A stretch of 64,000 nt of DNA from Gilliamella sp. ESL0441 (GTDB lineage Bacteria; Pseudomonadota; Gammaproteobacteria; Enterobacterales; Orbaceae): contig NZ_CP048264.1 of NCBI RefSeq assembly GCF_019469185.1, forward strand, positions 1,612,001-1,676,000. The letters run 5' to 3'. Position 1 is the stretch's first letter; every line of letters starts with the position of its first letter. Below the pieces are notes generated by a model. It saw only the letters and a program-made list of their open reading frames with translations, was not told where the DNA came from and ran no database searches. Made by a program: the position numbers and the translations under genes. Below are positions 1-64,000 of the stretch, one piece after another.

Positions 1-70
1 ATAGATATATCATTGTGCTGACGGTAACTTTTTCTTGCTGAATGTTGGGGCCCGTATTTTTTACTACCAT
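1..70 (-). CDS. Partial CDS, possible YgbA-like protein (5' end only)
   Basis: An open frame starts with ATG at 70 on the minus strand and runs off the window start. The 23 visible residues include IQQEKVTVSTMIYL. This resembles the N-terminus of the nitrous-oxide-stimulated promoter (YgbA) family, which has an I..EK.TV..MI.LYC pattern as I recall it. No clear Shine-Dalgarno is visible and only 23 codons can be seen, so both the gene and the family are tentative. Confidence 0.3.
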   Translation of the reverse strand, partial: MVVKNTGPNIQQEKVTVSTMIYL

Positions 71-143
71 AATTTAATACTTATATAACGAGAAAATGTT
101 AAAATTAAAAAATAGTTGATTATAATCCCAAGGAACAATAAAA

Positions 144-974
144 ATGGCAAGAATTATCAATAAGGATACCATTGTTTGTATGTCGCTATCGGCAAGACCT
201 AGCAATTTCGGCACTCGATTTCATAACTATTTATATGAGAAACTTAATCTTAATTACCTGTATAAAGCTTTTACTACCAATAATTTAAAAGATGCCATTT
301 TTGGTATTAAAGCGTTGGCAATTCGTGGTTGTGCAATCTCTATGCCCTATAAAGAAGATTGTATAGCATTTATTGATGAACTTGATGAATCGGTAAAATC
401 AATCCAATCAGTTAATACTATCGTTAATACAAATTATCATTTGAAAGCCTATAACACTGATTATATAGCTGTAGAAAAACTTATTACGCTACATAATATT
501 GATAAAACAACACCATTTGTTTTAAAAGGAAGTGGTGGTATGGCTAATGCAGTGGTTGGCGCTTTTTACGATGCAGGTTTTAAAAACGGCACGATTGCCG
601 CACGTAATCAAGCAAAAGGAGAGGCTTTGGCAAAACGTTATAATTATCATTGGGTAAAAAATGAAACCGAGCTATTACCCGAACAAGCTAAACTGATTAT
701 TAATGTTACACCAATTGGTATGCGAGGAAGTGTTGAAGAAAACAATTTAGCTTTTTCTGAAAGCATGATTCGAAATGCCGATATCGTTTTTGATGTAGTT
801 GCAATGCCAGTAGATACACCTATGATTAGGTATGCAAAAAAATTAAATAAACCAATCATTTCTGGAGCAGATGTCGCTGTACTACAAGCACTTGAGCAAT
901 TTATTCTCTATACTGGGGTCAAACCAAGTGAAGAATTGGTTAAACAAGCATCCGAATTTGCCAGACAAGAATAA
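144..974 (+). CDS. Shikimate dehydrogenase-like protein (HI0607 type)
   Basis: A 276-residue protein of the AroE superfamily, closest in pattern to Haemophilus HI0607. These SDH-like proteins are NAD(P)-binding and have poor or uncertain shikimate dehydrogenase activity. Visible residues are SLSARPSNF (14-22) at the substrate serines, catalytic-type K70 in SMPYKED, N91 in VNTIV, D106 in NTDY, and a GSGGMA dinucleotide loop near 130. An AAGGA site precedes the ATG. It stands alone, between a partial gene and convergent ycaO. The main aroE is not in the window, so this is probably an accessory paralog. Confidence 0.85.
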   Translation: MARIINKDTIVCMSLSARPSNFGTRFHNYLYEKLNLNYLYKAFTTNNLKDAIFGIKALAIRGCAISMPYKEDCIAFIDELDESVKSIQSVNTIVNTNYHLKAYNTDYIAVEKLITLHNIDKTTPFVLKGSGGMANAVVGAFYDAGFKNGTIAARNQAKGEALAKRYNYHWVKNETELLPEQAKLIINVTPIGMRGSVEENNLAFSESMIRNADIVFDVVAMPVDTPMIRYAKKLNKPIISGADVAVLQALEQFILYTGVKPSEELVKQASEFARQE

Positions 975-1035
975 GTGTTATATCTTCCACCGATGTTATT
1001 CGGTGGAATCATTAATATTACTGGAATAAAATCTA

Positions 1036-2799
1036 TCACATGGTTTGATGTAATTTTTGATACACTGAAAGTAATTTTTGATGCATGGTAAACTGATCAA
1101 GATTCTCATTAGATGATTGAGTTGTAGTTGAAAAATCATTTAGACCATAAAACGTTTTCTCACCAATTGCATATTGCCACATTTTCTCAACACTAGTTTG
1201 ACCATACATTTTGTTAAATGCCATTTGATAATCATTAAACTTATTCACATCGCGTTGAAGAATAAAATTAACCAAAGTTTGTAAGCAACGATAATTATGA
1301 TTTCTTTCTGGTGACAAAATGGATTCATTCATTTCGATAGTCCAGTCAATCCACAATTTAGCTTGTTCTAAATCCTGAGCGGCTAGTGCAAGCATTGCTT
1401 TTAGTTCACCAACTCGTAACGTAAACCAAGCATTATCTTTACCCGTAGCAATCCCAAGTAGTTCACGAATTCGTGCAAAATCATCTAACCCTTCTTCATC
1501 TAATTGTTCAATAATGGCAAGATATTGTTCAGCAGAATATTTTTTTACCGGTAGTGACATAATAAGATCACGAAGATGAATCGCCATGTTGTTATTCGCA
1601 ATTAAAAGATCTTCAGGCGGATATATTTCTGACATTCCGACAGCCAATATGCGACAAGCATATACACCTAAGTGCTCATAGTCCATAATTAATACTTCCG
1701 TATTTTGTTCATGAAAAATAGCCATAAGATTATTAAATTCTTGTTCCGTTGTCCCCGAAAAATCCCAATCCACAAATTCATAATCGGCTTTTTCTTTAAA
1801 CAAATCCCATGATATTAAACCACTTGAATCAATAAAATGAGTTTCTAAGTTACTTAAATCCGCAATTTCATCATTATCAAAACTTGGTGGTGAGAAAACA
1901 TCAAGATCTTTTAAACTTCTACCTTGTAATAGTTCCGTCACTGTTCTTTCAAGTGCAACACCAAAATTAGGATGAGCACCAAAGGAGGCATAACAGGTAC
2001 CATTTTTAGGATTAAACAAGACGACACAAATCACAGGATATTTTCCGCCGAGAGACGCATCAAAGCAATATAGTGGAAATCCTTCATTTTCGAGTGATTC
2101 TATTGATGCTAACACGCTTGGATAGCGATGAATCACTTCTTCTGGAATCGTCGGTAAACTCACTGCTTCAGCAATAATTTTATTTTTAACGTAACGTTCA
2201 AAAATTTCAGATAAAGCTTGTACTCTAGCTTCATTACGTGTATTACCGGCTGACATACCATTTGAAGCATATAAATTAGCAATTAAGTTAACTGGTACAT
2301 AAACAATCTTTTGATCGGATTGAGAGATAAATGGTAAAGCGCAAATCCCTCGTTCACGATTACTTGATTGTAAATCAATAAGATCGGTTGCACTTAATTC
2401 ATTATTTGGATCATAAAATTGTAAAAGTTTTTCAGATAATATCCCTTCTGGCAAGGTATTATCGTCAGGCACTAAAAACCATTTTTCCGTTGGATAGTGA
2501 ACAAAGCTAGCCGTTGCTGCTTGTTTCCCTAAATAAAAATCAGAAAAGAAATAATTGGTTGATAACCGTTCAAAATATTCGCCTAAAGCCGATGCTAATG
2601 CTGCTTTTTTGCTCGCTCCTTTACCATTAGCAAAGCATAAAGGACACTGCATATTTTGTATATGGACTGACCAGACATTAGCTACTGGATTAAGCCATGA
2701 AGCCTCTTTAACATCTAATTGATATTTAGCTAATTGTTGATGAAAATAGTGGATTGAATCTTCAAGGGCGGCATCTTTGCCTGTTATATATGTTTTCAT
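1036..2799 (-). CDS. ycaO: YcaO, ribosomal protein S12 methylthiotransferase accessory factor
   Basis: 587 residues, matching E. coli YcaO (586). The YcaO core is an ATP-dependent cyclodehydratase-like fold. In E. coli the protein supports RimO-dependent beta-methylthiolation of S12, though the exact chemistry is unresolved. NTRNEARVQALSEIFERYVK carries the ATP/Mg-binding glutamates of the family, and a TPR-like C-terminal domain (about 440-587) is the E. coli type. No peptide precursor or dehydrogenase gene lies nearby, so this is the housekeeping form and not a RiPP cluster. It is transcribed alone, convergent with the aroE-like gene. Confidence 0.9.
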   Translation of the reverse strand: MKTYITGKDAALEDSIHYFHQQLAKYQLDVKEASWLNPVANVWSVHIQNMQCPLCFANGKGASKKAALASALGEYFERLSTNYFFSDFYLGKQAATASFVHYPTEKWFLVPDDNTLPEGILSEKLLQFYDPNNELSATDLIDLQSSNRERGICALPFISQSDQKIVYVPVNLIANLYASNGMSAGNTRNEARVQALSEIFERYVKNKIIAEAVSLPTIPEEVIHRYPSVLASIESLENEGFPLYCFDASLGGKYPVICVVLFNPKNGTCYASFGAHPNFGVALERTVTELLQGRSLKDLDVFSPPSFDNDEIADLSNLETHFIDSSGLISWDLFKEKADYEFVDWDFSGTTEQEFNNLMAIFHEQNTEVLIMDYEHLGVYACRILAVGMSEIYPPEDLLIANNNMAIHLRDLIMSLPVKKYSAEQYLAIIEQLDEEGLDDFARIRELLGIATGKDNAWFTLRVGELKAMLALAAQDLEQAKLWIDWTIEMNESILSPERNHNYRCLQTLVNFILQRDVNKFNDYQMAFNKMYGQTSVEKMWQYAIGEKTFYGLNDFSTTTQSSNENLDQFTMHQKLLSVYQKLHQTM

Positions 2800-2947
2800 A
2801 AATTTATTTTAAACTTTATTTGCATTGATTTATTCTAAAATATGTTATCTAATATACAATGATTATTTCAGATAATCATCAAGTAGTTAACATTAAATAT
2901 ATTCAAACCTTAAATATCATATATATAAATCAGTATTGAGGAAAGAA

Positions 2948-3235
2948 ATGAAAGATTTTAAACCAATTGATTTACTGTTTTTTAACCGCTTAATTATGCC
3001 AAGTGTATTAACCTTTCTGTACTGGTTAATGTTAGCGTGCGTCACCCTGGGTGGTTTATTCAATATTTTTCAGGGTAGTATTCTTTATGGATTGTTCGGT
3101 ATAATTAGCGGAGCTGTTCTTACCCGCATTTGCTTCGAATTAATCTGTGTCTCTTTTAGTATCAATAGAAATTTAGAAAAATTAGTTCAATTGCAATCAG
3201 ATGGTAATCGTAAATCAACTGATTCAAATATCTAA
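2948..3235 (+). CDS. Small DUF4282-like membrane protein
   Basis: About 95 residues. The frame opens at a TTG at 2936, but GAGGAA at 2938-2943 sits correctly for the ATG at 2948, so I start there (MKDFKPIDLLFFNR). Two hydrophobic segments (about 14-36 and 40-65) are followed by a short soluble tail. The pattern 'F.p..l..fR.i.P..l..lYw' and a second helix ending RicFE match DUF4282 inner-membrane proteins as I remember them. Function is unknown. It is monocistronic and convergent with tsaD, with a hairpin between them. Confidence 0.65.
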   Translation: MKDFKPIDLLFFNRLIMPSVLTFLYWLMLACVTLGGLFNIFQGSILYGLFGIISGAVLTRICFELICVSFSINRNLEKLVQLQSDGNRKSTDSNI

Positions 3236-3258
3236 GATTTTTAGCCGTAAAAAGTTAG

Positions 3259-3289
3259 AATATATCCAACATTAACTGTTGGATATATT
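3259..3289 (-). terminator. Hairpin between the DUF4282-like gene and tsaD
   Basis: A perfect 12-bp stem AATATATCCAAC / GTTGGATATATT with a 7-nt loop overlaps the tsaD stop codon. On the minus strand it is followed by CTAACTTTTT, which makes it a likely tsaD-operon terminator. It may also stop readthrough from the plus-strand gene. Confidence 0.6.
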
Positions 3290-4294
3290 TAAAGCCCATC
3301 TAGGATTGACTTCAATTGCCAATTCGCTGTTTAGTTTCTGTTTTAAATGAATCATACCCGCATAAGCAATCATTGCACCATTATCAGTACAAAACGCTAG
3401 TCTAGGATAATACACTTTTCCTTTTCTTTGTTGCATTAACTGTGTTAATTTACTCCGCAAAGTTTTATTTGCACTTACACCGCCAGCAATCACTAAACGT
3501 TTGAAGCCTGTGTGGTCGAGTGCTCGTCTTGATTTGATGACTAAGGTATCAACTAAGGCATCTTCAAAAGCACGTGCAATATCGGCTTTAGTTTGTTCAT
3601 CTATAATACTCTCTTTACTGTGCTGATGAATGGCATTAGCTGTGGCTGTTTTAAGACCAGAAAAACTAAAATCAAAACCGGGTCTATCTGTCATCGGTCG
3701 AGGAAAATGGAATCGAGAAGATATGCCTTGCTCAGCTAATTTTGAAAGTTTTGCTCCACCAGGATAATCAATTCCTAACAGTTTAGCTGTTTTATCAAAT
3801 GCCTCGCCTGCGGCGTCATCAATGGATTCACCAAGTAACTGATATTCCCCTACTCCAGTCACACTAAAAAGTTGAGTGTGCCCTCCGGATACTAATAAAG
3901 CCACAAAAGGAAACTCAGGCGGATTGTCTTCAAGCATAGGGGCAAGTAAATGTCCTTCCATATGATTCACAGCAATAGCAGGTACATTCCATGCATAGGC
4001 AAGTGAACGCCCTATTGATGCGCCTACCATTAACGCGCCGATTAATCCAGGCCCCGCCGTATAAGCCACGCCATCAATATCGCGCGAAGTTAAATTAGCT
4101 TCTTTTAAGGCCGCTTGAATCAGTGGTACTGTTTTACGAATGTGATCTCGTGATGCAAGTTCTGGTACGACACCACCATAATCAGCATGTAATTTGATTT
4201 GTGAATAAAGTTGATTAGCCAGTAATCCATGATGATCATCATAAATTGCTACACCTGTTTCATCGCAAGATGTTTCAATACCAAGGATCTTCAT
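3272..4294 (-). CDS. tsaD: TsaD, tRNA t6A37 threonylcarbamoyltransferase subunit
   Basis: 340 residues, the usual length of bacterial TsaD (Gcp/YgjD). It transfers the threonylcarbamoyl group to A37 of ANN-decoding tRNAs, with TsaB and TsaE as partners. Visible motifs are the start [19 protein letters not shown], metal-binding HMEGH near 111-115, VSGGHTQ, and an AGGVSANK nucleotide-binding loop near the C-terminus. The start codon overlaps the yacG stop (ATGA), so the two are translationally coupled. In E. coli tsaD sits beside rpsU. Here it is the last gene of coaE-zapD-yacG-tsaD. Confidence 0.97.
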
Positions 4295-4512
4295 GAGTTT
4301 TTACCCGAAAAATTTAATTTGTCATCTTCACTCCAAAGATCTTGTTCGCTTATCTCTTTATCAGCAATGCGATGCTCTTCTGCCGCCCATTCACCCAAAT
4401 CAATGAGCTGACAACGCTTGCTACAAAATGGGCGATAAGGACTTTTATCTGACCACTCAACTTGTTTTCGACAAGTTGGGCATTCAACTAAGGTTGTTGT
4501 TTGATTATTCAT
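4291..4512 (-). CDS. yacG: YacG, zinc-binding DNA gyrase inhibitor
   Basis: 73 residues with the two-knuckle zinc pattern of YacG: CPTCRK near 11-16 and [15 protein letters not shown] near 29-43. E. coli YacG (65 aa) binds GyrB and inhibits DNA gyrase. The acidic tail, about 20 residues, is slightly long. It lies 31 bp downstream of zapD and overlaps tsaD by 4 bp, which keeps the conserved coaE-zapD-yacG order. Confidence 0.92.
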
Positions 4513-4543
4513 TTAATTGTGTATAATTTTCTCTCTAAGTTTA

Positions 4544-5281
4544 TTAGCAACATGCTAATTCAAATTCAATTGTATCTGTTGTACTATTTTCACAAGTTTC
4601 AAGAGGTAAAAAACGCACGCTGTAACGCGACATATGCCCAGAAACTTGCGGATAAACTTTTTTATCTAAAGAAACACGAATACGTATCAAATTAATTTCA
4701 CCATTAGTTTCTTGAAAAAAGTTATTGGTACAAATAAATTTCTTAAATTCACCTAATTGTCTAATTAGTTGCATACATGATGATAAAGACTCATCAAGTA
4801 ATGATAAATGTTTTAACCACTTTTGTACTTGCTGTGCTCGTGACTCAACTGGCAATTTTAGCCAAAGATAAAAAAATGGAAGGTCAAAACTGCAACAACC
4901 TCCTGGAATCATCAAACGTTGTCGTATTGATGTAATGAAACGATCGTCTTTTAAAGCTTGTCCTAAACGAATTGTAGCATTAAATTGGGTAAGGTAAGAA
5001 TCAAATTTTATTAATAATCCATTGATCAATTCTTTATCTACTCCATCAACATTCAACCAAACAGTTAGTTTTTGCTTTTGAGATTCAATTTCCTTAATTA
5101 GATCACTTCTTATATCACTACGTTCAATGATTTCTAAAAGTTCTGATAACGCATGAAAAAAAAGTAGCGCATCATCTTCTTGAAAATGACAATGTTTATT
5201 AATTTGATTCAACAAAAATTCAAGCCGTAACCAAGTACGCATTTTTTCATTTAAAGGATGTTCAAAAATAATATCATTCAT
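4544..5281 (-). CDS. zapD: ZapD, FtsZ-ring-associated cell division protein
   Basis: 245 residues, matching E. coli ZapD (YacF, 247). It is a cytoplasmic all-alpha/beta dimer that cross-links FtsZ filaments. The N-terminal pattern IIFEHPLNEKMRTWLRLEFLL is diagnostic. Basic patches that would contact the FtsZ C-terminus are spread through the middle. It starts 11 bp after coaE, inside the conserved coaE-zapD-yacG operon. Confidence 0.95.
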   Translation of the reverse strand: MNDIIFEHPLNEKMRTWLRLEFLLNQINKHCHFQEDDALLFFHALSELLEIIERSDIRSDLIKEIESQKQKLTVWLNVDGVDKELINGLLIKFDSYLTQFNATIRLGQALKDDRFITSIRQRLMIPGGCCSFDLPFFYLWLKLPVESRAQQVQKWLKHLSLLDESLSSCMQLIRQLGEFKKFICTNNFFQETNGEINLIRIRVSLDKKVYPQVSGHMSRYSVRFLPLETCENSTTDTIEFELACC

Positions 5282-5292
5282 GTTAATCCATT

Positions 5293-5892
5293 CTATTTTC
5301 TAAATTTATTTAAATATTGTTGGTGTAATTTTCCAACTTGTTGTTTTAATGAACTTAAATCACCATCATTATCAATCGTATCATCAGCATAAGCCAATCG
5401 TTTGGCTGAACTTGCTTGCGAAAGTATCATTTTTTTAGCTAGCGATTCTGAAATATGATCTCTTTTAACAAGTCGCTCTAATTGTAATGATTCTGGAATA
5501 TCAATCATTAAAACCCGATCTGCAAAATTATGTAAGTTATTCTCAACTAACAATGGCACAACCCAAATGATGTACTCAGCTTTTTGTCTGGCAATTTGAC
5601 GTTGTGTTTCTTGATGTATAAGGGGATGTAATAAATTATTAAGCCAAAGACGCTCATGTTCATTGTTAAAAATAATTTCTCTTAATTGACTTCGATCCAG
5701 TTCTCCATTTGGGAGTAAAATCTCTTGGCTGAAATGTTTAACAATTTGAATAAAGGGTTCTGTTCCAACTTTTACTATTTGCCGAGCAATAATATCAGCA
5801 TCAATGATTGGCACACCCAAATTTGCAAATAAACTTGCAATGGTACTTTTACCACTAGCCACTCCACCACTAAGCGCTACAACATTTGGCAT
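5293..5892 (-). CDS. coaE: CoaE, dephospho-CoA kinase
   Basis: It catalyses the last step of CoA synthesis, 3'-phosphorylation of dephospho-CoA with ATP. The Walker A loop GGVASGKST lies at residues 9-17 counted from the ATG at 5892, which aligns with the E. coli start. An upstream TTG at 5910 is also in frame but adds six unconserved residues. DADIIARQ and the LID-region sequence RLVKRD are typical. Length is about 199 versus 206 in E. coli. It is the first gene of coaE-zapD-yacG-tsaD, and its promoter must lie in the AT-rich region shared with lexA. Confidence 0.95.
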   Translation of the reverse strand: MPNVVALSGGVASGKSTIASLFANLGVPIIDADIIARQIVKVGTEPFIQIVKHFSQEILLPNGELDRSQLREIIFNNEHERLWLNNLLHPLIHQETQRQIARQKAEYIIWVVPLLVENNLHNFADRVLMIDIPESLQLERLVKRDHISESLAKKMILSQASSAKRLAYADDTIDNDGDLSSLKQQVGKLHQQYLNKFRK

Positions 5893-6235
5893 GGGACATA
5901 TTCCAATCAAACAAAAATCTTACTAAAGTATATCATATAAATAATTGTCATTATATGCTCTAATTCACCTAAACAAAATAAACAAAACTTATAATTTAAT
6001 TAAATAATTAAATATAACTATAAATAACATCTATACAATATACCTTTAATAAATATATGTTAAATTTGAAAAACTATAATTAGTTAAAGTTTTTATTGTT
6101 AAATAATATTAAAAATAGATTTGATAAACAATTTAATTATTAGTAAAAGTTTTCAATTTTAAAATTAAACTTCATAATCTCTAATCCGCACAGATTTAAA
6201 ATAAATTCAATAAACTATTGGCATTATTATTATAG
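5893..6235. other. AT-rich intergenic region between coaE and lexA
   Basis: About 340 bp, strongly AT-rich with many A and T runs, between divergent genes. I see no ORF, RNA gene or repeat. It must carry the coaE promoter. The lexA control region adjoins its right edge. Confidence 0.6.
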
Positions 6236-6251
6236 CTGTATATAATCACAT
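6236..6251 (+). promoter_or_regulatory. Second (imperfect) LexA box upstream of lexA
   Basis: CTGTATATAATCACAT fits CTG-N10-CAG except for the last base (T instead of G). It starts 20 bp upstream of the perfect box start, so the two form the tandem-box arrangement seen at E. coli lexA. Confidence 0.6.
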
Positions 6252-6255
6252 ATAT

Positions 6256-6271
6256 CTGTATATATACACAG
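6256..6271 (+). promoter_or_regulatory. LexA (SOS) box
   Basis: CTGTATATATACACAG fits CTG-N10-CAG exactly, with the alternating AT core of the gammaproteobacterial SOS box. It ends 9 bp before the lexA ATG, so bound LexA would block lexA initiation (autorepression). Confidence 0.9.
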
Positions 6272-6280
6272 GGAAAAACC

Positions 6281-6904
6281 ATGAGACCTTTAACAGAACG
6301 CCAGCAGCAAATATATGATTTAATCAAACAAAACATACAGACCACAGGAATGCCACCTACACGAGCAGAAATTGCTAAAAGCTTAGGTTTTCGTTCAGCT
6401 AACGCAGCTGAAGAGCATTTGAAAGCATTAGCCAAAAAAGGCGCTATAGAAATGATTGCTGGCTCATCCAGAGGGATTAGACTCTTGCTTGAAAACAGTG
6501 AAACTAATGAGACAGAAGGATTACCACTCATTGGTCAAGTCGCTGCCGGCTCACCGATTCTCGCTCAAGAACATATTGAAAGTTTTTATCAAGTTGATCC
6601 CCATTTATTTAAACCCACTGCGGATTTTTTATTACGTGTTCATGGAATGTCAATGAAAGATATAGGCATATTAGATGGTGACTTACTAGCAGTACATAAA
6701 ACACAAGATGTTAAAAATGGGCAAGTTGTTGTTGCACGCATTGATGATGAAGTAACCGTTAAACGATTATCTCGTAAAGGTAAATACATTCATTTAATTG
6801 CCGAAAATACTGAATTTTCACCAATTGAAGTCAATCTTGAACAACAAAACTTTGCCATCGAAGGAATTGCTGTAGGGATTATTCGTAATGGATCATGGAT
6901 GTAA
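6281..6904 (+). CDS. lexA: LexA, SOS repressor and autoprotease
   Basis: 207 residues (E. coli 202). The N-terminal winged helix-turn-helix (about 1-70) includes [23 protein letters not shown]. The self-cleavage site is A89-G90 in GQVAAGSP. The catalytic dyad is S124 in HGMSMKD and K161 in VTVKRL. RecA-stimulated cleavage derepresses SOS genes. Two LexA boxes lie immediately upstream. The next gene is a small membrane protein 47 bp downstream; dinF is not there. Confidence 0.98.
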
Positions 6905-6951
6905 GTTAGTATAAAATACTCACAAATCATAGCTAAAGCAGGAGAAATAGC

Positions 6952-7320
6952 ATGTGGCTATTTTGGTTGTTTGAATTTTTAGGTTTTTTAGCTGTTCTAC
7001 TGGCTATTTTTCTATATTGTCGATTGCGTAAACAACGATTTTGGTCATTTATTTGGCAAAATTTAAAGTGGGTGGCAATATCTATACTTGTGGTTTGGCT
7101 TGCAATCGCAATATTGTGCCGAAATCATTTATTTAGCGCTGCTCATTGTTATTTTCGTGGTGAAAGTATGCATGCTAATACAAAATATTCAATCTTTTTG
7201 AGTGAGTGCCAAGTAGAAACACCTAGTGGGAGTTATGTGCCAATCGAACGATCCCGGGCTATACCCGGTTCAAGCGATACTCATGACAATCATGGAGCTG
7301 ATGGATATATTCCTTATTAA
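6952..7320 (+). CDS. Unrecognised two-helix membrane protein
   Basis: 122 residues that I do not recognise. Hydrophobic helices at about 1-23 and 38-60 are separated by a basic loop (CRLRKQRFW), so both termini are probably on the same side and the last 60 residues form a small soluble domain, likely periplasmic. That domain has two cysteines (CYF and SECQVE) that could pair. A good GCAGGAGAAATAG site precedes the ATG. It lies 47 bp after lexA and ahead of a strong terminator, so it may be cotranscribed with lexA and hence SOS-inducible. That is inference only. Confidence 0.6.
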   Translation: MWLFWLFEFLGFLAVLLAIFLYCRLRKQRFWSFIWQNLKWVAISILVVWLAIAILCRNHLFSAAHCYFRGESMHANTKYSIFLSECQVETPSGSYVPIERSRAIPGSSDTHDNHGADGYIPY

Positions 7321-7336
7321 TCTTTTAAACTCAAAT

Positions 7337-7368
7337 AAAAAAGGTAATTTTAAAAATTACCTTTTTTT
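7337..7368 (+). terminator. Rho-independent terminator after lexA and the small membrane gene
   Basis: AAGGTAAT and ATTACCTT arms are embedded in a run of A before and seven T after, giving a classic stem with a T tract on the plus strand. The flanking A and T runs also allow function on the minus strand, where ptrA transcription arrives. Confidence 0.85.
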
Positions 7369-7501
7369 ATTGTTTTATTTCTATCTATTATTTTAGACTC
7401 TTCGAATGTTATGAATTAAAGAGCCTCACTGTTAATTATAGAGTCAATGATTTTAATATTCATTGAACATCTATCAATTTACTTATTGACTAATATGCTA
7501 T

Positions 7502-10399
7502 CTATTTATTTAATTCCTCTAATAATAACTTTTGCAAAGCAGAAGCATTTTCAAATGAAGTATAATCATTATTATTGATGGCCTTAGGCTGCTTAGTATT
7601 ATCCGATGATTTACCCAATACTTGTGAAGCAAGCACCAAGCCAGTTTGTTCAGTTATCGAATGTTTATAAAAATCAATCAAATCTTTCTTATTGATTTTT
7701 TTGATTTTTTCTATTTTTTTACTTCTTGAATCAAATGTAAAACGTGAAAAAAGGAAATCGCTTACGTAATACTCCAGTTCCTCATTCAATGTTTGAGGAG
7801 GCATAGTGAGTTCATCAAGTATTGCTTTTTTATATTCATCAATATCTTTATTGGATAAAGCCTCTAAATTATTTAGCATTGTAGGATAAAAATGTTGATA
7901 ACGCTTTAATAAATAATCAGGATCATATTGATTACTTTGAAGAATAAAACTCAAGCCTAAAGATTGACCAATATTGACAGGTACTGCAAATACGGCATAA
8001 CCAAGTTGTTCTTTGGTGCGTAATTGCTCGAAAAACCATGGTGAAATAATTTTTGAAAGGGTATAACTTAGCATTCCGCCAGTAACTCGATCATAATTAA
8101 TGGGTATATAACTCATTATCAATGCATTATCTGTACTTGTAGCATGTTGCGTAATGATAGCTTTGAGTGGTGCATTGATTTCAATGTTTTTAAATGGCGT
8201 GAATTCTGCTTTATCAGATAGCATTTTTTTTATGGAATGATAAAGATTTAACGAGTTTTCAGCAGAAATATTGCCTAAGCTTAACATATAAGGAACTGAA
8301 TTAGTTAATAAACTCTTCCGGTAAGTTAAAATATCATCTATGTTAATCTCTTTAATAATTTGACGTTTCACATCACGCTCAAAATAATGTGGATATGTCG
8401 ATAATGCTGAAATAGGTTTGTAGGCTAAATTGTAACTTTTGGCATGATCAGCTTGATCAAGTTCTTGTAGATACCATGATTTAGCTAAATTGAGACTTAG
8501 CTCATCAACATTAGTATTTCGATATTTGTCTAGTATAGCAGTTATTATATCGGGCATATGTTGGTTAAATCCACTAGCAACTATCATCAAACCATTATCC
8601 TTACTACTTGATAATTCTATACCAGCTTCACTTGCTTGAAATACTAACTGATCTAATTCCCGACTAACAATATAATCAAGTAATTCAAAGGACACTTGAG
8701 ATTTAGCATCACTAAAAGCTTGATTATTACGCAGAGAGACTATAATAGCGGCTTTGGGTTCATCGTTGAAATATTGACTTGCAAAATGAAAATGATTACC
8801 CCGCTTATTAAATTCATTCGTTTGCAATGGATTAGTATCTTGTTTAACAATTGTAAAATCATCAGGTATATATGGATTTGTAGTTGGCAAAGAAAATGAA
8901 TAAGTTTTGGCAAAATTTTTCCAATTTATTTTCTGCTCTTGAGTGATATTATCTATTTGATAAGGTACGTTAAGCGAATAAGCTATTTTGTTAGTAGTTT
9001 GATCTGGCGATATAACCCATAACCTAACATTATCAGGTGTTAAACTCTTCAACCTAGCTAAAACAGCCGCTTTATCAAAATGAGTTGCAATATAATCAGA
9101 ATTCAAAATGTTTTCTACCGGATAAGCTAACATTTGATCTGACAGCCACTCAACATACGACATGTCACGCTCTATATTTTGGTATCTAAATTTTAGCGCT
9201 AATACTTTCTTTAATTCCTCATAATAAATATCTGAAACCCCATCTTTCTGAATTAATTGCAAATAATTAAAGATTGCCCCAATCACTTTATCTTTTTCGG
9301 CAAGTCCTTGATCGGTTAAACTGACATTTATACTAAAGATACCACTATTTCCATAGCGAATTGGGTCGAAAGACGCACTGATACCTTCAATCAAACCTTG
9401 TTTTTTTAACTGATCAGACAGCGTATTTTTACTACTGTTAGTAATTAAATAACTGATAAATTCATCACTTTTATTAGCAAAATTAGCTAAATTATTTTCC
9501 ATTGGAAACTGCAAATAAAGTGTCTTTTTGGGCTGAGCTGGTATCATTGAAATTTGTTTATCAACAGATTCCTTAGTGATTGCTTTTTCATCAATTTGGG
9601 GGACAGTAATATTTTTATTAGGAATTAGACCAAATGTTTTTTCAGCTAATTTTGCTAATTTGTTAATACTTTGGTTGCTATATAATACACCGACCATAAT
9701 GTTGGCTGAATAATAATCGGCATGAAATTTTACTAAAGCGTCTTGTAATTTACTGTTTGGTTTATCTGCTAAAGTCTCTAAATTTCCAATAAAAAAATGT
9801 GATGAAGGATGATTTTGATTAATTGTTTCTGAATCAACTTGTCCAAAACGCAAACCATCTTCAGATCTTCCCATTGTCATCTCAGCATTAACAGCATTGC
9901 GTTCTTTGTCGGCATATTTTGGGTCTAATATCGGTTCGGCAATCGCATCAGCTAAATAATCTAATGCTGTTTCAAAAGCGCTATTTTCAATTTCAAAATA
10001 AAATGATGTTCGATACCTCACCGTACTTGCATTATATTGTCCTGCATGTCGATTTAAAAATAAAGAAAAGCTAGCTGGTTCAGGATATTTCTTTGATCCC
10101 ATTAAAACCATGTGTTCAGTGTAATGAGCGAGACCTTGATGCGCTGTTGGATCTTGTAATGCGCCCACTGGTAGCGCTATTGAAGCTAAAGATTTAACCG
10201 CTTTTGAATCAGAAACGAGTAATACTCGCATTTTATTTGGCAATTCAATTACTTCATATTGTCGATTATCGCGTTCACTTTGTTGCACTTTTTCTAATAA
10301 TACAGGATGAACAAGTTTATTTTCGATGGCAGAAGATGAATTGGAAATAATTAATGATAATGCAGTTAAAAAAACAACTTTGACTTTCATTTTTTTCAT
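7502..10399 (-). CDS. ptrA: PtrA, periplasmic protease III (pitrilysin, M16A)
   Basis: 965 residues from the ATG at 10399, which has TTGGAG placed just upstream; the in-frame TTG at 10411 overlaps that site. A signal peptide (about 1-24, ending SNSSSA) sends it to the periplasm. The zinc motif HxxEH is H92-YT-E95-H96, and the downstream ligand glutamate lies in ERNAVNAEMTM. Four M16 homology domains follow, as in E. coli pitrilysin (962), which degrades small peptides such as insulin B chain. In E. coli ptrA lies between recC and recB; here it is alone. Confidence 0.96.
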   Translation of the reverse strand: MKKMKVKVVFLTALSLIISNSSSAIENKLVHPVLLEKVQQSERDNRQYEVIELPNKMRVLLVSDSKAVKSLASIALPVGALQDPTAHQGLAHYTEHMVLMGSKKYPEPASFSLFLNRHAGQYNASTVRYRTSFYFEIENSAFETALDYLADAIAEPILDPKYADKERNAVNAEMTMGRSEDGLRFGQVDSETINQNHPSSHFFIGNLETLADKPNSKLQDALVKFHADYYSANIMVGVLYSNQSINKLAKLAEKTFGLIPNKNITVPQIDEKAITKESVDKQISMIPAQPKKTLYLQFPMENNLANFANKSDEFISYLITNSSKNTLSDQLKKQGLIEGISASFDPIRYGNSGIFSINVSLTDQGLAEKDKVIGAIFNYLQLIQKDGVSDIYYEELKKVLALKFRYQNIERDMSYVEWLSDQMLAYPVENILNSDYIATHFDKAAVLARLKSLTPDNVRLWVISPDQTTNKIAYSLNVPYQIDNITQEQKINWKNFAKTYSFSLPTTNPYIPDDFTIVKQDTNPLQTNEFNKRGNHFHFASQYFNDEPKAAIIVSLRNNQAFSDAKSQVSFELLDYIVSRELDQLVFQASEAGIELSSSKDNGLMIVASGFNQHMPDIITAILDKYRNTNVDELSLNLAKSWYLQELDQADHAKSYNLAYKPISALSTYPHYFERDVKRQIIKEINIDDILTYRKSLLTNSVPYMLSLGNISAENSLNLYHSIKKMLSDKAEFTPFKNIEINAPLKAIITQHATSTDNALIMSYIPINYDRVTGGMLSYTLSKIISPWFFEQLRTKEQLGYAVFAVPVNIGQSLGLSFILQSNQYDPDYLLKRYQHFYPTMLNNLEALSNKDIDEYKKAILDELTMPPQTLNEELEYYVSDFLFSRFTFDSRSKKIEKIKKINKKDLIDFYKHSITEQTGLVLASQVLGKSSDNTKQPKAINNNDYTSFENASALQKLLLEELNK

Positions 10400-10732
10400 A
10401 TAATTCTCCAAGTTAAAAGTATCATTATATTCACAATTTAATAATTAAGAAGAAAAATATACAAAAAATAAACAACCCAAACTATAGTTAACAAAAATCA
10501 CCAAATATAACTATTTTTTGCTGCCTATATTTTATATAATTTTCAACCCATTTAGATAATTGAAACCGTGTAACGAAATGTTTTAAGCAAGTTTGCTGAA
10601 CCAAAAAATTTCCAATTTATCAAGGCTGTTCAATGAATCTAATTGTTATTCTATTGACCGAATGATCTTCGATTCTTTCACAACTAAAACAATAAAATAT
10701 AATTATGAAATATATAGAATTAAGGTGGTTAT
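10400..10732. other. Divergent promoter region of ptrA and the polysaccharide operon
   Basis: About 330 bp of AT-rich DNA between divergent genes. I see no ORF, RNA or convincing operator. A TATAAT-like stretch lies close upstream of the plus-strand gene, but no good -35 partner is obvious. Confidence 0.5.
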
Positions 10733-11923
10733 ATGTATTATAAGTATGTCTTAATGATAGGTCTTTTCGCTTACAGTTCCACTTCTTTTCCTAACCTAAA
10801 TAATCATGACAAAGCCGTTAAAGCAGATAAATTATTAAAAGAAAGTATTGAAGCAAAGAAAACTCAAAATTTTGAACTTGCTTTAACTAAGTTACAGGAA
10901 GCTCATCGGCTATTTCCTACTAACTCTGACATTTTAGTGCAACTTGGTTTTAATTATTATGCCAGACAAGAATTAGAACTAGCAAAACAATCATTTCAAA
11001 ATGCTTTAACCATAGCTCCCAATTATGTTGATGCACAATATGGTCTAGTAAGTGTAATTCTGGCGCAAAATAGTGATACGCCATATGCGGCAGAGCAATT
11101 ACTTGATCAATATTTAAGTCAATCACCAAATAACTCTGAATTATTAAAATTAAAAAAAACGATAAATGAAATTAAAAGTAATATTCATAATTGGACATTA
11201 AATATTTCTGGCACACACAGCCATTTAACAAAATCTTATGCAGATTGGAACGAGGCAGATATCGCATTATCTTACAAATTGTCAAAAAATAGTACTATTA
11301 CAGGTCATTTAGCTCAATCCCATCGGTTTAATATGAATGACCAACGATTTGGCACAACATTTTGGCATACGATGAATGATAGAGCTTATGGCTACTTATC
11401 TGGCTTTGCAGCCTCCTCAAAAAAATTCTTTGCTCGCTATACGGTAGCAAGTGGTATTGATTATATGTTATTTAAACCGACAAATGAATATCTTAATTCT
11501 CTTCACATCACGCTAGATTTAAAGTTTGACCATTATGATGACGGAAATATTAAAAGTATTACACCAGGTATAGAACAGTATTTCTTTAATGATCGATTAT
11601 CGCTTGCAGGTAAGTGGTACAATACTTATGACCAAGACAACAATCATACCAATGGTTTTTTAATTAAGTTATCAGTCATCCCGACTGAGAAAATGCACCT
11701 ATTTCTCGGTTACTCTAATTCTCAAGAAACGTCTGACCGTTCAAATCGTTTTAATCAATCTTTAATCGAGGCGAAAGCGCATTTTGTGGGACTGTCCTAT
11801 GACATTTCCAACCGATTTAGTGTGAATTTTAACTACACAACTGAAGGACGAAAAGACACAAATCGCAATCGCCGATTGTATAACAAAAACACTTTAGGAT
11901 GTGGTATAAAATGGATATATTAA
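10733..11923 (+). CDS. TPR plus YaiO-like outer-membrane beta-barrel (putative polysaccharide exporter)
   Basis: 396 residues. A signal peptide (about 1-19) is followed by three TPR-like helical repeats (about 30-135, e.g. ALTKLQEAHRLFPTN and AKQSFQNALTIAPNYVDAQ). Alternating beta strands from about 152 run to a terminal aromatic signal (GIKWIY), as expected for a barrel inserted by BAM. The plan is periplasmic TPRs plus an outer-membrane pore, as in YaiO-family proteins and in smaller form PgaA. AAGGTGG precedes the ATG. It is the first gene of a four-gene operon whose third gene is a polysaccharide-synthase-type glycosyltransferase, so export of that polymer is the likely role. Confidence 0.75.
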   Translation: MYYKYVLMIGLFAYSSTSFPNLNNHDKAVKADKLLKESIEAKKTQNFELALTKLQEAHRLFPTNSDILVQLGFNYYARQELELAKQSFQNALTIAPNYVDAQYGLVSVILAQNSDTPYAAEQLLDQYLSQSPNNSELLKLKKTINEIKSNIHNWTLNISGTHSHLTKSYADWNEADIALSYKLSKNSTITGHLAQSHRFNMNDQRFGTTFWHTMNDRAYGYLSGFAASSKKFFARYTVASGIDYMLFKPTNEYLNSLHITLDLKFDHYDDGNIKSITPGIEQYFFNDRLSLAGKWYNTYDQDNNHTNGFLIKLSVIPTEKMHLFLGYSNSQETSDRSNRFNQSLIEAKAHFVGLSYDISNRFSVNFNYTTEGRKDTNRNRRLYNKNTLGCGIKWIY

Positions 11924-12834
11924 TACGGTATATCAACATTTACAATGTAAGTATGATTCTTACAGGGATTTTAATTGTTATCTTAACTTCAATTATTTAT
12001 ATTAAGCGAAGATATCAACAAAAAAAATTTGCAAATCTAAAATTAAAATTAGTTAATTTGATTAATGCCAAAAACCGCACGTATTCATTTAGCTCTAACA
12101 AAATATTAAAACATTCCATAAATTCAGTCGCATTGATTGCCGCATTTTTTGCTGAAAAAAAGAACAGTGAGCTTGAACCGATAATTTCGATTTTTGAAAA
12201 TGAATTATTTCAAAAAAAATTGCGCAGATTATTGAAAAAAGGAACAACAAAAGAGCGCATTGATGCAGCAAATATGTTGTCTTATTACCCAACAGAAGAG
12301 ACTTTTTTTGCGCTAAAAAAAGCTTGTGAAAATCCTAATCCAGAAATTGCTATTGCAGCAGCCCTCAGTTTAGCTATTAGTAACCCAGAAGTAACACTTG
12401 CAGAACTCATAATTATATTGTCTAAATCAATACCGCAAGATGGTTTATTTTGTTTTCTACGACTTGTTCCATCAAGTAAACTTTTAGAATTTGAAACCGA
12501 CATAATAAATCAACAATTTAGTAATATTGATGAAAATTTATCGAATATTCTCACTCAAATTTCAAATAATTATATTACGCCTTACGCTATGTTAGCCAAA
12601 GAAGATCGGCGGGAATACATGTGTGCTTTTTATGATGCTTTAATCGAACTACAAAGTAATTCTTCAGGTATTATTCATAGTTGCTATCTAATTAATTTTA
12701 TTAACGAATTCTGTTATCAAGAAAAAATATCTAGTATTGAAGAATTAATTACAGAATATTTTGATTTTAGTTCTAAACAATTTGTCCATATCCTCGATAA
12801 AAACAATAATATTTTCAAAATTAAACACGGGTAA
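11911..12834 (+). CDS. HEAT-repeat inner-membrane protein of the polysaccharide operon
   Basis: About 307 residues from the ATG at 11911, which has AGGA 11 bp upstream and overlaps the barrel gene by 13 bp. An in-frame ATG at 11899 is an alternative. One N-terminal transmembrane helix (about 15-33) is followed by a basic linker and a cytoplasmic alpha-helical domain. HEAT/armadillo-like pairs are clearest where KERIDAANMLSYYPTEETF is followed by PEIAIAAALSLAISNPE. No catalytic motif is visible. Such proteins are expected to be scaffolds. Its place between exporter and synthase suggests assembly or regulation of the complex, but no direct evidence exists. Confidence 0.65.
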   Translation: MDILIRYINIYNVSMILTGILIVILTSIIYIKRRYQQKKFANLKLKLVNLINAKNRTYSFSSNKILKHSINSVALIAAFFAEKKNSELEPIISIFENELFQKKLRRLLKKGTTKERIDAANMLSYYPTEETFFALKKACENPNPEIAIAAALSLAISNPEVTLAELIIILSKSIPQDGLFCFLRLVPSSKLLEFETDIINQQFSNIDENLSNILTQISNNYITPYAMLAKEDRREYMCAFYDALIELQSNSSGIIHSCYLINFINEFCYQEKISSIEELITEYFDFSSKQFVHILDKNNNIFKIKHG

Positions 12835-12839
12835 ACTTT

Positions 12840-14273
12840 ATGAATAATGATTTATACTATGCAATAAAGATTTGCATGGAAGTACTGGTTATTCTCATAA
12901 TGATTGTTGGGCTTTTACAAATACTCATCTATTTCTTGCAACTTATCATTTCTGTTTATGTTCTAATTAAGGATCGAGATAACGATAAAAAGATACAAAA
13001 TATTAAAAAAAACGAGGGAATTTTACCTGCTATATCTATTATTATGCCGGCCTATAATGAAAGCGTTACCATCATTGATAGTATTGAATCAATGCTAGCT
13101 ACAGAATATCCTAATGTCGATATTATTGTGATTAATGATGGTTCGACCGATAATACCTTCCAACTAATTTATGAGCATTTTCAACTGCAAGAAATCGTAC
13201 ATAATTTAAATAATGCAGATCAAAACCACCTTTCCCACGCAAAAATAAAAGGTGTCTATATTTCTCGAAAAGATAGCCGTCTACGCATCATCGACAAAGT
13301 CAATGGTGGAAAGGCAGACGCTCACAATGCCGCAATCAATTTAAGTCAAGCACCTATCGTTTGCCTTATTGATGCTGACTCGATTTTAGAGCCCGATGCA
13401 TTAACTAAAGCTGTCATTCCCTTTATTTATAGTCCTCAAACAATTGCTGTTGGCGGAACAGTACGAGTTGCTAACAGTTGTCTGATAAATAAAGGCGTGG
13501 TAACAAAAATAAAACTTTCAAAAAAATACATTGTTCAATTGCAAGCATTAGAATATATGCGTTCATTTTTAATGGCGAAAGTCGCATGGAATCATATTAA
13601 GATATTACCTATCATCTCTGGGGCTTTTGGTTTATTCCGTCGAGATTTAGCCATCAAAATTGGGGGATTTTCGGCTGATTCGGTTGGTGAAGACTTTGAC
13701 TTTACCGTCAAACTACATAAACTAATCTATGACACTAAAGGTCATTACAAAATAGAGTATGTTCCAACAGCCGTTTGCTGGACTCAAGTTCCTGAAAAAT
13801 GGAAGGTTTTAAGGAATCAACGTATACGTTGGCATATTGGTGCATTGCAAACCTATTTGCATTTTAAAGAATTTACTTTTAAGATAAAATATAAACGACT
13901 AAGTTTTATACTGTTACCTTTTTCAATATTAACGGATATTTTAGGTCCCATAGCTGAATTATTGGGCTATGTATTGTTACCACTTTTTTGTTATTTCAAC
14001 GTTATTGATGGAAATCTTATTCTATCCTATTTTTTACTTGTTATTAGCTACAATATATTAATTACTTCGACCGCTATTGCTATTGATGGATTATTACTTA
14101 GAGGGCTAGATAAGATTAAATATTTTATATCATTACTGTTTATTTCACTCATTGACAATTTTGGCTATCGACAAATCTGTTTATATTGGAAATTCAAAGG
14201 TTTTTTTAGGTTAAAAAAAGGTAAATTATCTTGGGGAAAAATGGAGAGAGTTAAATTTGATAAAAAAAATTAA
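12840..14273 (+). CDS. Processive family 2 glycosyltransferase (polysaccharide synthase type)
   Basis: 477 residues with a GT-A catalytic domain between membrane segments, like PgaC or hyaluronan synthase. TM helices lie at about 8-43. The GT2 core starts ISIIMPAYNES, with NDGSTD at about 99-104, D178-A-D180, the general-base motif ED (284-285), and Q327-RIRW for polymer binding. Further TM helices lie at about 350-440. It probably polymerises a nucleotide-sugar substrate and threads the chain through the inner membrane. It begins 5 bp after the HEAT gene and overlaps the next gene by 17 bp. Sugar specificity cannot be read from sequence. Confidence 0.88.
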   Translation: MNNDLYYAIKICMEVLVILIMIVGLLQILIYFLQLIISVYVLIKDRDNDKKIQNIKKNEGILPAISIIMPAYNESVTIIDSIESMLATEYPNVDIIVINDGSTDNTFQLIYEHFQLQEIVHNLNNADQNHLSHAKIKGVYISRKDSRLRIIDKVNGGKADAHNAAINLSQAPIVCLIDADSILEPDALTKAVIPFIYSPQTIAVGGTVRVANSCLINKGVVTKIKLSKKYIVQLQALEYMRSFLMAKVAWNHIKILPIISGAFGLFRRDLAIKIGGFSADSVGEDFDFTVKLHKLIYDTKGHYKIEYVPTAVCWTQVPEKWKVLRNQRIRWHIGALQTYLHFKEFTFKIKYKRLSFILLPFSILTDILGPIAELLGYVLLPLFCYFNVIDGNLILSYFLLVISYNILITSTAIAIDGLLLRGLDKIKYFISLLFISLIDNFGYRQICLYWKFKGFFRLKKGKLSWGKMERVKFDKKN

Positions 14274-15498
14274 GCGATTATATAACAACCTATTATTTAT
14301 CCTAATTCTTTTTATTCCTTCAATATGTGCAGGTGATGTTTTTATGTTGAATAGCTTTAAGAGTCCAGCTTCCGTTCAATATATTACATCATCAAAACAA
14401 TATGAGATGTATGATAAAAATAAACCTGTTTTAAGACCTATCGATAACACAAATTACATAACTAAACCAAGGCAAATGATTTCTAGTATTAATACATTCT
14501 TTCATAACAAAGCGTTATCGTTTATTAATGCATCAATGTTGCAAAATAGTTCCAATCCTTCAAAATTGAATATCGAACAATTAACACCTCGTGCTAACTC
14601 AAAAGATAGTTCAACAAATTCAGAAAAAAAACAAAATATTGCTATGTGGAATTGGATAGCAACGACCTGGAATAACTCACCTAACCAATTTATCTCAAAG
14701 ATAAAATCAAAAGGAATTAATCGGATCTATTTACAATTATTTATTGAAAATCAACAAATTGAATATAAAGATCAGCTAATAAATCTAATAGATATCGCAT
14801 TCCAAAATGGTATAGAAATCATTGCTGTTGAAGGAGCAGCAGAAATGATACTTGAAAGTGGTTTACAAAATGCGATTGAACGTAATCAAATAATTAAACA
14901 ATTCTGTCAGCAACGTATAAGTAAACCTTGTCTTGCTGGAATTCAATATGATATAGAACCCTATTTATTACCAGATTATGACCAAAATAAAGATCAGATT
15001 TGGCTACAATGGACACAAGCGATAAAAAAACTGAGTGAAAGTTGGGGAGGAAAAATTGAGGTTGTAGTCCCATTTTGGTTAAAAGATATTAGCCATGGCA
15101 TGCAAATTATCCAAAATATTGAACCTTATACCCTAAAATACATTGTCATGGTTTATCGTACTGATTATAAACTCATTTATGATATTAGTGCTAAGTGGTT
15201 ATCATGGGGAGATGAAAATCTTCATAAAATCGTCATTGCTCTTGAAAATGGTATACTCAGTGAAGAATTCGAAAAATATTACTCCTATGACCAAACGAAT
15301 AGTGAAATCGAAGAAGGGTCAAATGATGAGAATTCTGATGTTAATTCAACTGATCATATTGTGGACTTCACAGAAATTAGCTTTGGTGGTAAGGAAGATG
15401 AACTATTTGATATGATTAATAGACTGACTAAGGTATTTTCAAATTGGAATTCTTTTGATGGTTTTGCCATTAATGGACTATTGGTTGAAGAAGAGTAA
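14257..15498 (+). CDS. Exported TIM-barrel-like protein (possible glycoside hydrolase) of the polysaccharide operon
   Basis: 413 residues. Translation probably starts at TTG 14257, with GGAGAG 7 bp upstream, inside the 3' end of the glycosyltransferase gene. A signal peptide (about 1-25, ending SICAG) and a low-complexity linker (about 30-125) are followed by a domain whose strand pattern resembles a GH18-like TIM barrel: INRIYLQLF, IEIIAVEG, GIQYDIEPY (D232 and E234 could be the acid pair) and KYIVMVYRTD. An acidic insertion (EIEEGSNDENSD) lies near 350. It is a plausible periplasmic glycan hydrolase playing the part of the PgaB C-terminal domain. I do not recognise the family with certainty. 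Confidence 0.55.
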   Translation: MIKKIKRLYNNLLFILILFIPSICAGDVFMLNSFKSPASVQYITSSKQYEMYDKNKPVLRPIDNTNYITKPRQMISSINTFFHNKALSFINASMLQNSSNPSKLNIEQLTPRANSKDSSTNSEKKQNIAMWNWIATTWNNSPNQFISKIKSKGINRIYLQLFIENQQIEYKDQLINLIDIAFQNGIEIIAVEGAAEMILESGLQNAIERNQIIKQFCQQRISKPCLAGIQYDIEPYLLPDYDQNKDQIWLQWTQAIKKLSESWGGKIEVVVPFWLKDISHGMQIIQNIEPYTLKYIVMVYRTDYKLIYDISAKWLSWGDENLHKIVIALENGILSEEFEKYYSYDQTNSEIEEGSNDENSDVNSTDHIVDFTEISFGGKEDELFDMINRLTKVFSNWNSFDGFAINGLLVEEE

Positions 15499-15526
15499 AT
15501 AAGAGCCAGGTTGACTAGCTCTTATT
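15498..15526 (+). terminator. Hairpin at the end of the polysaccharide operon
   Basis: AATAAGAGC and GCTCTTATT form a perfect 9-bp stem with an 11-nt loop right at the stop codon. No T tract follows on the plus strand, so termination may be weak. It lies between convergent transcripts (prfC on the minus strand). Confidence 0.45.
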
Positions 15527-15571
15527 GCTGATCTGATTTATGAAATCAATAAAGTTTTAACTTAACCTTAA

Positions 15572-17164
15572 TTAATGCTCACGTGTTTTTCTAAATTCAA
15601 TATCAGGATAGCGTTCCTGTGTTAAATTTAAATTCACCATGCTTGGCGCAATATAAGAAAGATTATCACCACCATCAAGGGCTAAGTTTTGCTCGCATTT
15701 ACGTTTAAATTCTTCCAATTTTTTCACATCATTACATTCAACCCAACGGGCTGTTGTGACGTTTACCGGTTCATAAATGGCTTCTACATTGTATTCCGAT
15801 TTTAAACGCGCAACCACCACATCAAATTGCAGCACACCGACCGCCCCGACAATCAAATCATTGTTGGATAATGGTCTAAATACCTGCACAGCACCCTCTT
15901 CTGATAACTGCACCAATCCTTTTAATAGCTGTTTTTGTTTAAGCGGATCTTTCAATCGTATCCGTCTGAACAATTCAGGCGCAAAATTAGGGATGCCAAC
16001 AAATTTAAAATCTTCACCCTGCGTAAATGTATCACCGATTTGAATCGTACCGTGATTGTGCAATCCAATAATATCACCGGCATAAGCTTCTTCGACATGT
16101 TCACGATCACCTGCCATAAATGTCAAGGCATCGGAAATATTCACATCTTTGGCAATCCTCACATGACGTAACTTCATGCCTTTTTCATATTTACCCGAAA
16201 CGATACGCATAAAAGCAACTCGGTCACGATGTTTAGGGTCCATATTGGCTTGAATTTTGAACACAAAGCCACTAAATTTTTCTTCTGATGATTTGACTTC
16301 ACGTTTGTCAGTCTGACGAGGTTGTGGCGTTGGCGCCCAAGCTGTTAAGCCATCAAGCATATGATCGACACCAAAATTACCTAACGCTGTACCAAAAAAG
16401 ACAGGGGTTAAATCACCAGATAAAAAAGCATCCAAATCAAACTCATTTGATGCACCTTGAACCAGTTCCAGCTCTTCACGTAGTTGCTGAGCTAAATCTT
16501 CACCTACCGCTGTATCTAATTCGGGATTATCTAACCCTTTAATAATACGTACATCCTGAATAGTATGACCTTTACCCGATTGATAAAGATAGGTTTCATC
16601 TTTATTAAGATGATACACACCTTTAAATAACTTACCACAACCAATTGGCCAAGTGATCGGTGCACATAGGATATTAAGCTCGTTTTCAACTTCGTCAAGC
16701 AGTTCCATTGGGTCACGAATATCACGGTCTAACTTATTCATAAAGGTTAAAATTGGGGTATTACGCAACCGTGTCACTTCCATCAATTTACGAGTACGAT
16801 CTTCCACCCCTTTAGCGGCATCAATGACCATTAAACAGCTATCTACTGCTGTCAATGTTCGATAAGTATCTTCAGAAAAGTCTTCATGCCCAGGTGTATC
16901 AAGTAAATTGACTAAACAATCGTTATATGGAAATTGCATCACAGAAGTTGTGATAGAAATACCACGTTGTTTTTCCATCTCCATCCAGTCAGATTTAGCA
17001 TGTTGAGCATTCGCACCACGCCCTTTGACTGTCCCAGCAGTTTGAATTGCGTGACCGAATAACAAAACCTTTTCGGTAATCGTTGTTTTACCCGCATCAG
17101 GGTGCGAAATGATAGCAAAAGTGCGACGAGCATTAACTTCGTCTAGGTAAGCTTGTTCTGTCAT
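15572..17164 (-). CDS. prfC: RF3, GTPase peptide chain release factor
   Basis: About 530 residues from the ATG at 17164, which aligns with the E. coli start ([28 protein letters not shown]). ATG 17179 and TTG 17191 are also in frame, and 17179 has the better Shine-Dalgarno (AGGT). G1 is HPDAGKT, G3 DTPGHED, G4 NKLD. EF-G-like domains 2 and 3 follow. RF3 recycles RF1/RF2 from the ribosome after peptide release. The sequence is highly conserved with Enterobacterales. It is monocistronic and divergent from ilvY. Confidence 0.97.
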
Positions 17165-17362
17165 AAAATTAATATTCATTAACCTGTACAAAAATAATCG
17201 AGCATTTTAACAGGTATCGCTATCCATTGCCATGAATGTATTAACAATGGTTTGCCTTATTTAATTATCTATGCATAATATCTTCATTTGCCTAGCTAAT
17301 TAGAGCATTTACAATAAAATAGCGTTGAGCTAAGCATGTGATTTATCAAAACGGAACTTTCT

Positions 17363-18268
17363 ATGAATATTCGTGATTTGAAATTATTTTTACATTTATG
17401 TGAAACGTGCCATTTTGGTATGACAGCTAATGCTATGCATGTTAGCCCATCGACTTTATCACGACAAATTCAACGATTAGAAGAATATTTTGGTCATCCG
17501 CTTTTTATACGTGATAATCGGCAAGTTCAAATCACTCAAATGGGTGAAAAAGTTAAACGTTTTGCTCAACAAGTTATTAATCAACATCAACAGTTGATGC
17601 AAGAATTAGAACTATCAAATCAACAGCTCGTTGGTGAATTAAGACTCTTTTGTTCTGTAACGGCAGCTTATAGTCATTTACCAGAAATACTCGATCAGTT
17701 TCGAATACACTATCCTTTAATTGAAATTAAACTATCCACTGGCGATGCGGCTGATGCAGTAACAAAAATTCAATTAAATGACGCTGATGTTGCTATAGCA
17801 GGAAAACCAAAGCAACTTCCATCAGGAATTGAATTTTTAAAATTCGGTGAAATTGAAATGGTCTTGCTTATTCCAAAACTGAATAGTTCATTCAGCGATA
17901 AACTTCACCAAAAAATTCCGGATTGGGATAATATTCCTTTCATTTTACCGGATCATGGACCAAGCAGACAACGAATAGATTTATGGTTCAAACAACAAAA
18001 AATTACCAGCCCCAAAATTTATGCAACGGTTGCCGGACATGAAGCCATTGTCTCGATGGTTGCATTAGGCTGTGGTGTTGCATTATTACCTAAAGTTGTG
18101 ATGGAAAACAGCCCTGAAAGAATAAGAGAACGCATTACAGAATGGTCAACCAACTTAATGCAACCTTTTGACATCGGAATTTGTGTCCAAAAAAGACGGT
18201 TATCCGAAAAAATAATCGCCGCATTTTGGAACGTATCGAGTTTGAGTCATACAAAAAATAAATTATAA
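17363..18268 (+). CDS. ilvY: IlvY, LysR-type regulator
   Basis: 301 residues that align along their length with E. coli IlvY (297). The N-terminal winged helix contains HVSPSTLSRQIQRLEEYFG. The effector domain contains FCSVTAAYSHLPEILDQFR and VAGHEAIVSMVALGCGVALLPKVV, both IlvY-diagnostic. In E. coli IlvY activates the adjacent divergent ilvC in response to acetolactate or acetohydroxybutyrate. Here the divergent neighbour is prfC and ilvC is not in the window, so IlvY either acts in trans or has changed target. Confidence 0.9.
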   Translation: MNIRDLKLFLHLCETCHFGMTANAMHVSPSTLSRQIQRLEEYFGHPLFIRDNRQVQITQMGEKVKRFAQQVINQHQQLMQELELSNQQLVGELRLFCSVTAAYSHLPEILDQFRIHYPLIEIKLSTGDAADAVTKIQLNDADVAIAGKPKQLPSGIEFLKFGEIEMVLLIPKLNSSFSDKLHQKIPDWDNIPFILPDHGPSRQRIDLWFKQQKITSPKIYATVAGHEAIVSMVALGCGVALLPKVVMENSPERIRERITEWSTNLMQPFDIGICVQKRRLSEKIIAAFWNVSSLSHTKNKL

Positions 18269-18372
18269 TAAGTATTAGCAATTAACAAACCAAGATTAAT
18301 TGGATTAATTTTGTTTTTCAAAATAGATCAAATTACCTCTCTACTCTTGATGATCAAAAAGGAATATTTGCA

Positions 18373-20460
18373 ATGAAATTGAGGAAAATTAAAGTTAAAA
18401 CTTTGTCATTGATTATTTTGTTCACAACAATATCGGTTCCTATTGCGTTTCATGTCCATGCTGATAATCAAACAATACCCGCATCTACCGACAATCGATC
18501 AATTAAAGCACCAGATTGGTTAAAAGTTGAAGATACTGTTTATTATGATGGTGAAAGTGATGATTTAGTGACTGCTGGTTTAGGTTTTACCATTTTATCA
18601 TCATCTATTTTTAAGCCTAACTTCAGTGATCCATCCAAACCAACGTCACAAGAGCTTCGACAGGCTAAACTTAATCGTTTTATTGATATCAAAACTGGGG
18701 AAGGAGTATTATTTGGTTTTAACCGCCAAGAATTAAGCCCACTGTTTGATGGGAAAATTCCCGGTTTTGAAGTTTTGGCAACTTTGCAATTAAAAGAAGA
18801 AAAAGTAGGAATGTTATTACAAATTCCACTTGATTTTGATAAAAACAATCCTTGCATTATTGCTATACCATCTGTTGATAGCGATGGTCTATATAATTCG
18901 AAAGATTTACAAATACGTGGTCTATGGGGACTAAAACATAATTGTGCTGTAGTTTATAATGACAAAGGTTTGGGTAATGGTATTTATGATATTGAGAATA
19001 ATCGGGGATATGCCATAAACGGACAAACTCAATCGACAGATTTACTCTTCGAACCAAAATTTCATAATCGTGATAAATTTATTGAAAAATATCCAAATCG
19101 TTTTGCAATTAAACAACTGCATTCAAGGTTGAATTCAGAAGAGAGATGGGGAGAATTTGTATTAAAATCGATAGATTTTGCATTCTATGCCCTTAACACC
19201 CAGTTTCCATCTAATTCAGATTTTACTTTTAACAAAGATAACACATTAGTATTAGTTTATGGCGCTAGTGATGGCGCTGGAGCGGCTTTAAAAGCGGGAG
19301 AATTAGACAAAGAACACATCATAAAAGGGATTGTTGCTGTTAATCCTCAAATCCAGCCAAATGCTGAAAGTAACTCTGTTTCAATACAATTCAACAAAAA
19401 TAAACCTCAAAAAATAGCTTTTAAATCAATCGCAGAATATAGCACTTTTGCCTCGTTATATATTCCTTGTGCGTTACCAGCTATTGTTCTCAATAATGCA
19501 AAAAGTTACATACCATTGGCGGATAAATATTTATTTTCCCAAAATCGTTGTGATGAACTTAAAAAAGCAAATTATTTAACAGAAGGAACCCCTCAAGAAG
19601 CACTTAACAAACTGCGTGAATGGGAGTGGACTGCCGATATGGATATCCAACTTCCTTATTTTTATTATAAAGAAACTATTGGCTTACCCTATCAATATAT
19701 TAGCGCTTATGGACATTATGAATTGACCGAAAGAATGTGTGGCTATTCAGTCGCGAGTACTCAACAAGCACCTATATTTTACCAAGGTAAAGTCGCACCA
19801 TTAACGGAAGTGACTTTTGAACAAATGTGGAGTTTCGCTAATGGACACTTGCCGTTATGGATTGGAGACGACTCAACAATAATTGCACTAGTTAATAATG
19901 AAGATGTTCATTCTCCAAGAAGGGACTTCTTTTCAAGTTCAGATAATGATAAAGCAATCAACTATAATGCTAAAGGTGCGATTTGTTTATATCAAAAATT
20001 AACCGATCCTCGTGTTAAATTTGGTATGAGTCAAGTTACAGCTACAGGCAATTTAAATGGAATTAAAACAATTATTGTTCACGGTCGAAACAATGTTAAA
20101 CAACTCCCAAACTATACTTCCCGTGCTTATGTCGCATTAAACAGTCTGGTTGAAGGACAATCATCGCAACTTCGTTATATAGAAGTTGAAAATACGAGTT
20201 ATTTAGATGGTGGTTATCCTTTTGATAATGTAATGATACCGATTGACTATTATGGTGAAGATGCGATGCAGATGCTATGGAATCATTTGACTAAAGACAC
20301 TAAGTTACCTGATAGCCAACTTGTTCGTGCAAAATCCCGAGGCGGTAAAATAGGCTTTGCACCTGCATTAAACAAAAATACGATCGTACCAATATCACCA
20401 TCCCCTGCTAATCAAGATAAGATAACAGTGTTAAATGGTAAGATCAATTTACCCCAATAA
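18373..20460 (+). CDS. Secreted 3-hydroxybutyrate-oligomer-hydrolase-like alpha/beta hydrolase
   Basis: 695 residues with a signal peptide (about 1-30, ending FHVHA). The pattern GxSDDLVTAGLG near 60, PSVDSDGLY and KGLGNGIYD, and the nucleophile region YGASDGAGAALKAGELD (S299) match the D-(-)-3-hydroxybutyrate oligomer hydrolase family (3HBOH), where the usual motif is SNGG. It should hydrolyse short hydroxyalkanoate oligomers or related esters outside the inner membrane. No PHA synthase or depolymerase gene is nearby. S-D-G in place of S-N-G may alter specificity. It is monocistronic, followed by a clear hairpin. Confidence 0.8.
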   Translation: MKLRKIKVKTLSLIILFTTISVPIAFHVHADNQTIPASTDNRSIKAPDWLKVEDTVYYDGESDDLVTAGLGFTILSSSIFKPNFSDPSKPTSQELRQAKLNRFIDIKTGEGVLFGFNRQELSPLFDGKIPGFEVLATLQLKEEKVGMLLQIPLDFDKNNPCIIAIPSVDSDGLYNSKDLQIRGLWGLKHNCAVVYNDKGLGNGIYDIENNRGYAINGQTQSTDLLFEPKFHNRDKFIEKYPNRFAIKQLHSRLNSEERWGEFVLKSIDFAFYALNTQFPSNSDFTFNKDNTLVLVYGASDGAGAALKAGELDKEHIIKGIVAVNPQIQPNAESNSVSIQFNKNKPQKIAFKSIAEYSTFASLYIPCALPAIVLNNAKSYIPLADKYLFSQNRCDELKKANYLTEGTPQEALNKLREWEWTADMDIQLPYFYYKETIGLPYQYISAYGHYELTERMCGYSVASTQQAPIFYQGKVAPLTEVTFEQMWSFANGHLPLWIGDDSTIIALVNNEDVHSPRRDFFSSSDNDKAINYNAKGAICLYQKLTDPRVKFGMSQVTATGNLNGIKTIIVHGRNNVKQLPNYTSRAYVALNSLVEGQSSQLRYIEVENTSYLDGGYPFDNVMIPIDYYGEDAMQMLWNHLTKDTKLPDSQLVRAKSRGGKIGFAPALNKNTIVPISPSPANQDKITVLNGKINLPQ

Positions 20461-20486
20461 TTATCCTACCCCATCAATTGAAATAC

Positions 20487-20520
20487 ATCTTCAATAATCT
20501 AATATAAAATTATTGAAGAT
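20487..20520. terminator. Bidirectional hairpin between the 3HBOH-like gene and acpH
   Basis: ATCTTCAATAAT and ATTATTGAAGAT form a perfect 12-bp stem with a 10-nt loop, between converging stop codons. No strong T tract follows in either direction, but position and symmetry suggest shared termination. Confidence 0.6.
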
Positions 20521-20523
20521 GGG

Positions 20524-21093
20524 CTAGTTAAAATTTCGACACATTTTAGGATACAAAATAAAAAACAGCGCTTCGAATTCTTTGTAGTGCTGCTTAATAT
20601 CATAAATAGTCTCTTTTAATAACCATAGCTTTGGTCGTCGGGTGGCCATACCATTAAGCACTTTTCCAACAAACTCAAGATTTGCGTAATTTTCTAACCA
20701 TTTTCCATGCCACATAGACTGCATAAAATGCTGATAATTATTAGGATATAGATGAATAAAGGGCTGAATTTGTTGTCTGGTGTATTGGTCAAATTCAGAC
20801 ACTGATTGACCCATGCCATAATCAGTCCAATGTTTAGATAAAAAATGATCCCATACAATATCAAGTGCAATCGGTGCGACACGTTGATGCGGTTTGATAA
20901 AGTGTGTTTTGGCTCGTTTCACTTCTGTTAAACCATCGACCATGCTATCAATTTTACGATGTAACATAATACCGTCGGCTATCGTCTTCGGATAAACGAG
21001 ATAAGGATCCCCTTTAACAAAATCAGCCACACTATTGCCAATTAAGGAGCTATTAGCTAAAGTGGCAAGATGTAAATGAGCCAGAATGTTCAT
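20524..21093 (-). CDS. acpH: AcpH, acyl-carrier-protein phosphodiesterase
   Basis: 189 residues (E. coli 193). It hydrolyses 4'-phosphopantetheine from holo-ACP. It belongs to the HD-like family and opens MNILAHLHLATLANSSLIGN. ADFVKGD, LHRKID, and RVAPIALDIVWDHFLSKHW carry the metal-binding His/Asp residues. FVGKVLNGMATRRPKLWLL is also typical. It lies 15 bp downstream of the siderophore-interacting protein gene and probably shares its transcript. Confidence 0.94.
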   Translation of the reverse strand: MNILAHLHLATLANSSLIGNSVADFVKGDPYLVYPKTIADGIMLHRKIDSMVDGLTEVKRAKTHFIKPHQRVAPIALDIVWDHFLSKHWTDYGMGQSVSEFDQYTRQQIQPFIHLYPNNYQHFMQSMWHGKWLENYANLEFVGKVLNGMATRRPKLWLLKETIYDIKQHYKEFEALFFILYPKMCRNFN

Positions 21094-21108
21094 CTTAATT
21101 ACGCGTTA

Positions 21109-21897
21109 CTATTCACGATGTTTAAACTCCTCTTCAGCAAAACCTTGTCGCCAATAACTAATAATATGAAATGCATCGGGGGTTAAATGAGGATAATGAT
21201 CTTTAAGCGCATGTCGAATTTGCTGGGCTAAATCCCGTTCCATTCCACCCCAAATAAGTAAATTATCACTATGGAAAATATTCGCTTTTTTTATTGTTTC
21301 AACAAGTTGATTTGGCTGATTAACATCTTGTATCAGCCAGTTAACATGTGTATTTAGACTATTTGGTAAAGCCATAATATCTGTTGGGTGATTAACTTCG
21401 ATAAACGCTTGAACATTAACATTGTTAGGTAGGTGTTCTAGGGTATAACAAATAGCTGGCACAGCTGTTATATCACCAATCAACATCAAATTTTGCTGAT
21501 TAAACATGAGTTTTGCCGCTGTGCCAACTAAACCTATCTGATCATTGACTTTAGCCTGCTGAGCCCAAACCGAAGCTAATCCCTCTTGATGAATGGCAAA
21601 ATCAATCGTTAATTGCTGTGCCGTTTCATCATAATGACGAATACTATAACTTCGAGCCAATTGACGAATCTTGTCATTTATCAGAATTTTATTATTGTCG
21701 TCTAATTGTGGAAAAATTATCGTTCCCGTTGAAGGATCAGCAAACAATAATTTTAAATGAGGACAAATCCATAAAGGATTAACCGTCAGCTGTTTATCAC
21801 AACTAAAGTTAATTCGAATAAAACTATGCGATAACCTTTCAATTCTCAATACTGTTAAAAGTGCGTTAACAATAGATGTTTGTTTTTTTCCTGTCAT
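21109..21897 (-). CDS. Siderophore-interacting FAD-binding ferric reductase (YqjH/ViuB family)
   Basis: 262 residues. An N-terminal FAD-binding barrel carries RSYSIRHYD (82-90), the RxYSxR flavin motif. The C-terminal NAD(P)H-binding domain has GDITAVPAI and a terminal ISYWRQGFAEEEFK that matches the family tail YWR.G. These cytoplasmic enzymes reduce imported ferric siderophores to release iron. No siderophore synthesis or uptake gene is in the window, so the natural substrate is unknown. It is the first gene of a two-gene unit with acpH. Confidence 0.85.
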   Translation of the reverse strand: MTGKKQTSIVNALLTVLRIERLSHSFIRINFSCDKQLTVNPLWICPHLKLLFADPSTGTIIFPQLDDNNKILINDKIRQLARSYSIRHYDETAQQLTIDFAIHQEGLASVWAQQAKVNDQIGLVGTAAKLMFNQQNLMLIGDITAVPAICYTLEHLPNNVNVQAFIEVNHPTDIMALPNSLNTHVNWLIQDVNQPNQLVETIKKANIFHSDNLLIWGGMERDLAQQIRHALKDHYPHLTPDAFHIISYWRQGFAEEEFKHRE

Positions 21898-22042
21898 TAT
21901 GGCTAACCTAATATTTCATTTTTAACTATCATACAGCAAAACTTAAATTTTTAGGGTATCTTTTCAATTATTGCTCAGAAACACAGACAAACACACTCCA
22001 CACAATTAGGCGGAATGTGATAACAGATGATGACAGTTTAAA

Positions 22043-22705
22043 TTAATAAGTCAGTGAACCAAACGCATTACGCCAATCTTGTTCAAATTTTACTATCGCT
22101 GCATCTACAGCTGGATCGGAGATAAATAGTTCAGCTACATCCACCGGTAAGGTAATAGATTCACATCCGGCTAACAAACAATCTAATGCTTGCCTAGGTG
22201 TGCGAAAACTTGCCGCCAATACCATGGTTTGAGGACAATGTAACGCTAACAGTTTTTGTAATTCTTGCACGGTATCTTTACTGTTGCCGCCTTGGGCATC
22301 AATTCGATTGACATAAGGCGCAATATATTTAGCCCCGGCTAGCGCACCTAATAATCCCTGCCCTGCGCCATAAACAGCAGTACCTAAAGTAGGGATTCCT
22401 TGTTGTGTTAAAGCTCTAATCGCTTTCAGTCCTTCTGCATTAACAGGAATCTTAGTAACAATATTGGGTACGACACTTCTGAGTTGTTCTGCCTCTTTTA
22501 TCATGGATGATGCATCGCTTGAAAGTACCTGTGCAAACAGTAATTTATCGGCGCCTAATAAATCATGCAGTGTCGATAATAAGGTAAAGAGTGATTGACC
22601 GGATTTTGCCACAATGCTTGGATTGGTTGTGACGCCTTTAATCGGTAAAATGGGGGCTAGACGTTTAATGGCTTCAATATCGGCGGTATCTAAATATAAT
22701 TCCAT
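22043..22705 (-). CDS. fsa: Fructose-6-phosphate aldolase (FSA / TalC family)
   Basis: 220 residues from the ATG at 22705, preceded by AGGAG at 6 bp. An upstream in-frame ATG at 22741 adds 12 unconserved residues. The Schiff-base lysine is K85 in [10 protein letters not shown], in register with E. coli FsaA (also 220 aa). [26 protein letters not shown] and [12 protein letters not shown] are FSA signatures. It cleaves fructose 6-phosphate, or condenses dihydroxyacetone or hydroxyacetone with aldehydes. A consensus CRP site lies about 126 bp upstream. Confidence 0.95.
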
Positions 22706-22830
22706 GGTTAACTCCTGCTGAATGTTCAAATCATTAATCACTGTATTGGTACCATACTAAGTAATCTGTAACCGATAGCCTAGATGACAATCCTGCGATT
22801 TACTGGATATTTGTACGCTTGATAAGAAAA

Positions 22831-22846
22831 TGTGAGTGAGATCACA
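22831..22846. promoter_or_regulatory. CRP-cAMP binding site between fsa and the AraC-type regulator
   Basis: TGTGAGTGAGATCACA matches TGTGA-N6-TCACA exactly. It lies in the shared 280-bp divergent region, so it may control fsa, the AraC-type regulator or both. Confidence 0.8.
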
Positions 22847-22984
22847 CTAAAAACATTTTAAGAATAACCTATTGATAAAATTAACGATTTACTTGATACT
22901 TTAAAATACTATTTGGCAGTATATAATCATGATTACGATACAAAACTAGATTTATCTACGATATTATTTTATGAAGATAGCGAT

Positions 22985-23869
22985 ATGGCGATAACGATCA
23001 ATGAAGTGTTAGCAAAATGCCTTAATCATCAACAAACGAATCAGATTTATTTTGCTAATTATGCTCAATCAGCACCACTACTTGCTGATCAAGTCAGTTT
23101 ACCCAGAATAGAAATCATGATAGAGGGAAAACAATCCATACAATGGGCAGACTATCAGGGAAACATTATTGAAAAAACGTTATTTCCTAGCGATCTTTTA
23201 TATATCACAGCACAAAGTTGGAGCAAACCCGCTTATACAACCCCCTTCACCACATTAAGCATCCTGTATGATAAACAACAAATTAGCATGACTATCAACC
23301 AGTGGGACGGTCAAGCACTGACATCTTATGATCAAATTAATGTGCCTAGGCGAGGAGCACGTATTGGGGCGTTTATCATTCAAGCGCTAGCTGAACTAAC
23401 TTGGCAGCATCAGCCTTGCGAGCATGCTCCTACCGCTTATCATCTTATTCAAAGCTTATTAAGTCATACCTTCGACTTACTGAATGTTGATGTCGAAACC
23501 TCAAGCAAAACAGCTAGCTTATTTGAGGCAATTCGGCAATATATTGATAGCCATTTTCGTGACGATATCACCCGAGATTTTCTCGCTAAAATGTTCTATA
23601 TTTCACCCAATTATCTATCTCACCTATTCCAGCGAGAAGGTAAAATAGGTTTGAATGAATATCTTACCCATGTACGTCTGGAATATGCAAAAACTCGCCT
23701 TAGAGACTATGATTTAAATATCAAAGATATTGCCTTAGCATCAGGTTTCAAAGATAGTCACTATTTTTGTCGAATCTTCAGAAAAAAAACTGAACGTACC
23801 CCTACCGAATACCGTCGCCAATATCATAGTAAATTATTACCGATGACGGATAACAACAAAACTAGTTAA
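22985..23869 (+). CDS. AraC/XylS-family transcriptional regulator
   Basis: About 294 residues from the ATG at 22985. A TTG at 22913 extends the frame by 24 residues, and neither has a strong Shine-Dalgarno. The N-terminal half is a cupin-like sensor (IEIMIEGKQSIQW, SDLLYITAQSW). The C-terminal double helix-turn-helix has LAKMFYISPNYLSHLFQREG and IALASGFKDSHYFCRIFRKKT, the AraC signature. The ligand is unknown. It is divergent from fsa with a CRP site between, so a sugar-type signal and local control of fsa are plausible but unproved. Confidence 0.85.
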   Translation: MAITINEVLAKCLNHQQTNQIYFANYAQSAPLLADQVSLPRIEIMIEGKQSIQWADYQGNIIEKTLFPSDLLYITAQSWSKPAYTTPFTTLSILYDKQQISMTINQWDGQALTSYDQINVPRRGARIGAFIIQALAELTWQHQPCEHAPTAYHLIQSLLSHTFDLLNVDVETSSKTASLFEAIRQYIDSHFRDDITRDFLAKMFYISPNYLSHLFQREGKIGLNEYLTHVRLEYAKTRLRDYDLNIKDIALASGFKDSHYFCRIFRKKTERTPTEYRRQYHSKLLPMTDNNKTS

Positions 23870-23893
23870 CTAAATTAAATGGTTGTAAAAAGT

Positions 23894-23924
23894 AATTTCA
23901 TTTGATATGGTTTCAAATGAAATT
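23894..23924. promoter_or_regulatory. 31-bp inverted repeat before marR-ybhGFSR, candidate MarR operator
   Basis: AATTTCATTTGA and TCAAATGAAATT are perfect 12-bp arms around a 7-bp spacer (TATGGTT), 20 bp upstream of the marR start. No T tract follows, so an operator is likelier than a terminator for the upstream AraC-type gene. The size suits a dimeric winged-helix repressor. Confidence 0.65.
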
Positions 23925-23943
23925 ATCTAAATAAGGTGATGTG

Positions 23944-24438
23944 ATGGCAATCCCGATAGCAACCGTTGAAAAACTGATTGAAAAATTTAAAGCTCGTGGA
24001 CTCTCTTCAAACTATGACGAGATTTTTTTAAGTCGCTTATTGCAATTTAGTACCGAAGCACTATTAGAAAATTTGAATCAAACTTACCGACATTATGAAT
24101 TAGATGATAAATTATTTGCGGTTTTATTAGTGATTAACGCCTTTCACCCTGAAGGGGTAAAACCATCGCAAATCAGCGAATTAGCCAATTTTACTCGCGT
24201 ACAAATTACACGTTTTGTTGATACACTGGTGGGAAATGACTTAGTCGCCCGCCAAGCTGATCCGCATGACCGCCGCTCACATTGTTTAATTTTAACCAAA
24301 AAAGGCATCCATTTTTTTCAACATGAACTACCACCCATGGAAAAAAAAGTGGTTCAAGCTTGGCAAGTTATTACCCAAGAAGAACGTCAACAGTTACGCA
24401 CAATCTTATCTAAACTTTTAAAACATCTTGCCGAGTAA
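23944..24438 (+). CDS. MarR-family regulator of the ybhGFSR efflux operon
   Basis: 164 residues from the ATG at 23944, with AAGG about 8 bp upstream; the GTG at 23941 is also in frame. The winged helix contains KPSQISELANFTRVQITRFVDTLVGNDLV and the wing DPHDRRSHCLILTKKG, close to the MprA/EmrR pattern. It lies 5 bp before ybhG. In E. coli ybhGFSR is headed by the TetR-type CecR; here a MarR protein takes that place. It probably represses its own operon through the inverted repeat upstream. Confidence 0.88.
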   Translation: MAIPIATVEKLIEKFKARGLSSNYDEIFLSRLLQFSTEALLENLNQTYRHYELDDKLFAVLLVINAFHPEGVKPSQISELANFTRVQITRFVDTLVGNDLVARQADPHDRRSHCLILTKKGIHFFQHELPPMEKKVVQAWQVITQEERQQLRTILSKLLKHLAE

Positions 24439-24443
24439 ACTAA

Positions 24444-25445
24444 ATGAGAATATCCATGAAACAAAAAGGGCTTATCGCCCTGTTAATATTAATCATTATT
24501 GCAGTAATTTGGGCAATTTGGTTCATGTATAAAAGTCCTTCATCGCTGATTTTATATGGTAATGTAGATATCCGAACAGTAAACAGTAGCTTTCGTGTAT
24601 CAGGACGCTTAATACAATTAAATCACGAAGAAGGAGATTCGATTAAACAAGGTGATCTATTAGCTAAACTGGATGCAAAACCTTATCAAATCGCTTTAAA
24701 TAGAGCGAAAGCAAATTTAATGGTAAAGCAGGCGCAACTTGATTTAATGATAACCGGATATCGTAAAGAAGAAGTTGCCCAAGCAGCAGCACAAGTTTTA
24801 CAGTACCAAGCGAGTTATGATTATGCTGAAAATAACTACCAACGCATGGTCAAATTGATGAAATCATCATCCATATCTAAAGATCAACTTGAAAACAGCT
24901 TAACTTTGCGTAATCAAGCTAACGCTAATTTACAAACAGCAAAGCAAAAACTTGATCAACTTACTAATGGTTACCGAAAAGAAGAAATTGAAGCTGCACA
25001 AGCCACCGTGCAAGCGGCTAAAGCCGAGTTAGACCAAGCGGAACTTAATTTATCGGATACCGAACTTTATGCACCAACCGACGGCACCATTTTAACTCGA
25101 GCAGTAGAATCTGGCACAATGTTAACTGCAGGAACCCCGATTTATGCTATATCTATAGATAGACCTGTCTGGATACGTGCTTATATTGACGAGGTCAATT
25201 TACATCAAGCCATTCCGGGTAGAACTGTCTATATTTATACCGATTCACAGCCAGATAAACCTTATATTGGACAGATTGGTTTTGTATCGCCTACGGCCGA
25301 ATTTACACCTAAAACCGTCGAAACCCCTGTATTACGTACAGATTTAGTTTACCGCTTACGTATTCAAATACGTCAAACTGGTGACGGTCAAGCGAATGAT
25401 ATGTTGCGCCAAGGCATGCCGGTAACGATTAAATTTGCAGAATAA
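24444..25445 (+). CDS. ybhG: YbhG, HlyD-type periplasmic adaptor of the YbhGFSR exporter
   Basis: 333 residues (E. coli 331). An N-terminal anchor helix (about 8-28) is followed by LILYGNVDIRTVNSSFRVSGR, the YbhG signature. A biotinyl-lipoyl half-motif, two long coiled-coil helices (about 75-200, with the repeated GYRKEE) and a beta-barrel domain (FVSPTAEFTPKTVETP) follow. It should link the inner-membrane ABC transporter to an outer-membrane channel such as TolC. ATG 24456 is an alternative start. It belongs to a tight five-gene operon. Confidence 0.93.
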   Translation: MRISMKQKGLIALLILIIIAVIWAIWFMYKSPSSLILYGNVDIRTVNSSFRVSGRLIQLNHEEGDSIKQGDLLAKLDAKPYQIALNRAKANLMVKQAQLDLMITGYRKEEVAQAAAQVLQYQASYDYAENNYQRMVKLMKSSSISKDQLENSLTLRNQANANLQTAKQKLDQLTNGYRKEEIEAAQATVQAAKAELDQAELNLSDTELYAPTDGTILTRAVESGTMLTAGTPIYAISIDRPVWIRAYIDEVNLHQAIPGRTVYIYTDSQPDKPYIGQIGFVSPTAEFTPKTVETPVLRTDLVYRLRIQIRQTGDGQANDMLRQGMPVTIKFAE

Positions 25446-25450
25446 TCGCT

Positions 25451-27187
25451 ATGACTAAACAAAATCGCCAGCAAATCAAACTCACTCATGTGACCAAAGT
25501 GTTTAAGCAAAAAAATCAGCAAGTCACTGTCGCACTAAAACCTTTATCGACAACAATTTTTGCACAGGGTGTGACAGGATTGGTTGGCCCTGACGGTGCA
25601 GGGAAAACAACACTATTGCGTATGCTGGCAGGCTTGCTTTCGCCAAGTGCAGGTCAAATTAATGTTGCGCAATATAATCCGACTGAAGATCGGGAACAAT
25701 TGCGCGCAATTTTAGGCTATATGCCTCAAAAGTTTGGTCTTTACGAGGATTTGACGGTTATTGAAAACCTTAATTTATTTGCAGATCTGCGACATATCAA
25801 ACAAGAAGAACGTCAACAAATTTTTGCCAAACTCCTAAAATTCACCGATTTAACTAAATTTACCCAACGTTTGGCAGGCAAGTTATCGGGGGGAATGAAG
25901 CAAAAACTGGGGTTAGCATGTACTTTGCTTGGCGATCCACAAATATTATTACTTGATGAGCCAGGTGTTGGCGTGGATCCTATTTCACGCCAAGAACTTT
26001 GGCACATGGTTCATCAACTAGCCAAAGAAGGGATGTTAATTATCTGGAGCACCTCTTATCTTGATGAAGCCGAGCAATGTGAAACAATTTTACTGATGAA
26101 TCAAGGTGAATTACTCTTTCAAGGTCAACCCTCATGTTTAACTGAACGTGTCAAAGATCGGGTTTACCTGCTCACTTCGCCAACTTCACATCGTCGGTTA
26201 TTACAAAAAGCCTTAAAACTCCCTGAAGTCAGTGACGGCGTGATTGAAGGTGACCGTATTCGCTTAATACTCAAGCCGAATCACGCCATTGAACAAGTCA
26301 TAGCAAAACTTGGGACACTTAACATCACTTATCAACCTACCTTAGGACGGTTTGAAGATGCGTTTATTGACCGATTAGGCGGAATAACTCAAAAAGAATC
26401 AATATTAACTAAAATTATGCCGCAGGTTGCCGGTCTGCCAAACGATATTGTCATAGAAGCAAAAGATCTTACCCGAACTTTTGGTAATTTTATTGCAACG
26501 GATCATGTTAATTTTGCCATAAAGCGTGGTGAAATATTTGGTTTATTAGGGCCCAATGGCGCAGGTAAATCGACAACATTTAAAATGATGTGTGGTTTAT
26601 TACCGATTAGTGATGGGCAAGCGTTAGTATTGGGATTTGATCTCAAAAAAAGTGCAACTAAAGTACGTGAACGCATTGGCTATATGGCACAACGTTTTTC
26701 TTTATATGACAGATTAACTGTAAGCCAAAATTTAAGCTTCTTTTCAGGTATCTACGGCTTAATGGGCAGTGAACAAACACTGCGCATGAATGAGATGATA
26801 ACCGCATTTAATTTTGAGCCGATTTTAGACAAAACACCAGAATCACTCCCCTTAGGATTCAAACAGCGATTAGCTTTAGCCTGTGCGTTAATGCATAAAC
26901 CCGATATTGTGTTTCTTGATGAACCGACATCTGGCGTCGATCCTATCACTCGTCGTGAGTTCTGGATCCATATCAACAGTCTAGTCGAAAAAGGAGTTAC
27001 GGTCATGGTCACCACTCACTTTATGGACGAAGCCGAATATTGTGATCGCATTGCATTAATTAATGGTGGCAAGTTAATTGCTTTGGGTTCCCCCAACCAA
27101 CTTAAACAATCGGTCGCAAGCAACGCCACCATGGAGCAAGCCTTTATTAAATTGGTTAACGACGCTAACTCAGGGGCAACAAAATGA
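25451..27187 (+). CDS. ybhF: YbhF, tandem ATPase of the YbhFSR ABC exporter
   Basis: 578 residues, equal in length to E. coli YbhF. It has two fused nucleotide-binding domains. NBD1 has Walker A GPDGAGKTT (46-54), signature LSGGMKQ and Walker B LLLDEPGVGVDP. NBD2 has GPNGAGKST, the degenerate signature LPLGFKQ and Walker B FLDEPTSGVDP. The weak second signature also occurs in E. coli YbhF, so it is not damage. It powers drug export; E. coli work links it to cefoperazone, chloramphenicol and tetracycline. Its stop overlaps the ybhS start (ATGA). Confidence 0.95.
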   Translation: MTKQNRQQIKLTHVTKVFKQKNQQVTVALKPLSTTIFAQGVTGLVGPDGAGKTTLLRMLAGLLSPSAGQINVAQYNPTEDREQLRAILGYMPQKFGLYEDLTVIENLNLFADLRHIKQEERQQIFAKLLKFTDLTKFTQRLAGKLSGGMKQKLGLACTLLGDPQILLLDEPGVGVDPISRQELWHMVHQLAKEGMLIIWSTSYLDEAEQCETILLMNQGELLFQGQPSCLTERVKDRVYLLTSPTSHRRLLQKALKLPEVSDGVIEGDRIRLILKPNHAIEQVIAKLGTLNITYQPTLGRFEDAFIDRLGGITQKESILTKIMPQVAGLPNDIVIEAKDLTRTFGNFIATDHVNFAIKRGEIFGLLGPNGAGKSTTFKMMCGLLPISDGQALVLGFDLKKSATKVRERIGYMAQRFSLYDRLTVSQNLSFFSGIYGLMGSEQTLRMNEMITAFNFEPILDKTPESLPLGFKQRLALACALMHKPDIVFLDEPTSGVDPITRREFWIHINSLVEKGVTVMVTTHFMDEAEYCDRIALINGGKLIALGSPNQLKQSVASNATMEQAFIKLVNDANSGATK

Positions 27188-28302
27188 TATTTTCACTATC
27201 TCGAACATTAACACTGTGTAAAAAAGAGATGAAACAGATTATTCGTGACCCGAGCAGTTGGATTATGTCAATTATTATTCCATTGATATTACTCTTCTTA
27301 TTTGGCTATGGTATTAGTTTAGATTCCAATAAAATCCGTGTTGGGGTATTAGTTGAACAAAAAAGTCAACCTGCCCATGATTTTGTCCAAGTATTAAATG
27401 GTTCCCCCTATATTGACCCCATATATCTGGATAATCGTTCAGCATTATCGGCAAAATTAAATGCTGGCGAAATTCGAGGTATGCTTATCATTCCAGTTAA
27501 TTTTGCTCAACAAGTGCAAAATAGGCAAGCAGCCATTCAGTTAATTACCGATGGAAGTGAGCCGAATACCGCTAATTTTGTACAAGGTTATTTAACCGGC
27601 GTGTGGCAAATCTGGTTACAGCAGCGCAGTCAACAGCAATTAATGAGTAGTCAACCAATGATCGACATGACTTCGCACGTTTGGTTTAACTCCGCAGCAA
27701 TCAGCAAAAATTTTATTTTGCCTGGTGCAATAACCATTATTATGACGATAATTGGCTCGATATTGACGTCGCTAGTCATAGCTCGAGAATGGGAACGTGG
27801 CACAATGGAAGCATTGCTCTCTACCCCGATGACCAAGTTGGAGTTCTTATTATCTAAATTGATTCCCTATTACTTAATCGGTTTAATAGCCTTAATTATC
27901 TGTTTTATTGTCACCGTAGGCATTATGCATGTCCCTTTTCGTGGATCCTTTACGTTATTGTTACTACTCAGCAGTCTATTTTTATTGGTGATTTTGCAAC
28001 TTGGTTTATTAATATCCACCCTTACGCGGAATCAATTTAATGCCGCAATGATAGCGTTAAACGCGGCCTATTTACCTGCGGTCATGCTGTCAGGTTTTGT
28101 ATTTGAAATCAATAGTATGCCTGCTATCATTCAACTGGTTACCTATATCATTCCTGCACGTTACTACGTCAATATTCTACAAACCCTCTTTTTAGCGGGC
28201 GATATTTTTTCAGTCATGCTGATTAATGCAGGCTTTTTACTGATGTGTTTATTGCTGTTATTTGTGGTGATTTTCAAAAAAACCCGAATGCAATTAGATT
28301 AA
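27184..28302 (+). CDS. ybhS: YbhS, ABC-2 type permease subunit
   Basis: 372 residues (E. coli 377). One N-terminal TM helix (about 25-45), a large periplasmic loop (about 50-170) and five C-terminal TM helices give the ABC-2 permease plan. KEMKQIIRDPSSWIMSIIIPL and REWERGTMEALLSTPMTKLEF are family signatures. It heterodimerises with YbhR and is driven by YbhF. The start overlaps ybhF by 4 bp. Confidence 0.94.
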   Translation: MIFSLSRTLTLCKKEMKQIIRDPSSWIMSIIIPLILLFLFGYGISLDSNKIRVGVLVEQKSQPAHDFVQVLNGSPYIDPIYLDNRSALSAKLNAGEIRGMLIIPVNFAQQVQNRQAAIQLITDGSEPNTANFVQGYLTGVWQIWLQQRSQQQLMSSQPMIDMTSHVWFNSAAISKNFILPGAITIIMTIIGSILTSLVIAREWERGTMEALLSTPMTKLEFLLSKLIPYYLIGLIALIICFIVTVGIMHVPFRGSFTLLLLLSSLFLLVILQLGLLISTLTRNQFNAAMIALNAAYLPAVMLSGFVFEINSMPAIIQLVTYIIPARYYVNILQTLFLAGDIFSVMLINAGFLLMCLLLLFVVIFKKTRMQLD

Positions 28303-28319
28303 GGTAAAGAAGTAATACT

Positions 28320-29435
28320 ATGTTAAAATTTTTCAACACTATCGCCTTTTACCGCACATTAACTCTAATCAAAAAGGAGTTAGCCCTACTTTGGCAAGAC
28401 AAACAGACACGCATTATCTTAATCGTGCCAGTATTGCTACAAATTTTTATCTTTCCCTTTGCTGCAACCTTGAATGTCAATAATGCGACCATTGCCGTTT
28501 ATCGCCCCACGATTGATGAACCGACGACGGAGTTAATCGATCGTATAGCCCATGCCAGCAGTTTTTCAAACGTATTGATATTAGATTCACAGCAAGCCAT
28601 TACTGACACGATTAATCATCAAAAGGCCTTAGTGGTTGTACAATTTCCTGCTGATTTTTCTCGCAAGTTACTGAATGGACAATCGCCACAAATCCAAATA
28701 ATTTTAGACGGTCGTAAATCGAATAGTGCCCAAATTGCCGCTAACTATATTCAACAAATTATTATGCAATATCAGCAACAAAATATGAATCAAGATAAGG
28801 GCGGATTAATCGTTCGTCACCATTATAACAGTAATTTAGACTATAAACATTTTATCTTACCTTCGCTGGTTGCACTTATTACCACCATTGGCGTTATGAT
28901 CGTAACCTCGTTATCAGTAGCGAGAGAACGTGAACAAGGTACGCTTGACCAACTACGTATTTCACCTTTAATGACATGGCAAATTTTTGTTGGTAAAGCG
29001 ATACCGGCAATCATTGTGGCAACATTACAAGGAACAATCGTACTTATTGCCAGTATTTTTATATATCAAATCCCGTTTCAAGGATCATTTATTTGGTACT
29101 ATGTCTGTATGATGAGTTACGGACTCTCTTTAGTGGGATTTGGATTATTTATATCAGCACTTTGCTCAACTCAACAACAGGCCTTTATCGGTATTATTAC
29201 CTTTATGGTGCCTGCTATTTTACTATCTGGTTTTATTGCGCCAATCGAAAACATGCCACTCTGCTTACAGTATTTAACTGAAATCAATCCAGTGCGTCAC
29301 TTTATCGAATTGACTAAACAGATTTATTTAAAAAACGTCAATTTTTCAATCATCTGGCAAAGTCTATGGAAGCTCTATGCAATCACCATACTATTAGGCG
29401 GTATGGCTTATTATTTATTTAAAAAATATATGTAA
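28320..29435 (+). CDS. ybhR: YbhR, ABC-2 type permease subunit
   Basis: 371 residues (E. coli 368), the paralogous permease partner of YbhS with the same plan. [20 protein letters not shown] opens it, and [20 protein letters not shown] precedes the C-terminal helices. It begins 17 bp after ybhS and ends the operon. I saw no obvious terminator immediately downstream; a 310-bp AT-rich region follows. Confidence 0.94.
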
Positions 29436-29747
29436 ATAGAAAAAAAGTATTTAACAATATTAAAAATTTAAACAAATGAACTAGCTAAACTTGAGATTAT
29501 TTATCCTAAAATCACTTAAAATCAATAATCAAAAATTATCAATAAAACACTTCTTTTTGTTTTAATTAATTCATGATGTTTTTGCATTTTTTATGGCAAT
29601 TTATTGTTTAGCGATTTATAAAACACCTTCTTGTTTAATTTAAATATTATTGACCTAATGACAGTTCATTTGTCATCATATTAGTAAACTGCAATATAAA
29701 ACAGTATTTCGTTACTCTTTTTTATATAAAATAATATTGATTGAGTA
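29436..29747. other. AT-rich intergenic region after ybhR
   Basis: About 310 bp of very AT-rich sequence with short homopolymer runs. I see no ORF, RNA gene, clear hairpin or operator. It presumably holds the promoter of the next gene. Confidence 0.5.
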
Positions 29748-30815
29748 ATGATTAAAATTACAATAAACAATTATCAGGATGCACAATATATGGATTATTA
29801 TTTTCAAATTATGACTGGTTATATATCAGACCTAAAAATATTCAATAACACCGAAACTTTCCTTGAAGCGACAAAAACAGCTGGTTTAACAGAAACAGAT
29901 ATATTAAAAATAGGCAATATGAATCAAGTTCATGAGCTCAATCTTATAAGAAACAGAAACCCTGAATTAACTGAAAAAGATAATTTAGTGCAATTTTTTC
30001 AATGTAAATTAGGCAACAATATTATTGAAGGAGTATTTTCAAGAGTTTATTTTCATGATGGTGATTATGTTGAAATGGTTGTAGATCCTATACAAGATGG
30101 TAACTATTTTGCTTATGCTGTACGCCGTCCGAAAGACTTTCATTTATGGCTACACCCTTTTGCAACTGAAGGATCGGAATCCATGATGCGATATTCATCA
30201 TTTTGGGATGATGCAATGATAATTATTTCAATTTCGTTAGTTATTCCTTTGATTTGTCTTATAATGGAAGTCGGGAATAATCCCCTTTTTTTAATATCAT
30301 TGAGCTTAATTTCTGTTTTATTATCGCTTCATGTTTATCGTAAAAAAAAATCTTATAAGCACACCCTATTATCAAAAACTCAGGTTGCAGAAAAAATATT
30401 TAGAACTTTAGGTTATCAAACTCCAGAAAAAGTTGATTTGATAAAAGATGAAAGAGAGTATTTTTACAAAAAGTTTAACGCGTTATTTGATGACTATATT
30501 GAAAACTATTTCGACTGGGATGAAGAAGACATTGAAGAAAGAAAAAAGTACGCTAATTATAATGAAGAGGGTTTAAATTGCAATTCATTCGATACACCAG
30601 CTATAGATAGATATGAAATCTTAAAAGAGTTTATTGAAATTTACAAAAATGAGGTATCATCAGACGATAATGAACGAGATAAATTAGTTAAACATTTTTT
30701 ACGTGAAGTTCCCTCTGAAGGTGTTTCATGGGTTGTTTTGTATCACAATGCGCCTTTAATTCCATCTTATATAAAAAAAACACATACCGAAAACTCAATA
30801 AAAACGACAAATTAA
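29748..30815 (+). CDS. Unknown membrane protein resembling putative T6SS-effector family
   Basis: 355 residues. A beta-rich N-terminal part (about 15-150) contains SRVYFHDGDYVEMVV and RRPKDFHLWLHPFATEGSE. A membrane hairpin (about 154-173 and 178-196) and a charged alpha-helical C-terminal domain (about 200-340, DWDEEDIEERKKY) follow. The 'GD.VE.V ... RP.D..LW.HP...G' run is what I recall from proteins labelled putative type VI secretion effectors, but that label rests on memory. No T6SS or immunity gene is adjacent. It lies alone in an AT-rich island, ahead of a terminator shared with proP. Confidence 0.5.
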   Translation: MIKITINNYQDAQYMDYYFQIMTGYISDLKIFNNTETFLEATKTAGLTETDILKIGNMNQVHELNLIRNRNPELTEKDNLVQFFQCKLGNNIIEGVFSRVYFHDGDYVEMVVDPIQDGNYFAYAVRRPKDFHLWLHPFATEGSESMMRYSSFWDDAMIIISISLVIPLICLIMEVGNNPLFLISLSLISVLLSLHVYRKKKSYKHTLLSKTQVAEKIFRTLGYQTPEKVDLIKDEREYFYKKFNALFDDYIENYFDWDEEDIEERKKYANYNEEGLNCNSFDTPAIDRYEILKEFIEIYKNEVSSDDNERDKLVKHFLREVPSEGVSWVVLYHNAPLIPSYIKKTHTENSIKTTN

Positions 30816-30866
30816 ATGGCTAATAAATGATTAATCAAAACCAACCAATCTTATTGATATAATTTA

Positions 30867-30894
30867 AAAAAAATGGGGATTAGAATTAATCCCC
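30867..30894 (-). terminator. Terminator for proP (minus strand)
   Basis: GGGGATT and AATCCCC form a 7-bp GC-capped stem with a 6-nt loop. On the minus strand it is followed by ATTTTTTT, a good intrinsic terminator about 115 bp beyond the proP stop. On the plus strand it lies just after the unknown gene but lacks a T tract. Confidence 0.75.
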
Positions 30895-31010
30895 CTCAAA
30901 TTATCTTATTCATTAAATTTTTCACATACGACCACTAAAAATGACTATAGATTGCTATTGTGTTAAACGAGCTATCGGTAGACTCCCTAATAACTGGAAT
31001 CATGTAATTT

Positions 31011-32504
31011 TCAATCTAACTTAGGATGCTGATCCACTAAATCTTGACGCTGTTCTTGCAGATTCTCGATTTGTTCGTCAATATCTTCAACTTTTTGTTC
31101 AATTGAATCAAAATGATCCGATAAAATTTCTTTTGCTTCTCGACGATTTGAAGCGGCTGGTGTGGCGCCTCTTAATGGTTGATTTGCGGTTTCTCGCATT
31201 TTTAAACCAGTGACTAATCCAACAATTGCTACAACCATCAAATAGTATGCAGGCATATATAAGTTATTGGTTTCTTCGACAAGCCAAGCTGCCACTGTTG
31301 GGGTTGCTCCGGCAATTAATACCGAGATATTAAAAGCGATAGCTAACGCACTAAACCGGATATTGGTAGGAAAAATAGCGGGTAAAATAGATGCCATCAC
31401 ACCTGTAAAGCAATTAAGTAGTATGGCAAGTATTAGTAATCCCAAAAAGATTAAACCAATATTATCACTATTAATCATCATAAAGGCCGGATAAGCAAGA
31501 ATAAGTAACCCCACACTACCGCCAATAATAAAGGGTTTTCGCCCAATTTTATCACTTATTAAGCCAATCATAGGTTGAACAAATAGCATACCAATCATTA
31601 TCGCAATAATCAGTAATACACCATGATCGGAATGATAATTTAAATCGTGCGATAAATAACTTGGCATATACGTCAGCAACATATAATAAGTAACATTGGT
31701 CACGATCACTAAGCCCACGCAGACCATAAAACTCTTCCAATATTGGGTTAAAATCTGTTTTAACGTAATTTTAGTTGGTTTTTCAGACCGTTGTTCATTA
31801 GACTCAGATTGTTGCTGAAAAGTGGGCGTTTCCTCAAGCGCATGACGCAAATACAGACCAATTACCCCTAAAGGTAACGCAAAAAAGAACGGGATACGCC
31901 ATCCCCAATCTCGAAATTTGGCATCACCTAATAAAGTAGATAAAATGACAACCAACCCTGCACCAATTAAAAAGCCTGCAATTGACCCAAAATCCAGCCA
32001 ACTCCCCATAAATCCTCGTTTACGATCAGGCGAATATTCAGCCACAAAGGTTGCCGCTCCAGAATATTCACCACCAATTGAAAATCCTTGTGCTAATTTC
32101 GCCAGTAACAATAAGATTGGTGCGGTAATCCCAATAGTTGCATAAGAAGGAATTAAGCCAATACAAAAGGTACTTAACGACATAATCACAATTGTCATAG
32201 ACAGCACCTTTTGCCGTCCTAATTTGTCACCTAATAAACCAAACACCACACCGCCCAATGGACGCACTAAAAAAGGGACTGAAAAAGTGGCTAACGCAGC
32301 GACAACTTGAACACTGGGCGATGCATTTGAAAAGAACACCTGCCCTAATATATAGGCTAAGAAACCATAAACACCAAAATCAAACCACTCCATCGCATTA
32401 CCGAGTGCAGCAGCCGTAATGGCTTTTTTAAGCTTACTATCATCAATAATGGTAATATCATTAATATTCAAAGGTTTTGTAATTGACTTTTTTGCCTTCT
32501 TCAT
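31011..32504 (-). CDS. proP: ProP, osmosensing proline/betaine:H+ symporter
   Basis: About 497 residues from the ATG at 32504, with AGGCGG upstream; the TTG at 32528 is also in frame. Twelve-helix MFS protein with ALGNAMEWFDFGVYGF at the start, GDKLGRQK in the first cytoplasmic loop and GGEYSGAATFVAEY typical of the metabolite:H+ symporter family. The C-terminal SDHFDSIEQKVEDIDEQIEN is the heptad coiled coil of osmoregulated ProP (E. coli 500 aa), so osmotic tuning is likely retained. Confidence 0.94.
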   Translation of the reverse strand: MKKAKKSITKPLNINDITIIDDSKLKKAITAAALGNAMEWFDFGVYGFLAYILGQVFFSNASPSVQVVAALATFSVPFLVRPLGGVVFGLLGDKLGRQKVLSMTIVIMSLSTFCIGLIPSYATIGITAPILLLLAKLAQGFSIGGEYSGAATFVAEYSPDRKRGFMGSWLDFGSIAGFLIGAGLVVILSTLLGDAKFRDWGWRIPFFFALPLGVIGLYLRHALEETPTFQQQSESNEQRSEKPTKITLKQILTQYWKSFMVCVGLVIVTNVTYYMLLTYMPSYLSHDLNYHSDHGVLLIIAIMIGMLFVQPMIGLISDKIGRKPFIIGGSVGLLILAYPAFMMINSDNIGLIFLGLLILAILLNCFTGVMASILPAIFPTNIRFSALAIAFNISVLIAGATPTVAAWLVEETNNLYMPAYYLMVVAIVGLVTGLKMRETANQPLRGATPAASNRREAKEILSDHFDSIEQKVEDIDEQIENLQEQRQDLVDQHPKLD

Positions 32505-32932
32505 AAAAAACCGCCTATTTTCATGCAAATTATGGAATAAGTTGAATACAATTTTGATAAAGACTTGCTATAGTGCTTTAGTGACAACAAATGGTTTATT
32601 GATTACTTAAATTTTGAAGATATACAAGGAACAGAAAAAGAATTAAACGATTTATCGTTATTACTATCAATCAATTAAGTTTGATAATTACGTTTAGTTT
32701 GACAAAAAATAGGCTTTAATTATAGCAACATAAGATCAGGTTGTAAAATTACAACCAATCTGATAGTTGAAAGTTTCACGTCAATATATTCGACACAATT
32801 CTGGTTAAATTTTTTTAAAATAGCTGTTCTACTCTTTTCTAAATCGTTCACCTGTAACAAATTTAACTTTACCTAGTATCCCATGAAATAATCCTTTAAA
32901 ATGACGTTACTAAAACTGATGAGGTAATTCCT
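32505..32932. other. Divergent intergenic region proP / ypfJ
   Basis: About 430 bp, AT-rich. It must hold promoters for both divergent genes. I see no ORF of substance, RNA gene or convincing regulator site. Confidence 0.5.
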
Positions 32933-33787
32933 ATGCGCTGGAGAGACCAAAGAGAGAGTGATAATATTGAAGATCGCCGCTCACAATCAGGAAGTGAACT
33001 AGGAACGCGAATTCCTATTGGTGGTAAAGGTAGAGTTGTTCTATTCATTGTTGTTTTAATCGCCGGCTATTATGGCGTTGATTTAACGGGTTTACTCAAT
33101 TCAGATGTTATTGATCTTAATAGCACTCCACAAAACAGCGCTGAGTATGCGATTGATGATCCGCAAGCAGCGAAATTTACGTCGGTCATTTTAGCCAGCA
33201 CCGAAGATTATTGGAGCCAGGAATTTAAACATCTCGGCAAAACTTATATCCCACCCAAATTAGTTCTTTATACAGGCTCAACGCAAACCTCTTGCGGTAC
33301 CGGTCAAACCTTTATGGGGCCGTTTTATTGTAGTATTGATAAAACGGTTTATCTGGACACTTCTTTCTATCAAGAGATGAAACAGCGACTAGGCGGTGGC
33401 GGTGATTTTGCGCAAGGTTATGTCATTGCCCATGAAATCGGTCACCATGTGCAAAATCTACTCGGCACATTTAATCAACTAAAACAATTTAAACAATATT
33501 CCGATGTTAGCGATAATCAATTATCAGTAAGATTAGAATTGCAAGCCGATTGCTATGCAGGGTTATGGGGAAATGCAGTTCAAAAACAGAACTTACTTGA
33601 AGTTGGTGATATCGAGCAAGCACTGAACACAACCGAAGCCATTGGTGATGATCGCCTACAACGACAACGTGATGGCTATGTAGTACCCGATAGTTTTACT
33701 CATGGCACGTCGAAACAACGTTACGCTTGGTTTAAAAAAGGGTTTGATAGTGGTTCAATTGAACAATGTGACACTTTTACTGAGTAA
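32933..33787 (+). CDS. ypfJ: YpfJ, neutral zinc metallopeptidase family protein
   Basis: 284 residues (E. coli YpfJ 287). A short cytoplasmic start ([16 protein letters not shown], typical of the family) is followed by one TM helix (about 34-52) and a periplasmic zincin domain. The zinc motif is H167-E-I-G-H171 in [10 protein letters not shown], with a later glutamate in [13 protein letters not shown]. Substrate is unknown. It lies 21 bp before surE and may be cotranscribed with it. Confidence 0.9.
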
Positions 33788-33808
33788 CGAACAACATAAG
33801 GAAACAAA

Positions 33809-34591
33809 ATGGATGTCAAATTAGTGAATCGTATTTTATTAGTGAATGATGACGGCATCGATGCCCAAGGTATCAAAATATTAAAAAATGTGGCGGAAAA
33901 ACTGGCTCATGAAGTTTGGGTAGTGGCGCCAATTATAGATCAAAGCGGCGTTTCTTGTTCCGTCAGTTTAAAAGCCCCATTCAGAGTTTCTAAACGTTCT
34001 CATACCGAATACGCCGTTTATGGTACGCCAGCAGATTGCATGTTATTTGCATTAAAACATCTAATGACAGACCAATTACCTGATTTAGTCTTATCCGGTA
34101 TTAATAATGGGTCTAATGTTGGCTTTGAAACGATTTTATCGGGTACCGTTGGGGCAGCCATGATGGCGATGACCCTTGGCGTACCGGCAATGGCATTAAG
34201 CCAAGTGAGCAGTGAAGATAATCAACCGACAAATTGGCATTGTGCCATTCACCATGCTGAAAACGTCATTCGAAAATTGCATGGGTTATCAATGCCTAAA
34301 AACATCTGTTTTAATGTCAATTTTCCAGATTGTAATGCTGATCAAATAAAAGGATATAAACTCACCAAACAAGGGGAACCGGATGTAAGCGAACTGATAC
34401 TCACCCCGACTAAAGACCCAGAAGGACATGACTATTTTTGGTTCAGAGCTAAACGAAATCAAACCGCTTGCCATGAAGACAAAGAACTGGATATAGCAAA
34501 CAGTGGCTATGTTGCAATCACGCCTATGAGTTATGAAAGAACACATTATCCTAGTCTTAACACATTGCAAAATGCGTTAAATTTTGACTAA
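33809..34591 (+). CDS. surE: SurE, survival nucleotidase (5'/3'-nucleotidase, exopolyphosphatase)
   Basis: 260 residues. ILLVNDDGIDAQGI carries the metal aspartates D14 and D15 and is the SurE hallmark. VAPIIDQSGVSCS, YGTPADCMLF, LSGINNGSNVG and SGTVGAAM complete the active site. It dephosphorylates nucleoside monophosphates and short polyphosphate. E. coli surE lies with pcm, nlpD and rpoS; here it follows ypfJ, so that context is lost. GGAAAC precedes the ATG. Confidence 0.95.
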   Translation: MDVKLVNRILLVNDDGIDAQGIKILKNVAEKLAHEVWVVAPIIDQSGVSCSVSLKAPFRVSKRSHTEYAVYGTPADCMLFALKHLMTDQLPDLVLSGINNGSNVGFETILSGTVGAAMMAMTLGVPAMALSQVSSEDNQPTNWHCAIHHAENVIRKLHGLSMPKNICFNVNFPDCNADQIKGYKLTKQGEPDVSELILTPTKDPEGHDYFWFRAKRNQTACHEDKELDIANSGYVAITPMSYERTHYPSLNTLQNALNFD

Positions 34592-34601
34592 TGCTTAATG
34601 C

Positions 34602-34630
34602 GTACGTCTTTCCTATATCGAAAGACGTAC
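34602..34630. terminator. Hairpin between surE and the SetA-type gene
   Basis: GTACGTCTTTC and GAAAGACGTAC form a perfect 11-bp stem with a 7-nt loop between converging genes. No T tract follows, so it may block transcription in either direction but is not a canonical intrinsic terminator. Confidence 0.55.
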
Positions 34631-34638
34631 AAAGACTA

Positions 34639-35844
34639 TTAAGGATTTGATTTTGATTCGTTAACAAAAGCACAAAACAGGAAAGAAACCGTCACCATAA
34701 TTAAAGCGATCCAATATATCATTTCATGTCCAAATGCTTTAGAGACGAAACCTTGAATCAGACCGGCAATGATAACGCTACACGTTATACCATTATTAAA
34801 AAGCGTTGAAGCAACGCCCATTCGGGTAGGAAGAAGATCTTGGAAATAGATAATTCCAATATTCGCCACAATACCGATGAAAAGTGCATTAAAAATTTGC
34901 AATGAAAATAGTGCTACTTCATTTTTGAACAGGATGATGCCAATATAAAACAGAACACCACAGCCAATTGCAATAAAAAATAGATTACGTTTTCCTAAAT
35001 AAGGTACTAAAAAACCAGCAATTAGCATAACCGGAATTTCGATTCCTGCAGCAAGCCCCATTAACTGACCCGGCAAGGAATCCGACAGATGTAAACTCGA
35101 TTTTATATATAATGGCATATCGATGATATACATCATATTCGCCGTCCACATAAATACGGTTGATAAAAATAAAAAAACCACATTTTTATTTTGGAATAAC
35201 GGTTGATTTATCTCCTGCTGATTTATAGCTTGAGTTTGCTGTGTAGCCGGATTTTTTTCGACTGAAGGCAAAAAAATGGCAACAAAGATCATCGCAACAA
35301 AAAACATCCCCATTGCACTTAGATACATGGTAGTAAAACCATACTCAATCGCTAGAGTAAATGACAAAGGTGGGCCAATAACCCAAGCCAAGGAAAGTTG
35401 AGCTCGAATAAGTGAGTTAAATGCCACAACATTACGACCCGTTTTAACCGCATACTCACGTGCTAACGCAAAAATTTGTGGCATTGCCGCTGAGGATAAT
35501 GCCGCAAATAACACACCCAACGTAATCAAAAAGATATAGTGCCGAGAAAAGGCAAAAATCAGACTATTGAAAACACCCATTAAACAACAGAATATGACAA
35601 TGAGTCGTCTGTCCCCTTTTTTATCCGAATATTTCGCCAACAAGAAACTCCCCACAATACTGGCAATCGCATTGACTGAATAAAAAAGACCGACAAGAAT
35701 GGGATCAACATTGACTTCATCAGTTAAAAAACGACTTAATGTCGGAGATTGTAAAGCGCCTGCGATCCCGATAATGAAAGTAGTAACAAGAAAAGCAGTA
35801 AAAATTACCCCTTTTAATTGTCGAAAAGATGAAGTACTCGGCAT
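34639..35844 (-). CDS. SetA/SetB-type sugar efflux transporter (MFS)
   Basis: 401 residues with twelve TM helices. IIGIAGALQSPTLSRFLTDEV, DKKGDRRLIVIFCCLMGV and PQIFALAREYAVKTGRN match Set-family exporters. E. coli SetA and SetB export glucosides, lactose or IPTG-like sugars and help relieve sugar-phosphate stress. I cannot tell SetA, SetB and SetC apart. It is monocistronic, convergent with surE and divergent from zntA. Confidence 0.88.
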   Translation of the reverse strand: MPSTSSFRQLKGVIFTAFLVTTFIIGIAGALQSPTLSRFLTDEVNVDPILVGLFYSVNAIASIVGSFLLAKYSDKKGDRRLIVIFCCLMGVFNSLIFAFSRHYIFLITLGVLFAALSSAAMPQIFALAREYAVKTGRNVVAFNSLIRAQLSLAWVIGPPLSFTLAIEYGFTTMYLSAMGMFFVAMIFVAIFLPSVEKNPATQQTQAINQQEINQPLFQNKNVVFLFLSTVFMWTANMMYIIDMPLYIKSSLHLSDSLPGQLMGLAAGIEIPVMLIAGFLVPYLGKRNLFFIAIGCGVLFYIGIILFKNEVALFSLQIFNALFIGIVANIGIIYFQDLLPTRMGVASTLFNNGITCSVIIAGLIQGFVSKAFGHEMIYWIALIMVTVSFLFCAFVNESKSNP

Positions 35845-36054
35845 AGTGATTTCCTGTATATAGAATGAAATAATTATATACTGAAAATAAGCATAACAAA
35901 AAACATGTTAAGCATTCGGGTTTAATCCCACATGATTTGTTTTCAATCCTTTTTAATTAAGACAAACCAAACCTTGACAAATATCATTAAAAAAAGATTT
36001 ATTTTTAATGATACAAGCGTACAATAAAAATCATCGACTAGCCGAGGTAACGTT

Positions 36055-38367
36055 ATGTTATATAATAACAAATCCACTCATCAGCACGCTGATCATCACT
36101 GCCATGATAGCTGCCAAAACATCACACATAATCATGCACATAATTCACTTCATGCCCGTAATATTAATAAAAACCATCAATCCAATCTGGGACGTGAAAA
36201 TCATGATCATATTCAAACGCAAACCAATGATCTTGATCCTCCACCCGATGAACCTGACCAGCAAAGCCCAACTGTCAAATTAACATGGAAAATTCAAGGC
36301 ATGGATTGTGCGCATTGCGCCCAAAAAATTGAAAATGGAATCAAAACGTTACCCGATATCAATCAAATAAAAATAACGTTTTCAACTGGAAAACTCATGG
36401 TATTTGTGCCCAACAAAAATAAAGAAATTATCAAACTCATTGAAGATAAAGTGGTTGAATTAGGTTATACCCCTATTTTTGAATCCTCACCACATCATCA
36501 TGAGCATTCACACAGTTTGGATAAAAAAGCACTACTGCCTTTAGTGACGCTAGGTATCTTAATTGTAATAAGTTATATCATCCTGTTAATCAATCATGAT
36601 ATAGGTAAATATGCCTTCATTGTTACGGCTATTATTGGCATCATTCCAATAGCCAAAGAAGCCATCACATTAACCCGTAGTGGCACTCCTTTTGCCATTG
36701 AAACGCTAATGAGTATTTCGGCTATTGGTGCGCTATTTATCGGTGCCGCAGAAGAAGCCACCATGGTGATTTTTTTGTTTATGATTGGCGAAATGCTTGA
36801 AGGGATTGCCAGCAATAAAGCTAAAAAAGGTATTTCCTCACTGGTTGAATTAATGCCAGAAGAAACCGTGATTGTTGTTGACGGAAATCGAAAAACGGTG
36901 GCAAGTCATAGTCTTAAACCAGACGATATTATCGAAATATCATCAGGCGGTCGATTACCGGCAGATGTGATCTTAATCAGTGAGCAAGCCAGCATTGATG
37001 AAAGCGCACTAACAGGGGAATCGATTCCAGTCAATTATTTATATGGTGATAAAATTTTAGCTGGCTCACTAGTGGTAGATAACACCATTCAATTAAAAGT
37101 TGTCTCAGAAACAGGACAAAACGCTGTTGACCGTATTTTACAACTTATTGAAGATGCTGAAGAACGCAAAGCACCGATAGAGCGATTTATTGATCGATTT
37201 AGTCGCTATTATACCCCTGCTATTGCCCTATTATCGCTATTAGTAATGGTTATTCCGCCTCTATTGATTCAGACTGATTGGTACACATGGATTTATCGTG
37301 GATTAACGTTACTACTAATAGGTTGTCCATGTGCGTTAGTGATTTCAACACCGGCTGTTATTACTTCTGCGTTATCGAGTGCGGCTAAATATGGTGTTTT
37401 AATTAAAGGCGGTGCAGCCCTAGAACATATAGGTTCAATCAAAATGATTGCTTTTGATAAAACCGGAACCCTGACCGAAGGCAAACCTCAAGTTACCGAT
37501 GTTATCAATCGTGATATCACAACCGAACACTTGTTAACTGTTGTTGCTGCGGTGGAAAGTGGATCACATCATCCGTTAGCCAAAGCTATCCTTGACTATG
37601 CTAAACAAAATAAGATTGTTTTTACTGAAGCCAATAATCGTAAAGCGATTGCTGGGGTCGGTATTCAAGGAGATATCAATCAAGAGACTTTTTACGTTGT
37701 AGCCCCGAATAGACTCGACACCCTATCAACCCAATTACCCCAAGAAGATGCACAGCTTATACAACAGCTTGAAACTGAAGGAAAAACGGTTGTCGTTGTA
37801 GTATCTCATCAAAAATTATTGGGTATCATTGCTTTGCAAGATGTACTTCGCCAAGATGCGGTCAGTGCACTCAATCAACTTCATCAATTAGGCTTAAAAA
37901 CCTTGATGCTAACAGGTGATAATGAACGAGCAGCCAAAGCTATTGCCCAACAACTCAATATTGATTACCGAGCGGAACTTTTACCGGCCGATAAATTAAA
38001 TGAAATTGAAAAAATAAGCACCACAACCGCTATTGCCATGGTTGGCGATGGTATTAATGACTCCCCTGCCATGAAAGCCGCTACTGTAGGTATTGCAATG
38101 GGTAGCGGAACAGATGTCGCACTCGAAACAGCCGATGCGGCTTTAACCAAAAATAGTTTATTGAGTTTACCAAAATTGATACGTTTAACACGCTTTGCTA
38201 ACCGTAATATCAAACAGAATATTACAATTGCTTTAGGCATTAAGTTGATATTTTTAATTACCAGCCTATTTGGTATTACAGGACTTTGGCTTGCTGTATT
38301 AGCAGATTCGGGGACAACAGCGATTGTCACAGCCAATGCTTTAAGATTGCTTAAACTTAAAAAATAA
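36055..38367 (+). CDS. zntA: ZntA-type P1B ATPase (Zn/Cd/Pb exporter) with His-rich N-terminus
   Basis: 770 residues. The first 52 residues hold 12 histidines (HADHHCHD, HNHAHN), and a second cluster (PHHHEHSH) follows the metal-binding domain, whose motif is GMDCAHC (82-88). The membrane CPC is at 424-426 and the phosphorylated aspartate is D468 in DKTGTLTE; GDGIND is the hinge motif. CPC plus DCxxC fits zinc/cadmium/lead efflux. The His-rich tail is longer than in E. coli ZntA (732) and probably buffers or senses zinc. No merR/zntR gene adjoins, and I found no convincing ZntR dyad. Confidence 0.93.
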   Translation: MLYNNKSTHQHADHHCHDSCQNITHNHAHNSLHARNINKNHQSNLGRENHDHIQTQTNDLDPPPDEPDQQSPTVKLTWKIQGMDCAHCAQKIENGIKTLPDINQIKITFSTGKLMVFVPNKNKEIIKLIEDKVVELGYTPIFESSPHHHEHSHSLDKKALLPLVTLGILIVISYIILLINHDIGKYAFIVTAIIGIIPIAKEAITLTRSGTPFAIETLMSISAIGALFIGAAEEATMVIFLFMIGEMLEGIASNKAKKGISSLVELMPEETVIVVDGNRKTVASHSLKPDDIIEISSGGRLPADVILISEQASIDESALTGESIPVNYLYGDKILAGSLVVDNTIQLKVVSETGQNAVDRILQLIEDAEERKAPIERFIDRFSRYYTPAIALLSLLVMVIPPLLIQTDWYTWIYRGLTLLLIGCPCALVISTPAVITSALSSAAKYGVLIKGGAALEHIGSIKMIAFDKTGTLTEGKPQVTDVINRDITTEHLLTVVAAVESGSHHPLAKAILDYAKQNKIVFTEANNRKAIAGVGIQGDINQETFYVVAPNRLDTLSTQLPQEDAQLIQQLETEGKTVVVVVSHQKLLGIIALQDVLRQDAVSALNQLHQLGLKTLMLTGDNERAAKAIAQQLNIDYRAELLPADKLNEIEKISTTTAIAMVGDGINDSPAMKAATVGIAMGSGTDVALETADAALTKNSLLSLPKLIRLTRFANRNIKQNITIALGIKLIFLITSLFGITGLWLAVLADSGTTAIVTANALRLLKLKK

Positions 38368-38455
38368 GGATCATAAATGACAAGTTGCAGAAACGCCATT
38401 GTCAAAAAATGAGTTTTAGACGTTTTGAAAACCATATGGCATCTATCTACGCCCA

Positions 38456-38488
38456 CCAAGCAGGGATTTTTAAAAATTGCCTGCTTGG
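38456..38488. terminator. Hairpin between zntA and the CRISPR array
   Basis: CCAAGCAGG and CCTGCTTGG form a perfect 9-bp stem; the loop (GATTTTTAAAAATTG) can pair further on itself. No T tract follows. It lies 88 bp after zntA and 56 bp from the array end, so it may insulate the convergent transcripts. Confidence 0.45.
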
Positions 38489-38543
38489 CGCTATTATGAA
38501 TAAAAGAAAACTTACCTATTATCCATTTTTGTTCGCATGCGAA

Positions 38544-39304
38544 CAGTTTATCCCTATGTATATAGGGAACTCTGAGTATATGCTGGATTGCTGGGGTAAA
38601 AAAACGGTTTATCCCTATGTATATAGGGAACTCTGTTGTAGCTCTGTTAACCCCTGCTCAATCCCCGGTTTATCCCTATGTATATAGGGAACTCCTGCGC
38701 CGATCTTGCTTTTCAGCAATCCAAGGCGGTTTATCCCTATGTATATAGGGAACTCCAAAGTTAGATTTACTTTTGTTTTTATTTCGACGGTTTATCCCTA
38801 TGTATATAGGGAACTCGCATTAAGACGGTCTAGCTCAATGGCTTTTAACGGTTTATCCCTATGTATATAGGGAACTCTGAGCCATTAATTGACTGATTAT
38901 CTACACCAGCGGTTTATCCCTATGTATATAGGGAACTCTTGTATTCAATATCATCGCATTCACTTAAAAGCGGTTTATCCCTATGTATATAGGGAACTCT
39001 GTTAGATAATAAACACCATCTGGAATATCCGCGGTTTATCCCTATGTATATAGGGAACTCACGCTCAGTTTCTGGAGACTAGAAAATTTCAACGGTTTAT
39101 CCCTATGTATATAGGGAACTCACGCTGCGCATTAAGACGGTCTAATTCAATAGCGGTTTATCCCTATGTATATAGGGAACTCTAATTTAAAAAATAGCTC
39201 GGGCTCGTTTTTTACGGTTTATCCCTATGTATATAGGGAACTCGGGTGTACATTTCGTCTTGTTTTAATCTAAAACGGTTTATCCCTATGTATATAGGGA
39301 ACTC
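38544..39304 (-). CRISPR. Type I-E CRISPR array, 13 repeats and 12 spacers, no cas genes in the window
   Basis: Thirteen 29-bp repeats start at 38544 and then every 61 bp to 39276, with twelve 32-bp spacers. Read on the minus strand the repeat starts GAGTTCCC, has a CCCTAT/ATAGGG hairpin and ends ATAAACCG, the type I-E crRNA 5' handle. The array is therefore transcribed on the minus strand, with the leader above 39304. The repeat at 38544 has one mismatch (ATAAACTG), as expected at the old, leader-distal end. All other repeats are identical. A TATAAT on the minus strand lies 5 bp before the first repeat (39309-39314). Its relevance is doubtful because I-E leaders usually start further away. 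Confidence 0.97.
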
Positions 39305-39687
39305 CCTAATTATAACCTATTGTTTATTAATTAAAATAGCAAAGTGTAAAATTCTACCAACTTTTTTGTTGTTTTTTTACTCAGTTGGCTTTTAGATATT
39401 TTAAACACATTAACTTATATTAATCAGTTAGTTAATTGAATTTAGCTAGGAGTTTAATGCGCCTATTCTTCTTGTAATTTATTTGTGCACCGACCAATTT
39501 CTAATTACAAGCTCATTTCTCGGTTTTGGGAATGGATTTTGATGAATTGCTGTGAAATATTTTTCCTTTTTGTACTTTGTCACATTCTACTTGTTATTAA
39601 CAGGGTAAAGCCATTAACTCACTTGGTAGCATTTTTATCCAAAAGTGGAAAGTTGATAAACATGATATTTATTGAACTTTATAAGCA
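39305..39687. other. CRISPR leader side and intergenic region up to the variant repeat
   Basis: About 380 bp of AT-rich DNA between the array and birA. On the minus strand the part nearest 39304 should be the leader with promoter and adaptation signals, but I cannot point to an IHF or Cas1-Cas2 site by eye. No cas gene or other gene is supported here. Confidence 0.55.
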
Positions 39688-39716
39688 TTTATTATCCCTG
39701 TGTATACAGGGAACAC
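39688..39716. repeat. Solitary variant of the CRISPR repeat next to birA
   Basis: A 29-bp segment aligns to the array repeat with a match through ATCCCT, TGTATA and AGGGAAC. It differs at the outer four bases, at position 28, and at two stem positions (13 A to G, 20 T to C) that pair with each other. The hairpin becomes CCCTGT/ACAGGG, so pairing is conserved. It sits 384 bp on the leader side of the array and 4 bp after the birA stop. It may be a relic of another I-E array, and it could also serve as the birA terminator stem. Confidence 0.7.
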
Positions 39717-39720
39717 TTTG

Positions 39721-40674
39721 TTACTCATCACTTCGTAAAGAGATTTCGCCACCAATATATGCTTCGATTTTGCCATCTTGTTCAAGCAGTAAAGCACCCT
39801 GATCATTTATACCTTTTGCAATACCTCGAATAACATCATCACCAATAAGTAATTTAACAGGACGATGAATAAAATTATCGAGATGATTCCAATCATCAAT
39901 AAAAAATGCTAATCCGTTTTTTTCAAATTTTTCGAGATTTTCCCGTAATGTTTTTGCAATTTTGGCAACTAATAAATTACGATTGATATTCCCTAAATTA
40001 GCCCATTTTTGATTGACAATATTCGTGTCAGGATTGGTCATGTTCAAATTAACCCCGATACCAATCACAACATGGGCACAATCCCCTGTTTTACCTGCTA
40101 ATTCGACCAAGATACCTGCTAATTTTTGGTCATTAAGATAGAGATCATTAGGCCATTTTACTTTGATATCTTGACCCGATAATTCTCGTAAAGTCTGCGT
40201 AACAACAATACCGACAACTAAACTTAATCCCATTGCTGCTGCAATGCCTTGCTCTAAGCGCCAATACATTGAAAAATAGAGATTGGTACCAAAAGGTGAA
40301 AACCATTGTCGCCCTCGTCTTCCTCGTGCTTTTGACTGAAACTCGGCTATACAGCAATCTCCCGATTTTAAATCGGGTATTTTATCCAGTATATATTGGT
40401 TAGTTGAGTCGATAATCGGTAAAATTTCAACGCGACTATCAGCTTGGTAATACTGATCTATCTTGGATTTATTAAATAAGTCCATCGGTATTTTTAAACT
40501 ATAGCCTTTACCTTGTATGGAGGATAATTCAATTCCCCATTCACGGAGCACTTTAATATATTTGTTTATTCCGGCACGCGTAATACCAAAATCTGATGCT
40601 AGCTCTTCGCCGGAATGAAAATTTCCGTCGGCTAGAATTTCAATTAATTTAAGGGGATTCTGGTAACTGCGCAT
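39721..40674 (-). CDS. birA: BirA, biotin-protein ligase and biotin-operon repressor
   Basis: 317 residues (E. coli 321), the bifunctional form. An N-terminal winged helix (about 1-60, SGEELASDFGITRAGINKYIK) binds DNA. The ligase core has GRRGRQW (118-124), which closes over biotinyl-5'-AMP, then KWPNDLYL and GIGVNLN. It joins biotin to the carrier protein of acetyl-CoA carboxylase and represses bio genes. GGAG precedes the ATG, which lies inside the 3' end of ycaD (26-bp overlap). Confidence 0.96.
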   Translation of the reverse strand: MRSYQNPLKLIEILADGNFHSGEELASDFGITRAGINKYIKVLREWGIELSSIQGKGYSLKIPMDLFNKSKIDQYYQADSRVEILPIIDSTNQYILDKIPDLKSGDCCIAEFQSKARGRRGRQWFSPFGTNLYFSMYWRLEQGIAAAMGLSLVVGIVVTQTLRELSGQDIKVKWPNDLYLNDQKLAGILVELAGKTGDCAHVVIGIGVNLNMTNPDTNIVNQKWANLGNINRNLLVAKIAKTLRENLEKFEKNGLAFFIDDWNHLDNFIHRPVKLLIGDDVIRGIAKGINDQGALLLEQDGKIEAYIGGEISLRSDE

Positions 40675-41791
40675 TTGCTCCTCGCTTGTAGAATAATAAA
40701 ATAATGAAATAAAGTGAAATTATAGCAAAACTGATGAATAAATAAGAGTTATTGGTTATATCCATTATATAAGCAATTATTGCTGGTGCAATAAGACTTC
40801 CTAAAGTATTGGTTAATAACATTGCTTGATTCATTGATACAATATCTTGTTTTCGTACACAAGAACAAGCCCATGCCATGGATATTGGATAAATAGTGTA
40901 GATCGTTGTGCCTAATAAAATAATGGCAAAGACATCAAACAAGTTAAATATCAATAATAAACATGCAACTAACATGACCAAAGATTCAATCAGTAACACC
41001 ACTCGACGACCATATTTATCTGCACACCAATTGGCAGGAAGTTGCGCAATAACACCAGATAAAATGAGTAGAATCATCCAATTAGCGACTTGGCTATCAT
41101 TATAACCTAAATGTGAATAGTAGACAGGTAATAATGAATATAAAGAACCAATTAACATACCGGCAATCATACAACCGATAAGCCCTATCCGAGAAGGCTT
41201 ATGTAAAATCATTGGAACAATATTTAAACCGCTTTTCTTTCTTTTAGGTAATTTATAATGAGTAAGTAAAATAAATAAAATAGCTAACGCCATTAATAGT
41301 GTAATAACCAGTCCAAAATAGAGTACTTCTTGCGGAAAATATCTTAACAGCGCTTGCCCTAACACCGTACCAATATAATAAGTAGTTAAATAAACCGCTA
41401 GCATTTTTCCTCGTGTACGAACTGTTCCGGTAACCAGTATACAACTTTCAATCACAACCCATGTCACCGCACAAGCCATACCAATCATAAAACGCCATAT
41501 TGCCCAACTATAAAAATCCATTGAAAAACTTAATCCAATGGTGGCAATGGCGAAGAGAATACAACTATAGGTATAAGTATATCTAGCATTAAAATGACTA
41601 ATTAACCAATTAGCCATGATTGTACCAAGCAAGTTACCAGCAAAATAACTTGACCCTACCAGACCAATTTGTCCTAAAGAAAACTGGTCTTTTTCTAACC
41701 ACAGTGGTACTTGGGTATTTAATGCTGATAAAGCGATTGTTACAAAGAGTAAACTTGTTAATAAAATCGGAAATGAATAAGAGTGTTTCAT
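40649..41791 (-). CDS. ycaD: YcaD-type MFS transporter
   Basis: 380 residues (E. coli YcaD 382), twelve TM helices. ALNTQVPLWL, GLVGSSYFAGNLLGT, TWVVIESCILVTGTVRTRGK and YPISMAWACS align with YcaD. The substrate is unknown. It lies between murB (11 bp) and birA (26-bp overlap). In E. coli murB and birA are direct neighbours and ycaD is elsewhere, so ycaD is an insertion into a conserved pair. Confidence 0.85.
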   Translation of the reverse strand: MKHSYSFPILLTSLLFVTIALSALNTQVPLWLEKDQFSLGQIGLVGSSYFAGNLLGTIMANWLISHFNARYTYTYSCILFAIATIGLSFSMDFYSWAIWRFMIGMACAVTWVVIESCILVTGTVRTRGKMLAVYLTTYYIGTVLGQALLRYFPQEVLYFGLVITLLMALAILFILLTHYKLPKRKKSGLNIVPMILHKPSRIGLIGCMIAGMLIGSLYSLLPVYYSHLGYNDSQVANWMILLILSGVIAQLPANWCADKYGRRVVLLIESLVMLVACLLLIFNLFDVFAIILLGTTIYTIYPISMAWACSCVRKQDIVSMNQAMLLTNTLGSLIAPAIIAYIMDITNNSYLFISFAIISLYFIILLFYKRGANAQLPESP

Positions 41792-41802
41792 AGTTCAAAT
41801 GA

Positions 41803-42810
41803 TTATAAAAAATTGTCTACATCAATTTCGCCTGTTGCACCGATAAAGCGAATTTCAGGGGAAAGATGTATCGAAAATTTGTTTAAAACGGCATTTTTAA
41901 CATGACGAGCTAAATTAACCACATCTTGTGCCGTTGCCTTATTGATATTAACTAAAACTAATGCTTGTTGTTGATGAACAGCAGCACCACCAATCTGATA
42001 GCCTTTTAAACCACACTGATCGATTAACCAACCAGCAGCTAATTTAACTTGATTATTGGATTGTGGGTATATAGGCATTGCCGGGTAGATTTCAAGTAGT
42101 TTGTCAGCAATAACTTTTTCCACCACTGGATTTTTAAAAAAACTACCGCCATTTCCAAGTACGTTAGGATCGGGTAATTTACTGCGACGAATTTCACATA
42201 CTTTATCAAAAATCATTTTAGGCGTGACAGTTTTAGCATCAAAGTTTTTTAATTCACCATAAGTGAGTACTGGCTGCCATTGTTTAGATAATTTTATACC
42301 GACATAAATTACCGCATAACCCTGCGAATAGTGTTGTTTAAAAATGCTTTCACGGTATCCGTATTGCCCGTCAGTCACCGTAATAATATTACCGGTTGTA
42401 AGTTCTAGCAATTCTACATAATCAGCAACTTTCTGAAATTCAACACCATAAGCACCGATATTTTGAATTGGTGCAGATCCGATACAGCCCGGGATAAGCG
42501 CTAAATTTTCTAGACCGGCAATATTTTGTGTGATCGTTTTTGAAACAATCTCATGCCAGTTTTCTCCAGCGCCTATTCTTAACAACCATTCGTTCTCCGT
42601 TTCGGTTATGGTAATACCTTTAATGCGATTAACGATAATCGTCCCTTCAAAATCACAAGTAAAAAGTGTATTACTTCCTTCACCTATAATCATAATCGGT
42701 TGATTGGCATTATCTTGCCAAACATTTTGTAGTTCCTTAACGCTTGATACCGTTACGACCTGTTTTGCAAAAACGTCAAGACCAAAAGTATTGGGGATTT
42801 TTTGATTCAT
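41803..42810 (-). CDS. murB: MurB, UDP-N-acetylenolpyruvoylglucosamine reductase
   Basis: 335 residues (E. coli 342), the type I enzyme. It reduces UDP-GlcNAc-enolpyruvate to UDP-MurNAc with NADPH and FAD in peptidoglycan synthesis. FAD-binding motif IGEGSNTLF, IPGCIGSAPIQNIGAYG, the active-site Y-R pair in YGYRESIFK, the proton-donor serine in GNGGSFFKNP and a C-terminal SPEIRFIG glutamate are all visible. It starts the murB-ycaD-birA run. Confidence 0.97.
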   Translation of the reverse strand: MNQKIPNTFGLDVFAKQVVTVSSVKELQNVWQDNANQPIMIIGEGSNTLFTCDFEGTIIVNRIKGITITETENEWLLRIGAGENWHEIVSKTITQNIAGLENLALIPGCIGSAPIQNIGAYGVEFQKVADYVELLELTTGNIITVTDGQYGYRESIFKQHYSQGYAVIYVGIKLSKQWQPVLTYGELKNFDAKTVTPKMIFDKVCEIRRSKLPDPNVLGNGGSFFKNPVVEKVIADKLLEIYPAMPIYPQSNNQVKLAAGWLIDQCGLKGYQIGGAAVHQQQALVLVNINKATAQDVVNLARHVKNAVLNKFSIHLSPEIRFIGATGEIDVDNFL

Positions 42811-43412
42811 TATTAACTACCTTTATTTTTATAAATAATTTAATCCTAAATGATACAAACGTAATAACTATTAATTAAATTGAAATTTGTTTAGCTTCAA
42901 TACCTAATGTCAGTTTTTTGAAGTTTTTACATAACTTAGTTACTTAAACAGAACATGCTAAATGAAGTGAATTATTTAATATCTTGTTAAGCAAATGGAA
43001 TATAAAAAAGCTCATCTTAACACAACACAAATTAGATTTAATTCATCATAATTAAATTTATCATTTAATTTCTTCAACAGTAATTTTCTGCAAATAGCTT
43101 AACAATACATTATTTATAAGCGCTATTAACCAATAATGTCATAATATTTTTTCAAAATCCGTTAATATTAATCAAATAATCAGCTAAAACGATGCTTAAA
43201 TCTTTTCTGTTTTTTTTTATCATGTATTATAACTAACCTGAAAACCTTTTATTATAAAAGGCACAAAAAATAGTTTTAATAGTTTAAAAAGTACTATTGT
43301 TACACAATTGGCTTTAATTGCGTAAATAAATGTGTGCTAGATCACAATATTAGCAATGGTTATTCAATAACATAATTGCAAACTTAGTGATATTTGAGAT
43401 TTAGAGGAAATT
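42811..43412. other. Long AT-rich divergent region murB / deoB
   Basis: About 600 bp with no supported gene. It contains a CRP-like site (43331-43346). A compact dyad, CCTTTTAT and ATAAAAGG around one base, at 43255-43271 is a candidate for a CytR- or DeoR-like regulator, though the assignment is speculative. The rest is low-complexity AT sequence. Confidence 0.55.
43331..43346. promoter_or_regulatory. CRP-like site upstream of deoB
   Basis: TGTGTGCTAGATCACA matches TGTGA-N6-TCACA with one change, and the flanks (AAA...AT) are favourable. It lies 67 bp before the deoB ATG, a position suited to activation. E. coli deo and nup genes are also CRP-controlled with CytR, so catabolite control of this block is likely. 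Confidence 0.7.
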
Positions 43413-44642
43413 ATGAAAAGAGTTTTTATTATGATCCTCGATTCCTTTGGAATTGGTGGAGCCGAAGATGCGAAAAAATATGGAGATGAAGGATCGAATA
43501 CATTAGGTCATATTGCCGAAGCCTGTGCATTAGGTCAAGCCGATAAAGGACGCCAAGGTCCATTAAAATTACCTAATTTAGCTAAGCTAGGCTTAATCGA
43601 AGCAGCCTACGAATCGGCGGGTTATTACCCTAAAGGAATGCGCACAGAAGGTGAAATAATCGGTTCTTATGGCTATGCTAGTGAAATTTCTTCGGGTAAA
43701 GATACGCCATCAGGTCATTGGGAAATAGCTGGTGTTCCTGTACTTTTTGATTGGGGGTATTTTTCCAACACCACCAATAGTTTTCCTCAAGAATTATTAG
43801 ATAAAATTGTAAAGCGCGCCAACCTATCTGGTTATTTAGGTAACTGCCATTCATCAGGAACCATAATTCTTGATGAGCTAGGTGAAGAACATATGACAAG
43901 TGGCAAACCAATATTTTATACTTCAGCAGACTCAGTTTTTCAGATAGCGTGTCATGAAGAAACGTTCGGTTTAGAGAGATTATATGAAATCTGCGAAATC
44001 GCGCGTGATGAACTCAATAAAGGTAATTATAACATTGGGCGTGTGATTGCCAGACCATTTATCGGTAAAAAAGCGGGTGAATTTGTCCGTACCGGTAACC
44101 GCCACGATTTAGCCGTTGAACCACCGGCTCCAACCATGATAAAAAAACTGGTTGATGAAAAACAAGGCACTGTCGTGTCAATCGGTAAAATTGCTGATAT
44201 TTATGCACATGTTGGTATTACTAAGAAAGTTAAAGCAACCGGCATCGAAGCCCTTTTCAATGCATCAATTGAAGAGATAAAACAAGCCAAAGATAATACA
44301 ATTGTGTTTACTAACTTTGTCGATTTTGACTCGTCTTACGGTCATCGACGTGATGTTGCCGGTTACGCTGCTGCGTTAGAATATTTTGATTCTCGCTTAC
44401 CCGAAATGTTAGATCTTATCGAACCGGGTGATCTACTGATTATCAGTGCTGATCATGGATGCGATCCAACTTGGGCTGGCACAGATCATACCCGTGAACA
44501 TATTCCAGTCATCGTTTACGGTGATAGTGTTCCCGTTGGTTCCCTAGGGCACCGTAAAACCTTTGCTGATATCGGTCAAAGCGTTGCCGATTATTTTGAT
44601 TTATCACCAATGGAATATGGGCAATCTTTTATCAAAAAATAG
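43413..44642 (+). CDS. deoB: DeoB, phosphopentomutase
   Basis: 409 residues (E. coli 407), alkaline-phosphatase superfamily. It interconverts ribose or deoxyribose 1-phosphate and 5-phosphate. Metal and catalytic motifs are [14 protein letters not shown] at the start, [11 protein letters not shown] with the phosphothreonine site, and [19 protein letters not shown] near the C-terminus. GAGGAAATT precedes the ATG. It leads a two-gene unit with deoD that ends in a strong terminator. Confidence 0.97.
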
Positions 44643-44683
44643 GTAACAGAAATTTATTTTTCAAAAACTTTCAGGAGAAATTA

Positions 44684-45400
44684 ATGTCTACCCCACACAT
44701 TAACGCAATTGAAAATGCTTTTGCAGAAACTGTCTTAATGCCAGGCGATCCATTACGAGCAAAATTTATTGCAGAAACCTTTTTAGAAAATGCACAAGAA
44801 GCGACCAATGTAAGAGCGATGTTAGGTTTTACTGGCTATTATAAAGGTCAAAAAGTTTCTGTTATGGGGCATGGAATGGGCATACCATCTTGTTCTATCT
44901 ATACAACCGAATTAATAAAATTTTATGGTGTAAAAAATATCATTCGTGTTGGTTCATGTGGTGCGATTAGCCCAAATGTAAACATTGGCGATGTGATTAT
45001 TGGTATGGGTGCTTGCACAGATTCTAAAGTCAATCGTATTCGTTTTAAAGATCATGATTTTGCAGCTATTGCCGATTTTGATCTTACTTGCCATGCGGTA
45101 AATGCAGCCAAAAAATTAGGTGTTAATGTAAAAGTGGGTAACCTCTTTTCAGCTGATCTTTTTTATAGTGTTGAACCCGAACTGTTTGATGTAATGGAAA
45201 AATACAATATTTTAGGGGTTGAAATGGAAGCAGCAGGAATTTATGGGGTTGCCGCTGAGTACGGCGCAAAAGCATTAGCTATTTGTACGGTATCAGATCA
45301 TATACGTAAAGGCGAAGCCATGACGGCTGAACAGCGTCAACTTGGTTTTAAAGAAATGATTACCGTTGCGTTAGAATCGGTTTTATTAAATCAAAACTAA
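44684..45400 (+). CDS. deoD: DeoD, purine nucleoside phosphorylase
   Basis: 238 residues (E. coli 239), hexameric class I enzyme of broad purine specificity. It splits purine (deoxy)nucleosides with phosphate. Phosphate-binding [31 protein letters not shown] for ribose contact, and the catalytic D in [10 protein letters not shown] are visible. It lies 41 bp after deoB with CAGGAGAAA before the ATG. Confidence 0.97.
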
Positions 45401-45428
45401 AATGGCAGAATGACTGCCATTTTTTTTA
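45401..45428 (+). terminator. Intrinsic terminator after deoBD
   Basis: AATGGCAG and CTGCCATT form an 8-bp stem with a 5-nt loop, followed at once by a run of T. It begins one base after the deoD stop and separates deoBD from nupG. Confidence 0.9.
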
Positions 45429-45617
45429 AGTAATGAAAAGTATCTAAAAACAGATTATATCGTCATTTAACACAGCGGTTTAATTAAAATGATTCGATAA
45501 TAATATCTATTGATACTTCACATTAATGTTATATAACGAATAATTGTTGCAATAAGTTTTTAATTATATTTTTGGGTAATACGTTATGAAAAAGTTAGCA
45601 TTAAATAAGGAATCTAA

Positions 45618-46883
45618 ATGAATACTAAGTTACAACTAAAAGTTATATTTTTTATGCAATTTTTCATCTGGGGATGCTGGTTAATAACATTGAGTTCTTA
45701 TTTGGAAAGGCAATTAAATTTTACTGGTCTTGAAATAGCTTCTGTATATGGATCGATGGGGATAGCATCATTATTTATGCCAAGTTTGTTAGGTATTGTC
45801 GCTGACCGTTGGATACCAGCAAACCGGTTATATATTATTTGCCATTTTATCGGTGCGGTAACTTTATTTGTGGCGGCATCAATTAGCTCACCGGTGATGA
45901 TGGCAATTGTCATGCTGATTCACTGTTTAGCATTTATGCCAACTATCGCAATATCAAATTCGATTGCTTATTCTTGCTTAGAATCAAAAGGATTAGACGT
46001 GATAGCTCACTTCCCAGGGATAAGAATCTTTGGCACAATCGGTTTTATTATTGCAATGTGGTTAGTCAGCTTTTTGAAGTTAGAATTAAGTAATATTCAA
46101 CTTTACATTGCAGCTGGGGGATCAATCGTTTTATGTCTAGTCTCATCAAGATTGCCATTTATACCGACCTGCCAAAATGAATCTAAAGAAAAATCACTTA
46201 TCAGTTCTTTAGGATTAGATGCTTTTGTATTATTCAAACAACCTAGAATGGTTATCTTTTTCCTTTTTGCTGTATTGTTAGGTGGGATTTTACAAATAAC
46301 CAATACGTTTGGTAATCCGTTTTTACATAGCTTTGATAAAATACCAGAATATGCTGATAGTTTAACCGTCCAGTATCCTTCTGTTTTACTTTCAATTTCT
46401 CAGATTTCTGAAGTCGTATTTATCTTATTTGTTCCATTTTTCATGAAGCGTTTAGGAATTAAATATGTCATGTTAATCAGTATTTTAGCATGGGTTGCGC
46501 GTTTCGGATTATTCGCTTATGGCAATCCATCAAATATTGGATTTGTATTATTGTTGCTATCGATGATTGTTTATGGTTGCGCTTTTGATTTTTATAACAT
46601 ATCTGGCTCAATGTATGTTGAGAAATCAGTCAATAAAACAATACGTAACAGTGCTCAAGGATTGTTTATGGTGATGACCAATGGAATTGGGGCATCTTTA
46701 GGTACATTCATGAGTGGATTTATCGTGGATCGTTATACAACCGTTGTGGCAGATGAAAAATTTGTCGATTGGCATACTGTTTGGCTTATTTTTGCTGGTT
46801 ATGCGCTGGTTCTGGCTGTCATTTTTATGGTGATATTTAAAAATGACACGAATGAATATAAAACTGCTGATGCCGCTAATTAA
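45618..46883 (+). CDS. nupG: NupG-type nucleoside:H+ symporter
   Basis: 421 residues (E. coli NupG 418), twelve TM helices. MNTKLQLKVIFFMQFFIWGCW, GSMGIASLFMPSLLGIVADRW, FPGIRIFGTIGFIIAMWLVS and LSMIVYGCAFDFYNISGS align with NupG. XapB is a close paralog and cannot be fully excluded. It imports purine and pyrimidine nucleosides and so feeds the enzymes around it. It has its own promoter region after the deoD terminator and a hairpin after it. Confidence 0.92.
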   Translation: MNTKLQLKVIFFMQFFIWGCWLITLSSYLERQLNFTGLEIASVYGSMGIASLFMPSLLGIVADRWIPANRLYIICHFIGAVTLFVAASISSPVMMAIVMLIHCLAFMPTIAISNSIAYSCLESKGLDVIAHFPGIRIFGTIGFIIAMWLVSFLKLELSNIQLYIAAGGSIVLCLVSSRLPFIPTCQNESKEKSLISSLGLDAFVLFKQPRMVIFFLFAVLLGGILQITNTFGNPFLHSFDKIPEYADSLTVQYPSVLLSISQISEVVFILFVPFFMKRLGIKYVMLISILAWVARFGLFAYGNPSNIGFVLLLLSMIVYGCAFDFYNISGSMYVEKSVNKTIRNSAQGLFMVMTNGIGASLGTFMSGFIVDRYTTVVADEKFVDWHTVWLIFAGYALVLAVIFMVIFKNDTNEYKTADAAN

Positions 46884-46908
46884 CCATTAGTAATAAGTAT
46901 AATTCAAT

Positions 46909-46940
46909 ACCAGAAGAATAATGATGATTACTCTTCTGGT
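46909..46940 (+). terminator. Hairpin after nupG
   Basis: ACCAGAAGA and TCTTCTGGT form a 9-bp stem that extends by AATs with one mismatch. No T tract follows. It probably ends the nupG transcript. Confidence 0.5.
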
Positions 46941-47216
46941 ACAAAACATATCCAAAATATTGACTTTAAAACATACAATAAAATCATTGTATTTAATGAT
47001 AATAAGATGAGTTTAACTGTTATTAAATTATCAAGAATAATAACGATATCGCTCAAAAAAATAAGTCACACAAAATGTATGGAAAAAGGATACCTTATCA
47101 AGGTAAAATACAAAAGTGCAATTGGTAAAACTAAGAAGCCAACTAAATTTCATTGCGAGTGTTAAACATGACTGAATGTGAGACAAAAAAGCAGATTAAA
47201 AATAGATAACTATCTC
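46941..47216. other. Intergenic region before the adenosine deaminase-family gene
   Basis: About 275 bp of AT-rich sequence after the nupG hairpin. No gene, RNA or clear operator. It should hold a promoter for the deaminase gene. Confidence 0.45.
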
Positions 47217-48386
47217 ATGAATAAACAAACTCTTCCTAAAGTTATATTACATGAACATGTCGAAGGTAGTATTACTCCCTTCATGGCTAAAAAATTAGCA
47301 GATAAAAATCATATTCCCTTTCCCCATTCGTTATGTTATCAGCCAGGTGAATATGATACTAACGAATACAAAAATGGACGATATCGCTATGATGAAACTG
47401 ATTTTGTTCAGTTTATTCAAACCTATGATACCGTATCCAATTTTGTAAAAACTCCCGAAGATTATTACCTCATCACCTATGATTTCCTTTATCGAAATGC
47501 CAAACAAGGGCTAATCTATTGCGAACTCTTTCTTTCTCCTTATCACATTTGCACAACAGAAAAACAGGGTGAAATTTTTTGGGATGAAGAGCGATTTCAC
47601 CAAACCTTACAGCAAATGGATGCAGCCATAGCTGATGTACAAAAAGAATATAATATCACGGTAAGATATCATGTGATTGGTGTCAGACATCTAGGTGCGA
47701 AAACGGTACATGATACCCTATTATTTATTGAAAAAAATCCTCATCCTTTTATTACCGGTTTTAATATTGCCGGTAATGAAAAAGCGGGTCACTTCGATGA
47801 TTTTCAAGCGTCACACCAATTAGCCAATAAACTCAATTTAAAAAAATCTTATCATGCTGGCGAAATAGAATCCGCAGCAAGCATTATTCAAGCCCTCAAA
47901 CATGGCGCAGATAGAATTGGGCATGGCATTCGAGCGATTGAAGATCAGGACTTAATCAATGAATTAGTTCGTCGCAACATAACATTAGAAGTTGCGTTAA
48001 CCAGTAACCGCATTTTAGTCAATGAATTACAGGGAGATATTCATCATCACCCAGTAAGACAGCTTTATGATCAAGGTGTACGAATCACCTTAAATACTGA
48101 TGATGCAGGAATTTTTGGCACTGACATAGAAAAAGAATATGATTTAGCCCAATCTATCTTTTACTTTACCCGATTAGAATTGTTTGATATCACACTGTGT
48201 GGAATTGATGCAGCGTTTGTTGAAGATTTGCAAAAAGTACGCTTAACCGATTATGTGCTGTCCTGTTTCACAGCCGATGATCAACTAGCATTACTGACAG
48301 CAATTAATGAAAACAAATATCACCCAGCCATTATTGAACGATTTGTTCATTACCAACATTTATTATTAAAACGGATGAAAAAATAG
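47217..48386 (+). CDS. Adenosine deaminase-family amidohydrolase (divergent)
   Basis: About 389 residues from ATG 47217; a GTG at 47178 is also in frame and neither has a strong Shine-Dalgarno. Zinc ligands HEH in VILHEHVEGS, SYHAGE with the catalytic glutamate, and LNTDDAGIF with the last aspartates show an ADA-type barrel. The usual GFDLAGDE is GFNIAGNE and the protein is longer than E. coli Add (333), so substrate may be adenosine, deoxyadenosine or something related. It lies 28 bp upstream of cpdB inside the nucleoside block, which supports purine nucleoside deamination. Confidence 0.8.
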   Translation: MNKQTLPKVILHEHVEGSITPFMAKKLADKNHIPFPHSLCYQPGEYDTNEYKNGRYRYDETDFVQFIQTYDTVSNFVKTPEDYYLITYDFLYRNAKQGLIYCELFLSPYHICTTEKQGEIFWDEERFHQTLQQMDAAIADVQKEYNITVRYHVIGVRHLGAKTVHDTLLFIEKNPHPFITGFNIAGNEKAGHFDDFQASHQLANKLNLKKSYHAGEIESAASIIQALKHGADRIGHGIRAIEDQDLINELVRRNITLEVALTSNRILVNELQGDIHHHPVRQLYDQGVRITLNTDDAGIFGTDIEKEYDLAQSIFYFTRLELFDITLCGIDAAFVEDLQKVRLTDYVLSCFTADDQLALLTAINENKYHPAIIERFVHYQHLLLKRMKK

Positions 48387-48414
48387 CATTACCGGAAATA
48401 AATAGGAGATTCAT

Positions 48415-50388
48415 ATGATAAAAAATAAACTCACTTTACCCCTTTTAACCCTATTGATTTCTGGAACGCTCCATGCAGCAACAGTCGATTTAAGGATAAT
48501 TGAAACAACTGATCTACATGGAAACATGATGAATTTTGATTATTTTAAAGATCAATCAATCGATACCTTTGGATTAGCTAAAACCGCCAATTTAATACAT
48601 CAAGCTCGTAATGAAGTCAAAAACAGTGTTCTGGTTGATAATGGCGATTTGATTCAAGGTAGCCCTATGGCTGATTATGCAGTAAATAAAGGGCTTAAAA
48701 ATGGCGAAATCCATCCAGTCTATAAAGCCATGAATACGTTAAATTATACCGTTGGTAACATCGGTAATCACGAATTTAATTTTGGTTTAGACTTCTTGCA
48801 AAAAAGTCTTGCTGGTGCCAAATTTCCTTACATTAATGCCAATGTCTATGATGCAAAAACTGGGCAACCCTTTTTTAAACAATATATTATTGTCGACACG
48901 CCGGTTATTGATCGAGAAGGTAATCAACACACTATTAAAATTGGTTATATAGGATTTGTTCCACCTCAAATTATGCAATGGGATAAATTAAATTTGGATG
49001 GGAAAGTCGAAGTTAAAGACATCACAGAAACAGCTAAACAGTTAGTCCCGCAAATGAAAAAAGAAGGGGCTAATATCGTTATCGCTATTCCCCATTCGGG
49101 CGTTTCTTCAGAACCTTATAAAGCACTTGCCGAAAACTCGGTATACTATTTAAGTCAAGTAGAGGGTATCAATGCTATTATGTTTGGTCATTCACATGGC
49201 GTGTTTCCAAGCGACGATTTTAAATCATTACCTAATACTAATATTGAAACCGGCAATATAAATCATGTGCCTGCCGTTATGCCCGGACAATGGGGAAGCC
49301 ATTTGGGCGTTGTAGATTTAGTCCTAAATGGTGACAATTCAAATTGGCAAGTGACTTCAGGTAAATCCCAAGCTCGCCCAATTTATGACGTGAAAACCAA
49401 AAAAGCACTGGTTGATGCCGATCAACATATTACTCACGTACTGAAAGAAGATCACCAAGGCACACGTGAATTTGTCGGAAAACCGATTGGGAAAATTGAT
49501 AGTGATATCACCAGTTATTTGGCTTTAGTTCAAGATACCACGGCATTACAAATTATTAGTGATGCACAAATTGCGTATGTAAAACAGTTTATTCAAGGTG
49601 ACCCAGATCTTGATGGTTTACCAGTTTTATCGGCTATTGCTCCTTTCAAGGTTGGCGGTAGAAAAAACGATCCGACTGCTTTTGTTGATGTAAAAAAAGG
49701 CGATCTTACATTTAGAAATGCAGCGGATATCTACTTATACCCTAACCTGTTATCAGTCGTCCAAGTTACAGGCAAAGAGGTTAAAGAGTGGCTTGAATGT
49801 TCGGCAGGGGTATATAATCAAATTGATACGAAAGTCACGACACCGCAGTACTTAATAGATTGGGATCATTTCAGAACGTATAACTTCGATACGATTGATG
49901 GCGTAAATTACCAAATTGATATTACTCAACCTGCCCGATACGATGGCAATTGCCAACTAATCAATGCTAATTCTGAACGAATCAAAAATCTAACCTACCA
50001 ACAAAAGCCTATCGATCCAACCCAAACCTTCTTGATAGCAACAAATAATTATCGTGCTTATACTGGTGCTTTTCCAGGTACAGGAAGCAAAAATGTGAAA
50101 TTTAATTCACCCGATGATTTAAGAGTAATTTTATCAGCTTATATCACTAATACTACCCATAAAAATGGAGAGGTGAAGGTGGCTGTCGATAATAATTGGC
50201 AAATTGCACCAATAACCAGTAAAACCAAATTAGATATTCGATTTGAATCGTCTCCAACGGATGAAGCAAAAATGGTTATTCAAAAAGATTCCTTATATCC
50301 AATAAGTTATCTTGATAAAGATGAGTTGGGATTTGGTGTCTATCGTCTGGACTTACAATCACCAATTAATGTAAACACAATAAATTAA
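48415..50388 (+). CDS. cpdB: CpdB, periplasmic 2',3'-cyclic phosphodiesterase / 3'-nucleotidase
   Basis: 657 residues (E. coli 647). A signal peptide (about 1-21, ending LHAA) exports it. The metallophosphoesterase domain has [29 protein letters not shown] and MFGHSHG; the C-terminal 5'-nucleotidase domain binds the base. It converts 2',3'-cyclic nucleotides from RNA breakdown to 3'-nucleotides and then nucleosides for uptake. AATAGGAGA precedes the ATG, and cdd lies 31 bp downstream. Confidence 0.95.
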
Positions 50389-50401
50389 TCGAAAAAGGTA
50401 A

Positions 50402-50815
<414 letters not shown>

Positions 50816-50985
50816 ATAAATTTTTTAGTTAAAATTATCACTAAAAATGAGTAAAAATAACAACATTAAAGCATATTAAAATATACAATTTATAAGCAAA
50901 CACTCTGACTTATAAAAAGAGTTTAACATTAGATAAATAGATATAGATTCTAACCTAATTTATTGACATTAAGAGAGAAAAATTA

Positions 50986-52287
50986 ATGAGATTTGTAGAT
51001 ATTATTGAAAAAAAGCGTGATGGTAACCCACTAACTACTGAAGAAATCCAATTTTTTATTACTAATTATACCAATGGTACTATTCCTGATTATCAAGTTA
51101 GTGCATTATTAATGGCTATTTATTATCAAGGCATGACATCAAAAGAGTGTGCAGATTTGACCACTGCTATGATGTATTCAGGTGATACAGTCGATCTCTC
51201 TTCAATTCAAGGTATCAAAGTTGATAAACATTCAACTGGAGGCGTTGGCGATACCACTACCCTTGTGCTAGCTCCATTAGTGGCAGCCGTTGGTGTGCCT
51301 GTTGCTAAAATGTCCGGAAGAGGACTTGGTTATACCGGTGGTACCAACGATAAATTTGAGTCAATTCCTGGATTTAAAATAGAATTAGGTAAACAAGAAT
51401 TTATTGATCAAGTTAATCAAAAAGGTGTGTCAGTTATTGGACAATCGGGTAATTTAACGCCTGCTGATAAAAAACTCTATTCACTTCGTGATGTAACCGG
51501 TACTGTCAATTCAATTCCACTTATTGCTAGCTCAATTATGAGCAAAAAATTAGCCGCAGGTGCCGATGCAATTGTTTTAGATGTAAAAACGGGTGATGGC
51601 GCACTGATGCGAGAGATGGCTGATTCAGAAAAATTAGCTAACGAAATGGTCAAAATTGGTAATCAAATTGGACGAAGAACAATGGCGATAATTTCTGATA
51701 TGTCACAACCACTTGGTTATGCTATCGGTAATGCATTAGAAGTAAAAGAAGCTATAGATACCTTAAAAGGTCAAGGCCCCGCAGATTTAACGGAATTAGT
51801 GCTAACTTTAGGTAGTCAAATGGTGGTATTAGCCGATAAAGCTAAAACACTTGACGAAGCACGCATAAAACTTCAGGAAGCCATTAACAATGGCAAAGCA
51901 ATTGAAAAATTTAAAACGTTAATTGAAGCTCAAGGTGGTGATAGCACTGTTGTTGATCATCCTGAAAAATTAGCAAGTGCCCCCTATCAAATTGCTCTAC
52001 CAGCACTCAAATCAGGTTATGTTTCTCGGATTGTTGCCGATCAAATTGGTATTATAGCTATGCAACTTGGTGCAGGTCGAGCAACCAAAGAGGATGTCAT
52101 TGACCCTGCTATAGGTATTGTATTGCATAAAAAGGTTGGTGATAAAGTTGAGCAAGGAGAAGCATTGTTAACTATTCATGCGAGCACAGATAAACTGGAT
52201 GCTATCAAACAAAAACTTTATGACAATATTACCATTAGTGATAATGCGCACGAGCCAACATTGATTTATAAAGTCATTACGGAGTAG
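50986..52287 (+). CDS. pdp: Pyrimidine-nucleoside phosphorylase (Bacillus Pdp type)
   Basis: 433 residues, the same length as Bacillus Pdp and nearly colinear with it: [13 protein letters not shown] at the start, [20 protein letters not shown] for phosphate, [13 protein letters not shown] and [21 protein letters not shown]. coli DeoA is 440 residues and differs in these stretches. It phosphorolyses uridine, deoxyuridine and thymidine to a base and pentose 1-phosphate for DeoB. AGAGAG lies before the ATG. It overlaps the frame of ushA only through an upstream extension of that frame. Confidence 0.93.
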
Positions 52288-52316
52288 TGATTGTCTGTAA
52301 GGAATTAGGAGACACC

Positions 52317-54002
52317 ATGTATTGTTTAACTATAACTAAAAAACTATCACTAGTCCTTGCTTTGGGTCTATTTTCGGCCAATTCAATAGCAGATGCTATC
52401 ACGCAACAGCCAATAGCCCATTCTTGGAAAGAGAATCAATCCTACCAATTCACCATTTTACATACGAACGATCATCATGGTCGTTTTTGGCAAAATGAAA
52501 TTGGTGAATATGGGCTTGCCGCTCAAAAAACAGTGGTAGATGATATCAGAAAAGAAGTTACCGCCAAAGGTGGAACATTATTACTTTTGTCAGGTGGTGA
52601 TATTAATACGGGTGTGCCTGAATCTGATGTACTTCAAGCTAAACCGGATTTTATCGGCATGAACGAAATAGGCTATGATGCTATGGCTGTTGGTAATCAT
52701 GAATTTGATCATCCGTTATCTATCATTCGTGAACAACAACAATTGGCACATTTTCCTTTTTTGTCTGCTAATACTTACTTCAAAGGCACGGATAATCGTG
52801 TCTTTGATGCCTATAAAATGTTTGACTTAAATGGTGTCCGAGTTGCCGTTTTTGGTCTTACCACTGATGATACCATTCATCTCGCTTCACCAATGAATAC
52901 GCGAGGTGTTGAGTTTCGCCAAACATTACCCGAAGCACAAAAAGTGATTGCTCAAATTCAACAAAACGAACACCCAGATATGATTATCGCCGTGACCCAT
53001 ATGGGACACTACGAAAATGGCGAACATGGTTCAATGGCACCGGGGGATGTAGAATTAGCCCGAGGCTTAAAATCGGGCGAATTGAATATGATTGTAGGCG
53101 GACATTCTCAAAATCCGGTTTGTATGGCAAGTGCAAATAAACGAGTCACTGAATATGTTCCCGGTACACCTTGCGCACCTGATCAACAAAATGGGACTTG
53201 GATAGTACAGGCTCACGAATGGGGAAAATATGTAGGTCGAGCAGATTTTGAATTTCTAAATGGAAAATTGACACTTAAAAATTATCAATTAATTCCTATT
53301 AACCTTAAAAAAGAAGTGGATAATGGCAACGACACTAAACGTCTTGAGTTTTATACCACTGAGATCCCTCAAGATCCACAACTATTGCAGATATTGCAAC
53401 CATATCAAGAACAAGGCAGAAAAAAACTGTCCATTAAAAGCGGCGAATTAGTCGGTCGACTTGAAGGCGATCGCCATATTGTCCGATATCAGCAAAGTAA
53501 TTTAGGACAATTATTACTCAGTGCTTTTATCGAAAAAACAGGAGCTGACATCGGAGTAATGTCGGGTGGAATGATCCGAGATTCGCTTATTGAAGGAGAC
53601 ATTACTTATCGTGATATTTTAAAGGTGGAGCCTTTTGGCAATAGTGTTGTTTACTTTGATATAACGGGAAGTGAGTTAATTGAATATCTTAAAGTCGCAA
53701 TGAGCAAAAATGCGGGGTCAGGAGGATTTGCTCATTTAAGAAATATTACTTTCACCCAAAAGGGAGAAAAAATTAGTAATATAAAAATTAATAATCAGCC
53801 TATCGAGTTACAAAAAAATTATCGAATAGCAACACTGGATTTTCTAGCGACAGGAGGTGATGGCTATCCGATAATGAATCTATTACCTACTTATGTGAAT
53901 ACAGGTTATCGTGATGCGGATGTTATAAAACAGTTTTTTGAGACACATTCGCCAATTAATGCTGCTGATTATGAACCAATACGGATGATTATCGAAAAAT
54001 AA
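52317..54002 (+). CDS. ushA: UshA, periplasmic 5'-nucleotidase / UDP-sugar hydrolase
   Basis: About 561 residues from the ATG at 52317, preceded by TTAGGAGACACC (E. coli UshA 550). Signal peptide about 1-26 (ending NSIADA). Metallophosphoesterase motifs are LHTNDHHGRFW, SGGDINTGVPES, AVGNHEFDHP, THMGHYENG and GGHSQNP; the C-terminal domain has SGGMIRDSLIEG and LDFLATGGDGYP. It turns extracytoplasmic 5'-nucleotides into nucleosides and cleaves UDP-sugars. It lies 29 bp after pdp. Confidence 0.95.
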   Translation: MYCLTITKKLSLVLALGLFSANSIADAITQQPIAHSWKENQSYQFTILHTNDHHGRFWQNEIGEYGLAAQKTVVDDIRKEVTAKGGTLLLLSGGDINTGVPESDVLQAKPDFIGMNEIGYDAMAVGNHEFDHPLSIIREQQQLAHFPFLSANTYFKGTDNRVFDAYKMFDLNGVRVAVFGLTTDDTIHLASPMNTRGVEFRQTLPEAQKVIAQIQQNEHPDMIIAVTHMGHYENGEHGSMAPGDVELARGLKSGELNMIVGGHSQNPVCMASANKRVTEYVPGTPCAPDQQNGTWIVQAHEWGKYVGRADFEFLNGKLTLKNYQLIPINLKKEVDNGNDTKRLEFYTTEIPQDPQLLQILQPYQEQGRKKLSIKSGELVGRLEGDRHIVRYQQSNLGQLLLSAFIEKTGADIGVMSGGMIRDSLIEGDITYRDILKVEPFGNSVVYFDITGSELIEYLKVAMSKNAGSGGFAHLRNITFTQKGEKISNIKINNQPIELQKNYRIATLDFLATGGDGYPIMNLLPTYVNTGYRDADVIKQFFETHSPINAADYEPIRMIIEK

Positions 54003-54057
54003 TCATTAGGTTTACCATTTTAATTAAATAAATTTGCTTTTTAGTATCGAGGTTAAT

Positions 54058-55605
54058 ATGCACATGACAGAGTTTCAAAGCAGTTGTTATCAAATCGTCA
54101 CCGACCCTAATTTATCACCAAAACAGAAAGCCAACTTATTGGCATTAGCGGCAGAAAATAATTTGCCTTATGTTGAACTTGATAATGAAACAAAGAAAGC
54201 GTTAGACGAAAATATCCTTTGTGATATGTTTGAAGGTCATGCGCCTTATAAGCCTCGATATGTGCTTCCTGATTATGCTAAATTTCTAAAGCAAGGCTCT
54301 GAGTGGTTAGAACTCGAACCCGCCAAAACGTTTGATGATGCAATAAATATGCTAACTATTGCTTATCATCATGTACCATCCGTTACCGGCATGCCTGTCT
54401 ATCTGGGTTGTTTAGATCAAATATTGTTACCTTATGTTGGGCATCTCACTGAAGATGAACTTTATCAACGATTAAAACATTTTTGGATAATGTTAGATCG
54501 TAATTTACCTGATGCTTTTATGCATGCCAACATTGGTCCAACTGATAATGTTATCTGTCGTCTAATTTTACGTGTGGATAAAGAACTTAAACAAGTTGCA
54601 CCGAATTTAACCTTTATCTATGATGAAAACATCACACCAGAAGCCTTATTATCCGTTGCAATTGGCAATATTTGCGAAACAGCAAAACCCCACATCGCCA
54701 ATAATATGATGATTCAAAAAGATTTTGATGAAAAAGGCTATGGCGTTGTCAGCTGTTATAACTCCTTACCTATCGCTGGCGGTGGCAGTACTCTATCAAG
54801 AATTAACTTAAAAGAAGTGGCAAAGCGCAGTCAACATATTGATGATTTTCTGCAAAACACGCTACCCTATTATTGCCAATTACAATTAAATTTAATCAAA
54901 GCCCGTTCAGCTTTTTTATACGAAAAGTCAAACTTCTTTCAAAATAGTTTTTTAGTAAAAGAAGGATTAATTGATGCCAACCGATTTGCACCTATGTTTG
55001 GTATTTACGCCATGGCAGAAGCGATTAATATTCTACAAGAAAAATCTAACTTAACGGGTCGCTATGGTGTCGATGAAGATGCTAATGAACTAGCTACCAC
55101 CATTTCTAAACAATTAGCCGACTTTATTGATCATCATAAAATTAACCATGCTTGGCAAGGTAAAGCAATGTTACATGCTCAATCTGGCATCAGCACGGAT
55201 AGAGGTACCACCCCTGGCTTACGGATCCCTTATGGCCACGAACCGGATCCCGTTACCCATATTATGGCACTGTTTAAACATCACCATTATTACACATCAG
55301 GCATTAGTGATATTTTAACGATTGATGAAACCATTAAAAATAATCCTTCTGCTTTACTGCAAATTTGTAAAGCGGCATTTAAATTTGGTTTCCGAGAGTT
55401 TACCGCCAATATTAGTGGTAATGATCTGGTGCGAGTAACAGGCTATATGGTGAGATTATCAGATATCAAAAAATATAAAGAAGAAGGTTCACGGATTAAT
55501 ACCACATTTTTAGGAAGTGAAGCCGCACAAGATACCGTTAATAATAGCTACTTATGCCGTACTCCACGAGTGATCAGTCATGAACAAGTCATGGGCAATC
55601 GTTAA
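54058..55605 (+). CDS. yjjI: YjjI, glycyl-radical enzyme family protein
   Basis: 515 residues from the ATG at 54058, with CGAGG upstream (E. coli YjjI 516). The C-terminal glycyl-radical loop is RVTGYMVRLSD with the radical glycine near G462. A cysteine in VVSCYNSLPIAGGGS is the candidate thiyl residue, and I do not see the paired-cysteine motif of pyruvate formate-lyase. The substrate is unknown. In E. coli yjjI-yjjW adjoins deoCABD, and the same link to nucleoside genes appears here. It overlaps yjjW by 26 bp. It should need anaerobic conditions. Confidence 0.92.
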   Translation: MHMTEFQSSCYQIVTDPNLSPKQKANLLALAAENNLPYVELDNETKKALDENILCDMFEGHAPYKPRYVLPDYAKFLKQGSEWLELEPAKTFDDAINMLTIAYHHVPSVTGMPVYLGCLDQILLPYVGHLTEDELYQRLKHFWIMLDRNLPDAFMHANIGPTDNVICRLILRVDKELKQVAPNLTFIYDENITPEALLSVAIGNICETAKPHIANNMMIQKDFDEKGYGVVSCYNSLPIAGGGSTLSRINLKEVAKRSQHIDDFLQNTLPYYCQLQLNLIKARSAFLYEKSNFFQNSFLVKEGLIDANRFAPMFGIYAMAEAINILQEKSNLTGRYGVDEDANELATTISKQLADFIDHHKINHAWQGKAMLHAQSGISTDRGTTPGLRIPYGHEPDPVTHIMALFKHHHYYTSGISDILTIDETIKNNPSALLQICKAAFKFGFREFTANISGNDLVRVTGYMVRLSDIKKYKEEGSRINTTFLGSEAAQDTVNNSYLCRTPRVISHEQVMGNR

Positions 55606-56449
55606 TAAACTTTTACCCTTTTCTTGCGTTGATGGGCCTGGAAATCGATTAGTTATATTTTTACAAGGCTGTAATTTTAAATGCTTAAATTGCCACAATC
55701 CGTATACCATATCACTATGTCAGGATTGTGGTGATTGTGTTGCCACATGCCCACATCAGGCATTAACATTCAGTCATCATCAAGTTATCTGGCAAACATC
55801 AGCTTGCCAGCAATGTGATACTTGCCTTCAGACTTGCCAATATCACTCAACGCCAATGACTTTCCGATATAGTGTTGAAGATATACTAAACATCATTCGC
55901 AAATACCTACCCTTTTTAAATGGTATTACGCTCAGTGGAGGGGAAGCGACCATTCAATTACCTTTTATTGAAAAACTGTTTCATGCCATTAAACATGCCG
56001 ATGACTTAAAACATTTAACCTGTTTTATTGATAGTAATGGTTATTTATCCCAAACGGGGTGGCAAAAAGTAGTGAATGTCATGGATGGTGCGATGATTGA
56101 TCTTAAAGCTTGGGATACCCAAGTTCATAAAAAGTTAACCGGCAGAGATAATCATCGAGTCATAAAAACAATAGAATATCTTTCAAAGATCCAAAAATTA
56201 CACGAAGTTAGATTTTTGATCATCCCAACTCATACAGATCTTCAAAATAAGGCAGAACAAATCGCGCACTTTTTATTGGCGTTGGATCCGAGTATCAGAG
56301 TGAGAATCAATGCATTTCACCACCATGGTGTACAAGGAATAGCTAAAACATGGGAACCAGCATCAAAACAACATGTCGAAAATTTTGCTACTGAGTTAAA
56401 ACAATTTGGGCTGAAAAATATTATTTTGCCCACTGTTTACTTATCATGA
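55580..56449 (+). CDS. yjjW: YjjW, radical-SAM activating enzyme for YjjI
   Basis: 289 residues (E. coli 287). The radical-SAM cluster motif is CNFKCLNC, followed by a ferredoxin-like insert with CQDCGDCVATC and CQQCDTCLQTC for extra 4Fe-4S clusters. TLSGGEATIQ and MIDLKAWD are typical of glycyl-radical activases. It would abstract hydrogen from the YjjI glycine using SAM. Overlap with yjjI implies translational coupling and a matched pair. Confidence 0.94.
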   Translation: MNKSWAIVNKLLPFSCVDGPGNRLVIFLQGCNFKCLNCHNPYTISLCQDCGDCVATCPHQALTFSHHQVIWQTSACQQCDTCLQTCQYHSTPMTFRYSVEDILNIIRKYLPFLNGITLSGGEATIQLPFIEKLFHAIKHADDLKHLTCFIDSNGYLSQTGWQKVVNVMDGAMIDLKAWDTQVHKKLTGRDNHRVIKTIEYLSKIQKLHEVRFLIIPTHTDLQNKAEQIAHFLLALDPSIRVRINAFHHHGVQGIAKTWEPASKQHVENFATELKQFGLKNIILPTVYLS

Positions 56450-56565
56450 TAATTAAATAGTTTTGATTAATGTGAAAATAGCCAAAATATCAGGACGATG
56501 ACGAGCTAATTAAAAAGATTGAGATATCGACCTACATCTTTATTATTGTAAAATTTTTACAATAA

Positions 56566-56595
56566 AAATGAGCAGGTTTTTAAATCTGCTCATTT
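56566..56595. terminator. Bidirectional terminator between yjjW and the exported adhesin-like gene
   Basis: AAATGAGCAG and CTGCTCATTT form a perfect 10-bp stem. On the minus strand TTTTATTG follows, serving the gene at 56681. On the plus strand the T-rich arm ends at TTTAG. A second small dyad (ATTGTAAAA / TTTTACAAT) lies just to its left. Confidence 0.75.
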
Positions 56596-56680
56596 AGTTG
56601 AAACCCAAAATTAAATTTAAAGATATTATCTTATCACTTTAACTGCGCTTTTTGAAAAAACAGATAATTTTATATATTTT

Positions 56681-58132
56681 CTAATATTTAACACATAAGG
56701 TATATGCTATATCTGGTTCAACAATAACGTTACCTTCTACAATCCCTACACTGTAGTATCGATTATTTCCATATATATCTTTCACTGATGATTGTTCACT
56801 GGTGAAATAGAAATCATAATAGATGAAATTTTTCAAATTTGACAAACCATCTAACATATCTCGACCAATAATATCTAAAGGTGCATAGAAGTAGACTTTA
56901 CCCCATTCTGGCGTTAATCCTTCACCAATTGCTCTTTTGTACCCATTATTTTTTACATAATAGTTATCATTAGTGGTTGGCGTGTAAGCTAAAGACGAGT
57001 TTGTAATCTCAGCTCGTGTTGGCAATCTATCATTATTGTTTTGACATAATCTATTTGAATTTTGCCAATTACCCGGAAGGTTATTTAAGAAATATAACCA
57101 ATGTTTTATAGAAAAAGTATAATAAAACTGTGCTAGCGTTCTATTATTGGTCACTAATATGACAAATTTATCACCTTGACCAGGTACATTGTCAGTAAAT
57201 TTAAATTCACTTTTAGAATCAGCGTTTGAATCACGTGCAGTATTAACTAATGAATTATTTGGATTTTTGACCAAGGTATAACTATAATCAGATATAGGAT
57301 TAACTGGTACAATTCTGAAACGAGCTTCCGGAAAAGCATAAGTTGGGAAATAATTACCATTTTGATCTTTTGCAGTGGCCTTAAAGCCTTGATGAATAGT
57401 AAATTGATCGCTGTTATAAGAAGGATTAACATCTATTGTATCAGCACCATAAGGCGCATAGTTCCCACCTTCATCCCAACCATTGTGAGTAATCAAAGCC
57501 AGTATACCGGGTCTGATAAAACAGATACCGTCATCAGCACTTACTTCAAATGTTTTTGATACTTCTCTTGGTTCTGAAGTATCAGGTTCACCGTACTGAG
57601 TTTTAGCAATAAATTGAATCGTCACTTTTACCGATGATTTTGCATTAGCAGTAGATGAGTTACACACATCACGACCCAAAAATGAAGTAGAGTTAGAAGG
57701 AATAATATTATTGTTCTGGTCTCGCCATTCAGCATTAATCGATTGAATGATAAAACTACCGTTAGTAGCCAATTTATCTCCATCCACATCATTGATATCA
57801 CTATCATTCAAGCTTGAAGTATCGACATCAAATGAATAAAGACTAGGAGACGTATTGTAAGCAACAGAAATCTTATCGCTATTACCCGGCGAAATTATCG
57901 CTGGATCAAGACCATCAATATTTAATTTGACTTGAATTCCGTTTAAAACTTTTGTGTCAGCGGTTTCTAGAATTTCAGGTGGATTACCGTGAATATATTG
58001 CGCTGTAATAGCAGAAACTGATAATCCAGCTAAAGCGATGTGACAAAAAAGCCCAAAAAAAGCAACAACGGCAATATTCAATATTAATTGCATCAGATAA
58101 AGTTTTTTGGAAACAAACATATCACTATTCAT
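56681..58132 (-). CDS. Exported adhesin-like protein with C-terminal lectin-like domain
   Basis: About 483 residues from the ATG at 58132, with AGAGGAA upstream; the TTG at 58174 is in frame but has no such site. An unusually long N-terminal hydrophobic segment (about 12-36, ending IALAG) serves as signal or anchor. Two Ig-like beta domains (about 45-200 and 210-340) follow. The C-terminal part has NWQNSNRLCQNNNDRLPTRAEI and a final TLCVKY, a pattern I associate with C-type-lectin or FGE-like tips of invasin/inverse-autotransporter adhesins. No beta-barrel or LysM part is present. Probably surface or periplasmic; function is inferred. Confidence 0.5.
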   Translation of the reverse strand: MNSDMFVSKKLYLMQLILNIAVVAFFGLFCHIALAGLSVSAITAQYIHGNPPEILETADTKVLNGIQVKLNIDGLDPAIISPGNSDKISVAYNTSPSLYSFDVDTSSLNDSDINDVDGDKLATNGSFIIQSINAEWRDQNNNIIPSNSTSFLGRDVCNSSTANAKSSVKVTIQFIAKTQYGEPDTSEPREVSKTFEVSADDGICFIRPGILALITHNGWDEGGNYAPYGADTIDVNPSYNSDQFTIHQGFKATAKDQNGNYFPTYAFPEARFRIVPVNPISDYSYTLVKNPNNSLVNTARDSNADSKSEFKFTDNVPGQGDKFVILVTNNRTLAQFYYTFSIKHWLYFLNNLPGNWQNSNRLCQNNNDRLPTRAEITNSSLAYTPTTNDNYYVKNNGYKRAIGEGLTPEWGKVYFYAPLDIIGRDMLDGLSNLKNFIYYDFYFTSEQSSVKDIYGNNRYYSVGIVEGNVIVEPDIAYTLCVKY

Positions 58133-58704
58133 GCTAATTCCTCTACCCATAAGCTTGTCTATAAGTTGAAACAAAGTTATTGATTTGAAGTTTTAGTGAA
58201 CGACAAATTTATCAAAATTTGATAAAAATGTTACCGGTTACATTTTCAATTTATAAAAAAATTACAAGCAATCATAACCATTAGAAGTTGTTAAATTGTA
58301 TCCATTTAAAGGCAAATTTTGTTGATAACTTGGCAACAACGGATCATTTCGTTATAAAAAAGTGCAATATTCGAATACCGTTAATTACTTTATTTAAGAA
58401 TATTAAAATAAGAAATGCTAAATAAAAAGATCAGATTAAAACAGTTTAACTATACTAACTTACTGATTAATTAAAATAATTAATTGTACAAGATGACAAA
58501 TAATTGAATTGATTTTATATAGTATATAATAATATGAGTAATATGGAATAGCTAAATATTGATTTATCATTATTTAATGGCTTTCAGATGAGTATTGGAT
58601 GGAAAAATACACAAGCTAAATAAGTTAACCTAACTGATTTTATTTTAAGCCATTGTATTTATTATTAGTAATTTTATTAAAATGTTATGAAATAAACATT
58701 AAAC
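58133..58704. other. Long AT-rich region between the adhesin-like gene and tex
   Basis: About 570 bp lying upstream of the adhesin-like gene and downstream of tex. Low GC, many A/T runs; no supported ORF, RNA gene or repeat. It should hold the promoter of the adhesin-like gene. Confidence 0.5.
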
Positions 58705-58727
58705 AAAAAGAAGGCGTTAGCCTCCTT
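58705..58727 (-). terminator. Terminator of tex (minus strand)
   Basis: On the minus strand AAGGAGGC pairs with GCCTTCTT (one G-U pair) around a 4-nt loop and is followed by TTTGTTTAA. It lies 30 bp beyond the tex stop. Confidence 0.8.
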
Positions 58728-58756
58728 TTCGTTTTATGGAACACATATTAACGTCG

Positions 58757-61063
58757 CTATTTTCCCTTTTTAAAAGCAGCGGCAAAAGCATTGCCCATTG
58801 CACTATTGGTAACTGGCGTTGACTGTGTATTTTTAGCCGTGCTGATTGATTTATTCATTTTCGGTTTGCCACCTTCAGAGTTTGGCATTGTTGAATCATC
58901 AAGTCGCATTGATAAAGCAATACGTTTACGAGCAATATCAACTTCCATCACTTTAACTTTGACAATATCACCAGCTTTAACTACGCTTCGAGGATCTTCT
59001 ACAAACTTATCAGATAAGGCTGATATATGAACTAACCCATCTTGATGAACACCAATATCGACAAACGCACCAAAATTAGTCACGTTAGTTACGGCACCTT
59101 CCATAACCATGCCTACTTTCAAATCTTCCATGGTTTCGATATTATCGGCAAATTGAGCTGTTTTAAATTCTGGCCGTGGATCGCGTCCGGGTTTATCAAG
59201 TTCTTTGATAATATCAGTCACTGTAGGCACACCAAAATGGTCATCAACATAATCAACTGCTTTGAGTGAGTTTAAATATTTCGAATCACCTAAAATCTCT
59301 TTTAACGATTTATGGTTTTTATCTAAAATACGTTCCACAACCGGATAAGCTTCAGGGTGAACGGCTGATGCATCAAGTGGATTATCGCCATCCATAATAC
59401 GCAAAAAACCAGCACATTGTTCATAGGCTTTAGGCCCTAGGCGTGAAACTTTTAGTAACTGCTTACGGTTAGAAAATTGTCCATTTTCATTACGCCAATT
59501 AACAATATTTTGTGCAATAACTTTATTGAGTCCCGCTATGCGAGCTAATAACATCATCGATGCTGTATTTAAATTTACCCCAACCGCATTGACCCCATCT
59601 TCTACAACAGCATCCAATTTTTTTGCGAGCTGAGTTTGGCTAACATCATGTTGATACTGACCGACACCAATTGATTTCGGATCAATTTTTACCAGTTCGG
59701 CTAGTGGATCTTGCAGACGACGAGCAATCGATACTGCACCACGTATTGATACATCCAAATCAGGAAACTCTTGAGCGGCTAGCTCGGATGCAGAATAGAC
59801 CGATGCACCTGCTTCACTTACAATGACTTTTTGACCTTTGACTTCAGGATATTTTTTTTGTACATCGAGATAAAAACGTTCGGTTTCACGCGATGCCGTG
59901 CCATTACCAATCGCCACTAATTCAACTTGGTATTTAATGCATAGCGCCGCAACAATCATTGCAGCTTTATCCGCTTGCCCAGTATGCGGATAAATTGTTT
60001 CAGTTGCGACTAATTTACCCGTTGCGTCAACAACAGCAATTTTTACGCCTGTTCGTAATCCTGGATCCATTCCCATGGTAACTTTCATCCCTGCCGGCGC
60101 AGCCATTAACATATCATGCAAGTTAGCGGCAAACACATTGATCGCCTCTTCTTCCGCCTGCTCACGTAAAGTGGTCATCAGTTCGGTTTCCATGTGCATT
60201 AAAATTTTAATTCGCCATGTCCAATTAATGACAGCTTTTCGCCATTTATCTGCGGGTTGATCGTTAAAATGAATGCCTAAATGCTCAGTAATAATTTGTT
60301 CGCAATAGCTCTCTTTAGGCGTTTCTTCAAATTGCGGATCGGCGTTAAGGGAAAGTTGTAAAAAGCCTTCATTTCGTCCTCTGAACATCGCTAAAGCACG
60401 ATGAGAAGGCACTTTTGAAATCAGTTCGCTTTGCGCAAAATAATCACGGAATTTTGCCCCTTCTTCCTCTTTACCTGCAACCACTTGTGAAACTAAATGT
60501 GCATTATTCCATAGATAATGGCGTACTTTAGCTAGCAATGTCGCATCTTCGGCAAATCGTTCCATTAGGATGTATCGTGCCCCATCCAATGCAGATTTAG
60601 TATCGTCAATTCCTTTTTCAGAATTAAAGAATTTTTCCGCTTCGCTATCAGGATCAAGTGATGGATTATCCCATAACGCATCGGCCAATGGTTCAAGTCC
60701 TGCTTCAATAGCAATCTGTCCCCGTGTACGGCGTTTAGGTTTATAGGGTAGATAGAGATCTTCAAGTTCAGTTTTACTGAGTGTTTGGATAATTTTTTGA
60801 CTCAGTTCTGGGGTGAGTTTTCCTTGTTCCTCAATTGACTTTAATATCGTTTGTTTACGATCTTCAAGTTCTCGCAAATAACCTAACCGACTATCTAAAG
60901 TACGTAGTTGGGTATCATCTAACCCACCGGTCACTTCTTTACGATAACGCGCAATAAAAGGAACAGTGCTTCCTTCATCTAATAATTGAATAGCAGCTAA
61001 AACTTGTTCTGGTTTAACTGTCAATTCACCCGCTATAATATGGCTTATTTGATTATTTATCAT
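58757..61063 (-). CDS. tex: Tex (YhgF), RNA-binding transcription accessory protein
   Basis: 768 residues (E. coli 773). N-terminal Tex domain with [15 protein letters not shown], a YqgF/RNase H-like domain ([17 protein letters not shown]), helix-hairpin-helix modules ([19 protein letters not shown]) and a C-terminal S1 RNA-binding domain ([28 protein letters not shown]). It associates with RNA polymerase and nucleic acid. It is divergent from greB with a 44-bp gap, as in E. coli. Confidence 0.96.
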
Positions 61064-61107
61064 GATATCTCTGTATATCTCGTCGATTAACGGAATGTAA
61101 ACTTATT

Positions 61108-61590
61108 ATGCAAAAAGCTAATTATATAACAAGAGAGGGCTACTTGGCACTCGATCGTGAATTGAAATATTTATGGAAAGAAGAAAGACCTCGTGTTACT
61201 CAAGCGGTTTCTGATGCAGCAGCCCTTGGCGATCGTAGTGAAAATGCAGAATATATTTATGGAAAACGACGATTGCGTGAAATTGACAGACGAGTACGAT
61301 TTTTGACAAAGCGCTTAGAAATATTAACCATTGTCGATCCCGATCCAAGGCAAGAAGGAAAAGTATTTTTTGGTGCTTGGGTAAAACTGGAAGATGAATC
61401 CGGTCACGCGCAAATTTACCGTATTGTGGGAGCCGATGAATTTGATCCTAAAAAAAATTGGATTTCCATTAATAGTCCTGTTGCCAGAGCGTTAATTGGT
61501 CATAAAGTTGATGATGAAATATCAGTAATGACACCGAATGGAAAAGCTTATTTTTGTATTCTAAAAATTAGCTATACTCAAATAATATAA
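61108..61590 (+). CDS. greB: GreB, transcript cleavage elongation factor
   Basis: 160 residues (E. coli 158). The N-terminal coiled-coil finger enters the RNA polymerase secondary channel. Its acidic tip is in AALGDRSENAEYIYGKRRLREIDRR, which is GreB-type and more basic than GreA. The C-terminal FKBP-like domain includes VNSP-like INSPVARALIGHKVDDE. It rescues backtracked polymerase by stimulating RNA cleavage. It is paired divergently with tex. Confidence 0.96.
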   Translation: MQKANYITREGYLALDRELKYLWKEERPRVTQAVSDAAALGDRSENAEYIYGKRRLREIDRRVRFLTKRLEILTIVDPDPRQEGKVFFGAWVKLEDESGHAQIYRIVGADEFDPKKNWISINSPVARALIGHKVDDEISVMTPNGKAYFCILKISYTQII

Positions 61591-61634
61591 TGTTATATAT
61601 TGATAATTTAATCGTTAAAAAATAAAGGAATATT

Positions 61635-62201
61635 ATGAAAAGAAAAAGAAGGTTGGTTTCTCAAAGCGTACTTTTTTTATTAATGTTAATGATGGTCGTT
61701 TCTTATTATTTTTTTAAACCTAATGATACAAAAACATTATCATCAAATAATGAATTAACGTTAAAATTTGATCATGTTGAATTTGCTAAACTAAATTCTC
61801 TCTTTACTATAATGAATAAAGATGGATTTTATATGCAGTCAGACGATGAATTCGGTCCAATTGGCTTCTATGATAAGAATTCTAAGCAATTTTATTCAGT
61901 TAATGGATCGGGTCTAAAAAGTTTTAAATTTAAAAGTAATACACCGATTAACGGTCATTACTACCCTGATTTTTCTGTTATCATTTTACCATTTGATTCT
62001 AAAACTGAAGCTGAAAAATATAAGAAACTATTGCAGAAACCACTTATTTGTAATCATACCATTGACGAATGTGAATCGATGAAAGAGCCTTATACATTAG
62101 TAACTAATGGGCATTTCGTTTTTATACTTTATACCAAAGCCGAAATGTTTAAAGAGTATATAGAAAGATACGCAAAAGTTTTACAACATCTTCCTATGTA
62201 A
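61635..62201 (+). CDS. Unrecognised small exported or membrane-anchored protein
   Basis: 188 residues that I do not recognise. A basic start (MKRKRRL) and one hydrophobic helix (about 9-27, no clear cleavage site) suggest an inner-membrane anchor with a periplasmic domain. The domain has two cysteines (LICNHTIDECES) that may form a disulfide. AAAGGAA precedes the ATG, 45 bp after greB. No conserved motif is visible. Confidence 0.6.
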   Translation: MKRKRRLVSQSVLFLLMLMMVVSYYFFKPNDTKTLSSNNELTLKFDHVEFAKLNSLFTIMNKDGFYMQSDDEFGPIGFYDKNSKQFYSVNGSGLKSFKFKSNTPINGHYYPDFSVIILPFDSKTEAEKYKKLLQKPLICNHTIDECESMKEPYTLVTNGHFVFILYTKAEMFKEYIERYAKVLQHLPM

Positions 62202-62297
62202 TGATTCAATTATTTATAGGTATAATGTCTAGTGTCTATATATTAGGGTGAATTCAGTTTACAATTAAGATCACGATTACTCATCATTGAATTTATT

Positions 62298-63407
62298 ATG
62301 ATCACTGTCAGTCAATTATTTATCTATCCGATTAAATCGCTTGCAGGTATTCCCCTAAATATGTCAAATGTCATTGAAGGGGGATTCGAATATGATCGTG
62401 TATTGATGATTAGTGAACCTGACGGAACATTTATCACCGCAAGACAATTTCCTGAGCTTTTAAAACTAAAAACATCCATTGTTGATAACAATATTCTTGT
62501 TTCAACGCCTCATAATGAATCAATCACAATTAAATTTGATGAATTTACTGAAAGTAATGAACCAACTGAAGTTTGGGGTAATCATTTTACCTCTCACATT
62601 GCACCTATCAGAATTAATCAATTTTTTAGCCATATTTTACAAAAGGATGTGCAATTACGTTGGATCGGTACCAACTTAACCAGACGGACTAAACGATATC
62701 CTCAAACTGCGGTGAGCTTTGCAGATGGCTATCCTTATCTATTATTAAATGAAGCTTCGTTCAATTATTTACAACAAAGATGTTCGGAAAAGCTTGATAT
62801 TCAGCAGTTTCGTAGCAACATCATCATACAAGGTGCCCTTCCTTTTGCCGAAGATGGCTGGAAAACCATCAAAATCGGCAATGTAATCTTTGATATCGTT
62901 AAACCGTGTAGTCGCTGTGTGCTTACCACTTTTAATATTGATACAGCAAAGCCGTTAGCAAATAATGAACCCCTCAATACGCTCCGCTATTTTCGTAGTG
63001 ATGAGCAAGAGGCAATAGATTTTGGTATGAATATGATTGCGCGTAATTTCGGCTCGATATCAATTGATGATCCTGTCGAGATATTAGAACGACAACCAGC
63101 AAAAAAATATATTGAATTTTTTCCTAAAGATAATCAATTAAACCATGAACAATGTAATATTACTTTTGAGGGCAACACATTCAAAGGAAATCAGCAACAA
63201 ACTATTCTAGAACAACTGGAACAACATAATATTGCTATCCCTTATTCCTGCAGAGTTGGAATCTGTGGTAAATGTGCAGTGGTATTGAAAGCAGGAAAAG
63301 TAGCGCCTCTCACTCAATCTGCAATAAAACACAACCACCATATTTTAGCTTGTAGTTGTGTACCTAAAGGTGATATCAACATTGAATTAGTAAAACAATC
63401 CAAATAA
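62298..63407 (+). CDS. ycbX: YcbX, MOSC-domain molybdoenzyme partner with 2Fe-2S domain
   Basis: 369 residues (E. coli YcbX 369). A MOSC N-terminal beta-barrel (about 2-110) and MOSC domain (to about 265) carry KPCSRC with the molybdenum-cofactor cysteine. A C-terminal plant-type ferredoxin has YSCRVGICGKCAVVL and a final cysteine in ACSC. E. coli YcbX detoxifies N-hydroxylated bases such as 6-hydroxylaminopurine, with CysJ as electron donor. It is convergent with zapC, which matches the E. coli ycbX/zapC neighbourhood. Confidence 0.94.
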   Translation: MITVSQLFIYPIKSLAGIPLNMSNVIEGGFEYDRVLMISEPDGTFITARQFPELLKLKTSIVDNNILVSTPHNESITIKFDEFTESNEPTEVWGNHFTSHIAPIRINQFFSHILQKDVQLRWIGTNLTRRTKRYPQTAVSFADGYPYLLLNEASFNYLQQRCSEKLDIQQFRSNIIIQGALPFAEDGWKTIKIGNVIFDIVKPCSRCVLTTFNIDTAKPLANNEPLNTLRYFRSDEQEAIDFGMNMIARNFGSISIDDPVEILERQPAKKYIEFFPKDNQLNHEQCNITFEGNTFKGNQQQTILEQLEQHNIAIPYSCRVGICGKCAVVLKAGKVAPLTQSAIKHNHHILACSCVPKGDINIELVKQSK

Positions 63408-63538
63408 TCATTGATTAAACCTGTTTAAAATGCGTTTTAACTTACACTATGTTGTGAACAACAAAGTCAAATCATCATAGATTAAAATTGAATTTACCTA
63501 TTACTGATTTAAAATTCGAAAGTTTGGAATAAAATTGT

Positions 63539-64000
63539 CTAAGAAATGGCTTCTAACTTAAGGTCTGTCAACGAACTCTCATCCATTACATTTTTTTGTA
63601 TTGGTGCTAGTCTATCATTCATTACTTTAATTGCTTCTGAAAAGTAAAATGTTTTATTCATTGCGACAAAAGTAGGTTGAGCAATAATACACAGTGAAGC
63701 ATTTTCACCCGCTTCAACAACTAATAAAAAAACCCGTTGCCCCCCCTCTTGCATATTGACTTCAACGATGTCCGCTAATTTAGGACTATATAACATAGGT
63801 TGTTGACAAAAATACCAACTTTTTGGCATTTGAGGTTTAATGAAATTGGCAGCAACAATGGCATTAATGGATAATTCAATCTTTTGCGAGTCTGTTAATG
63901 CTAATATTTGGCAACTATCATAAAATTGATAATAGGATGTCGCATCACTCACTGAAAATGGAAATTCCTTGAAAACATCGGGAATTAGCATTTTACTGGA
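63539..64000 (-). CDS. zapC: ZapC, FtsZ-ring stabilising protein (5' end outside the window)
   Basis: The frame stays open through the window edge; the first ATG seen (63991) is internal, because SSK precedes it in frame and E. coli ZapC (180 aa) has about 37 more residues before the matching MLTPDAF. Diagnostic stretches are FIKPQMPKSWYF, LLVVEAGENASLCIIAQP and EAIKVMNDRLAP. It is a cytoplasmic protein that bundles FtsZ. It is convergent with ycbX, as in E. coli. Confidence 0.93.
   Translation of the reverse strand, partial: SSKMLIPDVFKEFPFSVSDATSYYQFYDSCQILALTDSQKIELSINAIVAANFIKPQMPKSWYFCQQPMLYSPKLADIVEVNMQEGGQRVFLLVVEAGENASLCIIAQPTFVAMNKTFYFSEAIKVMNDRLAPIQKNVMDESSLTDLKLEAIS

Follow-up and report, generated by a model that had tools for sequence, protein, structure and literature searches.

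Spacers 5 and 10 of a type I-E CRISPR array in Gilliamella sp. ESL0441 are best explained, with a probability of about 0.88, as two separate acquisitions from two alleles of the tail tape measure gene of lambda-like temperate phages infecting Gilliamella. That they are independent acquisitions from two phage alleles appears well supported; the donor phages, the activity of the system and any protection are what we infer from the sequences. In this pair, a bee-gut symbiont has kept a clean natural record of having sampled one phage gene repeatedly, in two of its alleles. As the gene and the likely PAM can be named and a third such spacer is present in another strain, it is open to test whether acquisition returns to a PAM site beyond random sampling of AAG sites. 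The finding also leads to Gilliamella phages with CRISPR arrays of their own, which is the more surprising thing to follow.

Organization of the array and its locus

The window analyzed here is a stretch of 64,000 nucleotides of the ESL0441 chromosome (NZ_CP048264.1, positions 1,612,001 to 1,676,000), and the coordinates of its features are listed in Table 1. The repeat, GAGTTCCCTATATACATAGGGATAAACCG on the minus strand, is present in 13 copies, with one mismatch in one copy. The 29-nt palindromic repeats and 32-nt spacers remain in register with a start-to-start spacing of 61 throughout, the arrangement of type I-E arrays. As the conserved leader extends from position 39305 onwards, spacer 10, which stands third among the twelve when counted from that side, was acquired after spacer 5, in agreement with the order proposed in the initial annotation of this DNA. 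The gene for the P-type ATPase is called copA here. A single repeat-like hairpin lies 383 nt upstream of the first repeat of the array and may be a terminator after birA.

There is no cas gene among the ten neighboring ORFs scanned, and the genome has further arrays with related repeats. A type I-E operon at approximately 383.5–389.4 kb codes for Cse1, Cse2, Cas7e, Cas5e, Cas6e, Cas1e and Cas2e, all above the NCBIfam cut-offs, and a Cas3 core match above cut-off is located at 373–374 kb of the same genome. Cse1 and Cse2 form a single 731-aa open frame (G000:C1 ~383.5-385.7 kb; L011:3493-5688); among the Cse2 matches in 20 genomes of the family, the open frame is 732–750 codons long in four and 204–235 codons in 16. 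Two other arrays of this genome (L012:8247-8581 and L013:9853-10186) share both their leader-distal spacer and their degenerate last repeat, which points to duplication of one array.

Table 1. Features of the array locus in the window, with the closest phage matches of individual spacers.
Feature	Coordinates	Strand	Remarks
P-type (heavy-metal) ATPase gene, copA	36055..38367	+	flanks the array
Type I-E CRISPR array	38544..39304	-	13 repeats, 12 spacers; leader-distal repeat degenerate at its end
Spacer 5 (older)	38817..38848	-	tape measure gene target; peptide LKAIELDRLNA; best phage match 27/32
Spacer 6	38878..38909	-	27/32 in phage tail fibre gene, one contig; triplet AAA; strand of tape measure gene
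Spacer 9	39061..39092	-	weak, 25/32, AAG, phage portal gene, opposite strand; second 25/32 match with TAA
Spacer 10 (newer)	39122..39153	-	same target as spacer 5, shifted by 7 nt; peptide (A)IELDRLNAQR
Spacer 11	39183..39214	-	best 27/32, AAG; end of tail assembly chaperone gene
Spacer 12 (newest)	39244..39275	-	phage exonuclease gene, best 28/32, AAG; opposite strand, 18–19 kb away
Leader	39305..39480	-	~95% identity to leader of the wkB308 array at the same locus
Repeat-like hairpin, single	39688..39716	-	directly after birA stop codon; also in wkB308
birA (biotin protein ligase)	39721..40674	-	flanks the array on the leader side

The spacer 5 and spacer 10 pair

The geometry of the pair is confirmed in all the particulars first annotated, namely coordinates, orientation, the offset of 7, identity at 22 of 25 overlapping bases and the common frame AIELDRLNA. 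The three differences are synonymous transitions (GCC/GCT, GAG/GAA and CTA/TTA), and the AAG immediately before the start of spacer 10 corresponds to bases 5–7 of spacer 5 on the crRNA strand. Over the 25 overlapping nt, spacer 5 departs from the spacer-10 allele at three of its positions, 9, 15 and 16; among relatives, its positions 1–4 and the PAM bases differ. The crRNAs have the sequence of the gene's sense strand, and Cascade would accordingly pair with the template strand.

The comparison of 95 distinct spacers, drawn from six ESL0441 stretches and a single stretch of Gilliamella sp. wkB308, comprised 4,465 pairs. A score of 10 or more is reached by just three of these, the combinations of spacer 5, spacer 10 and a particular wkB308 spacer; spacers 5 and 10 score 16, and the highest score in 20 shuffled sets is 9, which excludes a chance origin of their likeness. 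When the set was widened to 247 spacers (30,381 pairs) from stretches with arrays in seven genomes, two more clear near-identical groups appeared, both at offset 0 (31/32 within wkB308, and 27/32 between wkB308 and the genome G013), along with three weaker pairs; five shuffled sets yield a single pair, at 9. The 27/32 pair has amino-acid changes in every frame. Within the ESL0441 genome, the 23-nt core shared by spacers 5 and 10 is found only in these two spacers at up to three mismatches.

No exact protospacer for either spacer is present in any collection searched, including phages, plasmids, IMG/VR and 84,980 species genomes. Spacer 10 is most similar to the wkB308 spacer (29/32), and taken alone has no phage match above chance, with 23/32 in the best phage gene (Limnobaculum) and 22/32 in Gilliamella phages; its assignment to the target follows from its peptide, its overlap with spacer 5 and the wkB308 spacer.

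A third spacer in Gilliamella sp. wkB308

The wkB308 spacer (in NZ_LZGN01000007.1) covers exactly the 32 nt of spacer 10 and differs from it by TTA/CTA, CGT/CGC and CTT/CTC, all synonymous. Comparison of the three spacer alleles across the 25 overlapping nt reveals five variable places, each a synonymous transition; of the single changes possible in this stretch, 25% would be synonymous. The array is at the same chromosomal site, with the order birA, array, an insert of approximately 7 kb, second array and ATPase gene, as in the window locus; the flanking proteins are 95–98% identical to those of the window. The third spacer is in the second of the two arrays. Only spacers 5 and 10 of the twelve in the window resemble any of the 46 spacers of the wkB308 stretch, and no neighboring spacer is common to both arrays, so that the wkB308 spacer is read as an independent acquisition and not as inheritance. 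No spacer-5-like spacer was seen in wkB308, where there is no second match at up to three mismatches over 23 bases.

The repeats of the birA-linked arrays differ between the strains, with TATATACATA in the window array and TGTATACACA in wkB308 (L100:4011-5321); the changes are on both sides of the palindrome, despite leaders that are 95% identical. The ~7 kb insert between the two wkB308 arrays (L100:5509-12482) codes for a Tox-REase-3 domain protein and includes ORFs with DUF596 and DUF4279, a composition reminiscent of toxin-immunity sets.

The target gene

The motif KAIELDRLNAQ, encoded in the same frame, identifies the target as the tail length tape measure protein gene of lambda-like temperate phages. 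A back-translated KAIELDRLNA pattern matches three stretches in IMG/VR, all within tape measure ORFs of approximately 1095 residues (two of the proteins are identical), and the one ORF scanned matches phrog_339 (tail length tape measure protein) with E 4.2e-155. The AIELDRLNAQ pattern, searched in one genome per species across 84,980 species, yields two stretches, the wkB308 spacer and a Limnobaculum ORF whose best protein match is named tape measure protein. Protein searches gave 4 and 159 homologues, of which 124 were retrieved (the 4, and the 120 of the 159 that were listed); the motif is recognizable in all 124, and the exact sequence LKAIELDRLNAQR is in none of them. The NAQR ending of spacer 10 is absent from all 120 listed proteins of the larger search and is found only in the four of the smaller one (Budviciaceae where named), which places the donors in an unsampled subtype. 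In an IMG/VR profile search, 79 new relatives were scanned among the 80 listed of 577 confirmed, and 11 have the motif, none with a better protospacer. Fifteen remoter tape measure loci (L037-L050, L061) have no recognizable site. The doubled composite peptide, used directly as a query, matched nothing in phage records.

The gene is flanked by a tail assembly chaperone gene just upstream (L075) and by minor tail and J genes downstream (L098). All 16 Gilliamella-type loci, which comprise 12 distinct sequences, have the triplet AAG in front of the spacer-10 site, where it stems from the Lys-Ala codons AAA GCN; the corresponding triplet is ATG in Limnobaculum. The spacer-5 site is preceded by GAA in the same 16 loci, by GAG in Limnobaculum and by AAG in none. 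Computed from the 12 distinct sequences, the ratio pN/pS is 0.22 for approximately 390 C-terminal codons and 0.17 for the 13 codons of the motif, and the motif has no special conservation, 41% of 13-codon windows being at least as conserved. A study of bee phages lists tape measure genes among those most common in variable islands, with one under putative diversifying selection (PMC13331135), which counts against special constraint at the site. The initial annotation had traced both spacers to homologous coding regions, read in one frame, in related invaders, and had looked to an AAG at the spacer-10 protospacer and to purifying selection on the gene for support. All three are borne out, the AAG in relatives of the target, and the invader gene can now be named; the contrary outcomes, a target in an unrelated gene, in non-coding sequence or in another frame, did not turn up.

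Other candidate targets were set aside. A 17-nt match to the terminase small subunit gene of Vibrio phage yong1 (E 7) covers KAIELD only and ends there, and plasmid records (26) give short matches only, at E ~6. A looser degenerate pattern, applied to 44 genomes, was too noisy, with matches in 44 of 44 and the reversed controls also widely matched. The ESL0441 genome has a tape measure remnant at 1719.0 kb (26 residues matched, 65%, with one stop); it corresponds to the 3′ end of the gene, outside the targeted part, and was rejected as a self-target.

Other spacers matching the same phages

Several other spacers of the array match the same phage group, as noted in Table 1. The site of spacer 11 is approximately 2.6 kb upstream of the spacer 5 and 10 site, on the same strand. 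In a search against pieces of 12 IMG/VR phage contigs and seven genome stretches around tape measure loci, nine of the 95 spacers match with AAG at up to seven mismatches, and none does so in the reversed set or in three shuffled sets; dropping the PAM condition, 16 of 95 match (reversed 0; shuffled 0, 1 and 1). Of the wider set, 28 of 247 spacers match the phage group at up to six mismatches, or seven with AAG, compared with 0 of 247 when reversed. AAG precedes 16 of the 28 best matches (13 of 25 at up to six mismatches), where ~1.7% is expected from AAG counts; it lies 5′ of the protospacer on the non-target strand, as is characteristic of type I-E. One spacer of G013 matches the phage pieces at 32/32, and the leader-proximal spacer of another ESL0441 array targets the same strand 223 nt from the spacer-12 site.

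Routes to repeated acquisition

Repeated acquisition from two alleles could be brought about as follows. The Lys-Ala codons would fix the AAG PAM at the spacer-10 site, the fixed AAG would let Cas1-Cas2 cut the same 32 nt from each arriving variant, and the two spacers would jointly cover two synonymous variants of the target. It is very improbable that, instead, one ancestral spacer was copied within the array or between strains and then mutated. The location of the wkB308 spacer in an array at the same birA-copA locus speaks for such copying, but all differences are synonymous in the phage gene, and mutation within an array would not respect codons. Spacers 5 and 10 are moreover shifted by 7 nt, the extra sequence of each continues the gene, and the other ten spacers of the window score only 0–1 against the 46 of the wkB308 stretch.

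How the same site came to be sampled again is less clear-cut. Primed adaptation by spacer 5, in which an escape or allelic phage that it matched imperfectly led to Cas3-dependent acquisition of the adjacent spacer 10, is a possibility that we rate somewhat below even. Spacer 10 is on the same strand, 7 nt away and nearer the leader, the known differences fall outside positions 1–8 of spacer 5 over the 25 nt that can be compared, and spacer 11 lies on the same strand 2.6 kb away; in E. coli, priming is reported to yield same-strand spacers, mostly near the priming site and more than 90% with AAG (PMC10011333). Uniform choice among AAG sites would give such a pair within an array with a probability of ~0.006 for six anti-phage spacers and 0.02 for ten, but for 30 such spacers the same model gives 0.15–0.19. 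Among the later anti-phage spacers, 6, 10 and 11 are on the strand of the spacer-5 site, but spacer 12 and the weak match of spacer 9 are on the opposite strand, and the wkB308 genome, which has a spacer for the identical site, yielded no other spacer resembling it. A hot spot of acquisition or selection, at which the 32-nt site is preferred because of its coding-locked PAM or because its spacers last longer, is rather unlikely. It would account for the site having been sampled three times across two species-level genomes, for the two other offset-0 groups among the 247 spacers and for the AAG retained in 16 of 16 loci. However, among ~1700 AAG sites a shared site arises without a hot spot with a probability of 0.05 (10 versus 9 spacers) to 0.5 (25 versus 50), the motif window has merely average conservation, and the 27/32 group has no frame free of amino-acid changes. 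On these uniform-sampling probabilities the record does not call for priming or for a hot spot, though one or the other may contribute. We favor the view that one common phage lineage was sampled repeatedly, with about even odds that this was helped by priming from any of several anti-phage spacers, not necessarily spacer 5. Of the repeat or primed acquisition suggested in the initial annotation, repeat acquisition from a variant stands, and priming by spacer 5 specifically becomes one possibility.

CRISPR arrays carried by the phages

Some of the phages carry arrays themselves. In G036 a 14-repeat type I-E array with a leader (L098:2471-3293) lies between the tape measure gene, followed by one ORF, and the minor tail, tail assembly and J genes. 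One common 6-repeat array with other spacers occupies the same place in two IMG/VR contigs (L152:5726-6059 and L153:7109-7442), and a 9-repeat array (L147:12694-13210) is beside the equivalent tail genes at a contig end; these too are of type I-E and carry leaders. Two 6-repeat arrays with a common leader (L150:2284-2617 and L154:6034-6367), the former beside a Q-like antitermination gene, look like occupants of a second fixed place in the phages. Placement in a phage operon is less firm for L146, L148 and L154 than for the other array loci. Nine of the 40 spacers in seven phage-array loci match the phage pieces, five of them with AAG (reversed, 0 of 40), and one of the nine targets its own contig.

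Single repeats are present in further phage contigs (L062:433-461, on the minus strand; L080:14878-14906; L151:4502-4530 and 10939-10967; L155:2258-2286), and those of L151 are preceded by leader-like sequence. RNA anti-CRISPRs are described as solitary repeat units (PMC10651486), and the single phage repeats are candidates for these or for empty arrays. In the ESL0441 genome, an array ends directly at the decayed 3′ end of a tape measure gene, which is followed by a phrog_1353 ORF and then by another short array (G000:C1 ~1717.9-1719.8 kb; L014:13880-15762); the abutting array may have arrived with a phage. A broader proposal is that the tape measure site is a convergence point through its Lys-Ala-locked PAM, at which different Gilliamella lineages would repeatedly take the same 32 nt from synonymous phage variants, that host and phage arrays record a shared conflict, and that host arrays are partly delivered by phages; we regard this as speculative and unlikely in full.

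Comparison with known systems

No earlier description of this Gilliamella pair was found in the literature searched, which lay mostly outside subscription journals. Naturally overlapping spacer pairs as such are already published, to which Gilliamella adds the synonymous alleles and the third spacer. In Legionella pneumophila Toronto-2005, a type I-C system has two overlapping spacer pairs against LME-1, and the newer overlapping spacer was read as possible natural priming; arrays with overlapping or identical spacers are also mentioned there (Rao et al. 2016, PMC5071653). As far as that account goes, the two cases are alike in that spacers of different age in one array have overlapping targets in one mobile element. 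They differ in that the Legionella element is sequenced and perfectly matches the newer spacers, whereas the Gilliamella target is known through relatives only, and in that the Gilliamella case is of type I-E, shows synonymous differences and includes a further spacer that another strain has for exactly this site.

The AAG PAM, 29-nt repeat, 32-nt spacer and Cas1e/Cas2e are shared with the type I-E system of Escherichia coli, as described in the portions of PMC10011333 and PMC6568314 that deal with these elements. Unlike in E. coli, Gilliamella has its own repeat and leader, Cse1 and Cse2 are a single open reading frame, and the system is known here from sequence. Virus-borne mini-CRISPR arrays are known from archaeal viruses (PMC6858448, PMC11656645), and CRISPR arrays are reported in Clostridioides difficile prophages (PMC6079278). 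The arrays of the Gilliamella phages resemble both, to the extent that those reports describe them, in having host-type repeats and some spacers that match related phages, and depart from both in being type I-E, in having leaders like those of the host and as many as 13 spacers, and in lying within the tail operon behind the tape measure gene.
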